From: Anaerococcus pacaensis 9403502
GTDB lineage: Bacteria > Bacillota > Clostridia > Tissierellales > Peptoniphilaceae
NCBI GenBank assembly: GCA_000308255.3
Contig: HG326663.1
Coordinates: 679,269 to 743,268 of the forward strand
Direction of reading: 5' to 3'
DNA length: 64,000 nt
The position numbers and the translations under genes are program-made. The notes below the pieces were generated by a model. That model was given only the letters and a program-made list of their open reading frames with translations, made no database searches and was not told the origin of the DNA. Each line of letters opens with the position of its first letter. The first letter of the stretch is position 1. Below are positions 1 through 64,000 of this stretch, piece after piece.

Positions 1-2
1 CT

Positions 3-551
3 GATGGAGTAATCCTTGAAGGGATGGAAGCTGGCGGCCATTTATCAAAAGCAACCACTATGGCAAGTCTCATGCCAGTAGTTGCATCTACATCTTTACC
101 AGTAGTAGCTGCAGGTGGTATAGCCGATGGAGCTCAAATACTTGCAGCCCAAATCATGGGAGCTGCTGGGGTACAAATGGGAACAAGATTCTTAGTAGCT
201 GATGAATGTGAAGTCCACGACGGCTTTAAAGACGCTATCATCGAAGCCAAGGAATACGAAACTGATATCACCGGTAATCTTGCCGGAGATCCTGTTAGAC
301 AAATTGCAAATGACATGACCAAAACCAGTCTAGAATACGAAAGACGCGGGGCAGGCCCAGATGAATTTGTAGAATTATACGCTGGCACCTTATCTCGTGC
401 AGTATTTGAAGGCGATAGAACTACTGGTTCGATGATGGCAGGTATAGCCATTGGCATGATAGATAAAAAGCAAAGTGTAGCAGAAATTTTCGAAGAATTA
501 GAAAATGAATATAACCAAGCTTTTGCAAATACGAAAGATGCGAAATTTTAA
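3..551 (+). CDS. fabK: Enoyl-ACP reductase II (FabK), 3' part only
   Basis: This is the C-terminal part of an FMN-dependent enoyl-[acyl carrier protein] reductase of the FabK / nitronate-monooxygenase TIM-barrel family, which performs the last reduction of each fatty acid elongation cycle. The gene enters from the left edge in the frame that begins at base 3; no start is in the window. Visible family signatures are EGMEAGGH (residues 6-13 of the fragment), the phosphate-binding VVAAGGIADG and MGTRFLVADE. FabK rather than nitronate monooxygenase is inferred from these motifs. A strong hairpin follows the stop. The upstream partner genes cannot be seen. Confidence 0.85.
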   Translation, partial: DGVILEGMEAGGHLSKATTMASLMPVVASTSLPVVAAGGIADGAQILAAQIMGAAGVQMGTRFLVADECEVHDGFKDAIIEAKEYETDITGNLAGDPVRQIANDMTKTSLEYERRGAGPDEFVELYAGTLSRAVFEGDRTTGSMMAGIAIGMIDKKQSVAEIFEELENEYNQAFANTKDAKF

Positions 552-580
552 AAACAGCCTAATCTATAGGCTGTTTTCTT
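551..580 (+). terminator. Terminator of fabK
   Basis: An 11-bp perfect stem (AAAACAGCCTA / TAGGCTGTTTT) with a 5-base loop, directly after the fabK stop. The same bases contain the ancestral stop codon of the converging pseudogene (559-561 read on the minus strand), so hairpin and gene end are shared. Confidence 0.85.
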
Positions 581-1306
581 CTGTCAGGTATCTTTGCTAC
601 AAATAACAAACCATAAGTCAGGCATGTCAAAGCAAAGAGTATATATAATGGATTATATTCAAATGGTGTATTAGCAAGGCCCACTAGGTTGGCCACAGAG
701 TGGACAATGATGACCTATGATATTTGCTCTCTTATAATGTAGCCAAGCAAGTATTAGACCTATAACAAAGGCATACATCACTTGATTGATTATACCATGT
801 AGGCTGGCAAATATATATGTAGAATCGAAGCAGTAGGTGAGAACTCCTTGGGCAGGTTATCAAAAATCTACATACTAACTCCTCAGTAATAGGTCCAAGT
901 ATTATAAAATCTATCAATAATACTACTATATCAAGATTTGATGTAACACCAAATTCTCTAAAGTACTCACTATAGGCCATATTAGAATCAAATTGATTAG
1001 CTACTAAAAATAGCAATATGTTACGAATAATAGCCACTATTAGCGGCAGGCCAATGACAAGGATTATGAGCATCCACCAATCATTTTTCAAAGGCCCATA
1101 AGAGATGTGGCCTGTTATTGGATCGTTGTTGATTCTTTTGGCCACAATCACTAATCTAATAATGCAGGCGATAGTATCTTCATAAATGTATTCGGCACTT
1201 TCACTAACTTGAAGGCCTGAGATACAAATTTGCCCTATAGTAATGGTAGCAGCATTAAAAAATCCATAGACCGCTATTATTGCTAATACATATAATATCT
1301 TTTCAT
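559..1306 (-). pseudogene. Frameshifted CPBP (CAAX/Abi) membrane protease
   Basis: This is a decayed paralog of the protease gene next to it. Read on the minus strand, its original ATG would overlap the neighbour's stop as ATGA (1303-1306), but that frame stops after seven codons. The homologous reading continues in another frame (EKILYVLAIIAVYGFF), through the protease motif ITEELVCR near 890-870. It then shifts again near 840-870 to YIFASLHGIINQ and GLILAWLHYK. A further shift near 690 leads to HSVANLVGLANTPF and ends at 559-561. Three frameshifts, plus missing residues after the EE motif, argue against function. Sequencing error at all three sites is possible but unlikely. Confidence 0.8.
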
Positions 1307-2052
1307 TTATTTTTTACTATATCATAAAAGAATTTAGCGCCTATGAAAATGCAAATAATTAGAACCCAGCCCATGTATACTGCATATTGAGGGAAAAAGG
1401 CTGTTATCATTGCCCCTAGATTGTTTACAAGGTGCACTATTATAGCATCTGTAATATTTTGCTTGTAATAATAAACTGCCGCTAGTACCATACCTAGGAT
1501 AAAGGTGTTGACGGTTTGAAGTAAGTTCATATGGTATAAACCAAATAATAGACCATTTAGGAAAATTGTAAGGCCTACGCCATATATTTTGTGGGTCTCT
1601 TCAAATACATAGCCTCTAAATAAATATTCTTCCATAATAGGTGCAATGATAACTATTGCTATAAATACAATCACTTGCTCTAAGGTATTATTAGCTGCAG
1701 TTGCTTGTTCAACCATATCAAGACTCATCTGTACCAAAAGCGTATTTTCAAATATCTTCATTACAGCTGAGATAATTAGATTACCTAAACCTAGGGTAGC
1801 AAGACCTATAAAAATCATCTTCCAAGACCCATCGGTAAAGCCTCTAGTCTTTACATACTCGCCTGATGTCTCCTTCTTTTTCTTTCTTATAATAAAGTAT
1901 GTAGCTATAGACATAACTAGTTGAGATGCTAATAAAGCATATAATGCTAGCGATGGATGGGTTGATAGACCAAGGGCTGCTAGTACTAAACCTACTACAA
2001 AAGTGAGTAACAATATTCCTATCAGTACTCCAACTATTTTTAAAAATCTCAT
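1303..2052 (-). CDS. CPBP family intramembrane glutamic endopeptidase
   Basis: A 249-residue multi-pass membrane protein of the CPBP (CAAX protease and bacteriocin-processing, Abi) family. The three family motifs are present: EEYLFRG, FGLYHMN and HLVNN; these carry the glutamates, arginine and histidines of the membrane-embedded active site. The N-terminus is a hydrophobic segment (GVLIGILLLTFVVGLVLAAL). I chose the ATG at 2052 because GGAGG lies 7 bases upstream; an in-frame ATG at 2079 lies upstream of that Shine-Dalgarno sequence and inside a parS-like palindrome. The substrate is unknown; relatives process prenylated proteins or give immunity to bacteriocins. A broken paralog follows it. 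Confidence 0.85.
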   Translation of the reverse strand: MRFLKIVGVLIGILLLTFVVGLVLAALGLSTHPSLALYALLASQLVMSIATYFIIRKKKKETSGEYVKTRGFTDGSWKMIFIGLATLGLGNLIISAVMKIFENTLLVQMSLDMVEQATAANNTLEQVIVFIAIVIIAPIMEEYLFRGYVFEETHKIYGVGLTIFLNGLLFGLYHMNLLQTVNTFILGMVLAAVYYYKQNITDAIIVHLVNNLGAMITAFFPQYAVYMGWVLIICIFIGAKFFYDIVKNK

Positions 2053-2062
2053 ACATTTCCTC

Positions 2063-2078
2063 CGTTTCATGTGAAACA
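2063..2078. promoter_or_regulatory. parS-like site 1
   Basis: CGTTTCATGTGAAACA matches the ParB/Spo0J consensus TGTTTCACGTGAAACA at 14 of 16 positions and contains the perfect 14-bp palindrome GTTTCATGTGAAAC. It lies just upstream of the CPBP protease start, about 19 kb left of oriC. Confidence 0.6.
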
Positions 2079-2305
2079 TTAATCCATGATTTTATACCCA
2101 GTTTATATTAGTTTAATTTATTTAATATAAAGAATTTATAAAATTTTAAAGAAGCCTTCTCAAGTTTATGTTATTAGTAACTCTATCTCAGTAAAATATA
2201 TGCCACGCTTTGACTATAGACCCCGTATCATGATTGGTATTGATAAACGATATTATCTTTAGGTTATATATGGCATAGCTATAATACGATATGACAATAA
2301 ATAAA

Positions 2306-2327
2306 AAGAACCCTATAGCGGATTCTT
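2306..2327 (-). terminator. Terminator of the mnmE-mnmG-rsmG unit
   Basis: On the minus strand an 8-bp stem (AAGAATCC / GGGTTCTT, one G-T pair) encloses GCTATA and is followed by a T-rich run. The rsmG stop codon lies in the loop. Confidence 0.65.
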
Positions 2328-2936
2328 CTTTGGTAGGTTCTTGCCCCTAGGGTATTTAGCTTTAGTAGGGTGGACCTTCCTGATAATAATATTAACTCTA
2401 GTATCATCACCCAGCATAAATCGGTCAATTTTTTCTACTTCTCCGCCAAGGACTTTAATAGCATTACTAGCTTCGTCTAATTCTATATCAGCCTTTGGTC
2501 CCTTGAGAGCGATAAATATACCACCTGGTTTTACAAAAGGCAAGCAGTATTCAGATAGGGTAGATAGATTTGCAACCGCTCTTGATACCACCACATCAAA
2601 TGTTTCACGTGAATCAAAGTCTTCAGCCCTCACATGGATAGCACGTGCATTGTCTAATCCAATCTTTTCTATGACTTCATTCATATAATTCACTTTTTTA
2701 TTTACGCTATCTATCAACGTAAGATCAATATCTTTCTCGATGGCTAAAGGTATGCCAGGAAAGCCAGCTCCTGCTCCAACGTCTAGGACTTTATTTCCTT
2801 CCTTTATATAAGGCATTACAGAAAGTGAATCTTCAAAGTGTTTTACTTGTATCTCATCTGGGTCGGTAATAGTGGTAAGATTGGTATGCTCATTTACTTC
2901 TAATAGATAGTCTTTAAATATTTGATATTTATCCAC
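2313..2936 (-). CDS. rsmG: 16S rRNA (guanine527-N7)-methyltransferase RsmG
   Basis: A 207-residue SAM-dependent methyltransferase that makes m7G527 in the 530 loop of 16S rRNA. Visible are the GidB N-terminal signature ([20 protein letters not shown], residues 18-37), the SAM-binding loop [16 protein letters not shown] and VVSRAVA followed by [15 protein letters not shown]. The N-terminus is about 30 residues shorter than in Bacillus. The start overlaps the mnmG end by 8 bases, so translation is probably coupled. The coding sequence carries a parS-like site at 2601. Order mnmE-mnmG-rsmG is the conserved origin-proximal order, but the noc-parA-parB genes that often follow are absent here. Confidence 0.95.
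2601..2616. promoter_or_regulatory. parS-like site 2, inside rsmG
   Basis: TGTTTCACGTGAATCA matches 15 of 16 positions of the ParB-binding consensus, with the central CACGTG intact. Bacillus subtilis also has parS sites inside origin-proximal genes. Confidence 0.75.
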
Positions 2937-4821
2937 TTAACTCTCCTGTCTTTAGTCTTATCAGTAATACGTTGATATCAGCTGGGGTCACACCTGAGAT
3001 TCGGCTGGCTTGACCAACTGACCCTGGGTGGATTTCATTTAGTTTTGCTATAGCTTCATTTTTTAGGCCAGGTACCTTAGCATAGTTAAAATCTGCTGGT
3101 AGCTTTTGGTTTTCTAGCTTTTTGAACTTTTCGATGTCAGCCATTTGCTTGGCTATATAGCCTTCGTATTTGATTTCAGTTTGTACTTGGATTTGTTGGA
3201 ACTTTGGTAGATTGGGTCTATCTGGGTCAAAGGCTTCTAGCATGAAATAATCAATTTCCGGTCTTTTCAGTACATCGTATAAGCTAACTCCAGTTACAAT
3301 TGGATTTGATCCAAGCTCTTCTAGTTTTAAATTTGTTTCACGAGTTGGGGTTAGAATTATTTGACGTAGACGGTCTTTTTCAGCCTCTATTGCTTCATAT
3401 TTTGCCAGCATCTTTTGATATCTTTCCTCACTTGCCAGACCTATATTATAGGCGCGTTCTGTAAGTCTTTTATCCGCATTGTCTTGGCGAAGTGTAAGTC
3501 TATATTCACAGCGGCTAGTCATCATACGATATGGTTCATTAGTACCCTTGGTAACTAGGTCATCGATTAGCACACCAATATAAGCATCTGAGCGGTCTAG
3601 TATAAATGGATCTTCTCCCTTTATTTTTAGCGCTGCATTTATACCAGCGATTAGACCTTGGCCAGCAGCTTCTTCGTAGCCTGATGAGCCGTTGATTTGC
3701 CCTGCAAAGTATAGACCGGAATAAGTTTTTGATTCTAGAGTAAGATTTAGGTCTCTAGTATCTATCATATCGTATTCGATAGCATATGCGGGGCGCATAA
3801 TTTTTGCATTCTCAAGTCCAATTATAGTCTTATAGAATTCCATTTGCACTTCTTGTGGCATGGATGAAGATACACCTTGGACATAGATTTCATCGGTAGA
3901 TAAAGATTCTGGTTCTAGGAAGACTTGGTGGATATCCCTGTCTGGGAAGCGAATCATTTTATCTTCGATAGATGGACAATATCTTGGGCCGACACCTTTA
4001 ATATCGCCACCATATATAGGGGAGCGGTCAATATTATCCATGATAATTTCTTTTGTCTTTTCAGTTGTGTATGTTAAATAGCAATTGTGTTGGACACGGT
4101 CTGAAAAATCTTCTCCTTCATTGGAAAAGGAAAAAGGTATGATTTCTGGATCGCCAGGTTGAACTTCAGTTTTAGAAAAATCTATTGTTTTACGATCTAT
4201 ACGGGCTGGCGTTCCGGTTTTAAAACGACGAAGGCCAAAGCCCATTTCTTTTAAGCTACCAGATAGGTAGGTGGCTGCAGAGAGTCCATGAGGGCCAGAT
4301 GATTTTTGGTATTCTCCAATAAGAATTTTGCCGTTAAGGTAAGTGCCAGTACAAACAATGATTGCCTTACAAGGAAAGATTGCTCCTTCGAGTGTTTCAC
4401 ATGAAACAACTCTACCATCATCATAATTTATCTTATCTACTTCTTGTTCAAAGATTTCGATGTTAGGTTCGTCTTCTAGGACCTTTTTCATTACCTCATG
4501 GTATTTTCTTTTGTCAGCTTGCACACGTAGTGAATGAACTGCTGGCCCCTTAGATGTATTTAGCATCCTAGATTGGATAAAGGTTTGGTCGATGACCTTA
4601 CCCATCTCACCACCTAGGGCATCAATCTCACGAACTATATGGCCCTTGCCAGTACCACCAATATTAGGATTACATGGCATGTCTGCAATTGATTCTAGGG
4701 ATGTTGTGAGTATTAGAGTTTTCATGCCTAATCGTGCTGCAGCAAGACCTGCCTCACAACCTGCATGACCTGCACCAATTACTACTACATCGTATTCTTC
4801 TTGTATATATTTATTTTCCAA
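2929..4821 (-). CDS. mnmG: tRNA uridine-5-carboxymethylaminomethyl(34) synthesis protein MnmG
   Basis: FAD-dependent partner of MnmE; together they install the 5-carboxymethylaminomethyl group on wobble uridine 34 of several tRNAs. The Rossmann FAD motif [23 protein letters not shown] is at the N-terminus, [23 protein letters not shown] and the [20 protein letters not shown] signature follow, and the C-terminal helical domain ([23 protein letters not shown]) is complete. I chose the TTG at 4821: AAGGAG lies 7 bases upstream and the protein then starts ten residues before the FAD motif; a GTG at 4824 is also possible. Longer in-frame starts would lie deep inside mnmE. It overlaps mnmE by 11 bases and rsmG by 8. 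Confidence 0.95.
4393..4408. promoter_or_regulatory. parS-like site 3, inside mnmG
   Basis: TGTTTCACATGAAACA matches 15 of 16 positions of the ParB/Spo0J consensus; both six-base arms (TGTTTC/GAAACA) are perfect. Confidence 0.7.
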
Positions 4822-6175
4822 CACAAAACTCCTTAAAAACCTTGTCCATGATTTCATCTGAAACAGAATCACCAATGATAAGCCCTAAGTCGTCATATGA
4901 CCCACGTAGGTCAACATCGACAAGCTCTAGTGGAATACCCATATTGATATCAGCCAGTGATGAGTTTAACTTTTCTCTAGCAGAATTTAATAGGCGCTCG
5001 TGGCGGGTATTGGTGATAAGAATTGATTCACGATTTATCTCAGATGTATCAAATATATCAGTAATGGTATCTTCTAATCTATCGATGCCAATATTTTCTG
5101 TCATAGAAGTTTCGATAATTGGAAGTCCAATTTCTACTACAGACCTATCAAAGGCACCTACTAGGTCATTTTTATTTAATATAATAATGGCATTTTTGCC
5201 TTCAATTAAATCAAGGATTCTTTGATCTTCTTCATCAAATGCACGAGATGAATCAAATAGGGCAATGATTAAATCTGAACTTTGGCTAAGCTCAATAGAC
5301 TTATCAACACCAATTTTTTCGACTATATCCTCAGTATCTCGGATACCTGCTGTATCATTTATCTTTAGTGTAAAAGAACCTAAATTAATATATTCACTGA
5401 TAAGGTCACGAGTAGTCCCTGGGATGTCTGTAACTATAGCACGATTTTCGCGCAGTAGCGCATTTAATAGGGAAGACTTGCCTACATTTGGCTTGCCGAT
5501 AATGGTAGTGTTGATCCCATCTTTAATAATCTTTCCTTTATTAGAGGTATTTAATAGCTTGTCAATCTTTACCTTGGCTTCATCCATAAAGCTAATTATT
5601 TCATCTGGGGCTAGGTCCTCGCCATCTTCTGTGAAATTAATAGAATATTCCAAGCGTGATAGGGCCTCGAGTAGAGATTTTCTAATCGAATCAATCTCAT
5701 CTTTAAGGGAACCCTTTAGCTGATTGATCCCCTGAGCCTGGCTCATGTCATTAGTTGAATTGATGATATCAAGTACAGCCTCAGCTTGGGAAAGGTCGAT
5801 TCGCCCATTTAGGAAGGCACGCTTGGTAAATTCACCTGGCTCTGCAAGGACTGCACCCTCATCTAGGACTAAATTTAAAATCTTTTTTACAGATATAAAT
5901 GACCCATGACAGTTGATTTCTACTATATCTTCACGAGTATAGGTCGATGGACCTGCCATAAAGTTTACCATGACCTCATCTATGACTTCTTCGCCTGCTA
6001 CGATATTGCCGTAGCGCATCTTGCGATTGTCAGTTTCTCTATCGATTGGCCCACCATGGATAGGCCTAAAAATTTTATCAATTATTTCTTTACTCTTATC
6101 TCCACTCATCCTCACAATGGATATACCACCGGTACCTGTAGGAGTGGAAATAGCTGCTATTGTTGCTTCACTCAT
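4811..6175 (-). CDS. mnmE: tRNA uridine-5-carboxymethylaminomethyl(34) synthesis GTPase MnmE
   Basis: GTPase that works with MnmG in wobble-uridine modification. The 454-residue protein has the N-terminal folate-binding TrmE domain ([21 protein letters not shown]), a helical domain, an inserted G domain with [15 protein letters not shown] (G1), DIPGTTRD (G2), NDTAGIRDT (G3) and NKND (G4), and the C-terminal FCVGK, the family's CxGK motif whose cysteine is needed for modification. The ATG at 6175 was chosen because AAAGGAAA precedes it and the protein then starts just before the conserved TIAAIST. No other promoter is evident between it and rsmG. Confidence 0.95.
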
Positions 6176-6294
6176 TATATTTCCTTTCGTATATCCACGT
6201 CTTTGACCCGTGGTTTGTAACATAAAGATTATAGTGGAAAATATGTAAAAGTCAATGTTTATAGGCGTAGTTTAGTGGTTTATCATAATAAATA

Positions 6295-6324
6295 GTTGCA
6301 AAAAGGTTACAATAGTCTTATAAT
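6295..6324 (+). promoter_or_regulatory. Promoter of the first thioredoxin-like surface gene, with a WalR-like box
   Basis: TTGCAA (6296-6301) and TATAAT (6319-6324) are 17 bases apart. The minus strand of 6295-6311 reads TGTAAC-CTTTT-TGCAAC, one base away from the WalR direct-repeat consensus TGTWAH-N5-TGTWAH, and covers the -35 element. The promoter is well supported; the regulator is inferred. Confidence 0.6.
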
Positions 6325-6352
6325 AATATCAATAAACTTTAAAGGAGTAAAA

Positions 6353-7909
6353 ATGACATATAAAACAAAGAAAGCTCTAGCCCTAGCACTTGCCTTTGGC
6401 CTTGTAGTACCAAATGCCTATGCGGCTGAAAATGAAGAATCGACTGAACTTACTACATCAACAGAAATCACAGAAACCACAGTAACAACCGAAACTACAG
6501 AAAATTCAGAAGAAGAAACTTCGCTTACAAATGCAGATGATGAGAGCGCAGTTATTCTTGAAGATGATACAGAAGATACAGAGGATCTAGCAGACAAAGA
6601 TGAGAAACTAGCTGACAAAGAAGAAGAACCATCAGAAGAGAAACTAAGCGCAGCCCATGCACCTAAAACATTCAAGGTAAATGGCCTTGAAAAAGAGATT
6701 AGAAATATCCTTATCAAAGATGCTAGTGGCCAAGCTAAAGCCTATGTAATCGGCCTAAAAGACCTAGCAAATGCAGTAGCATCAAGTGACCTAAACTTTG
6801 ATATAGTATCAATCGATGGCCTAAATGTGACCCTTACTACTGGCCTTGACTATGCTGGCGGCCAAAATGTAATCCCAGCAGATGATGAGCTTGCCTTAGC
6901 TAATATTGAGCAAGTAGAAGCCAATGTTACTATCGATGGTGAAAGCCAAAAAGTAGAAGCCTACCTAATCAATGGAGAGCTTTTCTTTAGAGGCTCTCAA
7001 ATATCAAACGCCCTAGGCTATAGATTTAGATCTAACTTTGAAAACTCATCAGAAATGCTATTTGATAAGGCAGCATCAGATATAGCTGTACCAACAATTG
7101 ATGAAATCAATGCTCAAATTGCTAAAGCAGAATACTCAATTATCTACAACTGGGGACCATGGTGCCCATATTCTAGAGCAAGTCTACCACACATGGAAGA
7201 TCTAGCATCTGTTATCAAGGCATCTGGCAAGGACATCCAAGTCCTAAGCTTTATCGACAGATCATCTGATTATTCTAAGGCAGAACTAGAAGGTCTTTAC
7301 AAAAACAGCGTGAGAAACTGGGTAGAATTTGGTACCAGCAATGAAATCAACAAGCAGCTAAATAGCCTCCATCAAGCTGATATCACAGGCGTGCCAACTG
7401 TATTTATAGTAGATAGAAACGGCAAAAAAGTGGGCCAAGACCTCAGCCACTATTACGGCCAATATGAAGATCTTTTAAAAGAAAAAGCAAATCTTGACAA
7501 TGAAGCCTTTGACGAAAAATACTACAACGATGACAATTGGCTAGACACCTACAAGGAAATCTTTGCAATCGTAGCTCACGACTACCTAAGCTATGAGTTT
7601 GAAGGCGAAAAAGTAAAACTTGCTGACGAAAAAGCTGAAGTAGACGATGACCTTGTAGTTAAAGAAGACGACGAGAATGATGAAGCAGTAGACAAGGAAG
7701 AAGAAGAAAAAGTAGACGTTAAAAAAGAAGAGAAAAAAGAAGAAACAAAAGTAGATAAAAAGGAAGAAAAGAAAGAAACTAAGGGCTTTGATCCAGCTAG
7801 CAAAAATAAGAGTGCAACAAACCCAAGCACTGGTGTAACTGGACTTACAAGCATAGCTCTCCTTGCAGGAGCTAGTGCCCTTATCCTACACAAAACTAAA
7901 AGAGACTAG
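6353..7909 (+). CDS. Secreted thioredoxin-like wall protein with CxxS site (paralog 1)
   Basis: A 518-residue exported protein. A signal peptide (residues 1-24, ending NAYA) precedes a Thr/Glu-rich acidic linker (25-100). Next is a domain resembling copper-amine-oxidase N-terminal stalk repeats (about 105-240; GLKDLANAVASSDLNFD). A thioredoxin-like fold follows (about 250-400), with WGPWCPYS at 268-274 and the cis-proline TGVPTVFIVD. The second active-site cysteine is serine (C271xxS274), so it is not a standard dithiol oxidoreductase. A Lys/Glu stalk leads to NPSTG (490-494), a hydrophobic segment and HKTKRD, a sortase-type tail. The ATG at 6353 has AAAGGAG 6 bases upstream. Function unknown; it heads a family of four. 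Confidence 0.8.
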   Translation: MTYKTKKALALALAFGLVVPNAYAAENEESTELTTSTEITETTVTTETTENSEEETSLTNADDESAVILEDDTEDTEDLADKDEKLADKEEEPSEEKLSAAHAPKTFKVNGLEKEIRNILIKDASGQAKAYVIGLKDLANAVASSDLNFDIVSIDGLNVTLTTGLDYAGGQNVIPADDELALANIEQVEANVTIDGESQKVEAYLINGELFFRGSQISNALGYRFRSNFENSSEMLFDKAASDIAVPTIDEINAQIAKAEYSIIYNWGPWCPYSRASLPHMEDLASVIKASGKDIQVLSFIDRSSDYSKAELEGLYKNSVRNWVEFGTSNEINKQLNSLHQADITGVPTVFIVDRNGKKVGQDLSHYYGQYEDLLKEKANLDNEAFDEKYYNDDNWLDTYKEIFAIVAHDYLSYEFEGEKVKLADEKAEVDDDLVVKEDDENDEAVDKEEEEKVDVKKEEKKEETKVDKKEEKKETKGFDPASKNKSATNPSTGVTGLTSIALLAGASALILHKTKRD

Positions 7910-7915
7910 TGATTA

Positions 7916-7940
7916 AAGACAGCTACGGCTGTCTTTTTTT
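7916..7940 (+). terminator. Terminator after paralog 1
   Basis: AAGACAGC / GCTGTCTT, an 8-bp stem with a 4-base loop, followed by seven or more T. Confidence 0.9.
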
Positions 7941-8032
7941 GCCTTATAAAATGAAAAATTTAACAAAATTAACTTGTATTGTATTGGCCAAAAGTGATAA
8001 GATATCTGTAATAATATTATGAGGAGAAGTAT

Positions 8033-9601
8033 ATGAAAAAAACAAATGTCCTAGCCCTAGCACTAGCTGCTGGCCTTATCCTACCAATGGCCAATGTAGA
8101 AGCTGGCTCTCTAGCAGATGACAATTTCTTAGATTTCCTAGATTCTATGGAAGTTGGGGAAGAAAGAGAGGTAGAAATTACTCTTGAACCTGATAGCCCG
8201 CTAATCACTTCAACAACAGTAGTAGAAGAAAAAGAAGACGAAGTTGAAACTGAGGAAACTGACGAAGCTCAAAAAGTGGAAGAAACAGATGAACAATCTG
8301 AAGAAGACATAAAAACAAAAGAACAAGAAATAGTAGATATGCTAAATAAAAGTACCGAAAAAATCTGTGGCTTAGACGAAGACTGCCTACTAGAAGACAA
8401 TGGCTTAAGAGCGCAAGCTATCGAACAAGCTTATATATTTAACGGCAAATCCCTTCCAATCCAAACCATCCAAATCGTAGATGGAGAAAAGGGACCGGTA
8501 GCAAATGTAGTATCTATTCGCGAATATGCTTACATCCTAAATAACTCTGACCTACAATTTGACGTAAAAACTGATGGCAACAAATTCTACGTAGAAAAAG
8601 GCAAAAACTATAACGCTGGCACAACAAAAAAATTCCTAGCTGATGAACTTGCTAATGCTTATATCGAAGAATTTACCGGCTCAATTATCGTTGATGGCGT
8701 AGAAACAGAAGTAACAGGCTACATAGTAGATGGTGAGCCAATGATTCGTGCTTCTCTAATCTCAAATGCCCTAGACTTCCGCTTTAGAAATGATGTCAAA
8801 GACCAATCAAAACTTCTAATAAATAGCGACAAGTCTGACATAGCAGTGCCAACAGTAGAAGAACTTGATGAAGAAATCAAAAAGGCTGACTACACCCTCC
8901 TATTTAACTGGGGTCCATGGTGCCCATGGAGCAAGCATGAGCTTCCAATCATGGAACAATATGCCCAATACCTCATGGAACAAAGAGCTTACAATATCCA
9001 AGTCCTAGGACTTGTAAACAAATCCCAAAACTACACTAACGAAGAAATTAGCGTTCTGTTTGATAAGAACAAATCGATTTGGAAAAACTATGGTACAGAT
9101 GATGCCATCAATAAACACCTCAGTGAACTATTAGAATACAGACTAGCAGGCTTCCCAACAAGCTTTATCGTAGATAAAGACCTCAAAAAAGTAGGCGAGG
9201 AATTCTACACCTACTACGAAGAATTCATCAACCTATACCTAGCTGATAATCAAATCTCAGAAGACGAATACGAAGAGGGCAGTACCAAGGATGATGAAAT
9301 CAAAAGAGCTCTCTACTCCAACTTCCTAGACTATGCTATCAAGAAGAAAGAAGTAAAACTATCTGACCTTGAAACAAATGTACTGAAAGAAGTGAAAATA
9401 GACAATAAAGACAAGGCTGGCTGGGAAAAAGTAGAAAAAGATTTAAAAGCTTCAGAAACAAAAGAAGAAGTAAAGGAAAACAAGGCTCCAGCAAAGGCTG
9501 CAAAAGTAACAGACAACCCTAAGACAGGTGTAGGATCTGTAGCAGGCGCTATAGCAATGGCAGCAATTGCTGCAGCAGCACTTAAGAAAACAAAAAAATA
9601 G
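8033..9601 (+). CDS. Secreted thioredoxin-like wall protein with CxxS site (paralog 2)
   Basis: A 522-residue paralog of the preceding gene with the same layout. It has a signal peptide (1-24), acidic linker with a short cysteine pair (C112, C118), a stalk-like domain (about 130-260) and a thioredoxin-like domain with WGPWCPWS (C297xxS300) and cis-proline AGFPTSFIVD. The tail is NPKTG (495-499), a hydrophobic Ala-rich segment and KKTKK. GAGGAGA lies just upstream of the ATG. The shared cysteine-to-serine change shows it predates the duplication or is selected. It has its own terminator and probably its own promoter (TTGTAT 7974-7979, TAAGAT 7998-8003). Possible roles are surface thiol chemistry or a structural thioredoxin fold. 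Confidence 0.8.
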   Translation: MKKTNVLALALAAGLILPMANVEAGSLADDNFLDFLDSMEVGEEREVEITLEPDSPLITSTTVVEEKEDEVETEETDEAQKVEETDEQSEEDIKTKEQEIVDMLNKSTEKICGLDEDCLLEDNGLRAQAIEQAYIFNGKSLPIQTIQIVDGEKGPVANVVSIREYAYILNNSDLQFDVKTDGNKFYVEKGKNYNAGTTKKFLADELANAYIEEFTGSIIVDGVETEVTGYIVDGEPMIRASLISNALDFRFRNDVKDQSKLLINSDKSDIAVPTVEELDEEIKKADYTLLFNWGPWCPWSKHELPIMEQYAQYLMEQRAYNIQVLGLVNKSQNYTNEEISVLFDKNKSIWKNYGTDDAINKHLSELLEYRLAGFPTSFIVDKDLKKVGEEFYTYYEEFINLYLADNQISEDEYEEGSTKDDEIKRALYSNFLDYAIKKKEVKLSDLETNVLKEVKIDNKDKAGWEKVEKDLKASETKEEVKENKAPAKAAKVTDNPKTGVGSVAGAIAMAAIAAAALKKTKK

Positions 9602-9606
9602 TATTT

Positions 9607-9637
9607 AGCACCATAAGATTATGGTGCTTATTTTTTT
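9607..9637 (+). terminator. Terminator after paralog 2
   Basis: AGCACCATAA / TTATGGTGCT, a 10-bp stem with a 2-base loop, followed by seven T. Confidence 0.9.
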
Positions 9638-9719
9638 GAATTATGTAGTAAATGTATACAATTTGTAGAAAATATGCTAATATTAATTTGTGAAAATAAA
9701 CACATCTTAAGGAGAACAT

Positions 9720-11027
9720 ATGAAAATAAAAACCGCCCTAATCTTAGCCTTAGCCCTAGCTATCCCAACTATAAGCTACGCAGCGCCTAGTAATGTCATC
9801 ACCGATGAAGACATAATTGAAACTGACAAAGAAAATAAAACTGGTGGGACCTACATATATAATGCAGGTCAAGGCTACAAAATCGAAGGAATAAAAGAAC
9901 CTCTTACTATTTATGGCCTAGAAACAGCCGGTACTAGAATGGGCCACAATGCCTACCTAGTAAACCTTAGAGAACTTGCAGAAAAAGCAACAGGATCTAA
10001 GATGAACTTTGATATGAAAGAAGACGGTAACAAAATCACAATCAGTCTTGGCAAAGATTACACTGGTAAAGCTAGCAAGACCCTAGACCTCAAAGAATAT
10101 TATAGGCCAGACCAGCTAGAATATGCGGATGCTAATTTAGTTGTAAATGGAAAGGAGCATCTAGTAGAGCTTATAAAAGCCTATGGGGAGATATATATTA
10201 GATTTAAAGATGCCCAAAATATTATCTTTAATAAGGGCATAGCTGATTTAAAAACACTCACAGCTGACGCCTTAAAAGAAGACATTAAGGCTAGTGATTA
10301 CTCAGTTATTTATAGCTATACCTATAATGAAGACTTTGTATCTACAATCAAAAACTTGCATCAAACTATCAAGGATAACCCATACAAGGCTCAACTAATA
10401 GCTATCAATAGAGATTGGAGCGCCTATAGCTTAGATGAATTAGAAGTTTTACTAAATATTGATAAGATAGATTTTCCATTTTATCAAGCAGCCTATCCAG
10501 AAGATGACTCTACAAAATTCCTTGATACATATGGCTATCCAGTCATTGTAGATAAAAATATGAAAGTTATTAATAAGGCGCCTAGCGACTACTATGACCA
10601 GCTAGTAGCCCTATTTGCTGAAAAAGAAAAAATCAGTATAGAAGAATATGAAAATGAAATCTATGGTAAATACGATGACAAGGGCAAGTATGAAGAAATA
10701 GACAAGGCCTTCTGGGAAACTAGCTACAAGCACTACCTAGATTATGCCCTAGGCGGCAAAAAGGTAAGTTTAGCTGATGTAAGTCTGCCTAAGGATAGCA
10801 AAGCTCAAAGAGAAAGCATCCTTGCTCAAAAGAAAAGCCTAGAAGAAGCCCTAAACCAAAATAAAATCATCATAGGATCGGCAACTTTCCTATTAGAAAA
10901 CACCCCACAAACCATTGTGAAAGTCAAAGATAAGCTAATTAATCAATTAGAAACTGCTAAAGAATTACAAAAATCAGCAGAAGAGTTGATGAAAGAACTA
11001 GACAAAGAGTTAGAAAAACTATCGTAA
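9720..11027 (+). CDS. Secreted thioredoxin-like paralog 3, active site lost
   Basis: A 435-residue exported protein with a signal peptide (1-21, ISYA). It has the stalk-like domain (NLRELAEKATGSKMNFDMKEDGNK near 80-105) and a thioredoxin-like region (about 180-310) in which YSVIYSYTYNEDF replaces the tryptophan-cysteine active site of paralogs 1 and 2. The cis-proline region is still recognisable (YGYPVIVDKN). It has no sorting motif and ends in a helical module (SATFLLENTPQTIVKVKDKL) that is nearly the same in the next gene. AAGGAG precedes the ATG. Only 9 bases separate it from the following gene, so the two probably form an operon. Exported and soluble or peripherally bound, by inference. 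Confidence 0.75.
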   Translation: MKIKTALILALALAIPTISYAAPSNVITDEDIIETDKENKTGGTYIYNAGQGYKIEGIKEPLTIYGLETAGTRMGHNAYLVNLRELAEKATGSKMNFDMKEDGNKITISLGKDYTGKASKTLDLKEYYRPDQLEYADANLVVNGKEHLVELIKAYGEIYIRFKDAQNIIFNKGIADLKTLTADALKEDIKASDYSVIYSYTYNEDFVSTIKNLHQTIKDNPYKAQLIAINRDWSAYSLDELEVLLNIDKIDFPFYQAAYPEDDSTKFLDTYGYPVIVDKNMKVINKAPSDYYDQLVALFAEKEKISIEEYENEIYGKYDDKGKYEEIDKAFWETSYKHYLDYALGGKKVSLADVSLPKDSKAQRESILAQKKSLEEALNQNKIIIGSATFLLENTPQTIVKVKDKLINQLETAKELQKSAEELMKELDKELEKLS

Positions 11028-11036
11028 GGAGAAGAA

Positions 11037-12455
11037 ATGAAAAAATCAAGTAAAACCCTGATCATAGCCCTAGGCCTTGGCCTGATAATGCCAGTTCATG
11101 CCTATGCGAGTGAAGAAATTGTGCCAGAGCCGATAGATGATGAAGTGATTATACGCTGGGAAGAATACGAACACACAAAAGTTAAAGTCAAATTAGATGG
11201 TGTAGCCAAAGAAATAAAGGCAATCACTCTTACTCCTTACAGCCAATATAAGGGAGATCCAGTAAAAGAGCCTGGCAGAGATCAAATGCTAAGCCTGCGC
11301 GATCTCGCAACAGCTGTAAAAGGGACTGACCTTCGTTTTGATATAACAAAAATGGATGGAGAAGACTTTAGGGTTACAACAGGTGTTGACTACAATGGCT
11401 CTGATTCTAGCGTAAAAGTCCCAGATGGCATGACCGGAACCATGCCTTATTTAACAGTAAATGATAACAAAGATAAAACCCCTACTGCTAGCGGAGAGGT
11501 AGAGGTAGTAGATAGCCCTCAAGTATCTATCACTTGGTTTGATGGGGAATACTATATAAGCCCTGACACTTTAGAATTACTTGGTTTTAGAGTAAGTCGT
11601 GATATAGAAAATCCTGACATTTTCTCAATAAATTCTGATCCGTCAGATATCCCCGTGCTTACTGCCAAAGACTTTAGCAAGGCCTTAGCAAACAATGACT
11701 ACACTGTCATCTACCTATATAGCCCTGATTTGCAAGGGGTCTACTCTGATGGCAAAGTTTTATATCCTGATTTTGCTAGGGTGGAAGATTTTGCTAAAAA
11801 ATTAGAGACCTCAGACAATTATAAGGCAGGAGTACTCGGCCTCATTCGTAAGTCTCAAAACTACAAAAAGTCTGACATCGAAAAGATCTTTAATAATGGC
11901 AATGTTAAATGGAAAAACTTCGGTATAGACTCTAGTCTAAGGCCTGTGATTAACCAGTTATCAAATGGCTACGATGGGGTTGCTAGAACGGACATATACG
12001 ATACAAAATATGAAGGTTACGAAGATATCTTGTTTGTAGTAGATAAAAATGGAAATGCCCGCGGCAAGACATTCACAGAGTATTTTGCTATTCTCTCAGA
12101 GCTGTATTTAGAAAAGGAAGGAGCTTCAAAACTAGATAAAGCTACATATAGCTTACTGACAGATGTGGTTTATCATAACTTCATGCCCTATGCCATTGAG
12201 GGCAAAGAACCTAGCCTTGATGATATCAAAGCTTATAGAAAAGTAAAACTCGAAGAGCAAATAGCAGCCCTAAAGAAGGCAATAGCTGACAACAAAACAA
12301 TCATAGGTTCTGCAACCTTCCTACTAGAGCACACCCCACAAACCATAGTAAAGGTAAAAGACAAGCTAGTAAAACAACTAGAAACAGCTAAAGAACTACA
12401 AAAAACTGCCGAAGAACTTATTAAAGAGCTTGATAAGGAATTGGCTGCTTTATAA
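11037..12455 (+). CDS. Secreted thioredoxin-like paralog 4, active site lost
   Basis: A 472-residue exported protein with a signal peptide (1-24, HAYA), a stalk-like domain (SLRDLATAVKGTDLRFDITK near 80-105) and a thioredoxin-like region (about 200-350) with YTVIYLYSPDL and no active-site cysteine. The C-terminal 60 residues (ADNKTIIGSATFLLEHTPQT onwards) closely repeat those of paralog 3 and predict a helical hairpin or coiled coil; there is no sortase tail. AAGGAG lies upstream of the ATG and the gene follows paralog 3 with an 9-base gap. Non-enzymatic binding or structural function is inferred from the loss of the active site. Confidence 0.75.
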   Translation: MKKSSKTLIIALGLGLIMPVHAYASEEIVPEPIDDEVIIRWEEYEHTKVKVKLDGVAKEIKAITLTPYSQYKGDPVKEPGRDQMLSLRDLATAVKGTDLRFDITKMDGEDFRVTTGVDYNGSDSSVKVPDGMTGTMPYLTVNDNKDKTPTASGEVEVVDSPQVSITWFDGEYYISPDTLELLGFRVSRDIENPDIFSINSDPSDIPVLTAKDFSKALANNDYTVIYLYSPDLQGVYSDGKVLYPDFARVEDFAKKLETSDNYKAGVLGLIRKSQNYKKSDIEKIFNNGNVKWKNFGIDSSLRPVINQLSNGYDGVARTDIYDTKYEGYEDILFVVDKNGNARGKTFTEYFAILSELYLEKEGASKLDKATYSLLTDVVYHNFMPYAIEGKEPSLDDIKAYRKVKLEEQIAALKKAIADNKTIIGSATFLLEHTPQTIVKVKDKLVKQLETAKELQKTAEELIKELDKELAAL

Positions 12456-12471
12456 AATTTTAAATATAAAC

Positions 12472-12502
12472 AAGCCCCCAAATCTCATTTGGGGGCTTAG
12501 TT
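12472..12502. terminator. Bidirectional terminator
   Basis: AAGCCCCCAAA / TTTGGGGGCTT, an 11-bp stem with a 5-base loop, between two converging genes. A short T run follows on the plus side and an AT-rich run on the minus side. Confidence 0.85.
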
Positions 12503-12952
12503 TTACAAAACAAGTTTAAAGTTTACTTCAATTTTATCCTTAAAAGAATTATATATAAGCGTTCTAGACAGGACTTCTCTCTGAAATTCTTCTAGAAACT
12601 CTCCTTCAAGGAAAGAAAAGTAATATATATCTATGATAATTTTAGATATATAGCTTTCTTCTTCATATCCTACTACATTGAGTAGATATAAGGGGTTTCT
12701 TATTTCAACTAATGCCTTAGCCTCTACATCTTGTAAAATAGTATTTTTAGCTCTAGCCACTTTAGACATTGATAAGATTATTTCCGATACTATAGATCCT
12801 ATGAAATAGTCAATGGATGTAAATTTTTCATTTTCTGAATCAAAAGATATAGGTTCAGCTATTTCTATACCAGTCTTCTCATTATATACTTTTGCTAAAT
12901 GGCCATCGTGAATAGTTCTATAACTTTTTTCAAATATTATATTTTCATTCAT
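12503..12952 (-). CDS. OsmC-like protein, last gene of a four-gene operon
   Basis: A 149-residue protein whose order of predicted strands and long central helix (SIDYFIGSIVSEIILSMSKV), followed by DVEAKALVEI and IIIDIYYF, resembles the OsmC/Ohr peroxide-reductase fold. The two redox cysteines of true OsmC/Ohr enzymes are absent (there is no cysteine after the chosen start), so peroxidase activity is unlikely. The ATG at 12952 overlaps the upstream stop (ATGAATGA), indicating translational coupling. The family call rests on pattern similarity only; the role in the operon is unknown. Confidence 0.5.
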   Translation of the reverse strand: MNENIIFEKSYRTIHDGHLAKVYNEKTGIEIAEPISFDSENEKFTSIDYFIGSIVSEIILSMSKVARAKNTILQDVEAKALVEIRNPLYLLNVVGYEEESYISKIIIDIYYFSFLEGEFLEEFQREVLSRTLIYNSFKDKIEVNFKLVL

Positions 12953-14120
12953 ATTCTGACCTGAGCATATCTCTAGCTTCAATCATAGAAGATAATTTCA
13001 GCCTAATATTTTCATATTCATTAACTGGTCTATTGGAAAATGTGGCAAATCCACAATCTGGATTTAACCATAGTTTTTCTTTAGTTGTGTATTCCAAAGC
13101 TTCTTTGGCTCTATTGTATATTACATCAACTTTTTCTTTCTCATCAAATCTTGGATTTAATACTCCAAGACCCAATATGGTATTTTCTCTTAGCTTATCA
13201 TCTTCTAGAATCGCCCTGATTTCACCTGCCCTAGGAGTAGAAAATTCTAAGGCCAATAAATCTACATCTATATCTCTAAATAAATTTACTAATGGCGTAT
13301 AAGGACCTTCAAGCAAAATACTTTCATCCTTACTCCAATTGCCGCGGCAAACATGTAGAGATGCAATAGATTTATCTCTATCAATCTTATCCATCACGCT
13401 TTTAATTAAATGGGTTGCAAATATAAGTTCCTCAGTTGGATCTTTTCTCTGAGATAAGGATGCACACATAAATGTACGTGGTTTTCCCTCAGTAAATACT
13501 ATCTCTGTAAGAACTGGTTCATCAAATTGTATTACATCTACACCAATCTCTTGAAGATTTTTAATCTCCTCAGCAAAGATTTTTATGACATCTTCACCCA
13601 GATCTTCCTTACTATCATAGTATTTTGAACTGATATTAGGTAGCCACATACTTCTTGTTACAAGATAAGGCCCTGGAAGTGTAATTTTTACTGGCCTATC
13701 TGTCAAAGATTTAAGAAGCTTTAGCTCCTCACTTACAATATCACCAGTATAGCTAAGCTTACCTGTACATATAGCATTTTTGATCGAACTTGCTGGAACA
13801 TCGAGAGTATTTAGTATATTCTCAAATTCCCTTTTATCATCTACATAGTCTAACATTTCTGCCATACTCATCTGGCTGACACCATCAAGTTTTTCAGAAA
13901 TAAAAGAAACGTAATTATCTCTAGCTATTTCACCACTGGTAATTATATCTATATCTAATTCTTCTTGTAAGTCTACTACTTCCTTTGTTTTATCATATAT
14001 AAGCTTATCATATTCATCGATAGTAAGTAGGTTTGCACTTAGCATCCTACGAGCTTTTAGTATCTCAGAACCCCTTGGCATAGAACCAATTAACGAGGTT
14101 TTGAATAGTTTATTGTTCAC
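12945..14120 (-). CDS. Core-MetE type (cobalamin-independent methionine synthase-like) methyltransferase
   Basis: A 391-residue protein related to the C-terminal catalytic barrel of MetE and to YxjG/YxjH. The zinc-site motifs are present: LHVCRGN (His-x-Cys) and NPDCGFAT (second Cys), with QFDEPVLTE in the barrel. The N-terminal folate-binding half of MetE is missing, so the methyl donor is probably not methyltetrahydrofolate; relatives use other donors or small thiols. I prefer the GTG at 14120: AAAGG lies upstream and the overlap with the preceding gene is then only 11 bases. It sits between a PhnD-like and an OsmC-like gene, which suggests a sulfur- or one-carbon-linked substrate. Specific reaction unknown. 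Confidence 0.75.
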   Translation of the reverse strand: MNNKLFKTSLIGSMPRGSEILKARRMLSANLLTIDEYDKLIYDKTKEVVDLQEELDIDIITSGEIARDNYVSFISEKLDGVSQMSMAEMLDYVDDKREFENILNTLDVPASSIKNAICTGKLSYTGDIVSEELKLLKSLTDRPVKITLPGPYLVTRSMWLPNISSKYYDSKEDLGEDVIKIFAEEIKNLQEIGVDVIQFDEPVLTEIVFTEGKPRTFMCASLSQRKDPTEELIFATHLIKSVMDKIDRDKSIASLHVCRGNWSKDESILLEGPYTPLVNLFRDIDVDLLALEFSTPRAGEIRAILEDDKLRENTILGLGVLNPRFDEKEKVDVIYNRAKEALEYTTKEKLWLNPDCGFATFSNRPVNEYENIRLKLSSMIEARDMLRSEYE

Positions 14121-14937
14121 TATTGAACCTTTCAATGAAATTGTCTAGATACTCGTTAGCCTTAGTAATTTGCTCAAATCCATCACGTCTGCCAGGAACC
14201 CACTCTTTAAGTCCTTCTAAGTCTAGTATTTCTTTATGGTCTGGGTTATTGTAGTCCATTTTAAATAGGATTTCGTCAAATTCTTTGATATCATTATCAT
14301 CAGCATCTGGTCTAAATGTAAAGATACAGTGGTCGAACTTATCTGTTTTGCCTACTATTTCTACTTCATTTTCATCTAGAGTACCATCTTTTATCCAAGC
14401 TTCATAGTTTGATATAAGGGTAAATGAAGCATCGACTTCATCATTCATCATAGCCTTTACGCTATCAAGCTCTCCTCCAACGTGGTCACCATGAAGGCCT
14501 ACTCCAATTTCAAATCTTTCTTCATCATAGTCTCTTTGATATTCTAAGCCATTTTGGTGAAGGAAATATATTGGAATTAATCTAGCTTGAGGAGAATCTG
14601 TTGCACCAAAGCCAATCTTTTTGCCTTTTAAGTCAGATACTCCGTTAAATCTTCCTTTTTTCGCAACTAGATAAGTTTCTAGATCTCTATCTGTATCTCT
14701 CATGCAGCCGTTTTTTTCAGCTCCTTCTAGTCTTAATCTAGCATCAAGATTTGCTAGTGGAGAGTTCCAAGCAACATCAATATCCCCAGCTACTAATGCA
14801 TCTACTTGTAGCTTATAGTCTTTGAAAAACACCGCTTCTATTTCTGAGCCTTGTTCTTTAAAATATTTTTCAATTAAATCCCAAATTACAGTAACTTTTG
14901 GATCGTAGATTACAGCACCTACTTTTAGTTTTTTCAT
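14110..14937 (-). CDS. PhnD-like substrate-binding-fold protein, no signal peptide
   Basis: A 275-residue protein of the phosphate/phosphonate-type (PhnD/SsuA-like) periplasmic-binding-protein fold: KVGAVIYDPKVTVIWDLIEKYF, DALVAGDIDVAWNSPLANLDAR, DLKGKKIGFGATDSPQARLIP and DEVDASFTLISNYEAW are family-like segments. It starts directly with MKKLKVGAVIY and has neither a signal peptide nor a lipobox, and no permease or ATPase is adjacent. It therefore probably acts in the cytoplasm, as a binding protein or as an enzyme in the way of Thi5/NMT1 relatives; both are inferences. AGGAGG lies upstream of the ATG; a 20-base gap separates it from the flavoprotein gene. Confidence 0.7.
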   Translation of the reverse strand: MKKLKVGAVIYDPKVTVIWDLIEKYFKEQGSEIEAVFFKDYKLQVDALVAGDIDVAWNSPLANLDARLRLEGAEKNGCMRDTDRDLETYLVAKKGRFNGVSDLKGKKIGFGATDSPQARLIPIYFLHQNGLEYQRDYDEERFEIGVGLHGDHVGGELDSVKAMMNDEVDASFTLISNYEAWIKDGTLDENEVEIVGKTDKFDHCIFTFRPDADDNDIKEFDEILFKMDYNNPDHKEILDLEGLKEWVPGRRDGFEQITKANEYLDNFIERFNSEQ

Positions 14938-14957
14938 TATCTCCTCCTATTTCTATA

Positions 14958-16085
14958 TTATAATAGTGGTTGACCTGTGATAGCTTTTCCTAACCAAACA
15001 ATTAATACATCTAGAGATGGAGCCATAATTTGTCCAGCATAGGCATCTCTCATTAGTCTTTCAATTTCTGAGCCTTTGTTGTAAGTCTTACCACCACCAA
15101 CTCTCATAGCAAGTGTTGCAGATTCAATAGCATTTTCTATAGCAGCAATTCTAGCAGCTATGATTTTTGCTACAGCATCTTCTTCACCATTTACAAAAGA
15201 TTCAGCTGCATGTTCAACAAGTGTTTTAGCACTAAAGGCATTTGTGTAAATATGTGCTAGATGGATTTGAACTGTCTCAATATTTGCAAGGTTTTCACCT
15301 GATGGATACTCTCTCTTTAAAGCATATTCATTTGTGATTTTAGATAGTCTAAGGTTAAGGCCGTTATAAACACTAGCAAGTCCTAGAATAAAGTATGGTG
15401 CTACAATATCAAATACTTGATCTACACCTGAACCATCAGCACCTATTCTATTTGTTTCTTCTAATGTAACATTGGTCATCTTCATTGGACAAGATACATT
15501 ACCTTTCATACCAATGCCCTTCCAATGGTCTTCGATAAATTCAAGGCCTTCAGTTTCTAGTGGTACTAGCCAGTTATTGATAGCTTCCTCATTTTCAGTA
15601 GATGGGGTAAGGATTAAATAATAACTTGCATGAGTAGCACTTGTTACCATTGATTTAGTACCATTAAATACGAATTTTCCGTCTTCTTCTCTTACATCTA
15701 CCTCTGGTATGTAGAAGTGGGTACCTGTACCAAATTCAGAATAAGCAAGTGCCATGAATTTATTCTCATTTACAATTTCATTTACTACTTTTTCTTTTAA
15801 AGAATCATTGCCTTCTAATAATAGTGTCATAAGAGCTACGTTGTGCATCATATAGCATAGGCCAACTGTAGGATTGCTTTCTGCTAAGGCCATTACTGCT
15901 TGTTGGTGCTCAATAGCAGTTTTTCCAAGACCACCCATTTTTTCTGGGATTAGTAACTTAAAGTAACCTGCCTTGCCTAATTCCTCGAATGTCTCAACCG
16001 GGAATCTAGCTTCTTCATCTGAGCTTCTTGTGTAAGGCTCCACATGCTCTTGTGCAAACTCTTTAGTTTTTTCGTAGAAATTCAT
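14958..16085 (-). CDS. Acyl-CoA dehydrogenase-like flavoprotein
   Basis: A 375-residue protein with the three-domain layout of the acyl-CoA dehydrogenase superfamily: N-terminal helices (ETFEELGKAGYFKLLIPEKMGG), a middle beta domain (ALAYSEFGTGTHFYIPEV; FNGTKSMVTSATHASYYLIL; GIGMKGNVSCPMKMTNVTL) and C-terminal helices (LAMRVGGGKTYNKGSEIERLMRDAYAGQIMAPSLDVL). The end resembles the branch that includes DszC-type and other non-beta-oxidation enzymes, and no beta-oxidation genes are nearby. TAGGAGG precedes the ATG and it is the first gene of the operon. The substrate is unknown. An FAD/FMN-dependent dehydrogenase is more plausible than an oxygen-using enzyme in an anaerobe. Confidence 0.8.
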   Translation of the reverse strand: MNFYEKTKEFAQEHVEPYTRSSDEEARFPVETFEELGKAGYFKLLIPEKMGGLGKTAIEHQQAVMALAESNPTVGLCYMMHNVALMTLLLEGNDSLKEKVVNEIVNENKFMALAYSEFGTGTHFYIPEVDVREEDGKFVFNGTKSMVTSATHASYYLILTPSTENEEAINNWLVPLETEGLEFIEDHWKGIGMKGNVSCPMKMTNVTLEETNRIGADGSGVDQVFDIVAPYFILGLASVYNGLNLRLSKITNEYALKREYPSGENLANIETVQIHLAHIYTNAFSAKTLVEHAAESFVNGEEDAVAKIIAARIAAIENAIESATLAMRVGGGKTYNKGSEIERLMRDAYAGQIMAPSLDVLIVWLGKAITGQPLL

Positions 16086-16211
16086 ATTTACCTCCTAAAT
16101 ATCGTTTTCAAAATCATTATATCAAGACCTACTAATTTTGTCTAGATTATATCAATATTATCCAAAATTTATTCTTATCACTAAAATCTAGTAAAACTAT
16201 GTATTTGTTAA

Positions 16212-16242
16212 CAAAAAAACCTCTAGATTAATATCTAGAGGT
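16212..16242 (-). terminator. Terminator of the rpmH-jag unit
   Basis: On the minus strand ACCTCTAGAT / ATCTAGAGGT (10-bp stem, 4-base loop) is followed by seven T, 13 bases after the jag stop. Confidence 0.9.
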
Positions 16243-16255
16243 AGTTGGTTAAAAT

Positions 16256-17563
16256 TTATTCTTCTTCATCTCCCACAAAACTCACCACTACATAGCGTTT
16301 TGGCTCTTGGCCTTCGGAGTGGCTGGCTACATTTGGGAATTTTGATATTTCTTCGTGGGCTAGGCGACGTTCGTAGGAGTTCATGTATTTGAGGTTCCAG
16401 CTTTTTTTACTTCTTTGAACTTTCCTTGCAGTATCTGCTGCAAGTTCCCTGATTTTTTCGTCGCGGCGTTTTTTGTAGTTATTGATATCTACATTTACGC
16501 GTAGGTTGTTGCCACGTGAGTCGATTGATTTTCTGATGATTAGCTCGATTGCATCTAGGGTCATACCGCCCTTGCCGATTGCTATTCCTGTGTCATTTTC
16601 ATCTACTTTGGCATCTAGCTTGATGGTGTTTCCTTCGAGATTTCCAATTACAGATGCATTTTCAAAGTGCATGGCTGCTAGGATTTCCTCTAAGAATTCT
16701 TTGGCTTCGTAATATTTGTCGATATCTGATTTTTGCTTTTGTTGGGCAATGTTTTCAGATGTATGAGCTCCTGTGAAGTCTTCTGCTATGTCTTCGCTTT
16801 CTTTAATTTCTGATCTGCTATTGGTATCTGCAGTTGATCCAAAGGTCATAGTAGAATTTGGCTCAATGTGAGTTCTTTCGATGATTCTATCTTCTTTATA
16901 AGAAGAATCATCTCCCTCATCAAAGCTTACTACATTTGATTCTTCAATGATATCTTCATCTGTAGTTTCTTCTATAACAGGCTCTGGTGTTTCTTCTACG
17001 TATTCATTTCTTTTGATTTCAAAGCCATCATCATCTATAGCATCCATGCGGCGTTCAAATTCTATTGATAGGTCCACATCTTCTTTAGATTTGCCTGAGG
17101 CATTTTTTTCATATTCATTGATTTTTTCAAATCTACCGTATTCACCCAGATTATCTTCTGGGTTATCTCTGATGTAGTCGATAGACCTGTCGAATTGTTC
17201 GCCAGCACGTTCGATTTCCTCTTTGCGGCTTGGAACCTCTTGGTTTTCTTCTCTTTCGTAGTTACTAGCTGCCTCATCTGAGTAGTATTTAGAGCGTTCG
17301 CTTACCCTATATTCTTCATCAAGGCCCTTTACTCCCATGCTATCTCTTTTGATTTCGCTTTCTAAGTCAAAGAGGCTTGCTGACATGTCTTCGTCATAGC
17401 TTATTCTAACTACTGCATCCTTGCTGCCAAGGCCTAAAAATCCTGCTGATCCTTCATCTAAGACTTCAATTTCTACTTCTGACCTTGATTTGCCTATTTC
17501 GCTAAGGCCGAGTCTAATAGCTTCATCTTTATTTTTTGCTTGTTTTATGATTGACTTTTTCAT
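16256..17563 (-). CDS. jag: RNA-binding protein Jag/KhpB with a long acidic insertion
   Basis: RNA-binding protein that partners KhpA in other Firmicutes and influences cell division and sRNA/mRNA biology. Visible are the Jag-N domain (residues 1-55; EAIRLGLSEIGKSRSEVEIEVLDEG), a KH domain with IGKGGMTLDAI, and an R3H domain (SYERRLAHEEI) near the C-terminus. Between Jag-N and KH lies a highly acidic, probably disordered segment of about 230 residues; Bacillus Jag is about 208 residues in all, this one 435. The start overlaps the yidC end by 35 bases. It is the last gene of the rpmH-rnpA-yidD-yidC-jag series. Confidence 0.92.
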   Translation of the reverse strand: MKKSIIKQAKNKDEAIRLGLSEIGKSRSEVEIEVLDEGSAGFLGLGSKDAVVRISYDEDMSASLFDLESEIKRDSMGVKGLDEEYRVSERSKYYSDEAASNYEREENQEVPSRKEEIERAGEQFDRSIDYIRDNPEDNLGEYGRFEKINEYEKNASGKSKEDVDLSIEFERRMDAIDDDGFEIKRNEYVEETPEPVIEETTDEDIIEESNVVSFDEGDDSSYKEDRIIERTHIEPNSTMTFGSTADTNSRSEIKESEDIAEDFTGAHTSENIAQQKQKSDIDKYYEAKEFLEEILAAMHFENASVIGNLEGNTIKLDAKVDENDTGIAIGKGGMTLDAIELIIRKSIDSRGNNLRVNVDINNYKKRRDEKIRELAADTARKVQRSKKSWNLKYMNSYERRLAHEEISKFPNVASHSEGQEPKRYVVVSFVGDEEE

Positions 17564-18284
17564 TTTTTACCTCTATAGTGTTAGCTTTTGGCTTTTTTAT
17601 TGTAAAGTGCATTATTACCATAATTATAAGTCTCATAAGAGAACTCATGGTGTAATATAGTGGTAGACCTGCAGGAAGGCTTCTAAATAAAAAGTAGTAG
17701 ATGATTGGCATCATTAGAAACATTGTGTTCATTGAGCTTGCTGGGCCTTCTTGCATTTGTGGGTTGGTCTTCATGGTAAATAGTTGAACTGCAAGTTGGG
17801 ATACACTGGTTGCTAGTGGTAGACCAAACCAATAAGGATCTCTGACTGTAAGGTCTGGTACCCAGTAGAAGTCTTTTCTGATGTTGGTAATTCCTTCAGG
17901 GAAAACGTAGGTTTGCGTGTCATTCATTACCCTAAATAGGGAAAATAGTATAACAAGTTGGAAAATCATGATAAGGCATGAACTAAGGCCTGGGTTTACG
18001 CCTTCTTCTTTATATAGTTCTTGCATTTTTTGTTGCATGATTTGTGGGTCATAAGCGTATTTTTTTTGGATTTCATCCATTTTTGGCTTAATTTTTTGTG
18101 TTTGCTCTGCTTGTTTTTGTTGGGAAATGGTAACAGGAATGGTAATCAAAGTCACAAGCAAAGTCATGAGGATAATAGATATTGCATAAAAGCTTATATT
18201 TTCAGGCTCTACCATGCCGTTTGAAAGTGAATCATAGATCCATCTCATCAGTTGGCCTAAAATTTTAGCTAAAAAATTAATCAT
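17529..18284 (-). CDS. yidC: Membrane protein insertase YidC/OxaA
   Basis: A 251-residue YidC/Oxa1/Alb3 insertase that inserts membrane proteins alone or with SecYEG. It has an N-terminal membrane segment, the TLLVTLITIPVTISQQKQA transmembrane helix, the cytoplasmic coiled-coil loop (KIKPKMDEIQKKYAYDPQIMQQKMQELYKEEGVNPGLS) and further transmembrane helices, ending in a lysine-rich tail. No lipobox is visible at the N-terminus, in contrast with many Firmicute SpoIIIJ/YidC1 proteins. It is the normal neighbour of yidD and jag. Confidence 0.95.
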   Translation of the reverse strand: MINFLAKILGQLMRWIYDSLSNGMVEPENISFYAISIILMTLLVTLITIPVTISQQKQAEQTQKIKPKMDEIQKKYAYDPQIMQQKMQELYKEEGVNPGLSSCLIMIFQLVILFSLFRVMNDTQTYVFPEGITNIRKDFYWVPDLTVRDPYWFGLPLATSVSQLAVQLFTMKTNPQMQEGPASSMNTMFLMMPIIYYFLFRSLPAGLPLYYTMSSLMRLIIMVIMHFTIKKPKANTIEVKNEKVNHKTSKK

Positions 18285-18303
18285 TAATAACTCCGTCTAT
18301 AGT

Positions 18304-18519
18304 TTATCTCACAGGGTCATAGCCACCCTTGCTAAAAGGGTTACATCTTAAAATTCTCCACACAGACATAAAAAATGCTTTAACAAATCCGTATCTTTCA
18401 AAACACTCGAGCGCATAGTTGCTACAAGTCGGATAATATTTGCACTTTCCATTGCCCAATTGTGGAGAAATGTAAGTCTTGTAAAATATAATTATTTTTC
18501 TAAAAATGTTATTTAACAT
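18304..18519 (-). CDS. yidD: Membrane protein insertion efficiency factor YidD
   Basis: A 71-residue YidD protein, an accessory to YidC. It shows an amphipathic N-terminus ([14 protein letters not shown]), the cysteine motif [13 protein letters not shown] and [15 protein letters not shown]. The ATG at 18519 overlaps the rnpA end by 11 bases; the longer reading from 18558 would lie inside rnpA and adds sequence not usual for the family. Confidence 0.93.
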
Positions 18520-18859
18520 AATAAATCTTATTCTTTTTAAAGGCTTTGTTAAATACATGGCCTAGGGTTTTTTTAAGGCTGTTATAGTCTAGGCTTGCCA
18601 CATGCTTTTTTGGGATAATTATGATATCTACACCATTAAGGTTGGCATAATTTAGTCTAACTATCTCACGTAGCCTCCTTTTAAGGAGGTTTCTCTCATT
18701 GGCCTTGCCAACTTTCTTGGATATAGAAAAGCCAAAACGCGGATGATTTAGTCCGTTGTTTTTGACTAGTATTGTAAAGTCTCTATTAAAAAAAGCTTCG
18801 TTTTTTTTATAAACCCTAGTAAATTCTGTATCTTTTCTAAGGCTTAATCTTTTTTCCAT
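18509..18859 (-). CDS. rnpA: Ribonuclease P protein component
   Basis: The 116-residue protein subunit of RNase P, which helps the catalytic RNA remove tRNA 5' leaders. The signature [13 protein letters not shown] is present, along with the basic N-terminus ([28 protein letters not shown]) and [11 protein letters not shown]. It lies 13 bases after rpmH, as in most bacteria. Confidence 0.95.
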
Positions 18860-18872
18860 TATATATTAAGGA

Positions 18873-19007
18873 TTAAGCTGAAAGTCTTTTTCTATTCTTT
18901 TTACGACGAGCTTTTAGTACGCGTCTACCGCCTGGTGAAGACATTCTTTTTCTAAAACCATGATCTTTAGCTCTTTTTCTTCTATTTGGTTGATAGGTTC
19001 TTTTCAT
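18873..19007 (-). CDS. rpmH: 50S ribosomal protein L34
   Basis: A 44-residue L34 ([20 protein letters not shown] at the start, KKNRKRLSA at the end), encoded on the minus strand. AGGAGGTG lies 6 bases upstream of the ATG. It is the first gene left of oriC and probably heads the rpmH-rnpA-yidD-yidC-jag operon. Confidence 0.97.
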
Positions 19008-19129
19008 TATTACACCTCCTAAATAAATTTTGACTCATATTATTATATGTAGAAAAGGCCATGTTGTCAAGACAAATCGGCTAATTTATGAGCTTTGCAT
19101 AAAAATTCTAGGTATTTTTACATAATTAT

Positions 19130-19665
19130 TCTATAACTCTAAGAAAAGTTGTTTAAATATACATTGTGGATAAGTTTTTTACAAAAAATATTATCAAGCA
19201 ACTATTAACATGGATAAGTCATGAAAAAAAATTAATAATTGTGATTAGATAAATTTTAAAAGCCCTTAATTTAGGTCAAATGTAAAAATTCTTATGTAAA
19301 CTTTTAATAAATACACAGACTTATCCACATATCAACAAATTTTTCTAAACTTAAACACAAGGATATTTGAGTTTTCCCAAAACTTATCAAGATGATGTGG
19401 ATAAGTTGATTGAATATTGATATTGTAGTATAATTGAGGGTGTAAAAGTGAGAGGAAAAGTTAAAAATTCCTTTTCACAGCTGAGGCTTTTGTGGAAAAG
19501 TATAAAAATTTTTGGGCTACTAATTTTTTTTAGCTCATAAATCTTTAAAACTAGCCCTAAAGTTATCCATATAAAAGTTATCCACAATTTAATCCACATA
19601 GGTGGATAAGTTCATGAATCTGCCCTAGCCATTCTAATATAGGCAATAGTTGATGTGGATATATT
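19130..19665. other. oriC, rpmH-dnaA part: DnaA-box cluster
   Basis: This 680-base gap between rpmH and dnaA holds no convincing gene. Perfect 9-mer DnaA boxes (TTATCCACA or complement) lie at 19165-19173 (minus), 19321-19329 (plus), 19396-19404 (minus) and 19578-19586 (plus). Variant boxes lie at about 19208-19216, 19563-19571, 19601-19609 and 19654-19662. The sequence between them is very AT-rich. The last boxes sit in the dnaA promoter/leader region, so DnaA autoregulation is likely. This corresponds to the upstream (incA/B-like) half of a bipartite Firmicute origin. Confidence 0.88.
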
Positions 19666-19685
19666 TTTATGAGAAAGAGAGTTTC

Positions 19686-21086
19686 ATGATTAGTCTAGCA
19701 TACATTACCGATGAATTAAAAAACGAAATGAAAATGAATATTGCTGATGACAGCCAGTATAGTACATGGATTGATGTTTTAAGACCACTTAATCTTTATG
19801 ATGATATACTCTATCTTGAGATTCCAAAGTCTGAGATGATGTTTGTATATGAAAAGATATGGACCCCATCTTTGCAAGAGGCCCTAGATAAGATAATGGC
19901 TGATGAGGGCCGCTCCTTTAAAGTGGAGGTAGTAGCCAAGGACTCTGACAAATACGATAAAATCCTAACCCTTGGTCAAACACCTGAAGAAAACGGTCAA
20001 ATGCGTATATCAAAGGTCGGCAAATATCCAAAGCCACTCCTAGATAGAAATTACACCTTTGAAAATTTCGTCCAAGGTAAGTCCAACCAATACGCCTTGG
20101 CTATAGCAAGTGCTGTCACTCAAAGTATCATCAACAATGATTCGACAAAGATATATAATCCTCTATTTATCTATGGGGATAGTGGCCTAGGTAAGACCCA
20201 CCTCATGCAAGCCATAGCCCACAAAATCTTAGAAGAGCGCGATGACTTATATGTGATGTATATATCTAGCGAACGCTTCACAAATGAGCTTATAGCAAGT
20301 ATCCAGCCTACTAGCAAGAATAAAAATAATAATCTCAACCAAGAGTTTAGAGACAAATACCGTTCAGCTGATATCCTGCTGATAGATGACATCCAATTTT
20401 TATCCAACAAAGAAGGTACACAAACCGAACTATTTCATACCTTCAATGACCTCTACTATGCCGATAAGCAAATAGTCTTATCATCTGATAGGCCACCGCT
20501 TGAAATAAAAGACCTCGAAGATAGGCTCTTATCAAGGTTTTCTTGGGGGATAACAGTAGATATAGGTAAGCCTGATTTTGAAACAAGGGTTGCGATTTTA
20601 CAGAAAAAATCAAGAGAACTTGGTGCTTACATCAGCCCTGAGATCCTTACTTATATAGCTGAAAATATAGATACCAATATCAGAGACCTCGAAGGGGCTC
20701 TATCTACAGCTATAGCCTATGCCAAGGGCGATGGCAGGGATACGATAACCCAAGAAGATGCCAGCCGTGGTGTCAATACCCGTAGCCTAAATAAGAAAAA
20801 ACACGTAACTATAGATGATATCCAAAGGATAGTAGCAGAAAGATATGCTATTAAACTATCCGACCTAAAGGGCAAAAGCCGCAAAAAAGAGATAGTAAAT
20901 CCAAGACAGATTGCCATGTATTTAGCCCGTGATATCTTAGATGACAGCTTAGTTACCATTTCCAATGCCTTTGAGCGCGACCATACTACAGTCATGCATG
21001 GTATAGAAAAAATAAAAGATCAAATGGAAGCAGATAGCGAATTTGCCGCTGAGATAGCAGAGGTAAAAAACTCAATCATCGAATAA
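19686..21086 (+). CDS. dnaA: Chromosomal replication initiator DnaA
   Basis: AAA+ ATPase that binds DnaA boxes and opens oriC. The 466-residue protein has a helical domain I (WIDVLRPLNLYDDILYLEIP), Walker A GDSGLGKTHL near residue 165, Walker B ILLIDDIQFL, the arginine-containing DRLLSRFSWG, and the domain IV DNA-binding helix with ERDHTTVMHGIEKI. I chose the ATG at 19686; an in-frame ATG at 19650 would add 12 residues not typical of the family and overlap a DnaA-box variant. DnaA-box clusters flank it on both sides. Confidence 0.95.
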   Translation: MISLAYITDELKNEMKMNIADDSQYSTWIDVLRPLNLYDDILYLEIPKSEMMFVYEKIWTPSLQEALDKIMADEGRSFKVEVVAKDSDKYDKILTLGQTPEENGQMRISKVGKYPKPLLDRNYTFENFVQGKSNQYALAIASAVTQSIINNDSTKIYNPLFIYGDSGLGKTHLMQAIAHKILEERDDLYVMYISSERFTNELIASIQPTSKNKNNNLNQEFRDKYRSADILLIDDIQFLSNKEGTQTELFHTFNDLYYADKQIVLSSDRPPLEIKDLEDRLLSRFSWGITVDIGKPDFETRVAILQKKSRELGAYISPEILTYIAENIDTNIRDLEGALSTAIAYAKGDGRDTITQEDASRGVNTRSLNKKKHVTIDDIQRIVAERYAIKLSDLKGKSRKKEIVNPRQIAMYLARDILDDSLVTISNAFERDHTTVMHGIEKIKDQMEADSEFAAEIAEVKNSIIE

Positions 21087-21307
21087 TGTGGATATATCTG
21101 TGGAATATGTATGGGATAAGTTTTAAATAAAATTTTTATTAAATAACGAGAAGTAAAAGTGGATAAGTGGATATGTTATACCTGACTTATCAACTATCAA
21201 ATTTGGATAAGAAATGACTAAGTTTAAATACTTACTAGACTTATCCACATATGTACAGGCCCTACTACTAATACTACTAAATATATATAGTTATATGAGG
21301 AGATACC
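21087..21307. other. oriC, dnaA-dnaN part: boxes and unwinding region
   Basis: A 221-base intergenic region. It starts with DnaA-box variants (TGTGGATAT 21087-21095; AGTGGATAA 21158-21166; TTTGGATAA 21202-21210), contains an AT-only tract (about 21120-21146), and ends with a perfect box at 21241 next to a trio-type unwinding module. No ORF is present. It is the downstream (incC-like) half of the origin, where duplex opening would be expected. Confidence 0.85.
21241..21290 (+). promoter_or_regulatory. Candidate basal unwinding element: DnaA box, GC patch, DnaA-trios
   Basis: TTATCCACA (21241-21249) is followed by an 8-base spacer with GGCCC (21258-21262), then CTACTACTAATACTACTAA (21262-21280), then AT-only sequence (ATATATATA). 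On the complementary strand the triplets read 3'-GAT-GAT-GAT-TAT-GAT-GAT-5', the DnaA-trio pattern that guides DnaA onto single strands in Bacillus subtilis. Five of six triplets are perfect. Confidence 0.8.
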
Positions 21308-22420
21308 ATGAAAATCGAAGTAAAACAAAATGAGCTGATGAATGCGATTAATATTGCAAGCAAAGCAGTAAGTAGAAATACAAATATACAAATCCACGAA
21401 TTAATATACTTTGAAGCAGACACTGACCGTCTCACACTCACAGCCTTTGATGGAGAGATCACTATAAAAACTTCTATCGAGGCTATAGTAAAAGAAGCTG
21501 GTGAGATAGCTCTAAAGGCAAATCTTTTATCAAGCATCATTAGAAAATTATCTGGTACTATAAAGATAGAAAGTAAAGAAGGCAAGATTAATATAAAATC
21601 AGAAAATTCAAACTTCAATCTCATAGCCTTCGAATACTTTGAAAAACAAGACCTATCCCTACCAGATACTAAGCCACTAGAAATAGCAAATGATAAGCTA
21701 AAACGCTCTATCTTACAAACTGAATTTGCAACAAGTCTTGATGAAACAAAGCTTGCTCTTACAGGTATCCTATTTGAGCTAAAAAAAGGTGCCTTAAACA
21801 TGGTAGCCCTAGATGGTTACAGGGTAGCCCATAAGGAAAATATCATCGACTATAGTACAGACTATGAAGATAGCGAGTTTATCATACCAAAGAGATCTCT
21901 TATGGAATGGTCAAGGATTATATCAGAAGATACTTCTACGAGTATTTACAAAAACGAAAATGACATTGTATTTGAGTCTGATGCGACTACTATGTATTGC
22001 AGAGTAATAGATAAAAACTTTATCGATTACAAAAGCATCCTAGAAAACAATGCAGCCCAAAGTAAGATCAAACTCGACAAGGATAGCCTAATCCGTGCCC
22101 TAGACCGTGCCCAAGTCCTATCAGACCCAGGCAGGGCCAACCTTATCCGCATAGAGATAGCAGAAGATCATATGATTATTAAGTCAAATTCTGAGATTGG
22201 TGATGTAAGGGAAGTCCTTGAAGTGAGTCTAGAGGGAGAAGGCTTAGACATAGCCTTCAATGCTAGATACATGCAAGAAGGAGTCCGTGCCTTTGATAGT
22301 GAAACAATAGAGCTATCTTTCCAATCATCACTTAATCCTTGCCTGATCCACCCGGTGGATAGCAAATACGAAGATGAAAATTTCACCTACCTGGTATTAC
22401 CAGTTAGACTTGCTAATTAG
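21308..22420 (+). CDS. dnaN: DNA polymerase III subunit beta (sliding clamp)
   Basis: The 370-residue beta clamp, a dimeric ring that holds DNA polymerases on DNA. It begins MKIEVKQNELMNAINIASKAV, shows the three repeated clamp domains (second near FATSLDETKLALTGILFE) and ends with the family-typical YLVLPVRLAN. AGGAGA precedes the ATG. Confidence 0.96.
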   Translation: MKIEVKQNELMNAINIASKAVSRNTNIQIHELIYFEADTDRLTLTAFDGEITIKTSIEAIVKEAGEIALKANLLSSIIRKLSGTIKIESKEGKINIKSENSNFNLIAFEYFEKQDLSLPDTKPLEIANDKLKRSILQTEFATSLDETKLALTGILFELKKGALNMVALDGYRVAHKENIIDYSTDYEDSEFIIPKRSLMEWSRIISEDTSTSIYKNENDIVFESDATTMYCRVIDKNFIDYKSILENNAAQSKIKLDKDSLIRALDRAQVLSDPGRANLIRIEIAEDHMIIKSNSEIGDVREVLEVSLEGEGLDIAFNARYMQEGVRAFDSETIELSFQSSLNPCLIHPVDSKYEDENFTYLVLPVRLAN

Positions 22421-22428
22421 GAGATATC

Positions 22429-22635
22429 ATGCAAGAAATCGAATTTGAAAGTCAAATGATAGCCCTAAAGGACCTACTAAAGGCTACATCAATACTGCCT
22501 ACAGGTGGCCTTGCTAAGGTCATTATAAAAGAAGAGGGAGTTCTATTAAACGATGAGCCTTGCTATATTCCAGGTAAGAAACTCTATCCAGGCGATGTGG
22601 TTATCTTTGATGATATCAAGATAACTATTGTATAA
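22429..22635 (+). CDS. yaaA: S4-domain RNA-binding protein YaaA
   Basis: A 68-residue S4 RNA-binding domain protein of the YaaA/RlbA type (LKDLLKATSILPTGGLAKVII; GVLLNDEPCYIPGKKLYPGD). It sits between dnaN and recF as in many Firmicutes, 8 bases after dnaN and overlapping the recF start as TAATG. The exact role is not established; ribosome-related function has been proposed for relatives. Confidence 0.9.
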   Translation: MQEIEFESQMIALKDLLKATSILPTGGLAKVIIKEEGVLLNDEPCYIPGKKLYPGDVVIFDDIKITIV

Positions 22636-23732
22636 TGTGGATACAAAATATAAGGCTTAGGTCTTTTCGAAATTATAATAACGAGTCTGTAGATTTTAGC
22701 CCTGATATCAATATATTTATCGGTGACAATGCGCAGGGCAAGACCAATCTTTTGGAGAGCCTATATTATCTGGCCAATGCCAATAGTTTTAAGAAAATCC
22801 GAGATAAGGATATAATAAGCTTTGGATCAGAGACCATGGCTCTAGCTGGAATGATTAGGAAAGGTGAATACTTTAAGCAAGTAGAAATCCTAGTGAGTCC
22901 TCATGAAAAAAATATTACTGTAAATGATATTAGATATGAGAGAAATAAGGACCTCAAGGCGCTATTTTCATTAGTACTGTTTACACCAGAAGATTTGCTT
23001 ATTATAAAAGAAGGACCAAATCTTAGGCGTGAGCTCATAGATGATATTATAATTAGCGTAGACTTTGCCTATAAGACCAGCAAAAAAGAATACGATAAGC
23101 TAATATTTGAACGCAACAAACTTTTAAAAAATCAAAACACAGCCTACTTTAATGAACAATTAGAAGCTTTTGACAAGAATATAGTCAAACTTGCCTACAA
23201 GATTTATAAGAGGCGCAAAAAATTTATAGAAATTATAGACGAATTTGCTAGAGATTACCATTTAAAGATATCTGATGGCAAAGAAGAGCTGAGGCTAAGC
23301 TACAAGGCTGATATCATGGCAGATAGCATTGATACCTATTACCAAGAGTTTGCTGAGGCGAGATCTAAGGACCTCCGCTATCAGACTACCCAAAGAGGTA
23401 TCCACAAAGACGAAATAGATATCACACTCAATGGAAAGATGCTAAGGGCCTTTGGTTCACAAGGCCAACAGCGCTCGGCAATACTTGATATCAAACTTGC
23501 CCAAGTGAGGCTAATAGGAGAAGTGACAGGGGATAAATCTGTCATTTTGTTTGATGATGTCTTTTCAGAACTAGATGAGAAGCGCAGCAAGTTTTTATTA
23601 GAAAATTTAGCTGGCTATCAAACTATTATCACAGCTACCAACACCAAATCACTCGATGAGGTGGAGAATGTAAGATATATAAAAAATGGAAAAATCCTAG
23701 AAATGAGAAAGGAAGATTATGACAGAAACTAA
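22635..23732 (+). CDS. recF: DNA replication and repair protein RecF
   Basis: SMC-like ATPase of the RecFOR pathway, which loads RecA at gaps. The 365-residue protein has Walker [13 protein letters not shown] (residues 30-41), the ABC-type signature [19 protein letters not shown] and Walker [13 protein letters not shown]. It starts at an ATG overlapping the yaaA stop and overlaps gyrB by 14 bases. Confidence 0.96.
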
Positions 23733-25620
23733 TTATGATGCCGGTAATATCAAGGTCTTGGAGGGACTAGAACCAGTCCGTCTAAGACCTGGTATGTATA
23801 TCGGTTCGACAAGTGAAAAGGGGCTCCACCACCTGGTCTACGAGGTGGTAGATAACTCCATAGATGAGGCCCTAGCTGGCAGATGTGACTATATCAAGGT
23901 CACAGTTAGCACAGATAATATCATCACTGTAGAAGATGACGGGTCAGGTATCCCAGTCAAAGAACACCCACAAACAGGCAAATCAACACTAGAAACAGTC
24001 CTAACAGTCCTACACGCCGGTGGTAAATTCGACTCTGAGGCCTACCAATTCTCTGGAGGTCTTCACGGGGTTGGGGTTTCAGTTGTAAACGCCCTTTCAG
24101 AATACCTCATAGCTGAGGTCAAACGTGATGGCCACCACTACCGCATGACCTTCGAACGAGGGGTGGCTACAAGTGATCTTGAAGTCCTTGGAGAAACTAA
24201 TGAAACTGGTACAACTATTAGCTTTAAGCCAGATCCAGAAATATTTGAAACCACAGAATTTGACAAGAAAACCCTAGAACGCCGTTTCCGCGAAATGGCC
24301 TTTCTAAATTCAGGTGTCCAAATCATATTTGAAGACGAGCGCGATGAGTCAAGCCAAACCTTCAAATACGATGGTGGGGTAAGCGAATTTGTAGCTTACT
24401 TAAACCGTTCCAAAGATGAGATTATGACAGAAATCCCACACTTTATCGGCAGCCAAGAAGACACTGAAATAGAAATTGCCTTCCAATACACAGATTCCTA
24501 TAGCGAAAACATCCTAACTTTCGCCAACAACATCTACACTCCAGAAGGCGGTACCCACCTATCAGGCTTTAGGTCAGCCCTTACTCGTGGTATCAACGAC
24601 TACGCTCGCAAATACAAGTTTATCAAAGAAAACGAAGATAATCTCCAAGGTGAGGATGTTCGTGAAGGTATGACAGCCATAGTATCTGTAAAGATAGCCG
24701 AACCTCAATTTGAAGGTCAAACCAAGGCCAAACTTGGTAACAGCGAGGTTCGTGGGGCAGTTGATACATTCTTCTCTAGTAAGCTTGAAAGTTTCTTAGA
24801 AGAAAATCCTAAAATAGCTGGCACTATCCTAGATAAGGCCCTCCAATCTCGCCGTGCCCGTGAAGCAGCCAGAAAGGCCCGCGACCTTACCCGTAAGCGC
24901 TCGATTTTAGATAGTGCAACACTCCCAGGTAAGCTTGCTGACTGCCAATCGCAGGATATCGGGGAAAATGAAATCTTCATAGTCGAAGGTAACTCAGCTG
25001 GTGGTTCAGCCAAAGGGGGCCGCGACAACCGCACTCAAGCCATTCTCCCACTTCGTGGTAAGATCTTAAATGTAGAAAAGGCAAAACTAGACCGTATCCT
25101 AAACTCAGATGAAATCAAAAATATGATTACAGCATTTGGTACAGGGATTGGCAAAGAATTTGATATAAGTAAGCTCCGCTACGGCAAAATCATCATCATG
25201 ACAGATGCCGACGTCGATGGGGCCCACATCAGGACCCTCCTTCTTACCTTCTTCTATAGGTATATGAAAGAGCTGGTAGATGCTGGCCATGTCTATGTAG
25301 CCCAACCACCCCTATATAAAATCAGCCACGGCAAAACTGAGCGCTACGTGTACTCAGACGCAGAACGTGACAAGGTCCTCAGAGAACTAGGTGATGATTC
25401 ATATAAAATCAACCGCTACAAGGGGCTGGGTGAGATGAATGCTGAGCAGCTATGGGATACTACTATGAATCCTGACAATAGGATTTTACTCAGAGTAGTA
25501 GAAAACCCAGAATCAACCACCATTGACGACACCTTTAGCCTACTTATGGGTGAAAAGGTAGAACCACGCCGTGAGTTTATAGAAGAAAATGCCAAATACG
25601 TAAGTAACATCGACGTATAG
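23719..25620 (+). CDS. gyrB: DNA gyrase subunit B
   Basis: ATPase subunit of gyrase, which adds negative supercoils. The 633-residue protein has the GHKL ATP site ([38 protein letters not shown]), the transducer domain and the TOPRIM domain ([39 protein letters not shown]), ending with the conserved [12 protein letters not shown]. Length and motifs are complete. Confidence 0.97.
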
Positions 25621-25628
25621 GAGTATGT

Positions 25629-28124
25629 ATGACAGATATTAACAATTTAAATGAACAAAATATAGTAGAAGTAGACCTCGAAGACAGGATGAAAGATGCC
25701 TACCTCGATTATTCGATGTCGGTTATCGTATCCCGTGCTCTGCCAGATGTTAGAGATGGTCTAAAGCCTGTTCACCGCCGTATCCTCTATGGGATGGAGG
25801 GCCTAGGCCTTGATCCAAACAAGCCTACCCGTAAGTCTGCCAGAGTAGTTGGGGATGTAATGGGTAAGTATCACCCTCACGGTGACAGTGCCATCTATGA
25901 TGCACTGGTAAGGCTCGCCCAAGACTTCTCTACTCGCTACCCACTAGTACAGGGCCAAGGTAACTTTGGTTCTATAGATGGTGATGACCCTGCAGCTATG
26001 CGTTATACAGAAGTTCGCATGAGTAAGATTGCCAAGGAAATGCTAAGAGATATCAACAAAGACACTGTTGATTACATGCCAAACTTCGACGAGGAAGAGC
26101 TAGAACCAGTAGTACTACCAGCTAGATTTCCAAACCTACTTGTGAATGGGTCAAATGGTATAGCTGTTGGTATGGCAACCAACATGGCTCCGCACAACCT
26201 AAACGAAGCTATCGATGGGGCCATAGCCTATATGAGAAATCCTGAAATTAGTATCGGAGAGCTCAATAAAATTATAAAAGGACCAGACTTTCCAACTGGT
26301 GCGAAGATTTTAGGGAAAAATGGCATAAAAGAAGCCTATGAAACTGGCCGCGGTAAGGTCAAACTTCGTGGTATAGCAGAAATTGAAACTTTCAAGAAAA
26401 ACCGTGAACGCATCATAGTTTCAGAAATCCCTTATCAAGTAAACAAGGCAAGGCTCATTGAAAAAATAGCAGATCTTGTAAAAGATAAAAAAATCGACGG
26501 CATATCTGATATCCGCGATGAATCAGACCGTAAGGGAATGAGAATTGTAATTGAAATCAAACGCGATTCTAATGCCAATATAGTCCTAAATAACCTCTAT
26601 AAGTACACCCAACTAGAAACTACATTTGGTATTATAAACTTGGCACTTGTAGATGGTATTCCAAAAATTCTCACACTAAAGGAACTCCTCCACTACTACA
26701 TCCTTCATCAAAAAGAGGTAGTGACCAGAAGAACAGAGTTTGACCTAGCTAAGGCCAAAGCTCGCAAGCATATAGTAGAAGGTCTCATCATAGCTATAGA
26801 TAATATCGATGAAATCATTAGAATCATAAGATCTTCATATGATGATAACGAAATCAAGGCAATATTCTTAGAAAAATTTGGCCTAACAGATGTTCAATCT
26901 CAAGCCATCCTCGATATGAGGCTAAAACGCCTATCAGGTCTTGAAATTGAAAAGCTAAATGCCGAAAACAAAGAACTTGAAGAAACTATTAGCTATCTTA
27001 CCGGCATACTCGAAAGTGATGATAAGCTAATAGAGTTAATTGAAACTGAATTAATAGACATCAAAGAAAGATTTGGTGATAAGCGCCGCACCAAAATCGT
27101 AGCTGATGAGGGTGAGATAGATATCGAAGAGCTGATCGAAAAAGAAGATATCCTAATTACACTCACTAACGATGGCTACATCAAGCGCCTACCAGTAGAC
27201 ACATATAAGGTCCAACACAGGGGTGGTAAGGGCATATCTGCAGCCAACACCAAAGAAGATGACTATATCAAACGCATCATGACCACCAATACTCACGAAG
27301 ACCTATTATTCTTCACAAGTCTTGGCCGTGTCTATAGCCTAAAGGGCTACGAAATCCCAGAAGGATCTCGTACCAGCCGTGGTCAAGCTATAATAAACAT
27401 ATTGTCCCTCAATTCGGGTGAAAAAATCACAGAAATTATGACCCTATCCGATCTAAAAGAGGGCGATCAGATAGTACTTCAAACAAAATATGGTAAAGTG
27501 AAAAAGACAGACGCAGACAATTTCACTTCTATCCAAAGAAACGGCATCATAGCCATAGGACTTGAAGAAGATGACAAGCTCATCTCAGCCCGCCACATAG
27601 AGGATGATATAGAACTTATCATATCAACTAAAAAGGGAATGACCATCCAATTTAATACCGCTGATGTCCGCTCTATGGGCCGCCAAGCTCGAGGCGTACG
27701 AGCTATAAAGCTAGACAAAGATGACCAAGTAGTAGCTATGAATATAAAGGGTGACCAAACCTACCTACTAGTAGTTACAGAAAATGGCTTTGGCAAAAAG
27801 ACTTCATTTAACAACTTCAACACCCAAAATAGAGGCGGTAAGGGTATCAGATGCCACAAGGTCACAGATAAAACTGGTTTTGTAGTAGATACAATACCTG
27901 CAAATATAGATGATGAAGTGATGATGGTGAGCCTTAAAGGTGATATAATTAGGCTAAGAGTAAAAGACATCTCAACCACCGGCCGAAACACCATGGGAGT
28001 TACCCTAAAGAATCTCTCAGATGAGGGCGACAGGATAGTATCTGTAGCCAAATATGATGGAACCATAGAAGTAGATGCCAATGAAGTAAATGAACAATTA
28101 GAAATAGGGGAAGATAATGTTTGA
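25629..28124 (+). CDS. gyrA: DNA gyrase subunit A
   Basis: DNA breakage-reunion subunit of gyrase, 831 residues. Visible are [20 protein letters not shown], the quinolone-determining region [20 protein letters not shown] (wild-type-looking serine and following residues), the catalytic tyrosine Y126 in [10 protein letters not shown], and the GyrA box QHRGGKG in the beta-pinwheel C-terminal domain. The stop overlaps the next gene's start by 8 bases, tying gyrA to the sigma regulatory genes. Confidence 0.97.
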
Positions 28125-28416
28125 TGCAAAAATTGATAGAGATGATATTCAAACTGTTAGATTAAGAGGCGACCTAGATGTTTATTCAGAAGACGAATTT
28201 AAAACATTTATCGATAATGAAATAGATACAAACGAAGATGTAGTCATAGACTTAGCTGAGCTTGACTACCTAGACTCAACAGGTCTTGGTATGTTTATGA
28301 ACATATACAAAGCACTAAATGAAAATGGCAAAACTACAAAAATCATCAATGCCAAAGACAACATCAAAAAGCTATTTAAAATCACAGACCTCACCGGTCT
28401 ATTTGATATGGAGTAG
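28117..28416 (+). CDS. STAS-domain anti-sigma factor antagonist (RsbV/SpoIIAA-like)
   Basis: A 99-residue STAS protein. In RsbV/SpoIIAA systems the unphosphorylated form binds the anti-sigma factor and frees the sigma factor. The phosphorylation motif is present as [16 protein letters not shown], with the conserved serine in DSTGLG. The start lies inside the end of gyrA, and the anti-sigma gene follows after 3 bases. I cannot tell whether the regulon is stress-related; no sporulation genes are nearby. Confidence 0.88.
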
Positions 28417-28419
28417 GCG

Positions 28420-28752
28420 ATGGATAAAATAAGTATAAAAATCCCTGCCAACTCCTTGTACCTTAAAAGTATCAGACTATTTACAGCAAGTATTGCAAGC
28501 GACATGGGCTTTGACATAGAAAAAGTCGAAGACCTCAGGGTCGTAGTAAGTGAGGCTGTAAACTACAAGCTAACTGATAAGGACATAGACATCAATTACT
28601 ATATAGAAGAGAAAAAGCTAACTATAGAAGTAGTAGGCCGAGATAAAGACCTAGATGATATGGCACTTAATATGCGTGATTTAATCTTACAAGAACTTGC
28701 TGATGAAGTAGAGATATCTGAGGACTTAATAAAAATCACACAAAGGGCATAA
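28420..28752 (+). CDS. Shortened anti-sigma factor kinase homolog (RsbW/SpoIIAB-like)
   Basis: A 110-residue protein whose position and N-terminal half (IPANSLYLKSIRLFTASIASDMGF, then EDLRVVVSEAVNYKL) match the HATPase fold of RsbW/SpoIIAB. The family is usually 140-160 residues. The N box is altered (SEAVN, one residue shorter than SEAVxN) and no DxGxG-type G1 box or ATP lid can be seen; the C-terminal part is GRDKDLDDMALNMRDL. It may bind sigma without kinase activity, which would change how the upstream STAS protein is switched. Spacing to neighbours is 3 and 2 bases. Confidence 0.75.
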   Translation: MDKISIKIPANSLYLKSIRLFTASIASDMGFDIEKVEDLRVVVSEAVNYKLTDKDIDINYYIEEKKLTIEVVGRDKDLDDMALNMRDLILQELADEVEISEDLIKITQRA

Positions 28753-28754
28753 TA

Positions 28755-29531
28755 ATGACAGATAACAAAAAAGACCAAGAACACAAAGAAGAAATCAAAA
28801 GAAAGTTTGAAGAATTCTACGAAACACGCGACAAAAAACTTCGCGATGAGCTAATCGAAGAGCACATGTATATAGTAGATATCCTTTCAAATAAATATGT
28901 GGGCAAGGGCATTGAAAAAGATGACCTCTACCAAGTAGCAAGCCTTGGCCTAATATATGCCATAGATAGGTATGATCCTACCAAGGGCTACGAATTTTCT
29001 TCTTTTGCCACCCCAACCATCATGGGGGAGCTGAAGCGCTACTTTAGAGACAAGGGCTGGGTCATTAGAGTCCCTCGCCGCATCCAAAATCTCTACAAGA
29101 AAATCAACAACGCCAAAAAAGTCCTCCCTCAAGAACTCCAAAGAACCCCAACAGTCAAAGATATAGCTGACTACCTAGGAGAAGATGAAGAAACCATACT
29201 AGAAACCATGGAAGCAAGTAAAGTATACTCCCCACAAAGTCTTGATATGAAATACCAAGTTCAAAAGGGAGAAAATTCTATCGACTTATCTGAAATGATT
29301 GGAGAAGAGGATAGAAACTTTGAATCAGTTGAGCTAAGCGATTTGATTGAAAAATCAACAGAAAGATTAAATGACCTTGAAAAAGAGATTTTACAACTAA
29401 GATACTACGAAGGCCGCACTCAAATCGACATAGCCAACACCCTAGACATATCCCAAATGACAGTAAGTAGGATAGAGAAAAAAATCCTCCAAAAATTCAC
29501 TTTAGAGATGGAAAAGATGGAGAGTTTGTAA
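28755..29531 (+). CDS. SigB/SigF-family RNA polymerase sigma factor
   Basis: A 258-residue group 3 sigma-70 factor. Region 2 is visible (DDLYQVASLGLIYAIDRYDPTKGYEFSSFATPTIMGELKRYFRDKG), region 3 (VPRRIQNLYKKINNA), and region 4 (LEKEILQLRYYEGRTQIDIANTLDISQMTVSRIEKKI). The gene follows its STAS and anti-sigma partners. Resemblance is to SigB/SigF/SigG; with no sporulation genes seen, a general stress or envelope role is the likelier inference. A terminator follows directly. Confidence 0.9.
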   Translation: MTDNKKDQEHKEEIKRKFEEFYETRDKKLRDELIEEHMYIVDILSNKYVGKGIEKDDLYQVASLGLIYAIDRYDPTKGYEFSSFATPTIMGELKRYFRDKGWVIRVPRRIQNLYKKINNAKKVLPQELQRTPTVKDIADYLGEDEETILETMEASKVYSPQSLDMKYQVQKGENSIDLSEMIGEEDRNFESVELSDLIEKSTERLNDLEKEILQLRYYEGRTQIDIANTLDISQMTVSRIEKKILQKFTLEMEKMESL

Positions 29532-29532
29532 T

Positions 29533-29566
29533 AAACCACGCTAAGGATAACCCTGGCGTGGTTTTT
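29533..29566 (+). terminator. Terminator after the sigma factor gene
   Basis: AACCACGC / GCGTGGTT, an 8-bp outer stem with a 14-base loop, followed by five T. It probably ends the dnaN-to-sigma gene series. Confidence 0.85.
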
Positions 29567-29681
29567 CCTTGAAATAAAAAAATTATGCAATAGATACTCA
29601 GACAAAAAAATTAAGAAATAGTATATTTAAAATAAGCCTAAGGTAAAAAAACAAGACTAAGTAAAGAAAGAGGTTTAGTTT

Positions 29682-30569
29682 ATGATTGACTATTCTTATA
29701 TAGGCAGTGAGATAAAAAGGATTAGGAAAGAGATGGGTTTATCTCAGGCTAAGCTTGCTGAAAAATCTAATGTATCTATGGATACTATAAGGAGACTAGA
29801 AAACTCTTATACCCTGCCAAGACTTGATTCACTTGTACCTATTTTTAAAGTTCTAGGGATAGAATGGGAGTTATTATTAACTACTAAAAAAGGTTCCTCT
29901 TGGGAAGAGGTAGAAAAGATTTTACGAAAAGCAGACCAAGAGCTTGATCAAAACAATCTTGATAATATAGAAACTTATATTGAAAAACTTAACTACTATA
30001 GAAGTACTCTGCCAATCCAATACAAAATTAAATTAGATCAACATGTATTATTCTTTAAAGCATGTTTAGCAAGAAACCTGGATAAAAATTTAGTCTTATA
30101 TAAAAAATACCTAGAAGATGCACTTAGATTAACAAAAAAAGAAGAGACTTTTAGTAATTTAATATATGATGAATTAGAGATTAGAATTCTACAATCCCTA
30201 TCTGAATACTACATAGATATAGATGAAAACGAAGAAGCTTTTAAGATACTAAGTAATCTAAAAGAAAAGACTCCTAGTGAATCAAAACAATTTCCAAAGA
30301 TTTGCTATAATCTGGCTCGATATTACTATATGGATCAAAGATATACTACTAGTATAGAATTAGCAAAAGAAGGCTTAGAAGAAGGGTCAAGAATGGGAAA
30401 CTACAATCAATTTCCACTTTTATACTACATGCTAGGGATATCCAAATTTAAAAATGGTGACAATGATTATAGAAGTTATTTAGATTCATCAATAGATACA
30501 TGCGATTTATTATTTAAAAATGATTTAAAGAAAATTATAATTTTAAGTATTGATAAGATTATACAGTAA
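29682..30569 (+). CDS. Rgg/PlcR-like HTH-TPR transcriptional regulator
   Basis: A 295-residue regulator with an XRE-type helix-turn-helix (residues 5-60; IKRIRKEMGLSQAKLAEKSNVSMDTIRRLE) and an all-helical C-terminal region with tetratricopeptide-like repeats (KICYNLARYYYMDQRYTTSIELAKEGLEEG). This matches the RRNPP group (Rgg, PlcR, PrgX), often controlled by short peptides. The gene is markedly more AT-rich than the gyrase region, and a two-gene ABC exporter follows, as in peptide-signalling and RiPP loci. The peptide and target promoter are not established. Confidence 0.8.
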   Translation: MIDYSYIGSEIKRIRKEMGLSQAKLAEKSNVSMDTIRRLENSYTLPRLDSLVPIFKVLGIEWELLLTTKKGSSWEEVEKILRKADQELDQNNLDNIETYIEKLNYYRSTLPIQYKIKLDQHVLFFKACLARNLDKNLVLYKKYLEDALRLTKKEETFSNLIYDELEIRILQSLSEYYIDIDENEEAFKILSNLKEKTPSESKQFPKICYNLARYYYMDQRYTTSIELAKEGLEEGSRMGNYNQFPLLYYMLGISKFKNGDNDYRSYLDSSIDTCDLLFKNDLKKIIILSIDKIIQ

Positions 30570-30573
30570 TAAT

Positions 30574-30595
30574 ACCTGCATAAGTGCGGGTTTTA
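30574..30595 (+). terminator. Weak terminator after the Rgg-like gene
   Basis: ACCTGCA / TGCGGGT (one T-G pair, 4-base loop) followed by four T. The short stem suggests partial termination. Confidence 0.5.
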
Positions 30596-30703
30596 TATTA
30601 TGGAGAAACTATTTATACTTATATTAAGATATCTAATTAAACGGACAAATTAATCATGATTAATTGAAAAGCTAATATTAATAATTTATCGCACATTGCG
30701 GAT

Positions 30704-30760
30704 ATGGGTAAGTTTAGTAACTTAGAATATTATGAAAAGGATGAGCTGGTAATAGAATGA
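30704..30760 (+). CDS. Possible 18-residue peptide gene before the ABC exporter
   Basis: MGKFSNLEYYEKDELVIE, with its stop overlapping the exporter start as ATGA. The rest of the 187-base gap (30570-30756) contains a weak terminator and no convincing ORF; a hydrophobic 17-codon ORF starts at 30600 without a Shine-Dalgarno. No good ribosome binding site precedes 30704 either. It may be a leader peptide for coupling, a remnant of a precursor peptide, or chance. Confidence 0.3.
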   Translation: MGKFSNLEYYEKDELVIE

Positions 30761-32487
30761 AAAATCTTATTAAGAAATTTTTTATATGTAATTTATTCTA
30801 TATTGTAGTTTTTTGGATTTTTAACATTATTAGTTTTTTTCTAGATACTTATGTATTAGGATATGTAATGAAACAAATTGAGGCTGGTTTTTATTTGGAC
30901 CAGCTAATTAGGATTATTATAATGATTGGACTTATTATGTGCATAAGTAAAGTGGCTTATAATATGCTTAGTAGTAAGGTTTCGTTTCTTTCTTTTGAGT
31001 CTAGAATGAACTACCTTTTTGATATAAATTCGAAAGCTTTAAATAATAGGTATAACTCTTTTGAAGACGAACGTTTTGTAAGTAGCTACCAAAGGACGCT
31101 AAGTTTTTTTTCTTCCGATATAGAAGGGTATCAAGAAGCAATAAATGGATTTATTGAGATAGTTCCTTTTTTTATATTAACAGTATTTAGTGGCTTTTTT
31201 ATAGGAAGATACTCTATATTAATTCTTCTTATAAGTATAGTTATAGCGATTTTAGTTTTTCCTATTAAAGATAAGATCAATACCTTTGATTTACTTGAAG
31301 ATGAAGACTTAGGAGATATAGAAAACATAAAAGATTACTACCACTCACTTACCACTAATAGTAAATATAGCAAAGATATTAGGGTTTTTCACCTTAAAGA
31401 CATGATTCTAAAAAGATATAGGGATGTAATCGATGACTTATTTGATATTTTTGATAGAAAATCAAAATTAAGTTTTAAAGTTAAGATACAAATTAGTTTG
31501 CTTTTAATTTTAAATGATATATTTATTTTAGCAATACTTTTATTAAAACATAAAAATATACTAGTTAGTGATTTCATAATTATATTAAATATGTATTACC
31601 TATTCAGTGAATCTATTATGAAAGTATTAGAAAGCTATTCATCTATAAAGAAAAACTCTAATCTTTTTGAAAGGTATGATCAAGTTTTAAATAAAAATCT
31701 TCAAGATTTTAATGAATTTGATGTAATAAATAAGTTCAAGGTTGATTTTATCAATGTATCATATAGGTATCCAGGATCTAGTGATTTTGCTATAAAAAAT
31801 TTAAGTGTGAGCTTCACATCTGATGAGAAAATAGCTATTATTGGAGAAAATGGTGCTGGTAAAACAACATTTATAAAGTTATTAATAGGATTGCTTGAGC
31901 CAACTAGCGGGCAAATATTATTTGATGGCAAAAATATATCAGCTGATGATAGAATTAATTATTTTTCATCAACATTTCAAACATCTAAATTATTACCCGG
32001 TAGTGTAGCTGACAATCTCTTTTTCAATAATAAGCAAAATAGAGATTTAGAGTTTATAAAATCTTACATACATAAGAACAAGATTAAAAATAAGTCTAAA
32101 TTCAGAGACCTTGAACTTGAAGACCATATAGGTAACGAATTTTTTGATGATGCCTTTGTACCTTCAGGTGGACAGGAGCAACTAATTGTAACATTAAGAG
32201 CACTTTTATCTAATAAAAGAATGTTAATATTTGATGAGCCTACATCGAACTTAGACATTGACAAAGAGATTAAATTCTATAATATTCTTTCAGAATTTGA
32301 AGATAGAGGATATATAATAATATCTCATAGGATATCTATAACTAATGTAGTAGATAGAATAATAGTTATTAGAGATAAGAAGGTAGAAAATTCTGGAACT
32401 TATCATTATCTTAAAGAAAATTCTCCTTATTTTAAGCATTTACTAGATATATCTGAAGAGCTAATGAAAGGAGCAATAGATGATTGA
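30757..32487 (+). CDS. ABC exporter half-transporter 1
   Basis: A 576-residue fused permease-ATPase. The N-terminal part holds about six membrane segments (FICNLFYIVVFWIFNIISFF; ILLLISIVIAILVFPI; LLLILNDIFILAILLL). The ATPase has GENGAGKTTF (Walker A), TFQTSKLLPGSV (Q loop), SGGQEQL (signature), LIFDEPTSNLD (Walker B) and ISHR (H loop), all intact. It overlaps the next gene by 8 bases; the two probably form a heterodimer that exports a peptide or related product. AT-rich codon use sets it apart from the core genes. Confidence 0.85.
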   Translation: MKNLIKKFFICNLFYIVVFWIFNIISFFLDTYVLGYVMKQIEAGFYLDQLIRIIIMIGLIMCISKVAYNMLSSKVSFLSFESRMNYLFDINSKALNNRYNSFEDERFVSSYQRTLSFFSSDIEGYQEAINGFIEIVPFFILTVFSGFFIGRYSILILLISIVIAILVFPIKDKINTFDLLEDEDLGDIENIKDYYHSLTTNSKYSKDIRVFHLKDMILKRYRDVIDDLFDIFDRKSKLSFKVKIQISLLLILNDIFILAILLLKHKNILVSDFIIILNMYYLFSESIMKVLESYSSIKKNSNLFERYDQVLNKNLQDFNEFDVINKFKVDFINVSYRYPGSSDFAIKNLSVSFTSDEKIAIIGENGAGKTTFIKLLIGLLEPTSGQILFDGKNISADDRINYFSSTFQTSKLLPGSVADNLFFNNKQNRDLEFIKSYIHKNKIKNKSKFRDLELEDHIGNEFFDDAFVPSGGQEQLIVTLRALLSNKRMLIFDEPTSNLDIDKEIKFYNILSEFEDRGYIIISHRISITNVVDRIIVIRDKKVENSGTYHYLKENSPYFKHLLDISEELMKGAIDD

Positions 32488-34210
32488 TAGTATAAAAACT
32501 TCATTATCGCTCATAAGTAGAGCTAGTAAGACTAATAAGAAATTTATAGGAATTTTGATATTAAATGTTGTAATAAGCTCTATTGAGGCCTATGGATTTT
32601 TCAAATTTATAGAACTTATTACCAATTTTATAGCTAATAAAGATTCGCTCGATAAAGCCATTTATGTTTTTATATTTTTGTGCTTACTAAAGTTAATAAA
32701 TACTTATATTAGTACACAATCTGTAAAGATTGGAAATGAATTCATATATCAAGTTGAGGAAGAATTAATAGAAAAATCAATGTCGATATCTTATAAAGTA
32801 ACCGAATCAAAGGATTTTTATGACCTTCAACAGAGAGCTAATTATTCTTTGCGTAATCAGTATGCCTTAGAGAATATGATAGAGGCATTGGTAAATATTA
32901 TCCAAGGAATTAGTATTATAATAGTAACTTCATTTATAATTTCTAGTATATCTTTTTGGACAGGATTTGTCGTATTGATATTAGTTTTTATAAACTTTTA
33001 CATAAGGTTGGTATATTCAAAAAAAGATGAAGATTTTTATAATAAGCTTGCACCTATCAACAACTGGATATGGTATTACCAATATATACCACTTGAAGAT
33101 GATAGATTTATTGATATAAAAGCAAATTCTATGGAGACTAATATTATTAAATCAAGCAAGATTTATATTGACAAAACTATAGAAATATTTACTGACTTCT
33201 ATCATAGAATGGGCATTAGAGATACTCTATCAGATCTTACTGATATACTTATATACTTTTTTGTTTTGATAACGGGTGTAGTTGAGCTTTATAATGGAAA
33301 ATTTAATATAGATTTTTTTGCTATACTCATTATGGCAATATTTAAGATAACAAGTGCCATAAAAGATATTTCGGAATCGTTTGTTGATTTTTGGAGATAT
33401 TCTTTATTCTCTAAGCCTATTATAGAGTTTTTGTCACTACCAGATTCTAGTGAATCACCTATAGAAATCATAGATACTAAGAAAAACCTTTTAATTTCAA
33501 AGAACTTAAAATTTGCATATAATGAGAAGAATGTCTTAGAAGACATAAATTTTGATGTAGATGAAAATAAATTAATAGTAATAATAGGTGAAAATGGTTG
33601 TGGGAAATCTACTTTAGTAAAACTCATAGCAGGAATGTATACGCCAAATCAAGGTCACATCTCTTATAATGGCTATGATACAGATAGAATAAATTACTCA
33701 CATATAAGTCCTGTTTTCCAAGATTTCAAGCTAATAAAAGACTTTACCAGTCTTGAAAATATAAGAACAGAAGCAGGGAATGATTATGATAATAAAGTTC
33801 CTAGGATACTTGATTTATTAAACTGGCAACTTAATTTTGATTTGGGAAAAAGGATAGGAAAAGAACTTAGTGAAGATTATGTAGAATTATCAGGAGGTCA
33901 AGGTCAACAAGTTGCTATTTTAAGGGCTATTTATAACAAACGAAATATAATAATTTTAGATGAGCCAACAGCTTCAATAGACTTGGAAAAAGAAAGAGAT
34001 ATTTATAAAGCGGTTACAAAGCTTAGAGATAATAATATAGTTTTTTTAGTTTCGCACAGACTTTCTTCAGTACATCAAGCAGATGAGATATGGTTTATAA
34101 ATGATGGAAAATTAGAGATATTCACTTCTCATAAAGATGCAATGAAAAATTCAAAGACATATAGAGACTTGTACACAAATTATTATGAAAATTATACAAA
34201 AATTAACTGA
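32480..34210 (+). CDS. ABC exporter half-transporter 2
   Basis: A 576-residue fused permease-ATPase, same length as its partner. Membrane segments include FIGILILNVVISSIEAYGFF, ALVNIIQGISIIIVTSFIIS and FVVLILVFINFYIRLVY. The ATPase has GENGCGKSTL, VFQDFKLIKDFTSLENI (Q loop), SGGQGQQVAILRAI, IILDEPTASID and VSHRLS, all intact. Translational coupling to the first half is likely through the overlap. The exported substrate is unknown. Confidence 0.85.
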   Translation: MIDSIKTSLSLISRASKTNKKFIGILILNVVISSIEAYGFFKFIELITNFIANKDSLDKAIYVFIFLCLLKLINTYISTQSVKIGNEFIYQVEEELIEKSMSISYKVTESKDFYDLQQRANYSLRNQYALENMIEALVNIIQGISIIIVTSFIISSISFWTGFVVLILVFINFYIRLVYSKKDEDFYNKLAPINNWIWYYQYIPLEDDRFIDIKANSMETNIIKSSKIYIDKTIEIFTDFYHRMGIRDTLSDLTDILIYFFVLITGVVELYNGKFNIDFFAILIMAIFKITSAIKDISESFVDFWRYSLFSKPIIEFLSLPDSSESPIEIIDTKKNLLISKNLKFAYNEKNVLEDINFDVDENKLIVIIGENGCGKSTLVKLIAGMYTPNQGHISYNGYDTDRINYSHISPVFQDFKLIKDFTSLENIRTEAGNDYDNKVPRILDLLNWQLNFDLGKRIGKELSEDYVELSGGQGQQVAILRAIYNKRNIIILDEPTASIDLEKERDIYKAVTKLRDNNIVFLVSHRLSSVHQADEIWFINDGKLEIFTSHKDAMKNSKTYRDLYTNYYENYTKIN

Positions 34211-34296
34211 TCTAGCAAAAGTGCGGGTATATTTATTTATTTCATATCTTATAATTAGACTATACAAACCTACTTATAATTAGGAGGTAGGCTATA

Positions 34297-35072
34297 TTGT
34301 ATAAATTTATGGATTTTAAAAGTAACAAAGCTTAATACATAAAAATAATTATAGCAACTATATTAATAAATGTGCTTATGATTGAAAGTAAAGACTTAAA
34401 ATTTAGTGATTTTATAGCCATTGTATCCTATTATCCAACTACCTTCTTGCCTATATACTACCTTAAGGAGATAAAAGAAAATAAGGTTCTTATGATTTAT
34501 GATCGTAACAAACAGTCCTATGAAGCAAGTCCTTCTTTTGTATTGCCCAAAGATAATAGTATAGACAGGGTCTTTCTTTCTTATGATGATAAGCTTATAT
34601 TAGATGATATTAATTTAGATATTGATAAAGATTATGGTTTGGTGGGGGTATCTGGTGAAGGCAAAACTAGTATATTAAACTCCTAACTTGAGACCTCATA
34701 CCTCAAAGAGGGAAAGTCAAATATGGGAATGAAGATATTAGCGATATAAATCTTAGCCTAAGATATAGCTTATACAAGTCATATTTTCAGGATAATGATA
34801 TATTTAATAGCACTCTTGAAGAAAATATAGCACTTAAGAAATCTCCGGTAAATTCTCATGAATTTGAGAGATTAAAAGATGATTATTTCAATAAATTCAA
34901 AGAAGTTGCTGAGACTAATAGATATAATGATGATTTTTTTATAGACAGAGATTTGTTCCTGGATATATTAGATATAAAAAATTTAGATAATCATCAAACA
35001 AATCTAGCCATCCGAGAAGCTTTTGAAAACTCAAATGATAGCACATATAGTTTATTAGCAGATATAAAATAA
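34297..35072 (+). pseudogene. Ruined third ABC exporter gene
   Basis: Remnant of another permease-ATPase gene. AGGAGG (34282-34287) precedes a TTG at 34297, but the frame stops after 12 codons. The same frame resumes with hydrophobic sequence and reaches ILDDINLDI and the Walker A GVSGEGKTS before stopping at 34686. The reading then continues in another frame with IPQRGKVKYGNEDISDI and the Q-loop-like SYFQDNDIFNSTLEENIAL. No signature or Walker B motif is found. Most of the membrane domain is missing. At least one stop, one frameshift and large deletions are visible. Confidence 0.8.
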
Positions 35073-35210
35073 AAACTATTATATAAAAGAAAATATAATA
35101 AATTAATAGATGATTTAAATTTAGGATACTTAGAGGGCAGAGAATTAGGTCAAATATGTAATATAGTTTCATGTGAAACAGCTTATATTTTAAAGGCATC
35201 CTTTAATTAG
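35073..35210 (+). pseudogene. Unidentified coding remnant
   Basis: An open stretch of 45 codons without a start (KLLYKRKYNKLIDDLNLGYL then EGRELGQICNIV) follows the ABC remnant in frame-like fashion and ends in the terminator hairpin. I do not recognise it. It contains parS-like site 4. Confidence 0.3.
35165..35180. promoter_or_regulatory. parS-like site 4
   Basis: AGTTTCATGTGAAACA matches 14 of 16 positions of the parS consensus with the palindrome GTTTCATGTGAAAC. It lies about 14 kb right of oriC, inside decayed sequence, so coding constraint does not explain it. Confidence 0.6.
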
Positions 35211-35219
35211 GATGCCTTA
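35192..35219. terminator. Bidirectional terminator
   Basis: AAAGGCATCC / GGATGCCTT, a 9-bp stem with an 8-base loop, between the ABC remnant and the converging doc gene; the doc stop region overlaps its right arm. Confidence 0.8.
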
Positions 35220-35593
35220 TTTAGATGATTGTTAACCCATGCTAATAGGTCTTTCTCAGAATATTCTGAGCTTGCTATTTTGATTATAATATCTATAAGT
35301 TCCTCTTGATCATAAGATAGCGAATAACCATTGATATATAAATTAGTAAGCATAGCATGTGTATCGATTCTTTTGTTGCCATCTACAAATGGGTGGTTCA
35401 TTATTAATGAATAGCCTAAGTGAACAGACTGGCTTATAACATTTTCATATAAGTACTGACCAGCATATGTTTGAAAAGCAGAATTAACTGATAAGTCTAA
35501 CATAGCTTGATCCCTAACTCCACTACTACCTCCAAATCTATTTATTAAGGCTTCATGCAAGTCGAGAATTTGTTTAAGTGATAATTTTTTCAT
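35207..35593 (-). CDS. doc: Death-on-curing (Doc/Fic) family toxin
   Basis: A 128-residue Fic-fold toxin. The motif HPFVDGNKRID matches the Fic core HxFx(D/A)GNKR; Doc phosphorylates elongation factor Tu and stops translation. Typical Doc features are the short length, the N-terminal ILDLHEALINRFGG and VRDQAMLDLSVNSAF. It overlaps the antitoxin gene by 4 bases (ATGA). Position 11 of the motif is aspartate where glycine is common in Fic proteins; the effect is unclear. Confidence 0.9.
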   Translation of the reverse strand: MKKLSLKQILDLHEALINRFGGSSGVRDQAMLDLSVNSAFQTYAGQYLYENVISQSVHLGYSLIMNHPFVDGNKRIDTHAMLTNLYINGYSLSYDQEELIDIIIKIASSEYSEKDLLAWVNNHLNKAS

Positions 35594-35832
35594 TCTGCTA
35601 ACTTCTTATAGGCAACTTTATTTTTTTCCATAAGCATATCTGAAATGGCTTTTAATGTATCATCGTCGGCGTCAGTTAACTCATCTATCTCTTCATAATT
35701 AATCAAAATATACTTTGGAGCATTGTTTTTTAATATAACTGCAGATCCTTTTTCATCTACAAGTCTTGCCACTTTTGAGAAATTTTGGTTGGCTTCTGTG
35801 ATAGAAACCATTGTTTTTGTATCAATTTTCAT
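35590..35832 (-). CDS. phd: Phd/YefM-type antitoxin
   Basis: An 80-residue antitoxin: N-terminal Phd DNA-binding domain (VSITEANQNFSKVARLVDEKGSAVILKNNAPKYILINYEEID) and a C-terminal tail expected to bind and block Doc. It is upstream of doc and presumably represses their common promoter. A typical Shine-Dalgarno (AGGAGAT) precedes the ATG. Confidence 0.9.
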   Translation of the reverse strand: MKIDTKTMVSITEANQNFSKVARLVDEKGSAVILKNNAPKYILINYEEIDELTDADDDTLKAISDMLMEKNKVAYKKLAE

Positions 35833-35992
35833 AATATCATCTCCTTTATATAATAGTATTAGGATTTATTATACCTACTTTTTATACTATTTTCAATTAT
35901 TTTACTTAACTACTAAGCCAATTAAGAAAACATATTGAACAGCAGGGCCTATAAACATATAATTATTATATAGAAAAATATTTGGAGGGAAT

Positions 35993-36490
35993 ATGAGCGT
36001 TAAAATTAATAATGAATTAATAGAAACAATGTTATATTTTTGGCAAGCTTCATCTGAGGGCGAAAAGGTCGGTGAGGACTTTATCCGTGGTATCGCCGGC
36101 CGTGAAGAAATGGAAATGATTTATGATGAAAATTTTTCTGCTGAGGATGTAAGAAAAGTTTTATCTGCCATCTCAAACAGAGAGCGCCTCAATGAAGATA
36201 CTTCTAAGGAAGCGAAAAAGTTTTGGAACAATAACATGTGGATGATGGAAGATATGGGTGTAGTTAATATGATGGTAGAACCTGTTAAACACCTAAACTT
36301 AGATGATATGGAATCTGACAAGACCCTTATCTTTATCCCAGGCCATGTGGATGAGTATTATGTGAAAGGCGATACTATCCTTATAAACTTCTTTAAAATC
36401 ATGGTAGATATCTTTGGCGGTACTGGAGATGTGACCATGGGCGGAGAGCCATTTGAAGATCATATTCGTAAGATTGTTAGCGAAAATTAA
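35993..36490 (+). CDS. Conserved hypothetical protein
   Basis: A 165-residue soluble, acidic protein without signal peptide or membrane segment. It contains MLYFWQASSEGEKVGEDFI, a central part rich in charged residues and methionine (NNNMWMMEDMGVVNMM) and DIFGGTGDVTMGGEPFEDHI. I do not recognise its function. TGGAGGG precedes the ATG and a strong terminator follows, so it is a single-gene unit inside the toxin-antitoxin island. Its codon use looks less AT-rich than the ABC cassette, which suggests that it is part of the older chromosome. Confidence 0.65.
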   Translation: MSVKINNELIETMLYFWQASSEGEKVGEDFIRGIAGREEMEMIYDENFSAEDVRKVLSAISNRERLNEDTSKEAKKFWNNNMWMMEDMGVVNMMVEPVKHLNLDDMESDKTLIFIPGHVDEYYVKGDTILINFFKIMVDIFGGTGDVTMGGEPFEDHIRKIVSEN

Positions 36491-36492
36491 TT

Positions 36493-36518
36493 ATCAGCTC
36501 AGTTGAGCTGATTTTTTG
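36493..36518 (+). terminator. Terminator after the hypothetical gene
   Basis: ATCAGCTCA / TGAGCTGAT, a 9-bp stem with a 2-base loop, followed by six T. Confidence 0.9.
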
Positions 36519-36568
36519 TGTTGTATTTTGCATTACAAGATATATAATATTTTCAAGGAGATGATATT

Positions 36569-36859
36569 ATGAGCAAATCAGATACTATAAATGTAAGAAT
36601 AGAGCCAGAGCTTAAGGAAAATGCAGAGCGTATATTAAGTGATTTGGGAATATCTGTGTCTACCGCTATAAATATTTATTATAGGCAAATAGTGGAAAAA
36701 AATGGTATCCCTATGGAATTAACTATTAAGCCAAGTCCGGTATTTGAAAATTTGACAACAGCAGAACTTACTGAAATGTTAGAAAAGTCTCATAAGGAAT
36801 ATCTAGATGGAGATTATATTTCGGCTGATGATGCTTTTATGCTTTTGAATGATAAGTAA
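36569..36859 (+). CDS. RelB/DinJ-family antitoxin without a partner toxin
   Basis: A 96-residue ribbon-helix-helix antitoxin: TINVRIEPELKENAERILSDLGISVSTAINIYYRQIVEKNGIP is the RelB/DinJ signature. A RelE/YafQ toxin would be expected within a few bases, but the next 92 bases contain no ORF and the following gene is BrnT-like. It is therefore an orphan antitoxin or one that acts on a toxin elsewhere. AAGGAGA precedes the ATG. Confidence 0.85.
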   Translation: MSKSDTINVRIEPELKENAERILSDLGISVSTAINIYYRQIVEKNGIPMELTIKPSPVFENLTTAELTEMLEKSHKEYLDGDYISADDAFMLLNDK

Positions 36860-36951
36860 TATTTAAGTAACTCTATCTCCATATTTAATATAAATTTGTT
36901 TTACTTTATTCTTAGCTTGATTTTAAATTATAAAATAATTATAATATAATT

Positions 36952-37239
36952 ATGAAATCATTAGAGTTTGAATGGGATGAGAATAAAAATAACATAAATA
37001 AGAAGAAACACCAAGTATCATTTGAAGAAGCACAAACTGTATTCTACGACGAATATGCAGTATTATTCGATGATCCAGATCATTCTATTGATGAAGAAAG
37101 ATTTCTAATTATTGGATACAGCGATAATAACAAAGTTTGCATAGTGAGTCACTGTTATAGGTATAACGATAAAATAAGAATAATATCGGCTAGATTGGCT
37201 ACAAAAAACGAAAGAAGATACTACGAAGAAAATTATTAA
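36952..37239 (+). CDS. brnT: BrnT-family ribonuclease toxin
   Basis: A 95-residue RelE-fold toxin of the BrnT family: FEWDENKNNINKKKHQVSFEEA, DDPDHSIDEERFLIIGYS and IRIISARLATKNERRYYEE are the expected segments. BrnT cleaves RNA and is controlled by the BrnA antitoxin. The toxin comes before the antitoxin, as is usual for BrnTA. No good Shine-Dalgarno is seen; AT-rich promoter-like sequence (TATAAT near 36943) lies immediately upstream, so transcription may start very near the ATG. Confidence 0.88.
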   Translation: MKSLEFEWDENKNNINKKKHQVSFEEAQTVFYDEYAVLFDDPDHSIDEERFLIIGYSDNNKVCIVSHCYRYNDKIRIISARLATKNERRYYEENY

Positions 37240-37255
37240 AAGAAGGGAAATCTAT

Positions 37256-37471
37256 ATGAGAGAAGAGTATGAAATCAAAACTTTAAACCCTCGTAAAAAT
37301 CCGTATATCTCTAATGATAAAAAACAAATAACAATTAATTTAAATGAGGAAGTTATTAACTATTTTAAAAATCAGGCAGATCTCTATGGGATTCCATATC
37401 AGAGATTAATAAATCTATATTTGATAGATTGTGTAGATAAAGAAAAAAAGCCACATATAGAATGGAAATAA
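37256..37471 (+). CDS. brnA: BrnA-like antitoxin
   Basis: A 71-residue protein 16 bases after brnT. The C-terminal half (QITINLNEEVINYFKNQADLYGIPYQRLINLYLIDCV) is a ribbon-helix-helix (CopG-like) domain typical of BrnA antitoxins. The N-terminal part would bind the toxin. AAGGGAAA precedes the ATG. Confidence 0.8.
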   Translation: MREEYEIKTLNPRKNPYISNDKKQITINLNEEVINYFKNQADLYGIPYQRLINLYLIDCVDKEKKPHIEWK

Positions 37472-37497
37472 AGTGATGAGTTAGCTCATCGCTTTTT
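37472..37497 (+). terminator. Terminator after brnA
   Basis: AGTGATGAG / CTCATCGCT, a 9-bp stem with a 4-base loop followed by five T. Confidence 0.85.
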
Positions 37498-37503
37498 CAA
37501 TTT

Positions 37504-37538
37504 AAAACTCCCTAGCAAAAGCTAGGGAGTTTGTTTTT
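37504..37538. terminator. Second, bidirectional terminator
   Basis: ACTCCCTAGC / GCTAGGGAGT, a 10-bp stem with an AAAA loop, T run on the plus side and TTTTAAA on the minus side. It serves the minus-strand lipoprotein gene and backs up the brnA terminator. Confidence 0.85.
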
Positions 37539-37539
37539 G

Positions 37540-38502
37540 TTATTCACCTGGATACATAGTTGATGCGCCTGGGTACATTTTGCCTAGTTCTTCGAATATT
37601 AGGCCGATGTCGCCGAAGCCTGTTTCTTCGAGTCTATCCATAGCGCGTGTGTAGGCTATGTCGATTTCTTCGTTGGTCATTTGGTTGACTGAGCTTGGGC
37701 TAAATTCGTAGTATTGGATGAGCGATGTCTTTAGGGCATCGTAGTCGATTTGGCTTGATCCAAAGCGTCTTAGTTGTTGTTTTTTGCTGGTGTTGGTAGC
37801 TGGTGCATTTTCACTGTCTGCTGTGACAGCTGCTTCTTCTATTTCTTGTTCTTCTTCTACACCAAATAAGATTTCTGCTGCCTTTTCTAGGTAGTCTTCG
37901 TAGTAGGCTTCTTCGTCTAGAGCGTAAGCTTCGTGGAAGGCATTTTCTATTTCCGCATCGGTGAAGTTCCATACATCGCCAGTTGGATAGCCCCAATCGG
38001 CCATGACACGGCGTTCGTATTCGTATTTACCAGATATTTCGCCTTCTGTGGCAGCTTGCTGATAGTATTTGGCTTCAACTGATTCTAGTGGGAATTTTTG
38101 GGATAGTTCTGGATAGATCTTACCTAGTTCTTGGAAGACAAAGTCTTTGACATCCCAGTAGCCAGTTTTCTCTGACCATTCGCGGGCGTCTGTGACGAGC
38201 TCTTCTATTTGTTCATCTGTGAGGTTTTTTGCTACAGTATCTCTGAATTCACCGATATCTACTATCATCCTTCTCCATTTGTCTGTGTCTATGGCATTTG
38301 GATCTGTAGGTTCTGTAGCTTCTTCTGTTTCAGTTGTATTTTCAGTATTTTCATCATTTGTTTCATTGACAGCTTCCATATTGTCATCAAGAGCAGCGGT
38401 AATTGTTTCATCGCTTACTGGATTTGCTGGAGCTTGCTTGGTATTACAAGATGTGAGAGCTAGTGCTAAGGCTAAGCTTAATAATAAATTTTTGTTTTTC
38501 AT
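37540..38502 (-). CDS. Lipoprotein with repeated helical modules
   Basis: A 320-residue lipoprotein: the signal peptide ends in a lipobox (LTSC, Cys19). An acidic Thr/Glu-rich linker (about 20-75) leads to a module repeated about three times, with a run like LTDEQIEELVTDAREW then GYWDVKDFVFQELGKIYPE, repeated at the end as MTNEEIDIAYTRAMDRLEET then IGLIFEELGKMYPG. The middle copy is less conserved. I do not recognise a function; the repeats suggest a surface-exposed helical binding protein. Confidence 0.7.
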   Translation of the reverse strand: MKNKNLLLSLALALALTSCNTKQAPANPVSDETITAALDDNMEAVNETNDENTENTTETEEATEPTDPNAIDTDKWRRMIVDIGEFRDTVAKNLTDEQIEELVTDAREWSEKTGYWDVKDFVFQELGKIYPELSQKFPLESVEAKYYQQAATEGEISGKYEYERRVMADWGYPTGDVWNFTDAEIENAFHEAYALDEEAYYEDYLEKAAEILFGVEEEQEIEEAAVTADSENAPATNTSKKQQLRRFGSSQIDYDALKTSLIQYYEFSPSSVNQMTNEEIDIAYTRAMDRLEETGFGDIGLIFEELGKMYPGASTMYPGE

Positions 38503-38620
38503 AAGGCCTCCTAGGATTTATTTAATAGTATCATATATCGCTAATTTTGAACAGATAGAGGGCCAATTGTAATAATTTTGATATATTTTTAGGTGATTTT
38601 CCCATATTTTCCCAATAATT

Positions 38621-38662
38621 TGTAACCTTTTTGTTGCAATTGTGATGATTATAGTTTATAAT
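38621..38662 (+). promoter_or_regulatory. Promoter of the cell-wall hydrolase gene with a WalR-like box
   Basis: TTGCAA (38634-38639) and TATAAT (38657-38662) are 17 bases apart. TGTAAC-CTTTT-TGTTGC (38621-38637) matches the WalR consensus TGTWAH-N5-TGTWAH with one mismatch and overlaps the -35 element. WalR controls peptidoglycan hydrolases in other Firmicutes, which fits the gene downstream. Confidence 0.6.
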
Positions 38663-38725
38663 ATGTTTGTATCATTCAAAACTAACAATAATTGTAATTA
38701 TATTGTAATAATAAACGAGGTAAAA

Positions 38726-40600
38726 ATGAAAAAGATAAACAAAACTTTATTACTTGCCTCAACATTGTTTGTTTCATCGGTAGGCTGCCTAGCTGACAGT
38801 GCTTTTGCTGATGAGGGATATAATCTTGATGTTGAGCCAAGTCCGATAACTTATCACGACTATAATCTAGAAGATGCTCTAACAGAAGTAAATACTGACA
38901 CATTAGAAGCAGAGGCTTCTGATATAGAAACTAGCGAATTACCACAAGACACTACTACAGAAGAACTACCACAAGACAATACTACAGATAAAGCTAGTGA
39001 AGATATCATTGATAGCCAAGTAAGCGCAGAGATTGAGTCAGCAGATATAGTTAAATACGACGATAGAAACCTAGATGACATCTTCAAACTCCTAGACGAA
39101 GAAGAAGGCGAAGAAGAATTAGAAGTAGAATCTGGGGCAGAAATCACAGAAGAAAAACCAGTGGAAGCTATCGAAGAAACCGTCATCAAAGAAGAAGTTT
39201 ACTACGCACCAAAAGGCACAGGTGTGATGGTAAATGAAGGTGGAAATCTAAAATATTATGAAGATAATAAATTAGTTAAAAATGACAAAGTCATAGTAGA
39301 TGGCAAGTTCTACAACATAGATGAGACCGGTAAAGCTACCAATCCAAAAGCGATTTGGGGCAATATCGGATCAGACATATATTATATAACTGATGCCGGA
39401 TACATAGCTAAGGGTATCCACGAAATAAAAGCTAAAAAATATTATTTCAACAACGATGGTATCCTACAAACCAACAGAAGACTTGTCACAGGCGAATCAT
39501 ACTATGATGTAAATGCTGCTGGCGAAATGATCGCTCCAAGAAACAAATGGATTGATCTAAACAAAAAGACCTACTACAACGACAAAGATGGCAAGCTTTC
39601 AAAAGGCATCGTGACCATAGATGGCAAAGCTTACTACTTTGATACAGATGGCGTGCTTACAGCTAATAAAAAAATCGTAACAGATACAAAATACTATGTA
39701 GTAGATGACAAGGCTATGGTGACTAACCCTAAGAACCTTTGGTTTAACATGGGTGGCAATGTTTATAGAACAGATGAAAATGGCAACCTAATGAAGGGCC
39801 TAAGAAAAATTGATAACAAAGACTACCTATTTAACAGCGATGGCAAGATGTATAAAGACCAAAAGGTGATAAATTCTGGAAAATTCTACGAAATAGACAA
39901 AGAGGGCCTAGTAACCAATCCAAAAAATTCTTGGGTAGAACTAAATGGCCAAAGATATCACACAAATGAAGCTGGATATGTAAAAGAAGGTGTGTGGAAG
40001 ATAGATAACGAGTACTACTACTTCACATCAAACGGCCTTACACCAAACCAAGTTGTAACTCAAAAAGGTGTCCTATACACAGTAGATGCAAATGGTATTG
40101 CAACCAAGCAAGACAACAACGTTCCTGGAGAAAAATCAATCGATAAGGTTATGGAATGGATGTTCAATGCTAGAACTTTAGGACTAACCTACAATATGGG
40201 CGCAGGTCGTACTAGCGCTACACAAGCTGACTGCTCATCTGCAGTATACAGAGCCCTAATATACGGAGGCTTCCTAGAACCTACATCATGGGTAGGCAAT
40301 ACTGAGACCCTCTTCCAAATGGGAGCAAAGGGAACTATCATGTATGAAATCCAGGAAAATGAAATCCAACACGGAGATATCTTCGTATCAGGTCGCCCTG
40401 GTGCATCAGCAGGAGCTGCTGGCCACACAGGCTTTATCCTAAATCCAATCGAAGATACTATCATCCATATGTCTAGTGGTTCAAATGGTGTAGCTGTCAC
40501 CCCTAGAAAAGGCTATATGGGAGATGGCAGAGGCCTACCTGTTAAATACTACAGACTAGTTGGTGCAAATTCTGCAAATATATATATGAATAATAAATAG
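38726..40600 (+). CDS. Secreted peptidoglycan hydrolase with wall-binding repeats and an NlpC/P60-like C-terminus
   Basis: A 624-residue exported protein. Signal peptide (ADSAFA near residue 25-30), acidic linker (to about 160), then repeated units of the cell-wall-binding/choline-binding type (GKAYYFDTDGVL; KDYLFNSDGKMYKD; GQRYHTNEAGYVKEGV; EYYYFTSNGL) up to about 470. The C-terminal domain (about 480-624) looks like an NlpC/P60-type amidohydrolase or endopeptidase: ADCSSAV (catalytic Cys503), GHTGFIL (His567) and IIHMSSG (His581). The ATG at 38726 is chosen because AACGAGG lies upstream and a typical signal peptide follows; an ATG at 38642 would give no proper signal. Confidence 0.82.
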   Translation: MKKINKTLLLASTLFVSSVGCLADSAFADEGYNLDVEPSPITYHDYNLEDALTEVNTDTLEAEASDIETSELPQDTTTEELPQDNTTDKASEDIIDSQVSAEIESADIVKYDDRNLDDIFKLLDEEEGEEELEVESGAEITEEKPVEAIEETVIKEEVYYAPKGTGVMVNEGGNLKYYEDNKLVKNDKVIVDGKFYNIDETGKATNPKAIWGNIGSDIYYITDAGYIAKGIHEIKAKKYYFNNDGILQTNRRLVTGESYYDVNAAGEMIAPRNKWIDLNKKTYYNDKDGKLSKGIVTIDGKAYYFDTDGVLTANKKIVTDTKYYVVDDKAMVTNPKNLWFNMGGNVYRTDENGNLMKGLRKIDNKDYLFNSDGKMYKDQKVINSGKFYEIDKEGLVTNPKNSWVELNGQRYHTNEAGYVKEGVWKIDNEYYYFTSNGLTPNQVVTQKGVLYTVDANGIATKQDNNVPGEKSIDKVMEWMFNARTLGLTYNMGAGRTSATQADCSSAVYRALIYGGFLEPTSWVGNTETLFQMGAKGTIMYEIQENEIQHGDIFVSGRPGASAGAAGHTGFILNPIEDTIIHMSSGSNGVAVTPRKGYMGDGRGLPVKYYRLVGANSANIYMNNK

Positions 40601-40603
40601 ATT

Positions 40604-40633
40604 ACATCCTAGCTAAGCTAGGGTGTTTTTTTG
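40604..40633 (+). terminator. Terminator after the wall hydrolase
   Basis: ACATCCTAGCT / AGCTAGGGTGT (11-bp stem with one T-G pair, single-base loop) followed by seven T. Confidence 0.85.
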
Positions 40634-40696
40634 TGTAAATTTTCAAGGGTTTTATGGCAAAAATTTCTAAAAATATATATAACATTGCAAGGAAAT

Positions 40697-40725
40697 TTGC
40701 TATATTTTTCATAAACACGTATACT
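40697..40725 (+). promoter_or_regulatory. Probable promoter of the first oppA
   Basis: TTGCTA (40697-40702) and TATACT (40720-40725), 17 bases apart, 33 bases before the start codon. Confidence 0.5.
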
Positions 40726-40757
40726 AGATTAGAATATAAAAAATAAGGGAGATAGAA

Positions 40758-42977
40758 ATGAAAATTAAAAGAATTTTTTCATCTGTAATGGCCCTAGGTC
40801 TTGCAACTACTCTAGTTGCTTGTGGTGGAGAAAGCGCACCTGCAGATAATCCTGCAACTGACGGTCAAGCTACAGAAACAGTAGAAGAAACTACTGACGC
40901 TGAAACTGAAGATACAGCTGAAGATGCTGATGATACAGCGGAAACTACTGAAGAATTAAGCGCTGATGAAACAGCTGAGGTAGAAAACTTCGAATCTCAA
41001 ACAGCTGGTGATACCCTAGTAGTAGGTGTACCTACACTAAATGGTGACTTTATCCAAGGTTTTGGTAATGATGCCAATGACGTATCAGTAAGAAGATTTC
41101 TAGGTATAGAAGGTGTAAATGGTTTCTGGACTTATGTACTAGACGAAAATGGCCAAATGCAATGGAATGCAGGAGCCCTAGCTGAAGAACCAAAATCAGA
41201 AGAAAATGAAGATGGATCTATAACAGTAACATTTAAAATACGTGATGACCTAAAATGGTCAGATGGTGAGCCTGTAACAGTAGATGACTACCTCTTCTAC
41301 ACTCTACTAAAATCAGACTACAACTACATCCCAATGAGTGGTTCTATGGAAATTGGTGCAGATTCACTAGTAGGCTATGATGAATTCCACGATGGATCTG
41401 TTGATGAATTTGCTGGAATAGAAAAAATCGATGACTACACCTTCTCTGAAACCATCAAGGCAGATGAGCTCCCATACTTTGACATCGAAGCATTAGCACA
41501 AGCAACAGCAAACCCAATGCACTACATTGCTCCAAACTTAGCTGTAGCTGACAATGGTAAAAAACTTGTAGTAAAAGAAGGCTATGAAGTAACAGAAGCA
41601 GATAAAGAAAACTACATCAAATCACTAGACACTAGAATCGGTAAACTAAACGAAGCATTCGAAGAATCTTATCCAGAAACTCCAGCTGAAGATAGCGAAG
41701 AGTACGAAGGCTATCAAGCAGCCCTAGAAGAACGTGATGGACAAGTAGCAGAGCTAGAAGAAAAAAAAGAAGGCGAAGTAGATCCTACTAGACTACTAAT
41801 CGACCAAGCTATCATCTTTGAAACAGAAGACTATAGATTTAACCCAGCTGTAACTGAAGGACCATATAAGTTTGATTCTTATGAAAACAACATGGTTAAA
41901 ATGAGCCTAAACGAACACTATGCAGGCAACTTCAGAGGCGATAAGGCAACTATTCCAAATGTAATCATGCAAGTAGTTAACAAAAGTATCGCAGTAGACC
42001 TACTAGAATCTGGCGATATTGACATTTGGGAAGATGAAACTGAAGGTGGTAAAATCGACCAAATGAGAGCTGCAGCAGACCGTGGCGACATCCAAATCGG
42101 AAGTTTTGAACGTAATGGTTATGGTAACCTAACCTTCTTAGCTGACAGAGGTGCTACCCAATATAAGGAAATCCGTCAAGCTATCGCATACCTATTGGAT
42201 CGTAACGAATTCGTAGCCAACTACGCTGGTGGTTATGGTGTAGTAACAAATGGTATGTACGGTACTAGCCAATGGATGTACCATGAACGTGGGGCTGATG
42301 TAGAAAATGAAATCACAACCTACACCCTAAACATCGATAAGGCAAACGAACTACTAGATGCTTCTCCATACAAATACGAGGCTGATGGTACTACTCCTTG
42401 GGACTTTGAAAAAGCTCAAGCTGAATTTGACAATAACTTAGATAACTGGGACTATTATAGATACGATGAAAATGGTAATAGACTAGTAGTAAACCAATTT
42501 GGTTCTGATGAATCACCAATTACAACCCTTATTTCAAACCAACTTCCAGTAAATGCTGCCCAAGTAGGTATGGAATATAACGTAACAGCTGGTGCTTTCT
42601 CAACACTAGTAGACCTATACTACTATCCAGAAGAAGATGCAGAATACACAGCATTTAACATGGGTACAGGCTTTGGAACACCATTTGACCCATGGTTATA
42701 CTACTCATCAGAAGGTCCATACAACAAAACAAACACCAATGACCCACGTGCTGATGAAGTAACAGAAGCCATGAGAAGAACAGATCCAGAAGATAGAGAA
42801 GGCTACCTAGATAAATGGGAAGAATTCCAAGCATGGTACAATGACTACCTACCAGAGATTCCTCTATACTCAAACATTTATCACACAGGCTACTCAAACA
42901 GAGTACAAGGCTTTGACATCATGAGTCCAACCTGGCACTCATATGAACAAATAAATGCTATGAGCCTTGCAGAATAA
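40758..42977 (+). CDS. oppA: Oligopeptide ABC transporter binding lipoprotein (enlarged OppA, copy 1)
   Basis: A 739-residue SBP_bac_5-type lipoprotein that would capture peptides for the Opp permease. The lipobox is LVAC (Cys22), followed by an acidic linker. Binding-protein signatures include VTFKIRDDLKWSDGEPVTVDDYLF, YRFNPAVTEGPYKFDSYENNMV and REIRQAIAYLLDRNEFV. The usual length is about 540; here a helical insertion with long Glu/Lys runs (about residues 275-350) and the long linker add length. GGGAGAT precedes the ATG. A paralog follows after its own terminator. Confidence 0.9.
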   Translation: MKIKRIFSSVMALGLATTLVACGGESAPADNPATDGQATETVEETTDAETEDTAEDADDTAETTEELSADETAEVENFESQTAGDTLVVGVPTLNGDFIQGFGNDANDVSVRRFLGIEGVNGFWTYVLDENGQMQWNAGALAEEPKSEENEDGSITVTFKIRDDLKWSDGEPVTVDDYLFYTLLKSDYNYIPMSGSMEIGADSLVGYDEFHDGSVDEFAGIEKIDDYTFSETIKADELPYFDIEALAQATANPMHYIAPNLAVADNGKKLVVKEGYEVTEADKENYIKSLDTRIGKLNEAFEESYPETPAEDSEEYEGYQAALEERDGQVAELEEKKEGEVDPTRLLIDQAIIFETEDYRFNPAVTEGPYKFDSYENNMVKMSLNEHYAGNFRGDKATIPNVIMQVVNKSIAVDLLESGDIDIWEDETEGGKIDQMRAAADRGDIQIGSFERNGYGNLTFLADRGATQYKEIRQAIAYLLDRNEFVANYAGGYGVVTNGMYGTSQWMYHERGADVENEITTYTLNIDKANELLDASPYKYEADGTTPWDFEKAQAEFDNNLDNWDYYRYDENGNRLVVNQFGSDESPITTLISNQLPVNAAQVGMEYNVTAGAFSTLVDLYYYPEEDAEYTAFNMGTGFGTPFDPWLYYSSEGPYNKTNTNDPRADEVTEAMRRTDPEDREGYLDKWEEFQAWYNDYLPEIPLYSNIYHTGYSNRVQGFDIMSPTWHSYEQINAMSLAE

Positions 42978-42987
42978 AAACTAGAAT

Positions 42988-43013
42988 CGAGCTCCCTTTG
43001 GAGCTCTTTTTTG
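42988..43013 (+). terminator. Terminator after oppA copy 1
   Basis: GAGCTCC / GGAGCTC, a 7-bp stem with a 4-base loop followed by six T. Confidence 0.85.
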
Positions 43014-43083
43014 TTGGGGAAAAATAAATTCGGGCAAACATAAAATAAAAAAATTAAAATTTATATTAGACTATTGCATAAAA

Positions 43084-43122
43084 GTAGATATGAGACTTCT
43101 TAACAAGAGAAGAAATATCTAC
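43084..43122. other. Long inverted repeat in the oppA-oppA gap
   Basis: GTAGATAT (43084-43091) pairs with ATATCTAC (43115-43122); CTTCT and AGAAG inside extend the hairpin. The 357-base gap (42978-43334) otherwise contains the terminator, this repeat and the promoter. It is not followed by a T run, so it is not a simple terminator; an operator or processed RNA is possible. Confidence 0.45.
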
Positions 43123-43271
43123 TTCTACAAATGGCTTGATTTCAGTAGTTAACACATCAACTTGATAAAGTAAGTGGAATTTTTTTCAAATCGTAAAGCG
43201 TCAAATCCTAAAGTTTAACCAAATATTTGTATAAAAATACATTTAAATTTATAAAATAAATCATCAAGGTG

Positions 43272-43300
43272 TTGACAAAACAAAAAATAAGATATAAAAT
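43272..43300 (+). promoter_or_regulatory. Promoter of the second oppA
   Basis: TTGACA (43272-43277) and TAAAAT (43295-43300), 17 bases apart, 34 bases before the start. The perfect -35 suggests strong expression. Confidence 0.7.
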
Positions 43301-43334
43301 ACGAACTATCATAAATTAATGGAGGAAATACCCA

Positions 43335-45629
43335 GTGAAAATGAAAAGAATATTTTCGTCCGTAATGGCACTAGGATTAGCAACAACTCTAGCAGCTTGT
43401 GGGGGAAATACAAATCAACCAGCTGACAATACAGCTAACGAAGCTTCTACAGAAACAACTGAAGTAGAAGAAACAACTGAAGATGCAGCAGAAGAAACTG
43501 CAGATGACGCAGCAACAACAGATGATGCTGAAACTGAAGATGATGCTGAAGAAACAGACGACACTGATGACACAGCAGCAGAAGATGAAGAAGATAACCT
43601 AACAGCAGAAGACAAAGCTGATCTTGAAAACTTCGACAATGTAACAGCAGATGATACACTTGTAATCGGTTCACCTGAGATGAACGGTGACTGGATTTCA
43701 GGATGGTCAAACTCTTCATACGACGTACGTGTTCGTAAACTTATGGGTATCCAAGGTAACAATGGTTACAGCACTGTAGTTCAAGATGAAGGTGGTCAAT
43801 GGGTAAACAACCCAACAGTACTAGCTGAAGATCCAGAAGTAGTAGATAACGAAGATGGTTCTAGAACAATTACTTACAAAATTAACCAAGACCTTAAATG
43901 GTCAGATGGTACACCAATCAATGCTGACAACTACCTATATGGTGCACTACTTTACTCACACCCATCATATATCCCTGTAACAGCATCTACATCTATCGGT
44001 GCTGACTCACTAAAAGGCTATGCAGAATACCACGATGCTAGCTCAGATGTAGATTTCCTTGAAGGACAAAAGAAAATCGACGACTACTCATTCTCAGTAA
44101 CAATCGATGAATCATTCCTTCCATACTTCGAAGAAGCAGCTTTATCAGCAGCAGGTCCATTCCCACTTCATGCTATTAGCGAAAACTTAACTATCAATGA
44201 AGATGGTACAAAACTAGTAGCTAAAGAAGGATATGAACCAACTGAAGAAGAAATCAACGCTTATAAAGAATCAATCCAAACACAAATTGATAAAATGAAT
44301 GAGGACTTCGATGCTAACAACGAAGCTCCAGCTGAAGATGCAGACGAAGAAGAAAAAGCAGCTTATGATGAAGCTAAAGCAGCTCACGATGAAGAAGTAG
44401 CTAAACTTTCAGCTCGTCTAGAAGGCGACATCGACCCTACACAACAGCTAATCGAACAAGCAATGCTTAAACTAGCTAACGAATACAGATTTGCACCAAC
44501 AGTTGTAGAAGGTCCATACAAGTTTGAAAGCTTTGAAAACAACATGGTTAGACTTTCTCTAAATGAAAACTATGCTGGTAATTTCAAAGGTGAAAAAGCT
44601 ACAATTCCAAACATCATCGTTCAAACAGTTAACTCTAACATCGCAGCTGACCTTCTTGAAAATGGCGACATCGACATCTGGGAAGACGAAGCTACAGGTG
44701 GTAGAATCGACCAAATGAGAGCAGCAGCTGATGAAGGAAAAATCAAATACAACACATTTGAAAGAAATGGTTATGGTAACCTTACATTCATCACAGATAG
44801 AGGCGCTACAAAACATAAAGAAGTACGTCAAGCTATTGCTAACCTAATGGATAGAAACACATTCGTACAATCATTTGCTGGTGGTTACGGTGTAGTAACC
44901 AACGGTATGTACGGTCTAAGCCAATGGATGTACCAAGAAAGAGGAGCAGATCTTGAAGATAAGCTAACAAACTATCAACTAAACCTTGATACAGCTAATG
45001 AACTTCTAGATGCATCTCCATACAAATTCGAAGCTGATGGTACTACACCTTGGGATAAAGCAAAAGCTGATGAAGCATTTTCTTCAAACCCAGATGGTTA
45101 TGACTACTGGAGATATGATGAAAATGGTAAGAAACTAGTGGTTAACCAATTCGGTTCTGATGAATCAGAAATCACAACACTAATCTCTAACCAACTTCCA
45201 AACAACGCTAAACAAGTTGGTATGGAATATAACGTAACAGCTGGTGCATTCCCAACACTACTAAACTACTACTACAACCCAGAAGAAGATGCAGAATATA
45301 CAGCGTTTAACATGGGTTCAAGTTTTGGTACACCATTTGATCCATGGTACTCACTAAACTCTGAAGGTCCAAACAACTATACAAAAACAAATGATCCAAG
45401 AATTGATGAACTTACAGTTAAACTTCGTCAAACAGATCCAACAGATGTAGAAGGATACCTAGATACATGGGAAGAATTCCAATTAGCATTTAACGATTAC
45501 TTACCAGAAATCCCACTATACTCTAACCAATACCACACAGGTTATACAAATAGGGTACAAGGATTTGAACTAAATACACCAGTATGGGGTGCGGCTGATC
45601 AAATCAATGCAATGACACTTGGTGAATAA
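43335..45629 (+). CDS. oppA: Oligopeptide ABC transporter binding lipoprotein (enlarged OppA, copy 2)
   Basis: A 764-residue paralog of the preceding protein, with the same signal (Cys22 in LAAC), a longer acidic Thr/Asp/Glu linker and the same helical insertion (Ala/Glu/Lys-rich, near residues 315-365). Many stretches are almost identical to copy 1, such as GGYGVVTNGMYG and the ASPYKxEADGTTPWD region. I use the GTG at 43335 because GGAGG lies 9 bases upstream; the ATG at 43341 would be 15 bases away. Two binding proteins with one permease set may broaden peptide range. Confidence 0.9.
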   Translation: MKMKRIFSSVMALGLATTLAACGGNTNQPADNTANEASTETTEVEETTEDAAEETADDAATTDDAETEDDAEETDDTDDTAAEDEEDNLTAEDKADLENFDNVTADDTLVIGSPEMNGDWISGWSNSSYDVRVRKLMGIQGNNGYSTVVQDEGGQWVNNPTVLAEDPEVVDNEDGSRTITYKINQDLKWSDGTPINADNYLYGALLYSHPSYIPVTASTSIGADSLKGYAEYHDASSDVDFLEGQKKIDDYSFSVTIDESFLPYFEEAALSAAGPFPLHAISENLTINEDGTKLVAKEGYEPTEEEINAYKESIQTQIDKMNEDFDANNEAPAEDADEEEKAAYDEAKAAHDEEVAKLSARLEGDIDPTQQLIEQAMLKLANEYRFAPTVVEGPYKFESFENNMVRLSLNENYAGNFKGEKATIPNIIVQTVNSNIAADLLENGDIDIWEDEATGGRIDQMRAAADEGKIKYNTFERNGYGNLTFITDRGATKHKEVRQAIANLMDRNTFVQSFAGGYGVVTNGMYGLSQWMYQERGADLEDKLTNYQLNLDTANELLDASPYKFEADGTTPWDKAKADEAFSSNPDGYDYWRYDENGKKLVVNQFGSDESEITTLISNQLPNNAKQVGMEYNVTAGAFPTLLNYYYNPEEDAEYTAFNMGSSFGTPFDPWYSLNSEGPNNYTKTNDPRIDELTVKLRQTDPTDVEGYLDTWEEFQLAFNDYLPEIPLYSNQYHTGYTNRVQGFELNTPVWGAADQINAMTLGE

Positions 45630-45652
45630 TTAAATCAGATTATTACTAAATT

Positions 45653-45676
45653 AGCTCACGAAAGTGAGCTTTTTTA
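45653..45676 (+). terminator. Terminator after oppA copy 2
   Basis: AGCTCAC / GTGAGCT, a 7-bp stem with a GAAA loop followed by six T. It separates the binding protein from the permease genes. Confidence 0.85.
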
Positions 45677-45822
45677 GTATGATAGTTAATGTATAATTAT
45701 GTTAAATAATTAATAAGTTTTATATTGTGTTGATATAAGTTTTATTTTATATTTAGGCTACTAGCCTAGTATATAAGGGCTAGAAAAGTGATAATTTTAA
45801 TATCTGATATAAGTTCATTTAT

Positions 45823-45851
45823 TTGACAAATAGACATATTTATAATATTAT
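45823..45851 (+). promoter_or_regulatory. Probable promoter of oppBCDF
   Basis: TTGACA (45823-45828) and TATTAT (45846-45851), 17 bases apart, 130 bases before oppB. The remaining 351-base gap is AT-rich and contains no ORF that I trust. Confidence 0.6.
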
Positions 45852-45980
45852 ATTACTTATTAAAATTGTTATTTTGGAATTTTTTATCGTATAAATTTGA
45901 CATGATTTTACATACTTATTTAAAATTAAAAGTCACATGAATATTAAATTTCAATCATATAACTTATAGAAAGGGAAGTT

Positions 45981-46943
45981 ATGTTTCGTTATATAGTAAA
46001 GAGAATTATAAGTTTGATACCAGTTGCTCTTATAATTTCTATATTATTATTTGCATTTAGTAAAGCCATGCCTGGCGATCCTATACAGGCTATGATGCCA
46101 ACTACAGGCCGTATGACCAAGGCCCAACAAGAAGAATTATATAAGACATTAGAAGCCCGCTACGGTTATGATAAGAGCCTACCTGAACAATACGTCAAAT
46201 GGTTAGGTAGATCTTTACGTGGGGACTTTGGTGAATCTACATCTAAGAAAAGACCGGTAAAAGAATACCTAAAAGAGCCACTAAAAAATACTATCTACCT
46301 AAATATCGGTTCTACAATTATTTCATTTGTACTGTCGGTGCTTATAGGTATTAGGTCGGCCACCCATAGGGGAGGTGTATTTGACCGAACCTTCCAGACG
46401 CTAACTTTAGTTGGTTTGTCTATACCAGTTTTCTTTATAGGTCTATTGTGTATATATTTCTTTGCCTTTAAACTTGGCTGGTTCCCAGCTAATGGTATGC
46501 CAAGAGAAAATACTTTTGGCCAATGGGTAAGATACTTAGCCCTACCTACGCTTACACTTACCATAGGTTCTCTTGCAGGCCTTTCAAGATATGTAAGAAA
46601 CTCTATGCTTGATGCTCTAAACCAAGACTTCATCCGTACAGCAAGATCTAAGGGTTTGGCTGAAAAGACTGTTATATATTCACATGCATTTAGAAATGCT
46701 CTTATACCAGTAGTTACAGCCCTTACTTGGTCTATACTTGGCATGTTCTCAGGTTCTGCTATTACAGAGCGTATCTTTGCTTATAGGGGTATAGGAAACG
46801 AACTTATTTCTGCCGTTATGGCACAAGATTATAATATAATTTTGACTCTATCAATGTTTTATGCATTATTGACACTACTTGGTAACCTAATAATGGACGT
46901 TGCTTATGCATTAGTTGACCCTAGAGTTAAATTGGAAGCTTAG
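45981..46943 (+). CDS. oppB: Oligopeptide ABC transporter permease OppB
   Basis: A 320-residue permease with six membrane segments, starting with FRYIVKRIISLIPVALIISILLF. It has the dipeptide/oligopeptide permease pattern (MPGDPIQAM; GDFGES) and the ATPase-contact EAA loop (DFIRTARSKGLAEKTVIYSHAFRNALIPV). AAGGGAAG precedes the ATG; the oppC gene follows after 9 bases. Confidence 0.94.
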   Translation: MFRYIVKRIISLIPVALIISILLFAFSKAMPGDPIQAMMPTTGRMTKAQQEELYKTLEARYGYDKSLPEQYVKWLGRSLRGDFGESTSKKRPVKEYLKEPLKNTIYLNIGSTIISFVLSVLIGIRSATHRGGVFDRTFQTLTLVGLSIPVFFIGLLCIYFFAFKLGWFPANGMPRENTFGQWVRYLALPTLTLTIGSLAGLSRYVRNSMLDALNQDFIRTARSKGLAEKTVIYSHAFRNALIPVVTALTWSILGMFSGSAITERIFAYRGIGNELISAVMAQDYNIILTLSMFYALLTLLGNLIMDVAYALVDPRVKLEA

Positions 46944-46952
46944 AGGTCTTTT

Positions 46953-48944
46953 ATGAACAAATATATAAGTAAATCATTTAGCTCATATAAGAGCTTTTTA
47001 ACTAATCAATTACGTCGTGGCTTTACTTTTGCAGCTGATGATGTTCCAGAAATTGAAAATGAACCAAGAGTTCCAGAAGACCGTAGACTCATAGAAGATG
47101 AAGTAGAAAACTTCAATAATCCTAACCAAAATATAGGTACTATGGGTGACCCTTCATCAGAAAATAAGGACCTAAAAGAAGAAGCTATCAGATCCCCAGG
47201 AAAGGTAGCAGTTAGAAACTTCTTTAGAAACCCACTTGGGGTTTTTGGTCTAATATTATTTATAGCTATGGTGCTAGTAGTATTTGTAGGTAGCTCTATG
47301 CTTCCATTTAACCAATACTACTCACAAGGTAACCTTACAAACATCCCACCAGGGGGAGCATATATGAATGTTCCATCTGCTATGGAAAAAGAAGGTACAC
47401 AAAAGATAGGTATCGGTAATACCTTTGCTGTTGGTCTTACAAATGAAAATAATATCTATGTTTGGGGCCAAGATAACCCTGTAGCAAAAGAAACTGTAGT
47501 AAATATCCCAGAAAAAGCTAAAGAAGCTTTTGCCAACAAAAAAATCGTAGATGTGGCAGCGGGTGATAGACATATTATCGTTGCTACAGAAGATAACGAA
47601 CTATATGGTTGGGGTAACAACTCTTTTGACCAAACCAAGATGCCTCCTATGAATGAATCTAAAATCAAACAAGAAGGTATCGCAAAACTAGGTGCTGGTG
47701 TTCAGTATTCAGTTGTCCTTACAAAAGAGAAAAATATTTATGTATGGGGTTCAACCCTTGCCAGCCGTCTAAATATGATTCCACCATCTATCCAAGGTAC
47801 TGTAGAAGACTTTGATACATCTGCTATCAACATACTTGTGGCAAAATCTGATGGTACTGTACAACTTCTAGGCGTAAAGGGTGCAGAAAATGACTCTGCT
47901 ATGCCAGAAGAAGTAAAAGATGGGTCAGTATTTGTAACAAATGTAGCTCTTACTAGCAACTCTGCAGCAGCCCTTACTAAAGAAGGGGATGTAATAGTGT
48001 GGGGTCCTTCTAGAGCAGGCACAGCTGGTAACAATGTCCCAGAATTTGAAGCTCCTATTGTAGATATCGAAGGTGGTGAAACAACATTTACTGCCCTAGA
48101 TAGCAATGGTAAGACCTATACATGGGGTAAAGACAACTACGGGGAATTAAATTCTCCAGATGGCGAGTATGATCAAATCTATGCATCATACTTTAATAAC
48201 TATGCAGTAAAAAAAGACGGAAATATAGACACATGGGGCCTAAATGGCTTTAGATTTGGTTCTGATGACCAAGGTCGTGATATTTTCACAAGACTTATCC
48301 ACGGTGGTCGTATGACTATGATCATCTCGCTTATATCAACAGTTATCCAAGTAGTACTTGGTGTACTAATTGGTATGATAGCTGGTTTTGCTGGTGGACG
48401 TGTGGACAATGATTTGATGAGAATATCTGAGATTATTTCATCATTCCCATTTTATCCAATGCTTATTTCCCTATCAGCACTCCTACCACCAGGAGCTAGC
48501 CAAACACAAAGAATCACCATGGTAATGGTACTCCTTGGTTTATTAGGTTGGACAGGCCTTGCACGTCTAGTGCGTGGACAAATCCTTGCTGAACGTGAAC
48601 GTGACTATATCACAGCTGCTCGTGCACTTGGGGTAAAAAATTCCACAATCATGATCAACCACGTATTGCCAAATATATTACCAATCGTAATAGTAAATGC
48701 GACTTTAGGTTATGCTGGTAACTTACTATCAGAATCTGGGCTATCATTCCTAGGTTTCGGTGTCCAAGAGCCAACACCATCTTGGGGTAATATGCTAACT
48801 GCAGCTCAAAGCTCAGATGTGCTTAAGTTCTACTGGTGGAGATGGGTATTCCCAGCATTAGCAATCTTCTTGGTATCATTCTCTATAAACCTTATCGGGG
48901 ATGCTATCCGTGATGCTATCGACCCAAGAGCAAATGAGAGATAG
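46953..48944 (+). CDS. oppC: OppC permease with an inserted RCC1-like beta-propeller
   Basis: A 663-residue permease, about twice the normal length of OppC. Residues 95-117 (GVFGLILFIAMVLVVFVGSSML) form the first membrane helix. Residues about 146-432 are an insertion with repeated units ending in WG (VWG 170, GWG 219, VWG 264, VWG 349, TWG 390, TWG 427), each with a pattern like VAAGDRHIIVATEDNELYGWG, as in RCC1 repeats. The standard OppC sequence resumes at FGSDDQGRDIFTRLIHGGR and continues through the EAA loop (DYITAARALGVKNSTIMINHVLPN) to the end. By topology the propeller lies outside the cell between TM1 and TM2. Its reading frame is open throughout. Confidence 0.92.
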   Translation: MNKYISKSFSSYKSFLTNQLRRGFTFAADDVPEIENEPRVPEDRRLIEDEVENFNNPNQNIGTMGDPSSENKDLKEEAIRSPGKVAVRNFFRNPLGVFGLILFIAMVLVVFVGSSMLPFNQYYSQGNLTNIPPGGAYMNVPSAMEKEGTQKIGIGNTFAVGLTNENNIYVWGQDNPVAKETVVNIPEKAKEAFANKKIVDVAAGDRHIIVATEDNELYGWGNNSFDQTKMPPMNESKIKQEGIAKLGAGVQYSVVLTKEKNIYVWGSTLASRLNMIPPSIQGTVEDFDTSAINILVAKSDGTVQLLGVKGAENDSAMPEEVKDGSVFVTNVALTSNSAAALTKEGDVIVWGPSRAGTAGNNVPEFEAPIVDIEGGETTFTALDSNGKTYTWGKDNYGELNSPDGEYDQIYASYFNNYAVKKDGNIDTWGLNGFRFGSDDQGRDIFTRLIHGGRMTMIISLISTVIQVVLGVLIGMIAGFAGGRVDNDLMRISEIISSFPFYPMLISLSALLPPGASQTQRITMVMVLLGLLGWTGLARLVRGQILAERERDYITAARALGVKNSTIMINHVLPNILPIVIVNATLGYAGNLLSESGLSFLGFGVQEPTPSWGNMLTAAQSSDVLKFYWWRWVFPALAIFLVSFSINLIGDAIRDAIDPRANER

Positions 48945-48952
48945 AGGCGAAT

Positions 48953-49960
48953 ATGACTTTATTAGAAATTAACAATCTTCACACATATTTCTCTACTAGA
49001 CGTGGTCTTATCAAGGCTGTAAATGGCGTATCATTTACAGTCGATGAGGGTAAGACCCTAGGTCTAGTAGGAGAATCAGGTTCGGGTAAGTCTCAAACAG
49101 CTATGAGTATCCTCCAACTGTTTGAGCCAAACCAAAAGATATACGAAGGTGAAGTAATCTATAATGGTACTGACCTTACAAAAATTAAAAAAAGCGAAAT
49201 GGAACACATCAGAGGTAACGAGATCTCTATGATCTTCCAAGAACCTATGAGTTCCCTAAACCCTGTATTTACAGTAGAAAGACAAATCGGTGAAGTTCTT
49301 ATGCTTCACGAAGGTCTAAATAAGCAACAAGCAGCAGAAAAAGTACAAGAATTACTTGCTGCCGTTAAAATTCCAAACCCACATGTAGTTACCAAACAAT
49401 ATCCATTTGAACTATCAGGTGGTATGAACCAAAGGGTAATGATTGCCATGGCCCTTGCCTGCGAACCAAAACTACTTATCGCAGATGAGCCTACAACAGC
49501 TCTTGATGTAACTATCCAAGCTCAAATCCTAAGGCTGATGAATGACCTAAAGCATAGACTAAACACATCTATCCTTTTCATCACTCACGACCTTGGGGTT
49601 ATCAATCAAATGGCCGATGAAGTAGCTGTAATGTATTCTGGTCAAATTGTAGAGCAATCTCCAGTAGAATATATCTTCAAGACCGACATCACAGACTACA
49701 ACCACCCATACACAGTAGCACTTTTAAACTCTATCCCATCTATCACATCAGATAGAAACGAAAGACTAGATATCATCCCAGGATCTGTACCTCACCCACT
49801 TAACCTCCCACCAGGATGTAAGTTTGCAGACAGATGTAGGTTTGCTACAGAAAAATGTATCAACCAAATGCCTGAACTAGTACAAGTTACAGAAAACCAA
49901 AGGATTAGGTGCCACTACCCAAATAGAAAGGAAAGAGAAGATGGAAAATACAAACAATAG
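48953..49960 (+). CDS. oppD: Oligopeptide ABC transporter ATPase OppD
   Basis: A 335-residue ATPase: [10 protein letters not shown] (Walker A), [12 protein letters not shown] (Q loop), [15 protein letters not shown] (signature), [16 protein letters not shown] (Walker B) and THDLGV (H loop). The C-terminal oligopeptide-type cysteine motif ([14 protein letters not shown]) of Opp/Dpp ATPases, a probable Fe-S site, is present. It overlaps oppF by 20 bases. Confidence 0.95.
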
Positions 49961-51560
49961 AGAGGTCTTATTTAAGATAAGAAACCTCAAAAAATATTTC
50001 CCTCTTAAGAAAAAGAGCATATTCGACAGAAGCCCACAGGCCTATGTCCATGCCAACGAATCAATCGACCTTGATATCTATAAGGGTGAAACACTAGGAC
50101 TAGTAGGAGAATCTGGATGTGGTAAGTCTACATTTGGTAGAACACTCCTACAAATTTATGACCAAACAGAAGGAACTACCCTATACTACGGCAAAACCAT
50201 CGATGACATTGCTCCAGAATATATGGGCAAGATGATCAAAGATATACCAAGCCAGTTCCCAAATTACGCCAAAGCCCGCAAAGAACTTGATGACATATAT
50301 GGCCAAATAGAAGCTGCTACTACCGACGAAGAACGTGCTGCAGCTAATGAAAAAGCTATGTTTAAGCGCCGTGAAATCGAAGATAAGTACCTAAATATGA
50401 TTAGGATAGCAGGTGGACTTCTTACAAGCTCTGACCTAAACAAAGTATCAAAGATGCTTAGCGAACACTACAGCATCCTTCGTGAACGCGCTGCTATTAT
50501 CGACCAAATCGAAGTAATGGAAGATAAGCTAAAGATGAGAAGCCGTGATTGGGATGAATACTATGATGCAGTAGACAAAGACCCAAAACACAATGAACTT
50601 ATCGAAAAACGCGCTGAACTTTCAAAAAAAGCTGGGGCGAAATATAACGAAATCGAAGAATATAGAGCGACTTTAACTTCTAATGAAGCTTTTGAAGAGC
50701 TTGAAAGCCAAAAAGACCGTGGTATCGACTTATCTGAGCTAAACATCGAAGAGATGAGAAACCTTAGAAAAGACCTACAAATGATATTCCAAGACCCTTA
50801 CGGATCTCTAGATACAAAAATGACAGTAGGTAACATCATCGGTGAAGGTGTCCTAGGCCACGAGCTATTTAAAAACCGTAACGAAGAAGGCTACAATGAA
50901 TACATCCAAGAAACTATGGAAAAATGTGGGCTTGCTCCATACTTCCTACACCGTTTCCCTCACCAATTCTCTGGTGGTCAAAGACAAAGAATCGGTATAG
51001 CAAGAGCCCTTGCATTAAAACCAAAGTTCATCGTTTGTGACGAAGCTGTATCAGCCCTAGACGTATCGATCCAATCGCAAATCATAAACCTACTTCAAGA
51101 CCTTAAGGAAGAAAATAACCTTACTTACCTATTTATCACCCACGACCTTTCAGTAGTTAAATACATCTCTGATAGGATTGGTGTAATGTATCTAGGTGTG
51201 CTAGTAGAACTTGCTGACAGTGAAAAGATTTTCGAAAATCCACTTCACCCATACACCCAAGCCCTACTACAAGCCATCCCTCGTACAGACGTAGACTCTG
51301 GCCAAGAGCTAGCTACAATTGATGGAGACATTCCATCAGCTGTAAACCCACCTAAAGGTTGCCGTTTCCACACCAGATGCCCATACGCTATGGATATCTG
51401 TGCTTCATATGAGCCAGAACTTAAGGACTATGAAAATGGCCACTTCGTGGCTTGCCACTTGATGGAAGTCTCTGAAGAAGAAAAGCAAAGAGCTTTTGAG
51501 AAAAACCAAGCTAAGAAGGAAAAAGAAGAGCACGAACTTGAGGAAATGAGCGCTCTATGA
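49941..51560 (+). CDS. oppF: Oligopeptide ABC transporter ATPase OppF with a long helical insertion
   Basis: A 539-residue ATPase; usual length is about 320. Walker A (GESGCGKST, residues 56-64) is followed by an insertion of about 180 residues (about 86-265) rich in Lys, Glu and Ala, predicted helical or coiled coil (KARKELDDIYGQIEAATTDE). The standard fold resumes at LRKDLQMIFQDPYGSLD (Q loop), then FSGGQRQRIGIARAL, FIVCDEAVSALD (Walker B with Ala for the usual Pro) and THDLSVV. The C-terminal CRFHTRCPYAMDIC motif is intact. The insertion is in frame, so the protein is probably functional. Confidence 0.92.
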   Translation: MENTNNREVLFKIRNLKKYFPLKKKSIFDRSPQAYVHANESIDLDIYKGETLGLVGESGCGKSTFGRTLLQIYDQTEGTTLYYGKTIDDIAPEYMGKMIKDIPSQFPNYAKARKELDDIYGQIEAATTDEERAAANEKAMFKRREIEDKYLNMIRIAGGLLTSSDLNKVSKMLSEHYSILRERAAIIDQIEVMEDKLKMRSRDWDEYYDAVDKDPKHNELIEKRAELSKKAGAKYNEIEEYRATLTSNEAFEELESQKDRGIDLSELNIEEMRNLRKDLQMIFQDPYGSLDTKMTVGNIIGEGVLGHELFKNRNEEGYNEYIQETMEKCGLAPYFLHRFPHQFSGGQRQRIGIARALALKPKFIVCDEAVSALDVSIQSQIINLLQDLKEENNLTYLFITHDLSVVKYISDRIGVMYLGVLVELADSEKIFENPLHPYTQALLQAIPRTDVDSGQELATIDGDIPSAVNPPKGCRFHTRCPYAMDICASYEPELKDYENGHFVACHLMEVSEEEKQRAFEKNQAKKEKEEHELEEMSAL

Positions 51561-51745
51561 AACGACCTATAGATAGGTTTAGCGGCAAATCAGACGAAGA
51601 AATATATGAGAAAACTCATCTCTTAGATGAAAATAACCTTGAAAAAGGCGATAGGCTGGCTATGTTTTTAGCAGCTATGAGGGTATTTTTACCAGGCCTA
51701 CTTCTAGTAATAGGACCCCTATTACTCCTAGCTATATTTCTATAA
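51557..51745 (+). CDS. Small single-pass membrane protein at the end of the opp operon
   Basis: A 62-residue protein whose ATG overlaps the oppF stop (ATGA). The N-terminal half is charged (RFSGKSDEEIYEKTHLLDEN) and the C-terminal half is one hydrophobic helix (FLPGLLLVIGPLLLLAIFL). I do not recognise it. Coupling to oppF suggests an accessory role to this Opp system, or simply co-expression. Confidence 0.65.
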   Translation: MKRPIDRFSGKSDEEIYEKTHLLDENNLEKGDRLAMFLAAMRVFLPGLLLVIGPLLLLAIFL

Positions 51746-51750
51746 ACACC

Positions 51751-51784
51751 AAAGACAACCCAGTATGAGGGTTGTCTTTTTCTT
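51751..51784. terminator. Terminator at the end of the first opp operon
   Basis: AAAGACAACCC / GGGTTGTCTTT, an 11-bp stem with a 7-base loop and a T-rich tail (TTTTTCTTTT). It may also serve the converging gene. Confidence 0.9.
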
Positions 51785-52114
51785 TTATAGGTCGTTTATA
51801 TTCATCTTATCGATTTGCTTATTAATCTTATTTTTTTCACGGACTCCGAAATATATAAACAAATATATAAAAGTAGGGATATTTGATATTAGCATTGAGA
51901 TAATCAAGCTAAATATATTTTGGCTAGGGCTCAGACCAATTGATTCATAAGATGCCCAGCCGGCAAAAACTGCTAGTGACATGATAAAACTAATGACAGG
52001 TAGGATTAAGCCAAAATATTTGTTATCCATTGAAGAAAGCTTAATTTGTGCCAATACCAGGCCTACAAAAACAAGTAGAAATAAGCCAATAGTTAGAAAA
52101 AAGTTAACAGCCAT
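51785..52114 (-). CDS. Small membrane protein next to a DUF2089 regulator
   Basis: A 109-residue protein with three probable membrane segments (FFLTIGLFLLVFVGLVLAQI; YFGLILPVISFIMSLAVFAG; NIFSLIISMLISNIPTFIYLFIYF). No known motif. It starts 1 base after the upstream gene and is thus co-transcribed with the DUF2089 gene, a pairing seen in other Firmicutes, which suggests a role set by that regulator. Confidence 0.65.
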   Translation of the reverse strand: MAVNFFLTIGLFLLVFVGLVLAQIKLSSMDNKYFGLILPVISFIMSLAVFAGWASYESIGLSPSQNIFSLIISMLISNIPTFIYLFIYFGVREKNKINKQIDKMNINDL

Positions 52115-52115
52115 A

Positions 52116-52412
52116 CTAGTCTCCTTTCATTTTCCTATATTCATTTATAAGAATTTTCGCTGTATCAAAGTCAATCTTGTCATTTACCGCTAGTCTCTTT
52201 ACAAGCCCCACATATGGGTCTTGGGCATGGTCTTCGTTTATCTCAATCTTTTGGATTAGCTTATCAAGCCTTAGCCTCACAGTAGGATATGTCACCTCAT
52301 ATAAGCCAGCAATTTCTTTGAGCGAGCCTGAAGCGAGGATAAAGTTTTTGATAAAATTTACATCTTCATCATCAAGGCCTGACATCCAATCAGGCACTAC
52401 ATCTATCGCCAT
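52116..52412 (-). CDS. DUF2089-family putative regulator
   Basis: A 98-residue protein of the DUF2089 type: VPDWMSGLDDEDVNFIKNFI then SLKEIAGLYEVTYPTVRLRLDKLIQKI, a helix-turn-helix-like segment that suggests DNA binding. The ATG at 52412 is preceded by AAAGGAGG at 8 bases; an ATG two codons upstream is too close to it. Probably autoregulates with the small membrane protein; inference only. Confidence 0.75.
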   Translation of the reverse strand: MAIDVVPDWMSGLDDEDVNFIKNFILASGSLKEIAGLYEVTYPTVRLRLDKLIQKIEINEDHAQDPYVGLVKRLAVNDKIDFDTAKILINEYRKMKGD

Positions 52413-52591
52413 AGGCATTACCTCCTTTAATTATATTCAATGTACTATTTAATATTATTTAAGTCAATAGTAAATGTTGATTTAATAAAATATAATATAA
52501 GTTTTGAGCTTGAGAGGATAATAAGCTTTAAAAGCTAACCATTCTACTATATTATGGGTATAAAATTAGTAAATAAAAGAAGGAGTTAATT

Positions 52592-52798
52592 ATGGAATAC
52601 GAGAAAAATTGGAAAGATAATTCTCAAATGGCTATAGACCACTGGGGTAAGCCGCATATTGAGCCAGAAGCAACTGATTTAGCAAATGAATCAAGCTTTA
52701 AAAACTATCTGATGACAGCCTATGGCTGGGATGAAGCACAAGCTATCGAGGAACTTAAGTGGTTTAGTGACTTTACTAGGACTTTTGAAAGTAAATAA
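52592..52798 (+). CDS. Small hypothetical protein
   Basis: A 68-residue soluble, acidic protein (DHWGKPHIEPEATDLANESS; ELKWFSDFTRTFESK). AAGGAG precedes the ATG and the SDR gene follows after 23 bases, so they are probably one unit. I do not recognise it. Confidence 0.6.
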   Translation: MEYEKNWKDNSQMAIDHWGKPHIEPEATDLANESSFKNYLMTAYGWDEAQAIEELKWFSDFTRTFESK

Positions 52799-52821
52799 TT
52801 TTAAAATACAAGGAGGAAATT

Positions 52822-53589
52822 ATGTATTTTACAAATAAATCAGTAGTAGTAACAGGAGCAAGCTCAGGTATCGGCCGTGGCATTGCATATGAATTTGCAA
52901 AAAATGGAGCGGTAGTGATAGCAGTTGCTAGACGTGCCGAAAGACTTGAAGAACTACAGAAAGAATGTGAAGAATTCGAAGGAAGAATCGTACCTTTTGT
53001 AGCAGATGTCACAGAGCAAGAAAATATCAAGGCCATGCTTGAAAAAGCAATCGAAGAAACAGGATCGCTAGATGTCCTAATCAATAATGCTGGTGCTATG
53101 GACTATTTCACACCAATTGGAGATATGGATGATGAATTATGGCATTGGATCATGAATCTTAACCTAAATGCTCCAGTATTTGCTATGCGTGAAGCAGTAA
53201 ATATCATGAAAGAGCAAGAAAATGGTGGCAATATAATAAATATAAATTCACTAGCAGGCCTATCAGGGGCAAAAGCGGGGGCAGCTTATACAGCAAGTAA
53301 ACACGCCCTAACTGGTGTAACAAAAAATACTGCTCACATGTATAAACACGAAGGCATCCGAGTAAATTCAGTAGTACCAGGTGGTATAGAATCAGAAGTA
53401 AACGATGACCCAAGCAAATTCCACCAATTCGGCATTGGTAGAGTTATGTCTGCTATAGAAACTGATGGTCTAATGGGCATGCCTTACGATATCGCCCAAG
53501 CTTGCCTATATCTAGCAAATAATGATTTAGCGAAATTTGTAAATGGTGCAAATCTAGTAGTAGATGGTGGGGTTTTAGCTAGTGAATAA
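52822..53589 (+). CDS. Short-chain dehydrogenase/reductase
   Basis: A 255-residue classical SDR: TGASSGIG cofactor loop (11-18), NNAG, catalytic Ser (NINSLAGLSG) and YTASK (Tyr/Lys), ending with the typical VNGANLVVDGG. It has an Arg after strand 2 (AVARRAERLEEL), which suggests NADP(H) use. AAGGAGG precedes the ATG. Substrate unknown; a terminator follows. Confidence 0.9.
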   Translation: MYFTNKSVVVTGASSGIGRGIAYEFAKNGAVVIAVARRAERLEELQKECEEFEGRIVPFVADVTEQENIKAMLEKAIEETGSLDVLINNAGAMDYFTPIGDMDDELWHWIMNLNLNAPVFAMREAVNIMKEQENGGNIININSLAGLSGAKAGAAYTASKHALTGVTKNTAHMYKHEGIRVNSVVPGGIESEVNDDPSKFHQFGIGRVMSAIETDGLMGMPYDIAQACLYLANNDLAKFVNGANLVVDGGVLASE

Positions 53590-53609
53590 TATTAGGATAA
53601 CTATCAAAA

Positions 53610-53639
53610 AAGAAGCGAGTTAATCTCGTTTCTTTTTTT
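53610..53639 (+). terminator. Terminator after the SDR gene
   Basis: AAGAAGCGAG / CTCGTTTCTT, a 10-bp stem with one G-T pair and a 5-base loop, followed by five or more T. Confidence 0.88.
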
Positions 53640-53715
53640 GTATAATTAATAAAATACTTAAAATAAACTAAAACAATCTTATTTCTTTTGTTATAATATA
53701 ATAAAAGGAGGATTT

Positions 53716-54477
53716 ATGTTTCATATTAAAAATTTCTTAGATAATGATGACATATTAGTAACCGATGAGCATGGTGCTTTTAGGGTGGCTGAGTATAAGA
53801 GAGACCTATCAGTTACCAAAGCTAGCGCCCAAGAAGAATATTTTGCAGCACAAATGGGAGTTAGGCTCAAGCAATTGGTTTGTGACTTATCACAAAGTCC
53901 TGTTATCCTTCAACAAGGGTCTATGCAATGGATGGTAGGAGATGTAAATGCGGGCACCGGTATTAAGGGTGTGGGGGATTTCTTTGGCAAATCTATACGA
54001 TCATCTGTAACCAAAGAATCAGCCATCAAGCCTGAATATCATGGAACTGGCATGGTAGTCTTAGAACCTACCTATAAATACATAATTCTCCTTGATGTCA
54101 GAGAATGGGGCGGGTCTTTGGTCTTAGAAGATGGATTCTTTTTAGCTTGTGAATCGTCACTTGACCATAAGACTGTAGCTAGAAACTCTCTCTCATCTGC
54201 CGTAGCCGGTGGAGAAGGCCTTTTTAACCTGGGCCTATCTGGCGATGGAGTAGTAGCGCTTGAATCTCCAGTAGCTCGTAATGAGTTGATTGAAGTAGAA
54301 CTAGACAATGATGAGCTGAGGATAGATGGATCATTTGCCATAGCCTGGACTTCATCACTCAAATTTACAGTAGAGCGCACCACCAAATCCCTTATAGGAT
54401 CAGCAGCAAGTGGAGAGGGTCTAGTCAATGTATATAGGGGATCTGGTAAAGTGCTTATGGCTCCAGTTGACCTATAA
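53716..54477 (+). CDS. AIM24-family protein
   Basis: A 253-residue, beta-rich protein of the AIM24/TIGR00266 type: repeated short beta motifs (GEGLFNLGLSGDGVVALESP; GEGLVNVYRGSGKVLMAP) and AIAWTSSLKFTVERTTKSLIG. Family function is not established in bacteria; in yeast AIM24 is mitochondrial. AAAGGAGG precedes the ATG. No signal peptide. Confidence 0.8.
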   Translation: MFHIKNFLDNDDILVTDEHGAFRVAEYKRDLSVTKASAQEEYFAAQMGVRLKQLVCDLSQSPVILQQGSMQWMVGDVNAGTGIKGVGDFFGKSIRSSVTKESAIKPEYHGTGMVVLEPTYKYIILLDVREWGGSLVLEDGFFLACESSLDHKTVARNSLSSAVAGGEGLFNLGLSGDGVVALESPVARNELIEVELDNDELRIDGSFAIAWTSSLKFTVERTTKSLIGSAASGEGLVNVYRGSGKVLMAPVDL

Positions 54478-54585
54478 AAAAATTAAAAAAATTTAAAATA
54501 AATGTTTAGAAACATTTTCACCGGGTATATTACTAATACAAAGATATATCTTTAATATAAAATGATGGAATAGGAGGACAGTCCA

Positions 54586-54846
54586 ATGAAAACAGAAGAA
54601 TCACAGTTTGAACTTTATTTTAAGCCAGATTGTCCATATTGCCTAAAGGTGTTAAATTTCTTTAGAGATAATAACATCATCAAATTCCCATCTTATAACA
54701 TAGAAGATGCGACATGCGGAGACGAGAACAAAAAGAAACTCGAAGAAGTCGGAGGAAAGGTGCAGGTACCTTGTCTAGTTATAGATGGTGAAGCAATGTA
54801 TGAATCTGACGATATAATTGAATACGCAAAAGCAAATCTTCTTTAA
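54586..54846 (+). CDS. Glutaredoxin-like protein
   Basis: An 86-residue thioredoxin-fold protein with a dithiol active site CPYC (C16, C19) and cis-proline in KVQVPCLVIDG, followed by ESDDIIEYAKANL; it resembles the glutaredoxin / GST N-terminal family. A third cysteine precedes the end of the fold (DATCGD). It lacks a signal peptide, so it acts in the cytoplasm. Two ATGs are not in competition; AGGAGG lies upstream of the chosen one. Confidence 0.88.
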   Translation: MKTEESQFELYFKPDCPYCLKVLNFFRDNNIIKFPSYNIEDATCGDENKKKLEEVGGKVQVPCLVIDGEAMYESDDIIEYAKANLL

Positions 54847-55292
54847 CAGAAAATATTGAGTAAAGATTGAGATAAAAAATTACTAATAAGCTTAGCCGCG
54901 TTAGAACTTTGAGAGAAAAAGTAAATGTGAGAATACTACAAGTTTGGCATTTCAGTTTTAATATGAGCTTTAGATATGAGTAATTAAAGAAATTTACTTT
55001 GAAGATAACACTAAACCTGAGTTTTTAAGATTATTAAATACTACAACTAGCCTTATGGTTAGGCTAAAGATAAATCGCAAAATATAGAAACAGCCTAGAC
55101 GATTTACTTAGCAGTGGTAGGAGAATGGTTTTAATTATAATTCGGGTTTTTTATTTGTCTAAATCTTTTATTATTAATGAATAATTGGAAAAAAGAGTCT
55201 ACTAGATGGTAGATGATTGATTAATCTTATAGACATAAGGAAACATACAAGTATTATGTAACTAGATGTGTATATCTTAAAAGGAGGGCAAA
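54847..55292. other. 446-base gap with a possible coding remnant
   Basis: No intact gene. One stretch (about 54985-55085, plus strand) reads as 35 sense codons without start (KEIYFEDNTKPEFLRLLN) before a stop, which looks protein-like, perhaps a relic. An AAAAGGAGGG ribosome binding site for the next gene ends the gap. Confidence 0.4.
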
Positions 55293-55646
55293 ATGGAAAA
55301 AGATTATAAAAAGTTTAGTATGTATGATATATTGATGTTAATAATATATGCTGCTGGCCTATATGCTTCTAGCTACGAGGGAAAGATATATTTGCTAATC
55401 CTAGCTGCTGTGATAGATTTAATACTTTTATACCTACAAAGACAGATTATCAAACCTTACGGTATAGATTATAATAAGCTAATCCCAGGTCTTCAAAGCT
55501 TTTTATTAATACTTGTCTTTGTTTTATCGACAACTTTTGCAAATTTCTACTCTTGGACAATATGGATAGGAGTTTTAGCTTTTGCACTCATGCTCTATAA
55601 GATAAATAAGGCTGTGAAGGAAAAATTACTTATAATCCATAATTAA
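55293..55646 (+). CDS. Small membrane protein of unknown function
   Basis: A 117-residue protein with about four hydrophobic segments (YDILMLIIYAAGLYAS; YLLILAAVIDLILLYL; LQSFLLILVFVLSTTFANFY; IWIGVLAFALMLYKI). AAGGAGGG precedes the ATG. I do not recognise the family. Confidence 0.65.
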   Translation: MEKDYKKFSMYDILMLIIYAAGLYASSYEGKIYLLILAAVIDLILLYLQRQIIKPYGIDYNKLIPGLQSFLLILVFVLSTTFANFYSWTIWIGVLAFALMLYKINKAVKEKLLIIHN

Positions 55647-55649
55647 AAG

Positions 55650-55675
55650 AAACACTCAGAATTTCTGAGTGTTTT
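55650..55675. terminator. Bidirectional terminator
   Basis: AAACACTCAGAA / TTCTGAGTGTTT, a 12-bp stem with a 1-base loop between converging genes. Confidence 0.85.
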
Positions 55676-55688
55676 ATAATGGAAAGAA

Positions 55689-55976
55689 TTAGTCGTCAAC
55701 TACTTCATAGTCAACATCATCTATCACTTCTTGTTTTTCTGCATCCATCACAGCATCAGGGATCATTTTGTTGGCTACTGCTATGAGGATAGTCATCACA
55801 ACCGCATCGTCTAGCCAACCAAGTACTGGGATGATGTCTGTTACTATGTCTGCTGGTAGTATTGCATAAAGGATAGCTGCTATTACTGCTAGTTTTGCCG
55901 CCATTGGTGTTTCTTTGTTTCTAAGCGCATTGAAAAATGCTGGTACTACTGTTCTAATTTTATTCATCTTATTCAT
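55689..55976 (-). CDS. YkvA/DUF1232-family small membrane protein
   Basis: A 95-residue protein with the DUF1232 core (KLAVIAAILYAILPADIVTDIIPVLGWLDDAVVMTIL), which contains the conserved LPxDxxPD-like motif (here LPADIVTDIIP). Function unknown. AAAGGGG lies upstream of the ATG at 55976. Single-gene unit. Confidence 0.85.
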   Translation of the reverse strand: MNKMNKIRTVVPAFFNALRNKETPMAAKLAVIAAILYAILPADIVTDIIPVLGWLDDAVVMTILIAVANKMIPDAVMDAEKQEVIDDVDYEVVDD

Positions 55977-56118
55977 AAAAAACCCCTTTCTTAAACAGAG
56001 TTTTAATAATCTTTAATTATACTTATATTATACTATGATTTTATAAAAATCAAATTAAATATATACAAGTTTATAATATTTTACAAGTATTTGGTATAAT
56101 ATTTTAAAGGAGATTATT

Positions 56119-57108
56119 ATGGGATTTAGATATAGAAAAAGTAAAAATCTTGGCAAAGGATTTAGAGTAAATATGAGTAAGTCTGGCCCTGGTTTTAGCT
56201 GGGGGACTAAGGGCTTTCGCCTAACTAGAACAGCTAAGGGCAACATCCGTGGCACAGTGAGCCTGCCTGGCACTGGACTTTCATACCAAAAGGACTTTGG
56301 CAATCCAACAAAAAAGGTTAAGGCTAAAAGAGCCAACGAAAAAGTGAACAAGAATACAGATACAACAAGTTTTAATAACGATTTATCAAATATAGAATCC
56401 AATGAAGTAGCTGATATCAACAGTGCTGCAAATAGAATCAAGCTATTTAATATCATAGGCTTCGTCTTTATCCTACTTGGCCTTGTCCTATTTTTTGTAA
56501 ATAAATATCTTATCTTTATATCATTTTTTGGACTAGGAATCTTATTTTACAATAAAAGCAACGACAAAATAAGAATTGACTATGATATGTCCGATGAGGC
56601 GCGCGAGGAACTAGAGACTACCAATCATTTTTTAGCTGGTATCATGGAATCAGATGCAGTTTGGCTAGTGACTGAAACTGCTGCAGTCGACCCAGATTCT
56701 GGGGCGGATATGAAAATAGTGAATCGAAAACCGCTTACACCCAAAAAGGGTAATGATGAAATTGAAACGAATACAGAAACTTACTCTTTAATAGACGGAT
56801 CAAACAAAATTATATTCTTGCCAGATGCTATCTTTATTAAAGAAAAAGGTAATCTAAAGGGCCTAGGCCTTACTGAGTTGGAAGTAAAACTTGAAAAAGC
56901 AGTCTTTTTAGAAGATGGTCGTATTCCCTCTGATGCAACAGTACTAGGCAAAACATATGAGCACGTCAAAAAAGATGGGACTCCTGATAAGCGCTACAAG
57001 GATAATCCTGAGCTTAGCCTAGTTGAATATGGTATATTATCACTTTACAATCAGTCTGGCCTAAATTTACTAATCGTTTTCTCAGATACAATCCTAGATG
57101 GTAATTAA
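56119..57108 (+). CDS. DUF4236-domain membrane protein
   Basis: A 329-residue protein. Residues 1-60 are the DUF4236 domain (MGFRYRKSKNLGKGFRVNMS; GFSWGTKGFRLTRT; VSLPGTGLSYQ). A charged linker leads to two close membrane segments (about 114-152; LFNIIGFVFILLGLVLFFVN; FISFFGLGILFY), then a soluble domain of about 175 residues (LETTNHFLAGIMESDAVWLV) that I do not recognise. DUF4236 proteins are common, often near phage or restriction genes, but none are visible here. Confidence 0.75.
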   Translation: MGFRYRKSKNLGKGFRVNMSKSGPGFSWGTKGFRLTRTAKGNIRGTVSLPGTGLSYQKDFGNPTKKVKAKRANEKVNKNTDTTSFNNDLSNIESNEVADINSAANRIKLFNIIGFVFILLGLVLFFVNKYLIFISFFGLGILFYNKSNDKIRIDYDMSDEAREELETTNHFLAGIMESDAVWLVTETAAVDPDSGADMKIVNRKPLTPKKGNDEIETNTETYSLIDGSNKIIFLPDAIFIKEKGNLKGLGLTELEVKLEKAVFLEDGRIPSDATVLGKTYEHVKKDGTPDKRYKDNPELSLVEYGILSLYNQSGLNLLIVFSDTILDGN

Positions 57109-57438
57109 TTAGCCTAATATAGATGAAAAGGATTTAGTGTAAACTGGGCTCTTATTTTTGAACAAAATTATATATTAAAGATAATCAATATATGTCTTTT
57201 AATAAGTATAATTTAATAGCACTTAAAAGCAGCAAATCAGCTAAATTTATTGCTAAATTACGGCAAAAAATGCTAAAGTGTTATAAAATTTCTCATAAAA
57301 AGATATTTTTATATACTTTTTTATATAAATATGTACGAAATTGTTAATATTTTAGTGAAAAACCTTTGCATATCTCAAATTTTTCTGCTATAATGCAATT
57401 AAGATAATACTAAAAAAACATATCAGGAGGATTTATAA
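57109..57438. other. 330-base AT-rich gap before the second opp operon
   Basis: No ORF that I trust. The last 80 bases hold a good promoter (57366-57394). AT-rich runs upstream (57280-57340) may act as an UP element. Confidence 0.6.
57366..57394 (+). promoter_or_regulatory. Promoter of the second opp operon
   Basis: TTGCAT (57366-57371) and TATAAT (57389-57394), 17 bases apart, about 45 bases before the first start codon. Confidence 0.75.
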
Positions 57439-59205
57439 ATGAAAAGGTTTACAAGTATTATGCTTTTAGCGTTTGCCCTTACCTTTACTGCATGCGGTAA
57501 TAATGAACAAGCGCCAGCAACAAACAACGAAGCTCCAGCAACAGAGCAAACAGAAACAGCTGAGACTCCAGCAACAGAAGAATCTACAGAAGAAACAACT
57601 GAAGCTGAAGAGGCAACAGAAGAAGCTCCTGCTGAAACAGCAGAAGAAACTACAGCTAGTGGTGAAACTACATACCACTCTTTCTTATCAGCTGACCCAG
57701 AATCAATCGATGCTCAAAGAGGATCAGATGTGTATGGTAATACTATCGTAAATAACATTTACGAACCACTGCTAAGACTTGTTCAAGAAGGTGACGGTCT
57801 AAAAGTAGAAGAAGCAGCAGCAGAAAGCTACGAAATCTCAGATGACGGTATGACCTATACCTTCCACATCAGACCAGACATGGTATGGGAAGATGGTGAA
57901 CCACTAACAGCTCACAACTTCGAATACGGTATCAAACGTACAGTAGACCCTAACACAGGTTCTGGATCTGCTTTCCTACTAGCTGATATCGAAAACTTTG
58001 ATAAAGTAAACTCTGGTGAAGCAGACCTTGATGAACTTGGAGTAAAAGCACTTGATGATATGACACTAGAAATCAAACTAGCTCATCCAGCAACATACTT
58101 CACATCAATCATTCCATTTAGAACATGCTTCCCACAAAGAGAAGATATAGTTGAACAACACGGCGAACAATTTGGGTCAGAAGCTGACACAGTAGTAGGA
58201 TGTGGTCCTTTCAAACTAACAGAATGGACACACAACAGCCGTCTAGTACTAGAAAAATCTGACACATATTGGGATAAAGACAAAGTTTCCCTTGAAACAA
58301 TCGACCTAAAAGTACTTGGAGATATTAACGCTCGTATGAACGCATTCCAAGCTAAAGAAATCATGTCAGTATCTACAAACCTACCAGAATGGACAAGCGT
58401 ATTTGATCAACTTGAAGGTGTAGCTACAGCTCCAGTTGAAAACCCAGCTATGGACTACATCGCAGCTAACCATGCAGATGAACTATTCTCTAACCTAAAA
58501 GTTAGACAAGCATTTGATATCGCTATCGATAGAGAAGGCCTAAACAATGTAGCAATGGGTGGCCAATCTACACCAGCTTACTACTGGGTACCAGGTGCTA
58601 TCTCACTTAACGAACTAAACTATAGAGAATTCGCAGGTGAACCACTTAAAGAAATCAAAGAAGCTAACCCAGATGCTAAAGCACTTCTTCAAGAAGGTCT
58701 TGATGAACTAGGTACTGGTATGAAACCAGAAGATCTAGAAATTGAACTAATCATGGTAAATGACCCATTCCTAAAGAAAATTGGTGAATACTTACAACAA
58801 AACTACCAAAACGCTCTAGGTGTTAAAATCAACCTTGAACTAATGGAATGGCCAGTTCTTAGCAACAGAGTAAAGAATGGTGACTATCAATTATCATATC
58901 AAGCATGGTTTGCTGATTACAACAACCCATCAGCTATGCTTTCACTATTCACATCTGATGCTGAAGCAGTAAACACAGGTTGGACAAGCGATAAATACGA
59001 TGAACTAATCAAAAAAGCAGCAGCAGAACAAGATGATGACAAAGCAGCAGAATATTACAAAGAAGCTGAAACCATCCTTATGGAAGAAGCAGTAATATTC
59101 CCAATTGTAACAAGCAAAACAACAATGTATTATCAAGACAAAGTAGAAAATATCAACACAAACTCATTCTCTACTGCAGGTTACAAATACATCAAGCTTA
59201 AATAA
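57439..59205 (+). CDS. Peptide ABC transporter binding lipoprotein (second OppA type)
   Basis: A 588-residue SBP_bac_5 lipoprotein with lipobox FTAC (Cys19), a long Thr/Glu-rich linker and the family segments LSADPESIDAQRGSDVYGNT, YTFHIRPDMVWEDGEPLTAHNFEYGIKRT and VRQAFDIAIDREGL. It is closer to normal OppA size than the first locus's binding proteins and lacks their helical insertion. AGGAGG precedes the ATG. It is followed by an attenuator-like hairpin, then its permease and ATPase genes. Confidence 0.92.
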   Translation: MKRFTSIMLLAFALTFTACGNNEQAPATNNEAPATEQTETAETPATEESTEETTEAEEATEEAPAETAEETTASGETTYHSFLSADPESIDAQRGSDVYGNTIVNNIYEPLLRLVQEGDGLKVEEAAAESYEISDDGMTYTFHIRPDMVWEDGEPLTAHNFEYGIKRTVDPNTGSGSAFLLADIENFDKVNSGEADLDELGVKALDDMTLEIKLAHPATYFTSIIPFRTCFPQREDIVEQHGEQFGSEADTVVGCGPFKLTEWTHNSRLVLEKSDTYWDKDKVSLETIDLKVLGDINARMNAFQAKEIMSVSTNLPEWTSVFDQLEGVATAPVENPAMDYIAANHADELFSNLKVRQAFDIAIDREGLNNVAMGGQSTPAYYWVPGAISLNELNYREFAGEPLKEIKEANPDAKALLQEGLDELGTGMKPEDLEIELIMVNDPFLKKIGEYLQQNYQNALGVKINLELMEWPVLSNRVKNGDYQLSYQAWFADYNNPSAMLSLFTSDAEAVNTGWTSDKYDELIKKAAAEQDDDKAAEYYKEAETILMEEAVIFPIVTSKTTMYYQDKVENINTNSFSTAGYKYIKLK

Positions 59206-59215
59206 GAAGAAATGG

Positions 59216-59250
59216 TAGAAGCTGTTAGAAATAACAGCTTCTAAAGTTTT
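59216..59250 (+). terminator. Attenuator-like hairpin between binding protein and permease genes
   Basis: TAGAAGCTGTTA / TAACAGCTTCTA, a 12-bp perfect stem with a GAAA loop, followed by only four T. The weak tail suggests partial termination or mRNA stabilisation, giving excess binding protein. Confidence 0.75.
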
Positions 59251-59261
59251 AGGAGATATAA

Positions 59262-60188
59262 ATGTTAAAGTACATATTAAAAAGACTTGCCTATATGATA
59301 GTCACTTTATTTATTATCACTACCGTAACATTTTACCTAATGCATAACATCCAGGGTGACCCACTTACAGCAGCTGGTAAGACCTTGCCAGCCCAAACCC
59401 TAGAAAACTACAGGGTAAAATACGGTCTAGACAAGTCAACTACTGAGCAATACAAGATGTTCCTCTCAAATGCCCTCCAAGGTGATTTAGGATCTTCATA
59501 TAAATTTGCCGGTAGATCTGTGTCAAAGACTATCAAAGAAACTGCGCCTATATCAGGACGAGTAGGCGGACAAGCGATGATTGTGGGGGTAATAATAGGC
59601 CTTACACTAGGAATAATAGCAGCACTTAATAGGAACCGATGGCCCGACCATTTGATTAGTATTATTGCAATTTTGGGGATTACGATTCCGGTATTTATCA
59701 TGGGCTCATTGCTACAATATTATCTGGGTGTAAAACTAGGTAAATTCCCTACCTCAGGCTATACAGGTGAGATGAAATATACTATCATACCAACCATAGC
59801 CCTTACCTTTGGTTCTATTGCGACCTATGCTAGGTATATGAGAAGTAATGTCCTAGAGGTACTATCACAAGATTATATCCTTACAGCCCAAGCCAAGGGT
59901 GTGTCTAGATTTAATGTAATTAGAAAGCATGTATTTAGAAATGCTATGCTTCCTATTATTACAATCATAGGCCCACAAGTGGCGGCTATATTTACAGGTT
60001 CATTTATTATCGAACAAATGTTCTCGATTCCTGGCCTTGGATATTATTTTGTAAACTCAATCACATCACGTGACTATCCAATGATTATTGGTACAACAAT
60101 ATTTTATGCAGCCCTTTTCTTGGTTGTTCAACTATTAGTAGACATACTTTATGGTATAGTTGACCCTCGAATCAAGCTTGCTGATTAA
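59262..60188 (+). CDS. oppB: Peptide ABC transporter permease, OppB/DppB type
   Basis: A 308-residue permease with six membrane segments and standard length (LKRLAYMIVTLFIITTVTFYLM; the NIQGDPLTAAGKTLPA extracellular start; EAA loop DYILTAQAKGVSRFNVIRKHVFRNAMLP). TAGGAGA precedes the ATG. Confidence 0.94.
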   Translation: MLKYILKRLAYMIVTLFIITTVTFYLMHNIQGDPLTAAGKTLPAQTLENYRVKYGLDKSTTEQYKMFLSNALQGDLGSSYKFAGRSVSKTIKETAPISGRVGGQAMIVGVIIGLTLGIIAALNRNRWPDHLISIIAILGITIPVFIMGSLLQYYLGVKLGKFPTSGYTGEMKYTIIPTIALTFGSIATYARYMRSNVLEVLSQDYILTAQAKGVSRFNVIRKHVFRNAMLPIITIIGPQVAAIFTGSFIIEQMFSIPGLGYYFVNSITSRDYPMIIGTTIFYAALFLVVQLLVDILYGIVDPRIKLAD

Positions 60189-60198
60189 GGTGGACTCT

Positions 60199-61116
60199 AT
60201 GGAAACAGTAGACAAATCTTTATTTGAACAGATTTCAGAAGATGATAAGTCTTCCGAGTTTATAGCTAGACCTGTAGTTACATATTGGTCTGATGCTTGG
60301 AGACGTTTTAAACAAAATAAACTAGCGCTATTAGCCCTAATTATCCTTATTTTGCTTACAATAATGGTAATCATAGGCCCTTCGCTAACCCCATATGACT
60401 ATGCAGAATTTGCAGGCCTACCAAATCAAAAGCCCAATAGTGAATTTTGGTTTGGTACAGATGACCTAGGTCGTGATATCTTCACCAGACTATGGCGAGG
60501 TGGTAGGATCTCTATCGTTATTGGTATAGCAGGTGCGCTTATTTCGACAATTATCGGTAGTATTTATGGGGCCATCTCTGCATACTTTGGTGGCAAAGTG
60601 GATACAGTAATGATGAGAATAGTAGAAATCCTAATCTCTATCCCTTATCTACTTATAGTTATTATCCTAAGGCTCGCCCTAGATTCATCTGGCATGGGTA
60701 CTCTTATACTAGCGATGACTATCACAGGCTGGTGCGGGCTTGCTAGACTTGTTCGTGGACAAATACTATCACTAAAGGAAAATGACTTTATAAAGGCTGC
60801 ACAAGTCCTAGGTGTCAGCAACAAAGACATAGTATTAAAGCACTTATTACCAAATACTTTAAACGTAATACTCGTTGCCATATCCTTTGACGTGCCAGGC
60901 TATATCTTCTCAGAAGCATTTCTATCATACCTATCACTAGGTGTACAACCACCAGAAACTTCTTGGGGTGCTATGGCTTCAGCTGCGCAAAGTTATTTCC
61001 AATTCTATCCATACCAATTATTTTTCCCATCACTAATGATTGCCCTTACCATGCTTTCATTTACACTTTTAGGTGATGGTCTAAGAGATGCGTTAGATCC
61101 AAATCTTAGAAAGTAG
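60199..61116 (+). CDS. oppC: Peptide ABC transporter permease, OppC/DppC type
   Basis: A 305-residue permease of normal length: first helix LALLALIILILLTIMVIIGP, extracellular entry FWFGTDDLGRDIFTRLWRGGR with no insertion, EAA loop DFIKAAQVLGVSNKDIVLKHLLPN. It is a useful contrast to the RCC1-bearing OppC of the first locus. The ATG at 60199 has GGTGGA upstream; the longer frame from 60160 overlaps oppB. Confidence 0.94.
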   Translation: METVDKSLFEQISEDDKSSEFIARPVVTYWSDAWRRFKQNKLALLALIILILLTIMVIIGPSLTPYDYAEFAGLPNQKPNSEFWFGTDDLGRDIFTRLWRGGRISIVIGIAGALISTIIGSIYGAISAYFGGKVDTVMMRIVEILISIPYLLIVIILRLALDSSGMGTLILAMTITGWCGLARLVRGQILSLKENDFIKAAQVLGVSNKDIVLKHLLPNTLNVILVAISFDVPGYIFSEAFLSYLSLGVQPPETSWGAMASAAQSYFQFYPYQLFFPSLMIALTMLSFTLLGDGLRDALDPNLRK

Positions 61117-61122
61117 GCAGAC

Positions 61123-62283
61123 ATGACAGAAAAAAGAACATTCGAAACAGGCAGCGGAGTAGCTGATGCTAAAGTAGTAGAAACTCCAGTAGAAAATATT
61201 GAAAAAACTACTACAGCATCACAAAATCCAGCTGCCCCAGAAATTGATACTATCTATCACCCAGAAAGCCTGTCTTATGAAAATAGGGATAAGGTAATCG
61301 AGGTTAAAAATCTTAGTGTTTCTTTTGACACCTATGCAGGTGAAGTCAAAGCCATTAGAGATATAAGCTTTGATATATACGATGGGGAAGTACTAGCACT
61401 AGTAGGAGAATCAGGTTGTGGAAAGACTGTAGTAAGTAAAACCATCCTCCAAATCCTACCAAAAAATGCCATCATCAAAGACCCATCTTCTATCACATAC
61501 ATGGGCAAAGATGTCATCAATATGAGCAAAAAAGACCTCAAAGACTACAAGGGATCTGAAGTATCTATGATCTTCCAAGACCCTATGACATCCCTAAACC
61601 CAACCACAAAAATAGGTAAGCAAATCACAGAATCACTCCTGATTCACACAAATATGAGCAAGTCTGAGGCAAAAGAAGAGGCGATTAAGCTACTTAAAAC
61701 AGTAAATATACCAAATGCTGAGCACAGATTTGACCAATATCCATTTGAACTATCAGGTGGGATGCGTCAGAGGGTTATGATAGCTATAGCCCTTGCTTGT
61801 AGGCCGAATGTAATCCTTGCAGATGAGCCAACTACAGCCCTAGACGTAACTATCCAAGCCCAAATCATAGACTTATTACGTGAACTAAAGAGCTCACAAA
61901 ATACATCTATAGTACTAGTAACCCACGACCTAGGTGTTGTGGCAGACTTTGCTGATAGGATACAAATCATGTATGCTGGTGAGATTATGGAAACAGGTAC
62001 CGTCCGCGAGATATTCTTTGACGGCAAACACCCATACACATGGGCGCTCCTTCGTTCAGTACCTAAGATGAACTCGACTAAGACAGAGACTCTATACTCG
62101 CTAAAGGGTACACCACCAGATCTCATCCAAGACATCAAGGGCTGCCCATTTGTCGATAGATGTGACTATGCTATGAAAATTTGTAAACAACAAAAACCTC
62201 CTTTCTACGAATTCTCTGAATTCCACAAGTGCAAATGCTGGCTAAACCATGAGCATGCGCCAAAAGTAGAAAGACCTATATAG
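61123..62283 (+). CDS. oppD: Peptide ABC transporter ATPase, OppD/DppD type
   Basis: A 386-residue ATPase with an N-terminal extension of about 50 residues, then the ATPase: GESGCGKTV (Walker A), [48 protein letters not shown], and the C-terminal cysteine motif (CPFVDRCDYAMKIC). The extension may help binding to the partner ATPase; inference. Confidence 0.94.
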   Translation: MTEKRTFETGSGVADAKVVETPVENIEKTTTASQNPAAPEIDTIYHPESLSYENRDKVIEVKNLSVSFDTYAGEVKAIRDISFDIYDGEVLALVGESGCGKTVVSKTILQILPKNAIIKDPSSITYMGKDVINMSKKDLKDYKGSEVSMIFQDPMTSLNPTTKIGKQITESLLIHTNMSKSEAKEEAIKLLKTVNIPNAEHRFDQYPFELSGGMRQRVMIAIALACRPNVILADEPTTALDVTIQAQIIDLLRELKSSQNTSIVLVTHDLGVVADFADRIQIMYAGEIMETGTVREIFFDGKHPYTWALLRSVPKMNSTKTETLYSLKGTPPDLIQDIKGCPFVDRCDYAMKICKQQKPPFYEFSEFHKCKCWLNHEHAPKVERPI

Positions 62284-62292
62284 GAGTTTGTC

Positions 62293-63423
62293 ATGGAAAA
62301 TATCAAAAATAAAGAAGTACTTGTAAAAGTAAATAACATGGACAAGTTCTTTAAGGTAGGTAAAAATAAGAACCTTAAGGCTTGTGAAAATGTAAATATA
62401 GATATCTACCAAGGCGAAACTCTAGGACTTGTAGGAGAATCAGGCTGTGGTAAGACTACCTTTGGCAGGACCCTTATAAAACTCTACGACCCAACTAATG
62501 GAACTGTAGAATATAAGGGCAAGGATATCACAAAACTTAACAGAAAAGAGCTCAAAGAATTCAGAAAAGAAGTTCAAATGATCTTCCAAGACCCATATGC
62601 ATCTCTTGACCCAAGGATGACCATAGGTGATATCATATCAGAAGGGATCAGAGTTCACTTCAAAGACATGAAGGAAGACCAAATCCAAGAGCGTGTAACA
62701 GAATTATTAAAAACTGTTGGTCTAAATGCTGAGCACGGGGCTAGATTCCCTCACGAACTATCAGGTGGTCAAAGACAAAGAATAGGTATTGCTAGAGCTC
62801 TCGCCGTAGAGCCAGAATTTATCATCTGTGATGAGCCAATTTCTGCGCTTGACGTAAGTATCCAAGCTCAAATTGTAAACCTACTAATAGAATTGCAAAA
62901 TACTAGAAACTTAACCTACCTCTTTATCAGCCACGACCTATCAATGGTAAGCCATATATCTGATAGGGTAGGGGTAATGTATCTAGGTTCGCTTGTTGAA
63001 GTTGCAAAATCAGAACGCATCTATAACAACGCCCTACACCCATATACCCAAGCGCTCATCTCAGCTATCCCAATACCAGACCCAGATGTATCTACAGCGG
63101 GCTACGAAAAGCTAAAAGGTGAAATACCTTCACCAATCGATGCTCCTATCGGCTGTAAATTCAATACTCGTTGTAAATTTGCTATGGATATCTGTAAAGA
63201 AAAACGTCCAGAGCTAGTAGAGTTTGAAGCAAACCACTTCTGTGCTTGCCACCTCTACAGCGACGGCCTGGAAAAAGGTCTAGAAATAATCGAAAAACAC
63301 AAAAAAGACCTCGAATTTAGGGAAGATACTCATGATATCTACCAAGATATAGAAATTGATGGTGAAGAAGTCCTAGAAAGACAAAAGGAAAATGTAAACC
63401 TTGAAACACCTCCATTTGAATAA
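62293..63423 (+). CDS. oppF: Peptide ABC transporter ATPase, OppF/DppF type
   Basis: A 376-residue ATPase: GESGCGKTTF, MIFQDPYASLDPR, LSGGQRQRIGIARAL, IICDEPISALDVSIQ, SHDLSM, and CKFNTRCKFAMDIC at the C-terminus. No internal insertion, in contrast to the first locus's OppF; the tail (after about residue 330) is acidic. GGAG precedes the ATG; a strong terminator follows. Confidence 0.95.
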   Translation: MENIKNKEVLVKVNNMDKFFKVGKNKNLKACENVNIDIYQGETLGLVGESGCGKTTFGRTLIKLYDPTNGTVEYKGKDITKLNRKELKEFRKEVQMIFQDPYASLDPRMTIGDIISEGIRVHFKDMKEDQIQERVTELLKTVGLNAEHGARFPHELSGGQRQRIGIARALAVEPEFIICDEPISALDVSIQAQIVNLLIELQNTRNLTYLFISHDLSMVSHISDRVGVMYLGSLVEVAKSERIYNNALHPYTQALISAIPIPDPDVSTAGYEKLKGEIPSPIDAPIGCKFNTRCKFAMDICKEKRPELVEFEANHFCACHLYSDGLEKGLEIIEKHKKDLEFREDTHDIYQDIEIDGEEVLERQKENVNLETPPFE

Positions 63424-63430
63424 ATCCTCT

Positions 63431-63466
63431 AAAAGCCCCTGAAATCAACATTTCAGGGGCTTTTAA
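63431..63466 (+). terminator. Terminator of the second opp operon
   Basis: AAAAGCCCCTGAAAT / ATTTCAGGGGCTTTT, a 15-bp perfect stem with a 4-base loop. Confidence 0.95.
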
Positions 63467-63512
63467 AATCATAAGTGAAAAAGTTTTCACTTATATGCCT
63501 TTACTTATATTT

Positions 63513-63526
63513 TGAAACCGGTTTAA
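63513..63526. promoter_or_regulatory. cre-like palindrome upstream of the YkvI-like gene
   Basis: TGAAACCGGTTTAA contains the perfect palindrome AAACCGGTTT with central CG. It matches the CcpA catabolite-response consensus TGWAANCGNTNNCA except near the end. A LacI-family operator is inferred; no regulator gene is in view. Confidence 0.4.
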
Positions 63527-63572
63527 TAATAGTTGTATGATGGTTAGTTAAATATCTAATTATCTTTAAAGC

Positions 63573-63629
63573 CACATAGTTGCTTTACATAGGAACAAAA
63601 TATTTCATTGTTACCCATATAACTATGTG
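63573..63629 (+). other. Structured leader before the YkvI-like gene
   Basis: CACATAGTT (63573-63581) pairs perfectly with AACTATGTG (63621-63629), enclosing 39 bases with a second small pairing (GGAACAA region with TTGTTACC). It lies 18 bases before the start codon and no T run follows, so it is more likely a leader or protein-binding element than a terminator. I do not match it to a known riboswitch. Confidence 0.45.
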
Positions 63630-63647
63630 ACTTAGGAAGGAATTTTT

Positions 63648-64000
63648 ATGAAAGAGAAAGTCAGAGTTTCTAAGGTGATCAATTATGCGGGCGCCTTTAT
63701 CGCCTTGCTAATCGGGTCAGGTTTTGCGACAGGACAGGAGTTGTTACAATTCTTTGCTTCGTATGGCCTACCTGGACTATTAGGTGTAATAGTATGCTTT
63801 GTGTTGTTCGCCTTTGTAGGTGTAGAATTTGTTACTTATGGTAAAAAATACCATTTTGAAAACCCAAATAACGTGTATAAGGCAATATGTGGCGATAAGC
63901 TCGGCACATTTTACGATTATTTTTCGGTATTTTTCCTATTTTTATCATTCACAGTAATGGTAGCTGGAGCGCAAGCTACATTTGTCCAACAATATAATGC
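63648..64000 (+). CDS. YkvI-like membrane transporter, 5' part
   Basis: Start of an integral membrane protein, cut by the window end after 117 codons. The start MKEKVRVSKVINYAGAFIAL is followed by LIGSGFATGQELLQFFASYG, a pattern of the YkvI/APC-like transporter group, and by further membrane segments. The substrate is unknown; related proteins resemble amino-acid or sodium-coupled permeases. AGGAAGG precedes the ATG. Confidence 0.75.
   Translation, partial: MKEKVRVSKVINYAGAFIALLIGSGFATGQELLQFFASYGLPGLLGVIVCFVLFAFVGVEFVTYGKKYHFENPNNVYKAICGDKLGTFYDYFSVFFLFLSFTVMVAGAQATFVQQYN

Follow-up and report, generated by a model that had tools for sequence, protein, structure and literature searches.

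Opp importers are textbook systems for which cryo-EM structures have recently become available. RCC1, UVR8 and HERC2 are eukaryotic proteins of the cell interior, and BLIP-II is secreted. MalF-P2 is another loop, with another fold, than the OppC propeller described below. In E. coli DppABCDF, according to the available part of the structural report, DppC interacts with DppF and DppB with DppD, residues N113 and E124 of DppF contact DppC, and the region of DppB that follows TM1, the scoop, enters the cleft of DppA and grips it (PMC12136057).

The predicted propeller in OppC

The locus examined here lies in a 64,000-nucleotide stretch of Anaerococcus pacaensis 9403502 (the window), in which the operon around oppC also holds genes for OppA, OppB, OppD and OppF, as expected of an Opp/Dpp-type system (Table 1). 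oppD begins 8 bases after oppC, and oppF overlaps oppD. Just upstream of the operon, positions 38642-40600 of the window encode choline-binding-type repeats joined to an Amidase_5 peptidoglycan hydrolase domain.

Table 1. Features of the propeller-bearing Opp operon, with positions counted from the first letter of the window
Feature	Position	Strand	Basis or remark
oppA lipoprotein 1 (739 aa)	40758..42977	+	SBP_bac_5
oppA lipoprotein 2 (764 aa)	43335..45629	+	SBP_bac_5
oppB, ordinary length (320 aa)	45981..46943	+	9 bases before oppC
oppC with inserted propeller (663 aa)	46953..48944	+	frame, Pfam, AlphaFold2
OppC TM1, residues 94-116	47232..47300	+	AlphaFold2 helix; OppC_N
linker from TM1 to propeller, residues 117-148	47301..47396	+	
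predicted RCC1-like seven-bladed propeller, residues 149-429	47397..48239	+	Pfam, AlphaFold2, fold comparison
junction and permease core, residues 430-660	48240..48932	+	BPD_transp_1 at 470-660
oppD, ordinary (335 aa)	48953..49960	+	Walker A to Q-loop spacing 47
oppF with helical insert (539 aa)	49941..51560	+	Walker A to Q-loop spacing 219
OppF insert, residues 86-264	50196..50732	+	between Walker A and Q-loop

As originally predicted, the 663 residues of OppC form one open frame. Both permease domains score above their curated Pfam cutoffs, OppC_N at residues 81-133 (39.3 bits against 23.9) and BPD_transp_1 (108.9 bits against 26.4). The best NCBIfam match of the permease part is Opp4C (NF045476) at 303.6 bits, below the curated cutoff of 350, which leaves the window OppC outside that equivalog. 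On the evidence of its domains, its modelled fold and the genes of its operon, the protein is nonetheless an Opp/Dpp-type permease. Between the two domains, RCC1_2 matches six stretches at 110.1 bits (cutoff 22, E 2.8e-32), while PF00415 (19.0 bits, cutoff 21.7) and WD40_RLD (118.5 bits, cutoff 150) both fall short; a PF00415 search of the window's own genome gave no match and is uninformative, since its controls gave none either.

An AlphaFold2 model built on 66 aligned OppCs (mean pLDDT 84.7, pTM 0.76), predicted as a monomer like the other structure considered here, turns this pattern into a fold. After the TM1 helix at 94-116, which the original prediction had placed at 95-117, the model forms seven strand triplets (149-172, 198-221, 243-266, 284-306, 328-350, 369-392 and 406-429), and the remaining helices follow from residue 444. 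Confidence drops below 50 at residues 24-79, and in the propeller, ten-residue blocks score between 78 and 96, the majority at least 90. The RCC1-like propeller of at least six repeats that had been proposed thus emerges with seven modelled blades, and the standard OppC motif expected near 435 is present as well, with FGSDDQGRDIFTR beginning at exactly that residue. By VIA-align, the nearest solved fold of the propeller is BLIP-II (3qi0_A; Z 31.7, rmsd 1.9, 256 aligned, 25% identity), followed by the RCC1, UVR8 and HERC2 propellers with Z from 22.6 to 29.4; the permease part of the predicted model fits E. coli OppC (8z21_B) with Z 30.9 over 278/278 residues, in the model range 79-658. Foldseek agrees with these assignments. 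Since E. coli OppC matches the rest of the protein and BLIP-II the inserted part, a whole propeller appears to have been set into a whole OppC, and the loop insert, as modelled, is an RCC1-like seven-bladed propeller. The second OppC of the window (60199-61116) has both permease domains and no RCC1 match in Pfam, in line with the claim that it lacks the propeller.

The TM1-TM2 regions of E. coli DppB and DppC are periplasmic in the available part of the Dpp report (PMC12136057). The known Dpp structures therefore place the OppC propeller loop on the outer face, which supports the outward orientation proposed earlier.

The junction from the propeller toward TM2 (430-435) is short and conserved, with a mean conservation of 0.84 against 0.54 for the whole propeller. 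The window propeller is acidic (pI 4.6) and cysteine-free; across the 66 aligned sequences, pI has a median of 4.9 and a range of 4.1-8.1, and cysteine is rare, yet present (55 of 20551 residues). The two faces of the propeller are equally conserved when A-B loops are compared with B-C loops (p = 0.70). Values of dN/dS lie between 0.028 and 0.328 for the propeller in 20/20 hand-chosen pairs and between 0 and 0.095 for the permease core, the estimates being approximate in several pairs whose dS exceeds 1. The propeller is retained by purifying selection, yet evolves faster than the permease core.

The same loop carries other additions elsewhere. In two other genomes (L033:2558-4387 and L034:168-1925), OppC has an unrelated insert of about 290 residues at this place, with no Pfam match above cutoff; the accompanying OppFs are 342 and 321 residues long, and in the tree the proteins fall on branches separate from the propeller clade. 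Three further loci (L037:2069-3250, L038:2439-3638 and L039:2193-3380) encode OppCs of 393-399 residues, and the one copy read, that of L037, has roughly 100 extra residues in the TM1-TM2 loop. The occurrence of unrelated inserts in the same OppC loop of other lineages suggests an insertion hot spot.

Distribution of the propeller-bearing OppC

A homologue that covers most of the length of the propeller-OppC, at 63-100% identity and without stops, is present in 31/31 genus genomes searched. Among 30 genomes from outside the genus, two (G060 and G039) carry a homologue at 40% identity, and none was found in the 6 genomes of other family genera within that same comparison; a wider scan recovers the propeller-OppC in other genera of the family, in 13 genomes from 9 genera. 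At least 79 loci, taken from the best 80 of 95 relatives scanned, span many Anaerococcus species, Soehngenia longivitae, Clostridium sp. Cult3, Falcatimonas sp. and metagenome-assembled Lachnospiraceae, Erysipelotrichaceae, Oscillospiraceae and others, so that the architecture, among the loci listed, is not confined to Peptoniphilaceae. An HMM of ordinary OppC cores finds propeller and OppC core in one frame in 79/79 of these loci (E at most 6.1e-37); 77 of the frames are complete, and contig ends truncate those of L073 and L118.

Within the order, 64/249 genomes have a strong propeller match, including G226, whose match is partial and lies on a short contig piece. A class sample drawn evenly contains the propeller-OppC in 17/391 genomes, 16 of them with full propeller coverage in frames of 609-666 residues, the 17th being G463. 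A phylum sample has full coverage in 14/398 genomes (frames of 555-666 residues), of which G000 and G039 are already counted. In 12/12 class and phylum genomes that were fetched, propeller and OppC core share a single frame; the genomes beyond those 12 are assigned by frame length. Weaker or partial propeller matches in other frames were left out of the counts (18 genomes in the order, 16 in the class and 14 in the phylum). In the 696-residue OppC of G463 (L162:7940-10030), about 70 residues form an additional acidic loop between propeller blades.

Open frames in many species had been expected of a genuine domain fusion, and the genus and the listed loci provide them. Misassembly or a one-genome oddity is ruled out by these same sets, and the broader notion that the propeller-OppC is an assembly or annotation artefact, against which the single open frame in every listed locus and genus genome argues, has a negligible probability.

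Three loci (L076, L077 and L089) come from records labelled Chloroflexi or Anaerolineaceae and carry the propeller-Opp system. L076 nests among Clostridia in trees, which indicates gene transfer or a mis-binned metagenome contig. The window's own genome holds a second propeller-OppC (L041:12641-14626, on contig C6), accompanied by a separate OppB and OppA; in the 19 kb fetched, neither OppD nor OppF could be recognised next to it. Because this genome has one OppF insert only, the ATPases encoded in the window operon may serve both propeller permeases.

The OppF insert and its co-occurrence with the propeller

A second insert, in OppF, is newly recognised here; the original prediction made no mention of it. 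The spacing from Walker A to Q-loop is 219 residues in the OppF of the operon, as against 47 in the adjoining OppD and 42 in the second OppF of the window, which amounts to about 180 extra residues. AlphaFold2 (57 sequences, pLDDT 87.3, pTM 0.86) predicts four helices in the insert (93-125, 129-162, 166-200 and 204-243). Outside it, OppF fits E. coli OppF (8z21_D) with Z 36.7 over 325/328 residues, and structural comparison of the model with solved chains aligned the NBD around the insert. For the insert itself, the best match among solved chains is weak (E 0.0001), which does not by itself mark its fold as new. Its window copy matches 0 Pfam families, and among 30 members scattered coiled-coil-type families appear in single members. 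With the exception of the OppF insert, all parts of the system come from known families.

The long OppF spacing accompanies the propeller wherever OppF could be read. It occurs in 71/71 readable cases among the 79 loci listed, at 196-249 in 70 and at 217 in L102, whose OppF frame is broken beyond the measured spacing; in L073, L080, L083, L086, L092, L097, L109 and L112, OppF is off the contig or cut before the measurement. Short ATPase spacings, measured in 77 of the loci, are all 47. Twelve further propeller loci all have a long OppF spacing (206-230), whereas in the 8 ordinary operons whose OppC is closest in sequence (L151-L158) no spacing falls outside 42-48.

Counted by strong matches over the 249 genomes of the order, both inserts occur together in 63, the OppC insert alone in 1 (G207), the OppF insert alone in 0 and neither in 185, weaker or partial OppF-insert matches in 11 further genomes not being counted. 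The G207 contig, 3494 bases long, breaks off within OppD, which puts OppF out of sight; in three fragmented genomes (G211, G226 and G228) the two insert matches lie on different contigs. Both inserts are present in 17/391 genomes of the class sample, in which G347 shows the OppF insert only, on a contig whose 3742 bases leave no room for OppC. Fisher's test for co-occurrence in the order gives very small values which, because the genomes are related, do not count independent events.

Quick trees bear on the origin of this association. In the tree of permease cores (54 rows), propeller-OppCs fall on one side of a branch with SH-aLRT 93, below the starred level, and in the tree of OppF without its insert (39 rows), insert-bearing OppFs fall on one side of a branch with SH-aLRT 99. 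The same ordinary sister, L158, appears in both, with support of 92 (OppC core) and 85 (OppF), and forms a long branch; its OppC loop is short and nothing is inserted ahead of the Q-loop of its OppF, which does have some extra residues near the N-terminus. The trees are compatible with a single origin, which means that the co-occurrence need not reflect many independent events, and on the simplest reading both inserts arose on one stem branch and have stayed together ever since. A single origin would also suit the view that the inserts have simply been inherited with one ancestral operon, as passengers that are tolerated and do nothing important. Low omega in all 20 chosen pairs speaks against such neutrality, however, as does the fact that no readable locus has lost either insert alone, and the passenger explanation is very unlikely.

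The coupled inserts mark a widespread importer subtype in gut and skin anaerobes, found in many Anaerococcus species and in rumen and gut Clostridia. No paper on this combination of parts was found among the open-access papers searched.

Possible roles and comparison with known systems

The preferred reading of the two inserts is tentative, with a probability of about 0.4. The propeller, standing next to the entrance, would serve as a platform on which the large OppA lipoproteins, or the peptides that they carry, are held or positioned over the pore, in the manner of the DppB scoop and MalF-P2 in other importers, and the OppF arm would stabilise or tune the OppC-side ATPase or tie it to a cytoplasmic partner. 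Position is in keeping with both halves. Because the scoop follows TM1 of DppB, the OppC propeller stands in a place paralogous to that of a scoop in OppB, and because DppF contacts DppC, the OppF insert sits in the ATPase expected to touch OppC, as far as the available part of the Dpp report describes these contacts (PMC12136057).

The binding proteins are compatible with an added contact, since, by sequence, they are mostly larger than ordinary ones and seem to contain extra blocks. Among 50 operons that passed a completeness filter, OppA of propeller operons has 598-757 aa, as against 561-601 aa in 7 ordinary operons, the 598-aa protein falling inside the ordinary size range; OppA1 of the window has extra aligned blocks within residues 258-354 relative to 7 ordinary OppAs. 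OppA had been named at the outset as a possible contact, but distance correlation over the 50 operons did not single it out (partial r 0.06, interval -0.04 to 0.16). Partial r with the propeller was 0.47 for OppD, 0.29 for OppB and 0.18 for the OppF core, with raw correlations all at least 0.91. As the highest value belongs to OppD and not to OppA, the distance correlation is either uninformative or against OppA docking. The equal conservation of the two propeller faces speaks against docking as well.

Alternatively, the propeller might itself be a receptor that binds peptides, a secreted protease, cell-wall material or a host protein and feeds the transporter. The solved fold closest to it is that of BLIP-II, a beta-lactamase inhibitor whose propeller binds protein, and the faster evolution of the OppC propeller relative to the permease core is what a ligand-facing domain may display. 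A gene for a PepF-like M3 oligopeptidase (for instance L111:13203-14954) lies within the fetched flanks of 9/90 loci (a raw count; one copy each above the Pfam cutoff), which would fit a peptide receptor as well. The window operon nevertheless keeps two OppA proteins, which should already bind substrate, and a receptor role is rather unlikely.

Position and co-occurrence can also be read as two-sided regulation, in which the propeller senses an outside state, the OppF arm passes on or picks up a signal in the cytoplasm, and the importer doubles as a sensor. The inserts lie on opposite membrane sides by position, in subunits that touch each other in Dpp, and they co-occur; MalF-P2, to judge from the title of a reference, provides a precedent for signalling to the ATPase. 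A cluster of sigma-70-type factors flanks 8 Anaerococcus-group loci, the one copy checked (L061:1912-2598) being confirmed by Pfam, but in that comparison, which covered the 25 most widespread gene clusters, it occurs in 0 loci outside that group. The distances of propeller and OppF insert likewise show no special correlation (partial r 0.05 over the 50 operons), and regulation of this kind is doubtful. Adjoining the sigma factor, also in 8 loci, is a cluster of 110-aa genes (L060:1165-1497) without a Pfam match. These genes presumably resemble an anti-sigma kinase.

Still broader, and unlikely, is the possibility that outer propeller and inner OppF arm are one module, gained together, that couples the state of an outside ligand or binding protein to a cytoplasmic partner or to ATPase control. 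If that were true, propeller-Opp would be a distinct importer type that is also a receptor. Propeller-Opp offers a clean way to ask how an outer permease loop communicates with the binding protein and with the matching ATPase.

The propeller has RCC1-type repeats and fold in common with RCC1, UVR8 and HERC2. A eukaryotic-type RCC1 function, such as guanine exchange on Ran, is unlikely in an outer bacterial domain, and neither the guanine-exchange nor the light-sensing roles of these proteins are expected of the OppC propeller. BLIP-II (PDB 3qi0, 3qhy, 1jtd) shares the RCC1-like fold but is a separate protein and not part of a permease. The window OppC differs from Opp4C (NF045476) in the inserted propeller. 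E. coli OppBCDF and DppABCDF (PDB 8z21, 8z1v-8z1z) have the same gene set, and their OppC and OppF cores align with those of the window; their binding protein is soluble (PMC12136057), whereas OppA here is a predicted lipoprotein. The E. coli OppBCDF and DppBCDF chains compared have no counterpart of the propeller or of the OppF insert. Neither the DppB scoop, two short helices in the B subunit, nor MalF-P2 is a propeller, yet in the available parts of their descriptions both are, like the OppC propeller, an outer part of a type I importer subunit, placed in their case at the binding protein (PMC12136057, PMC8134467).
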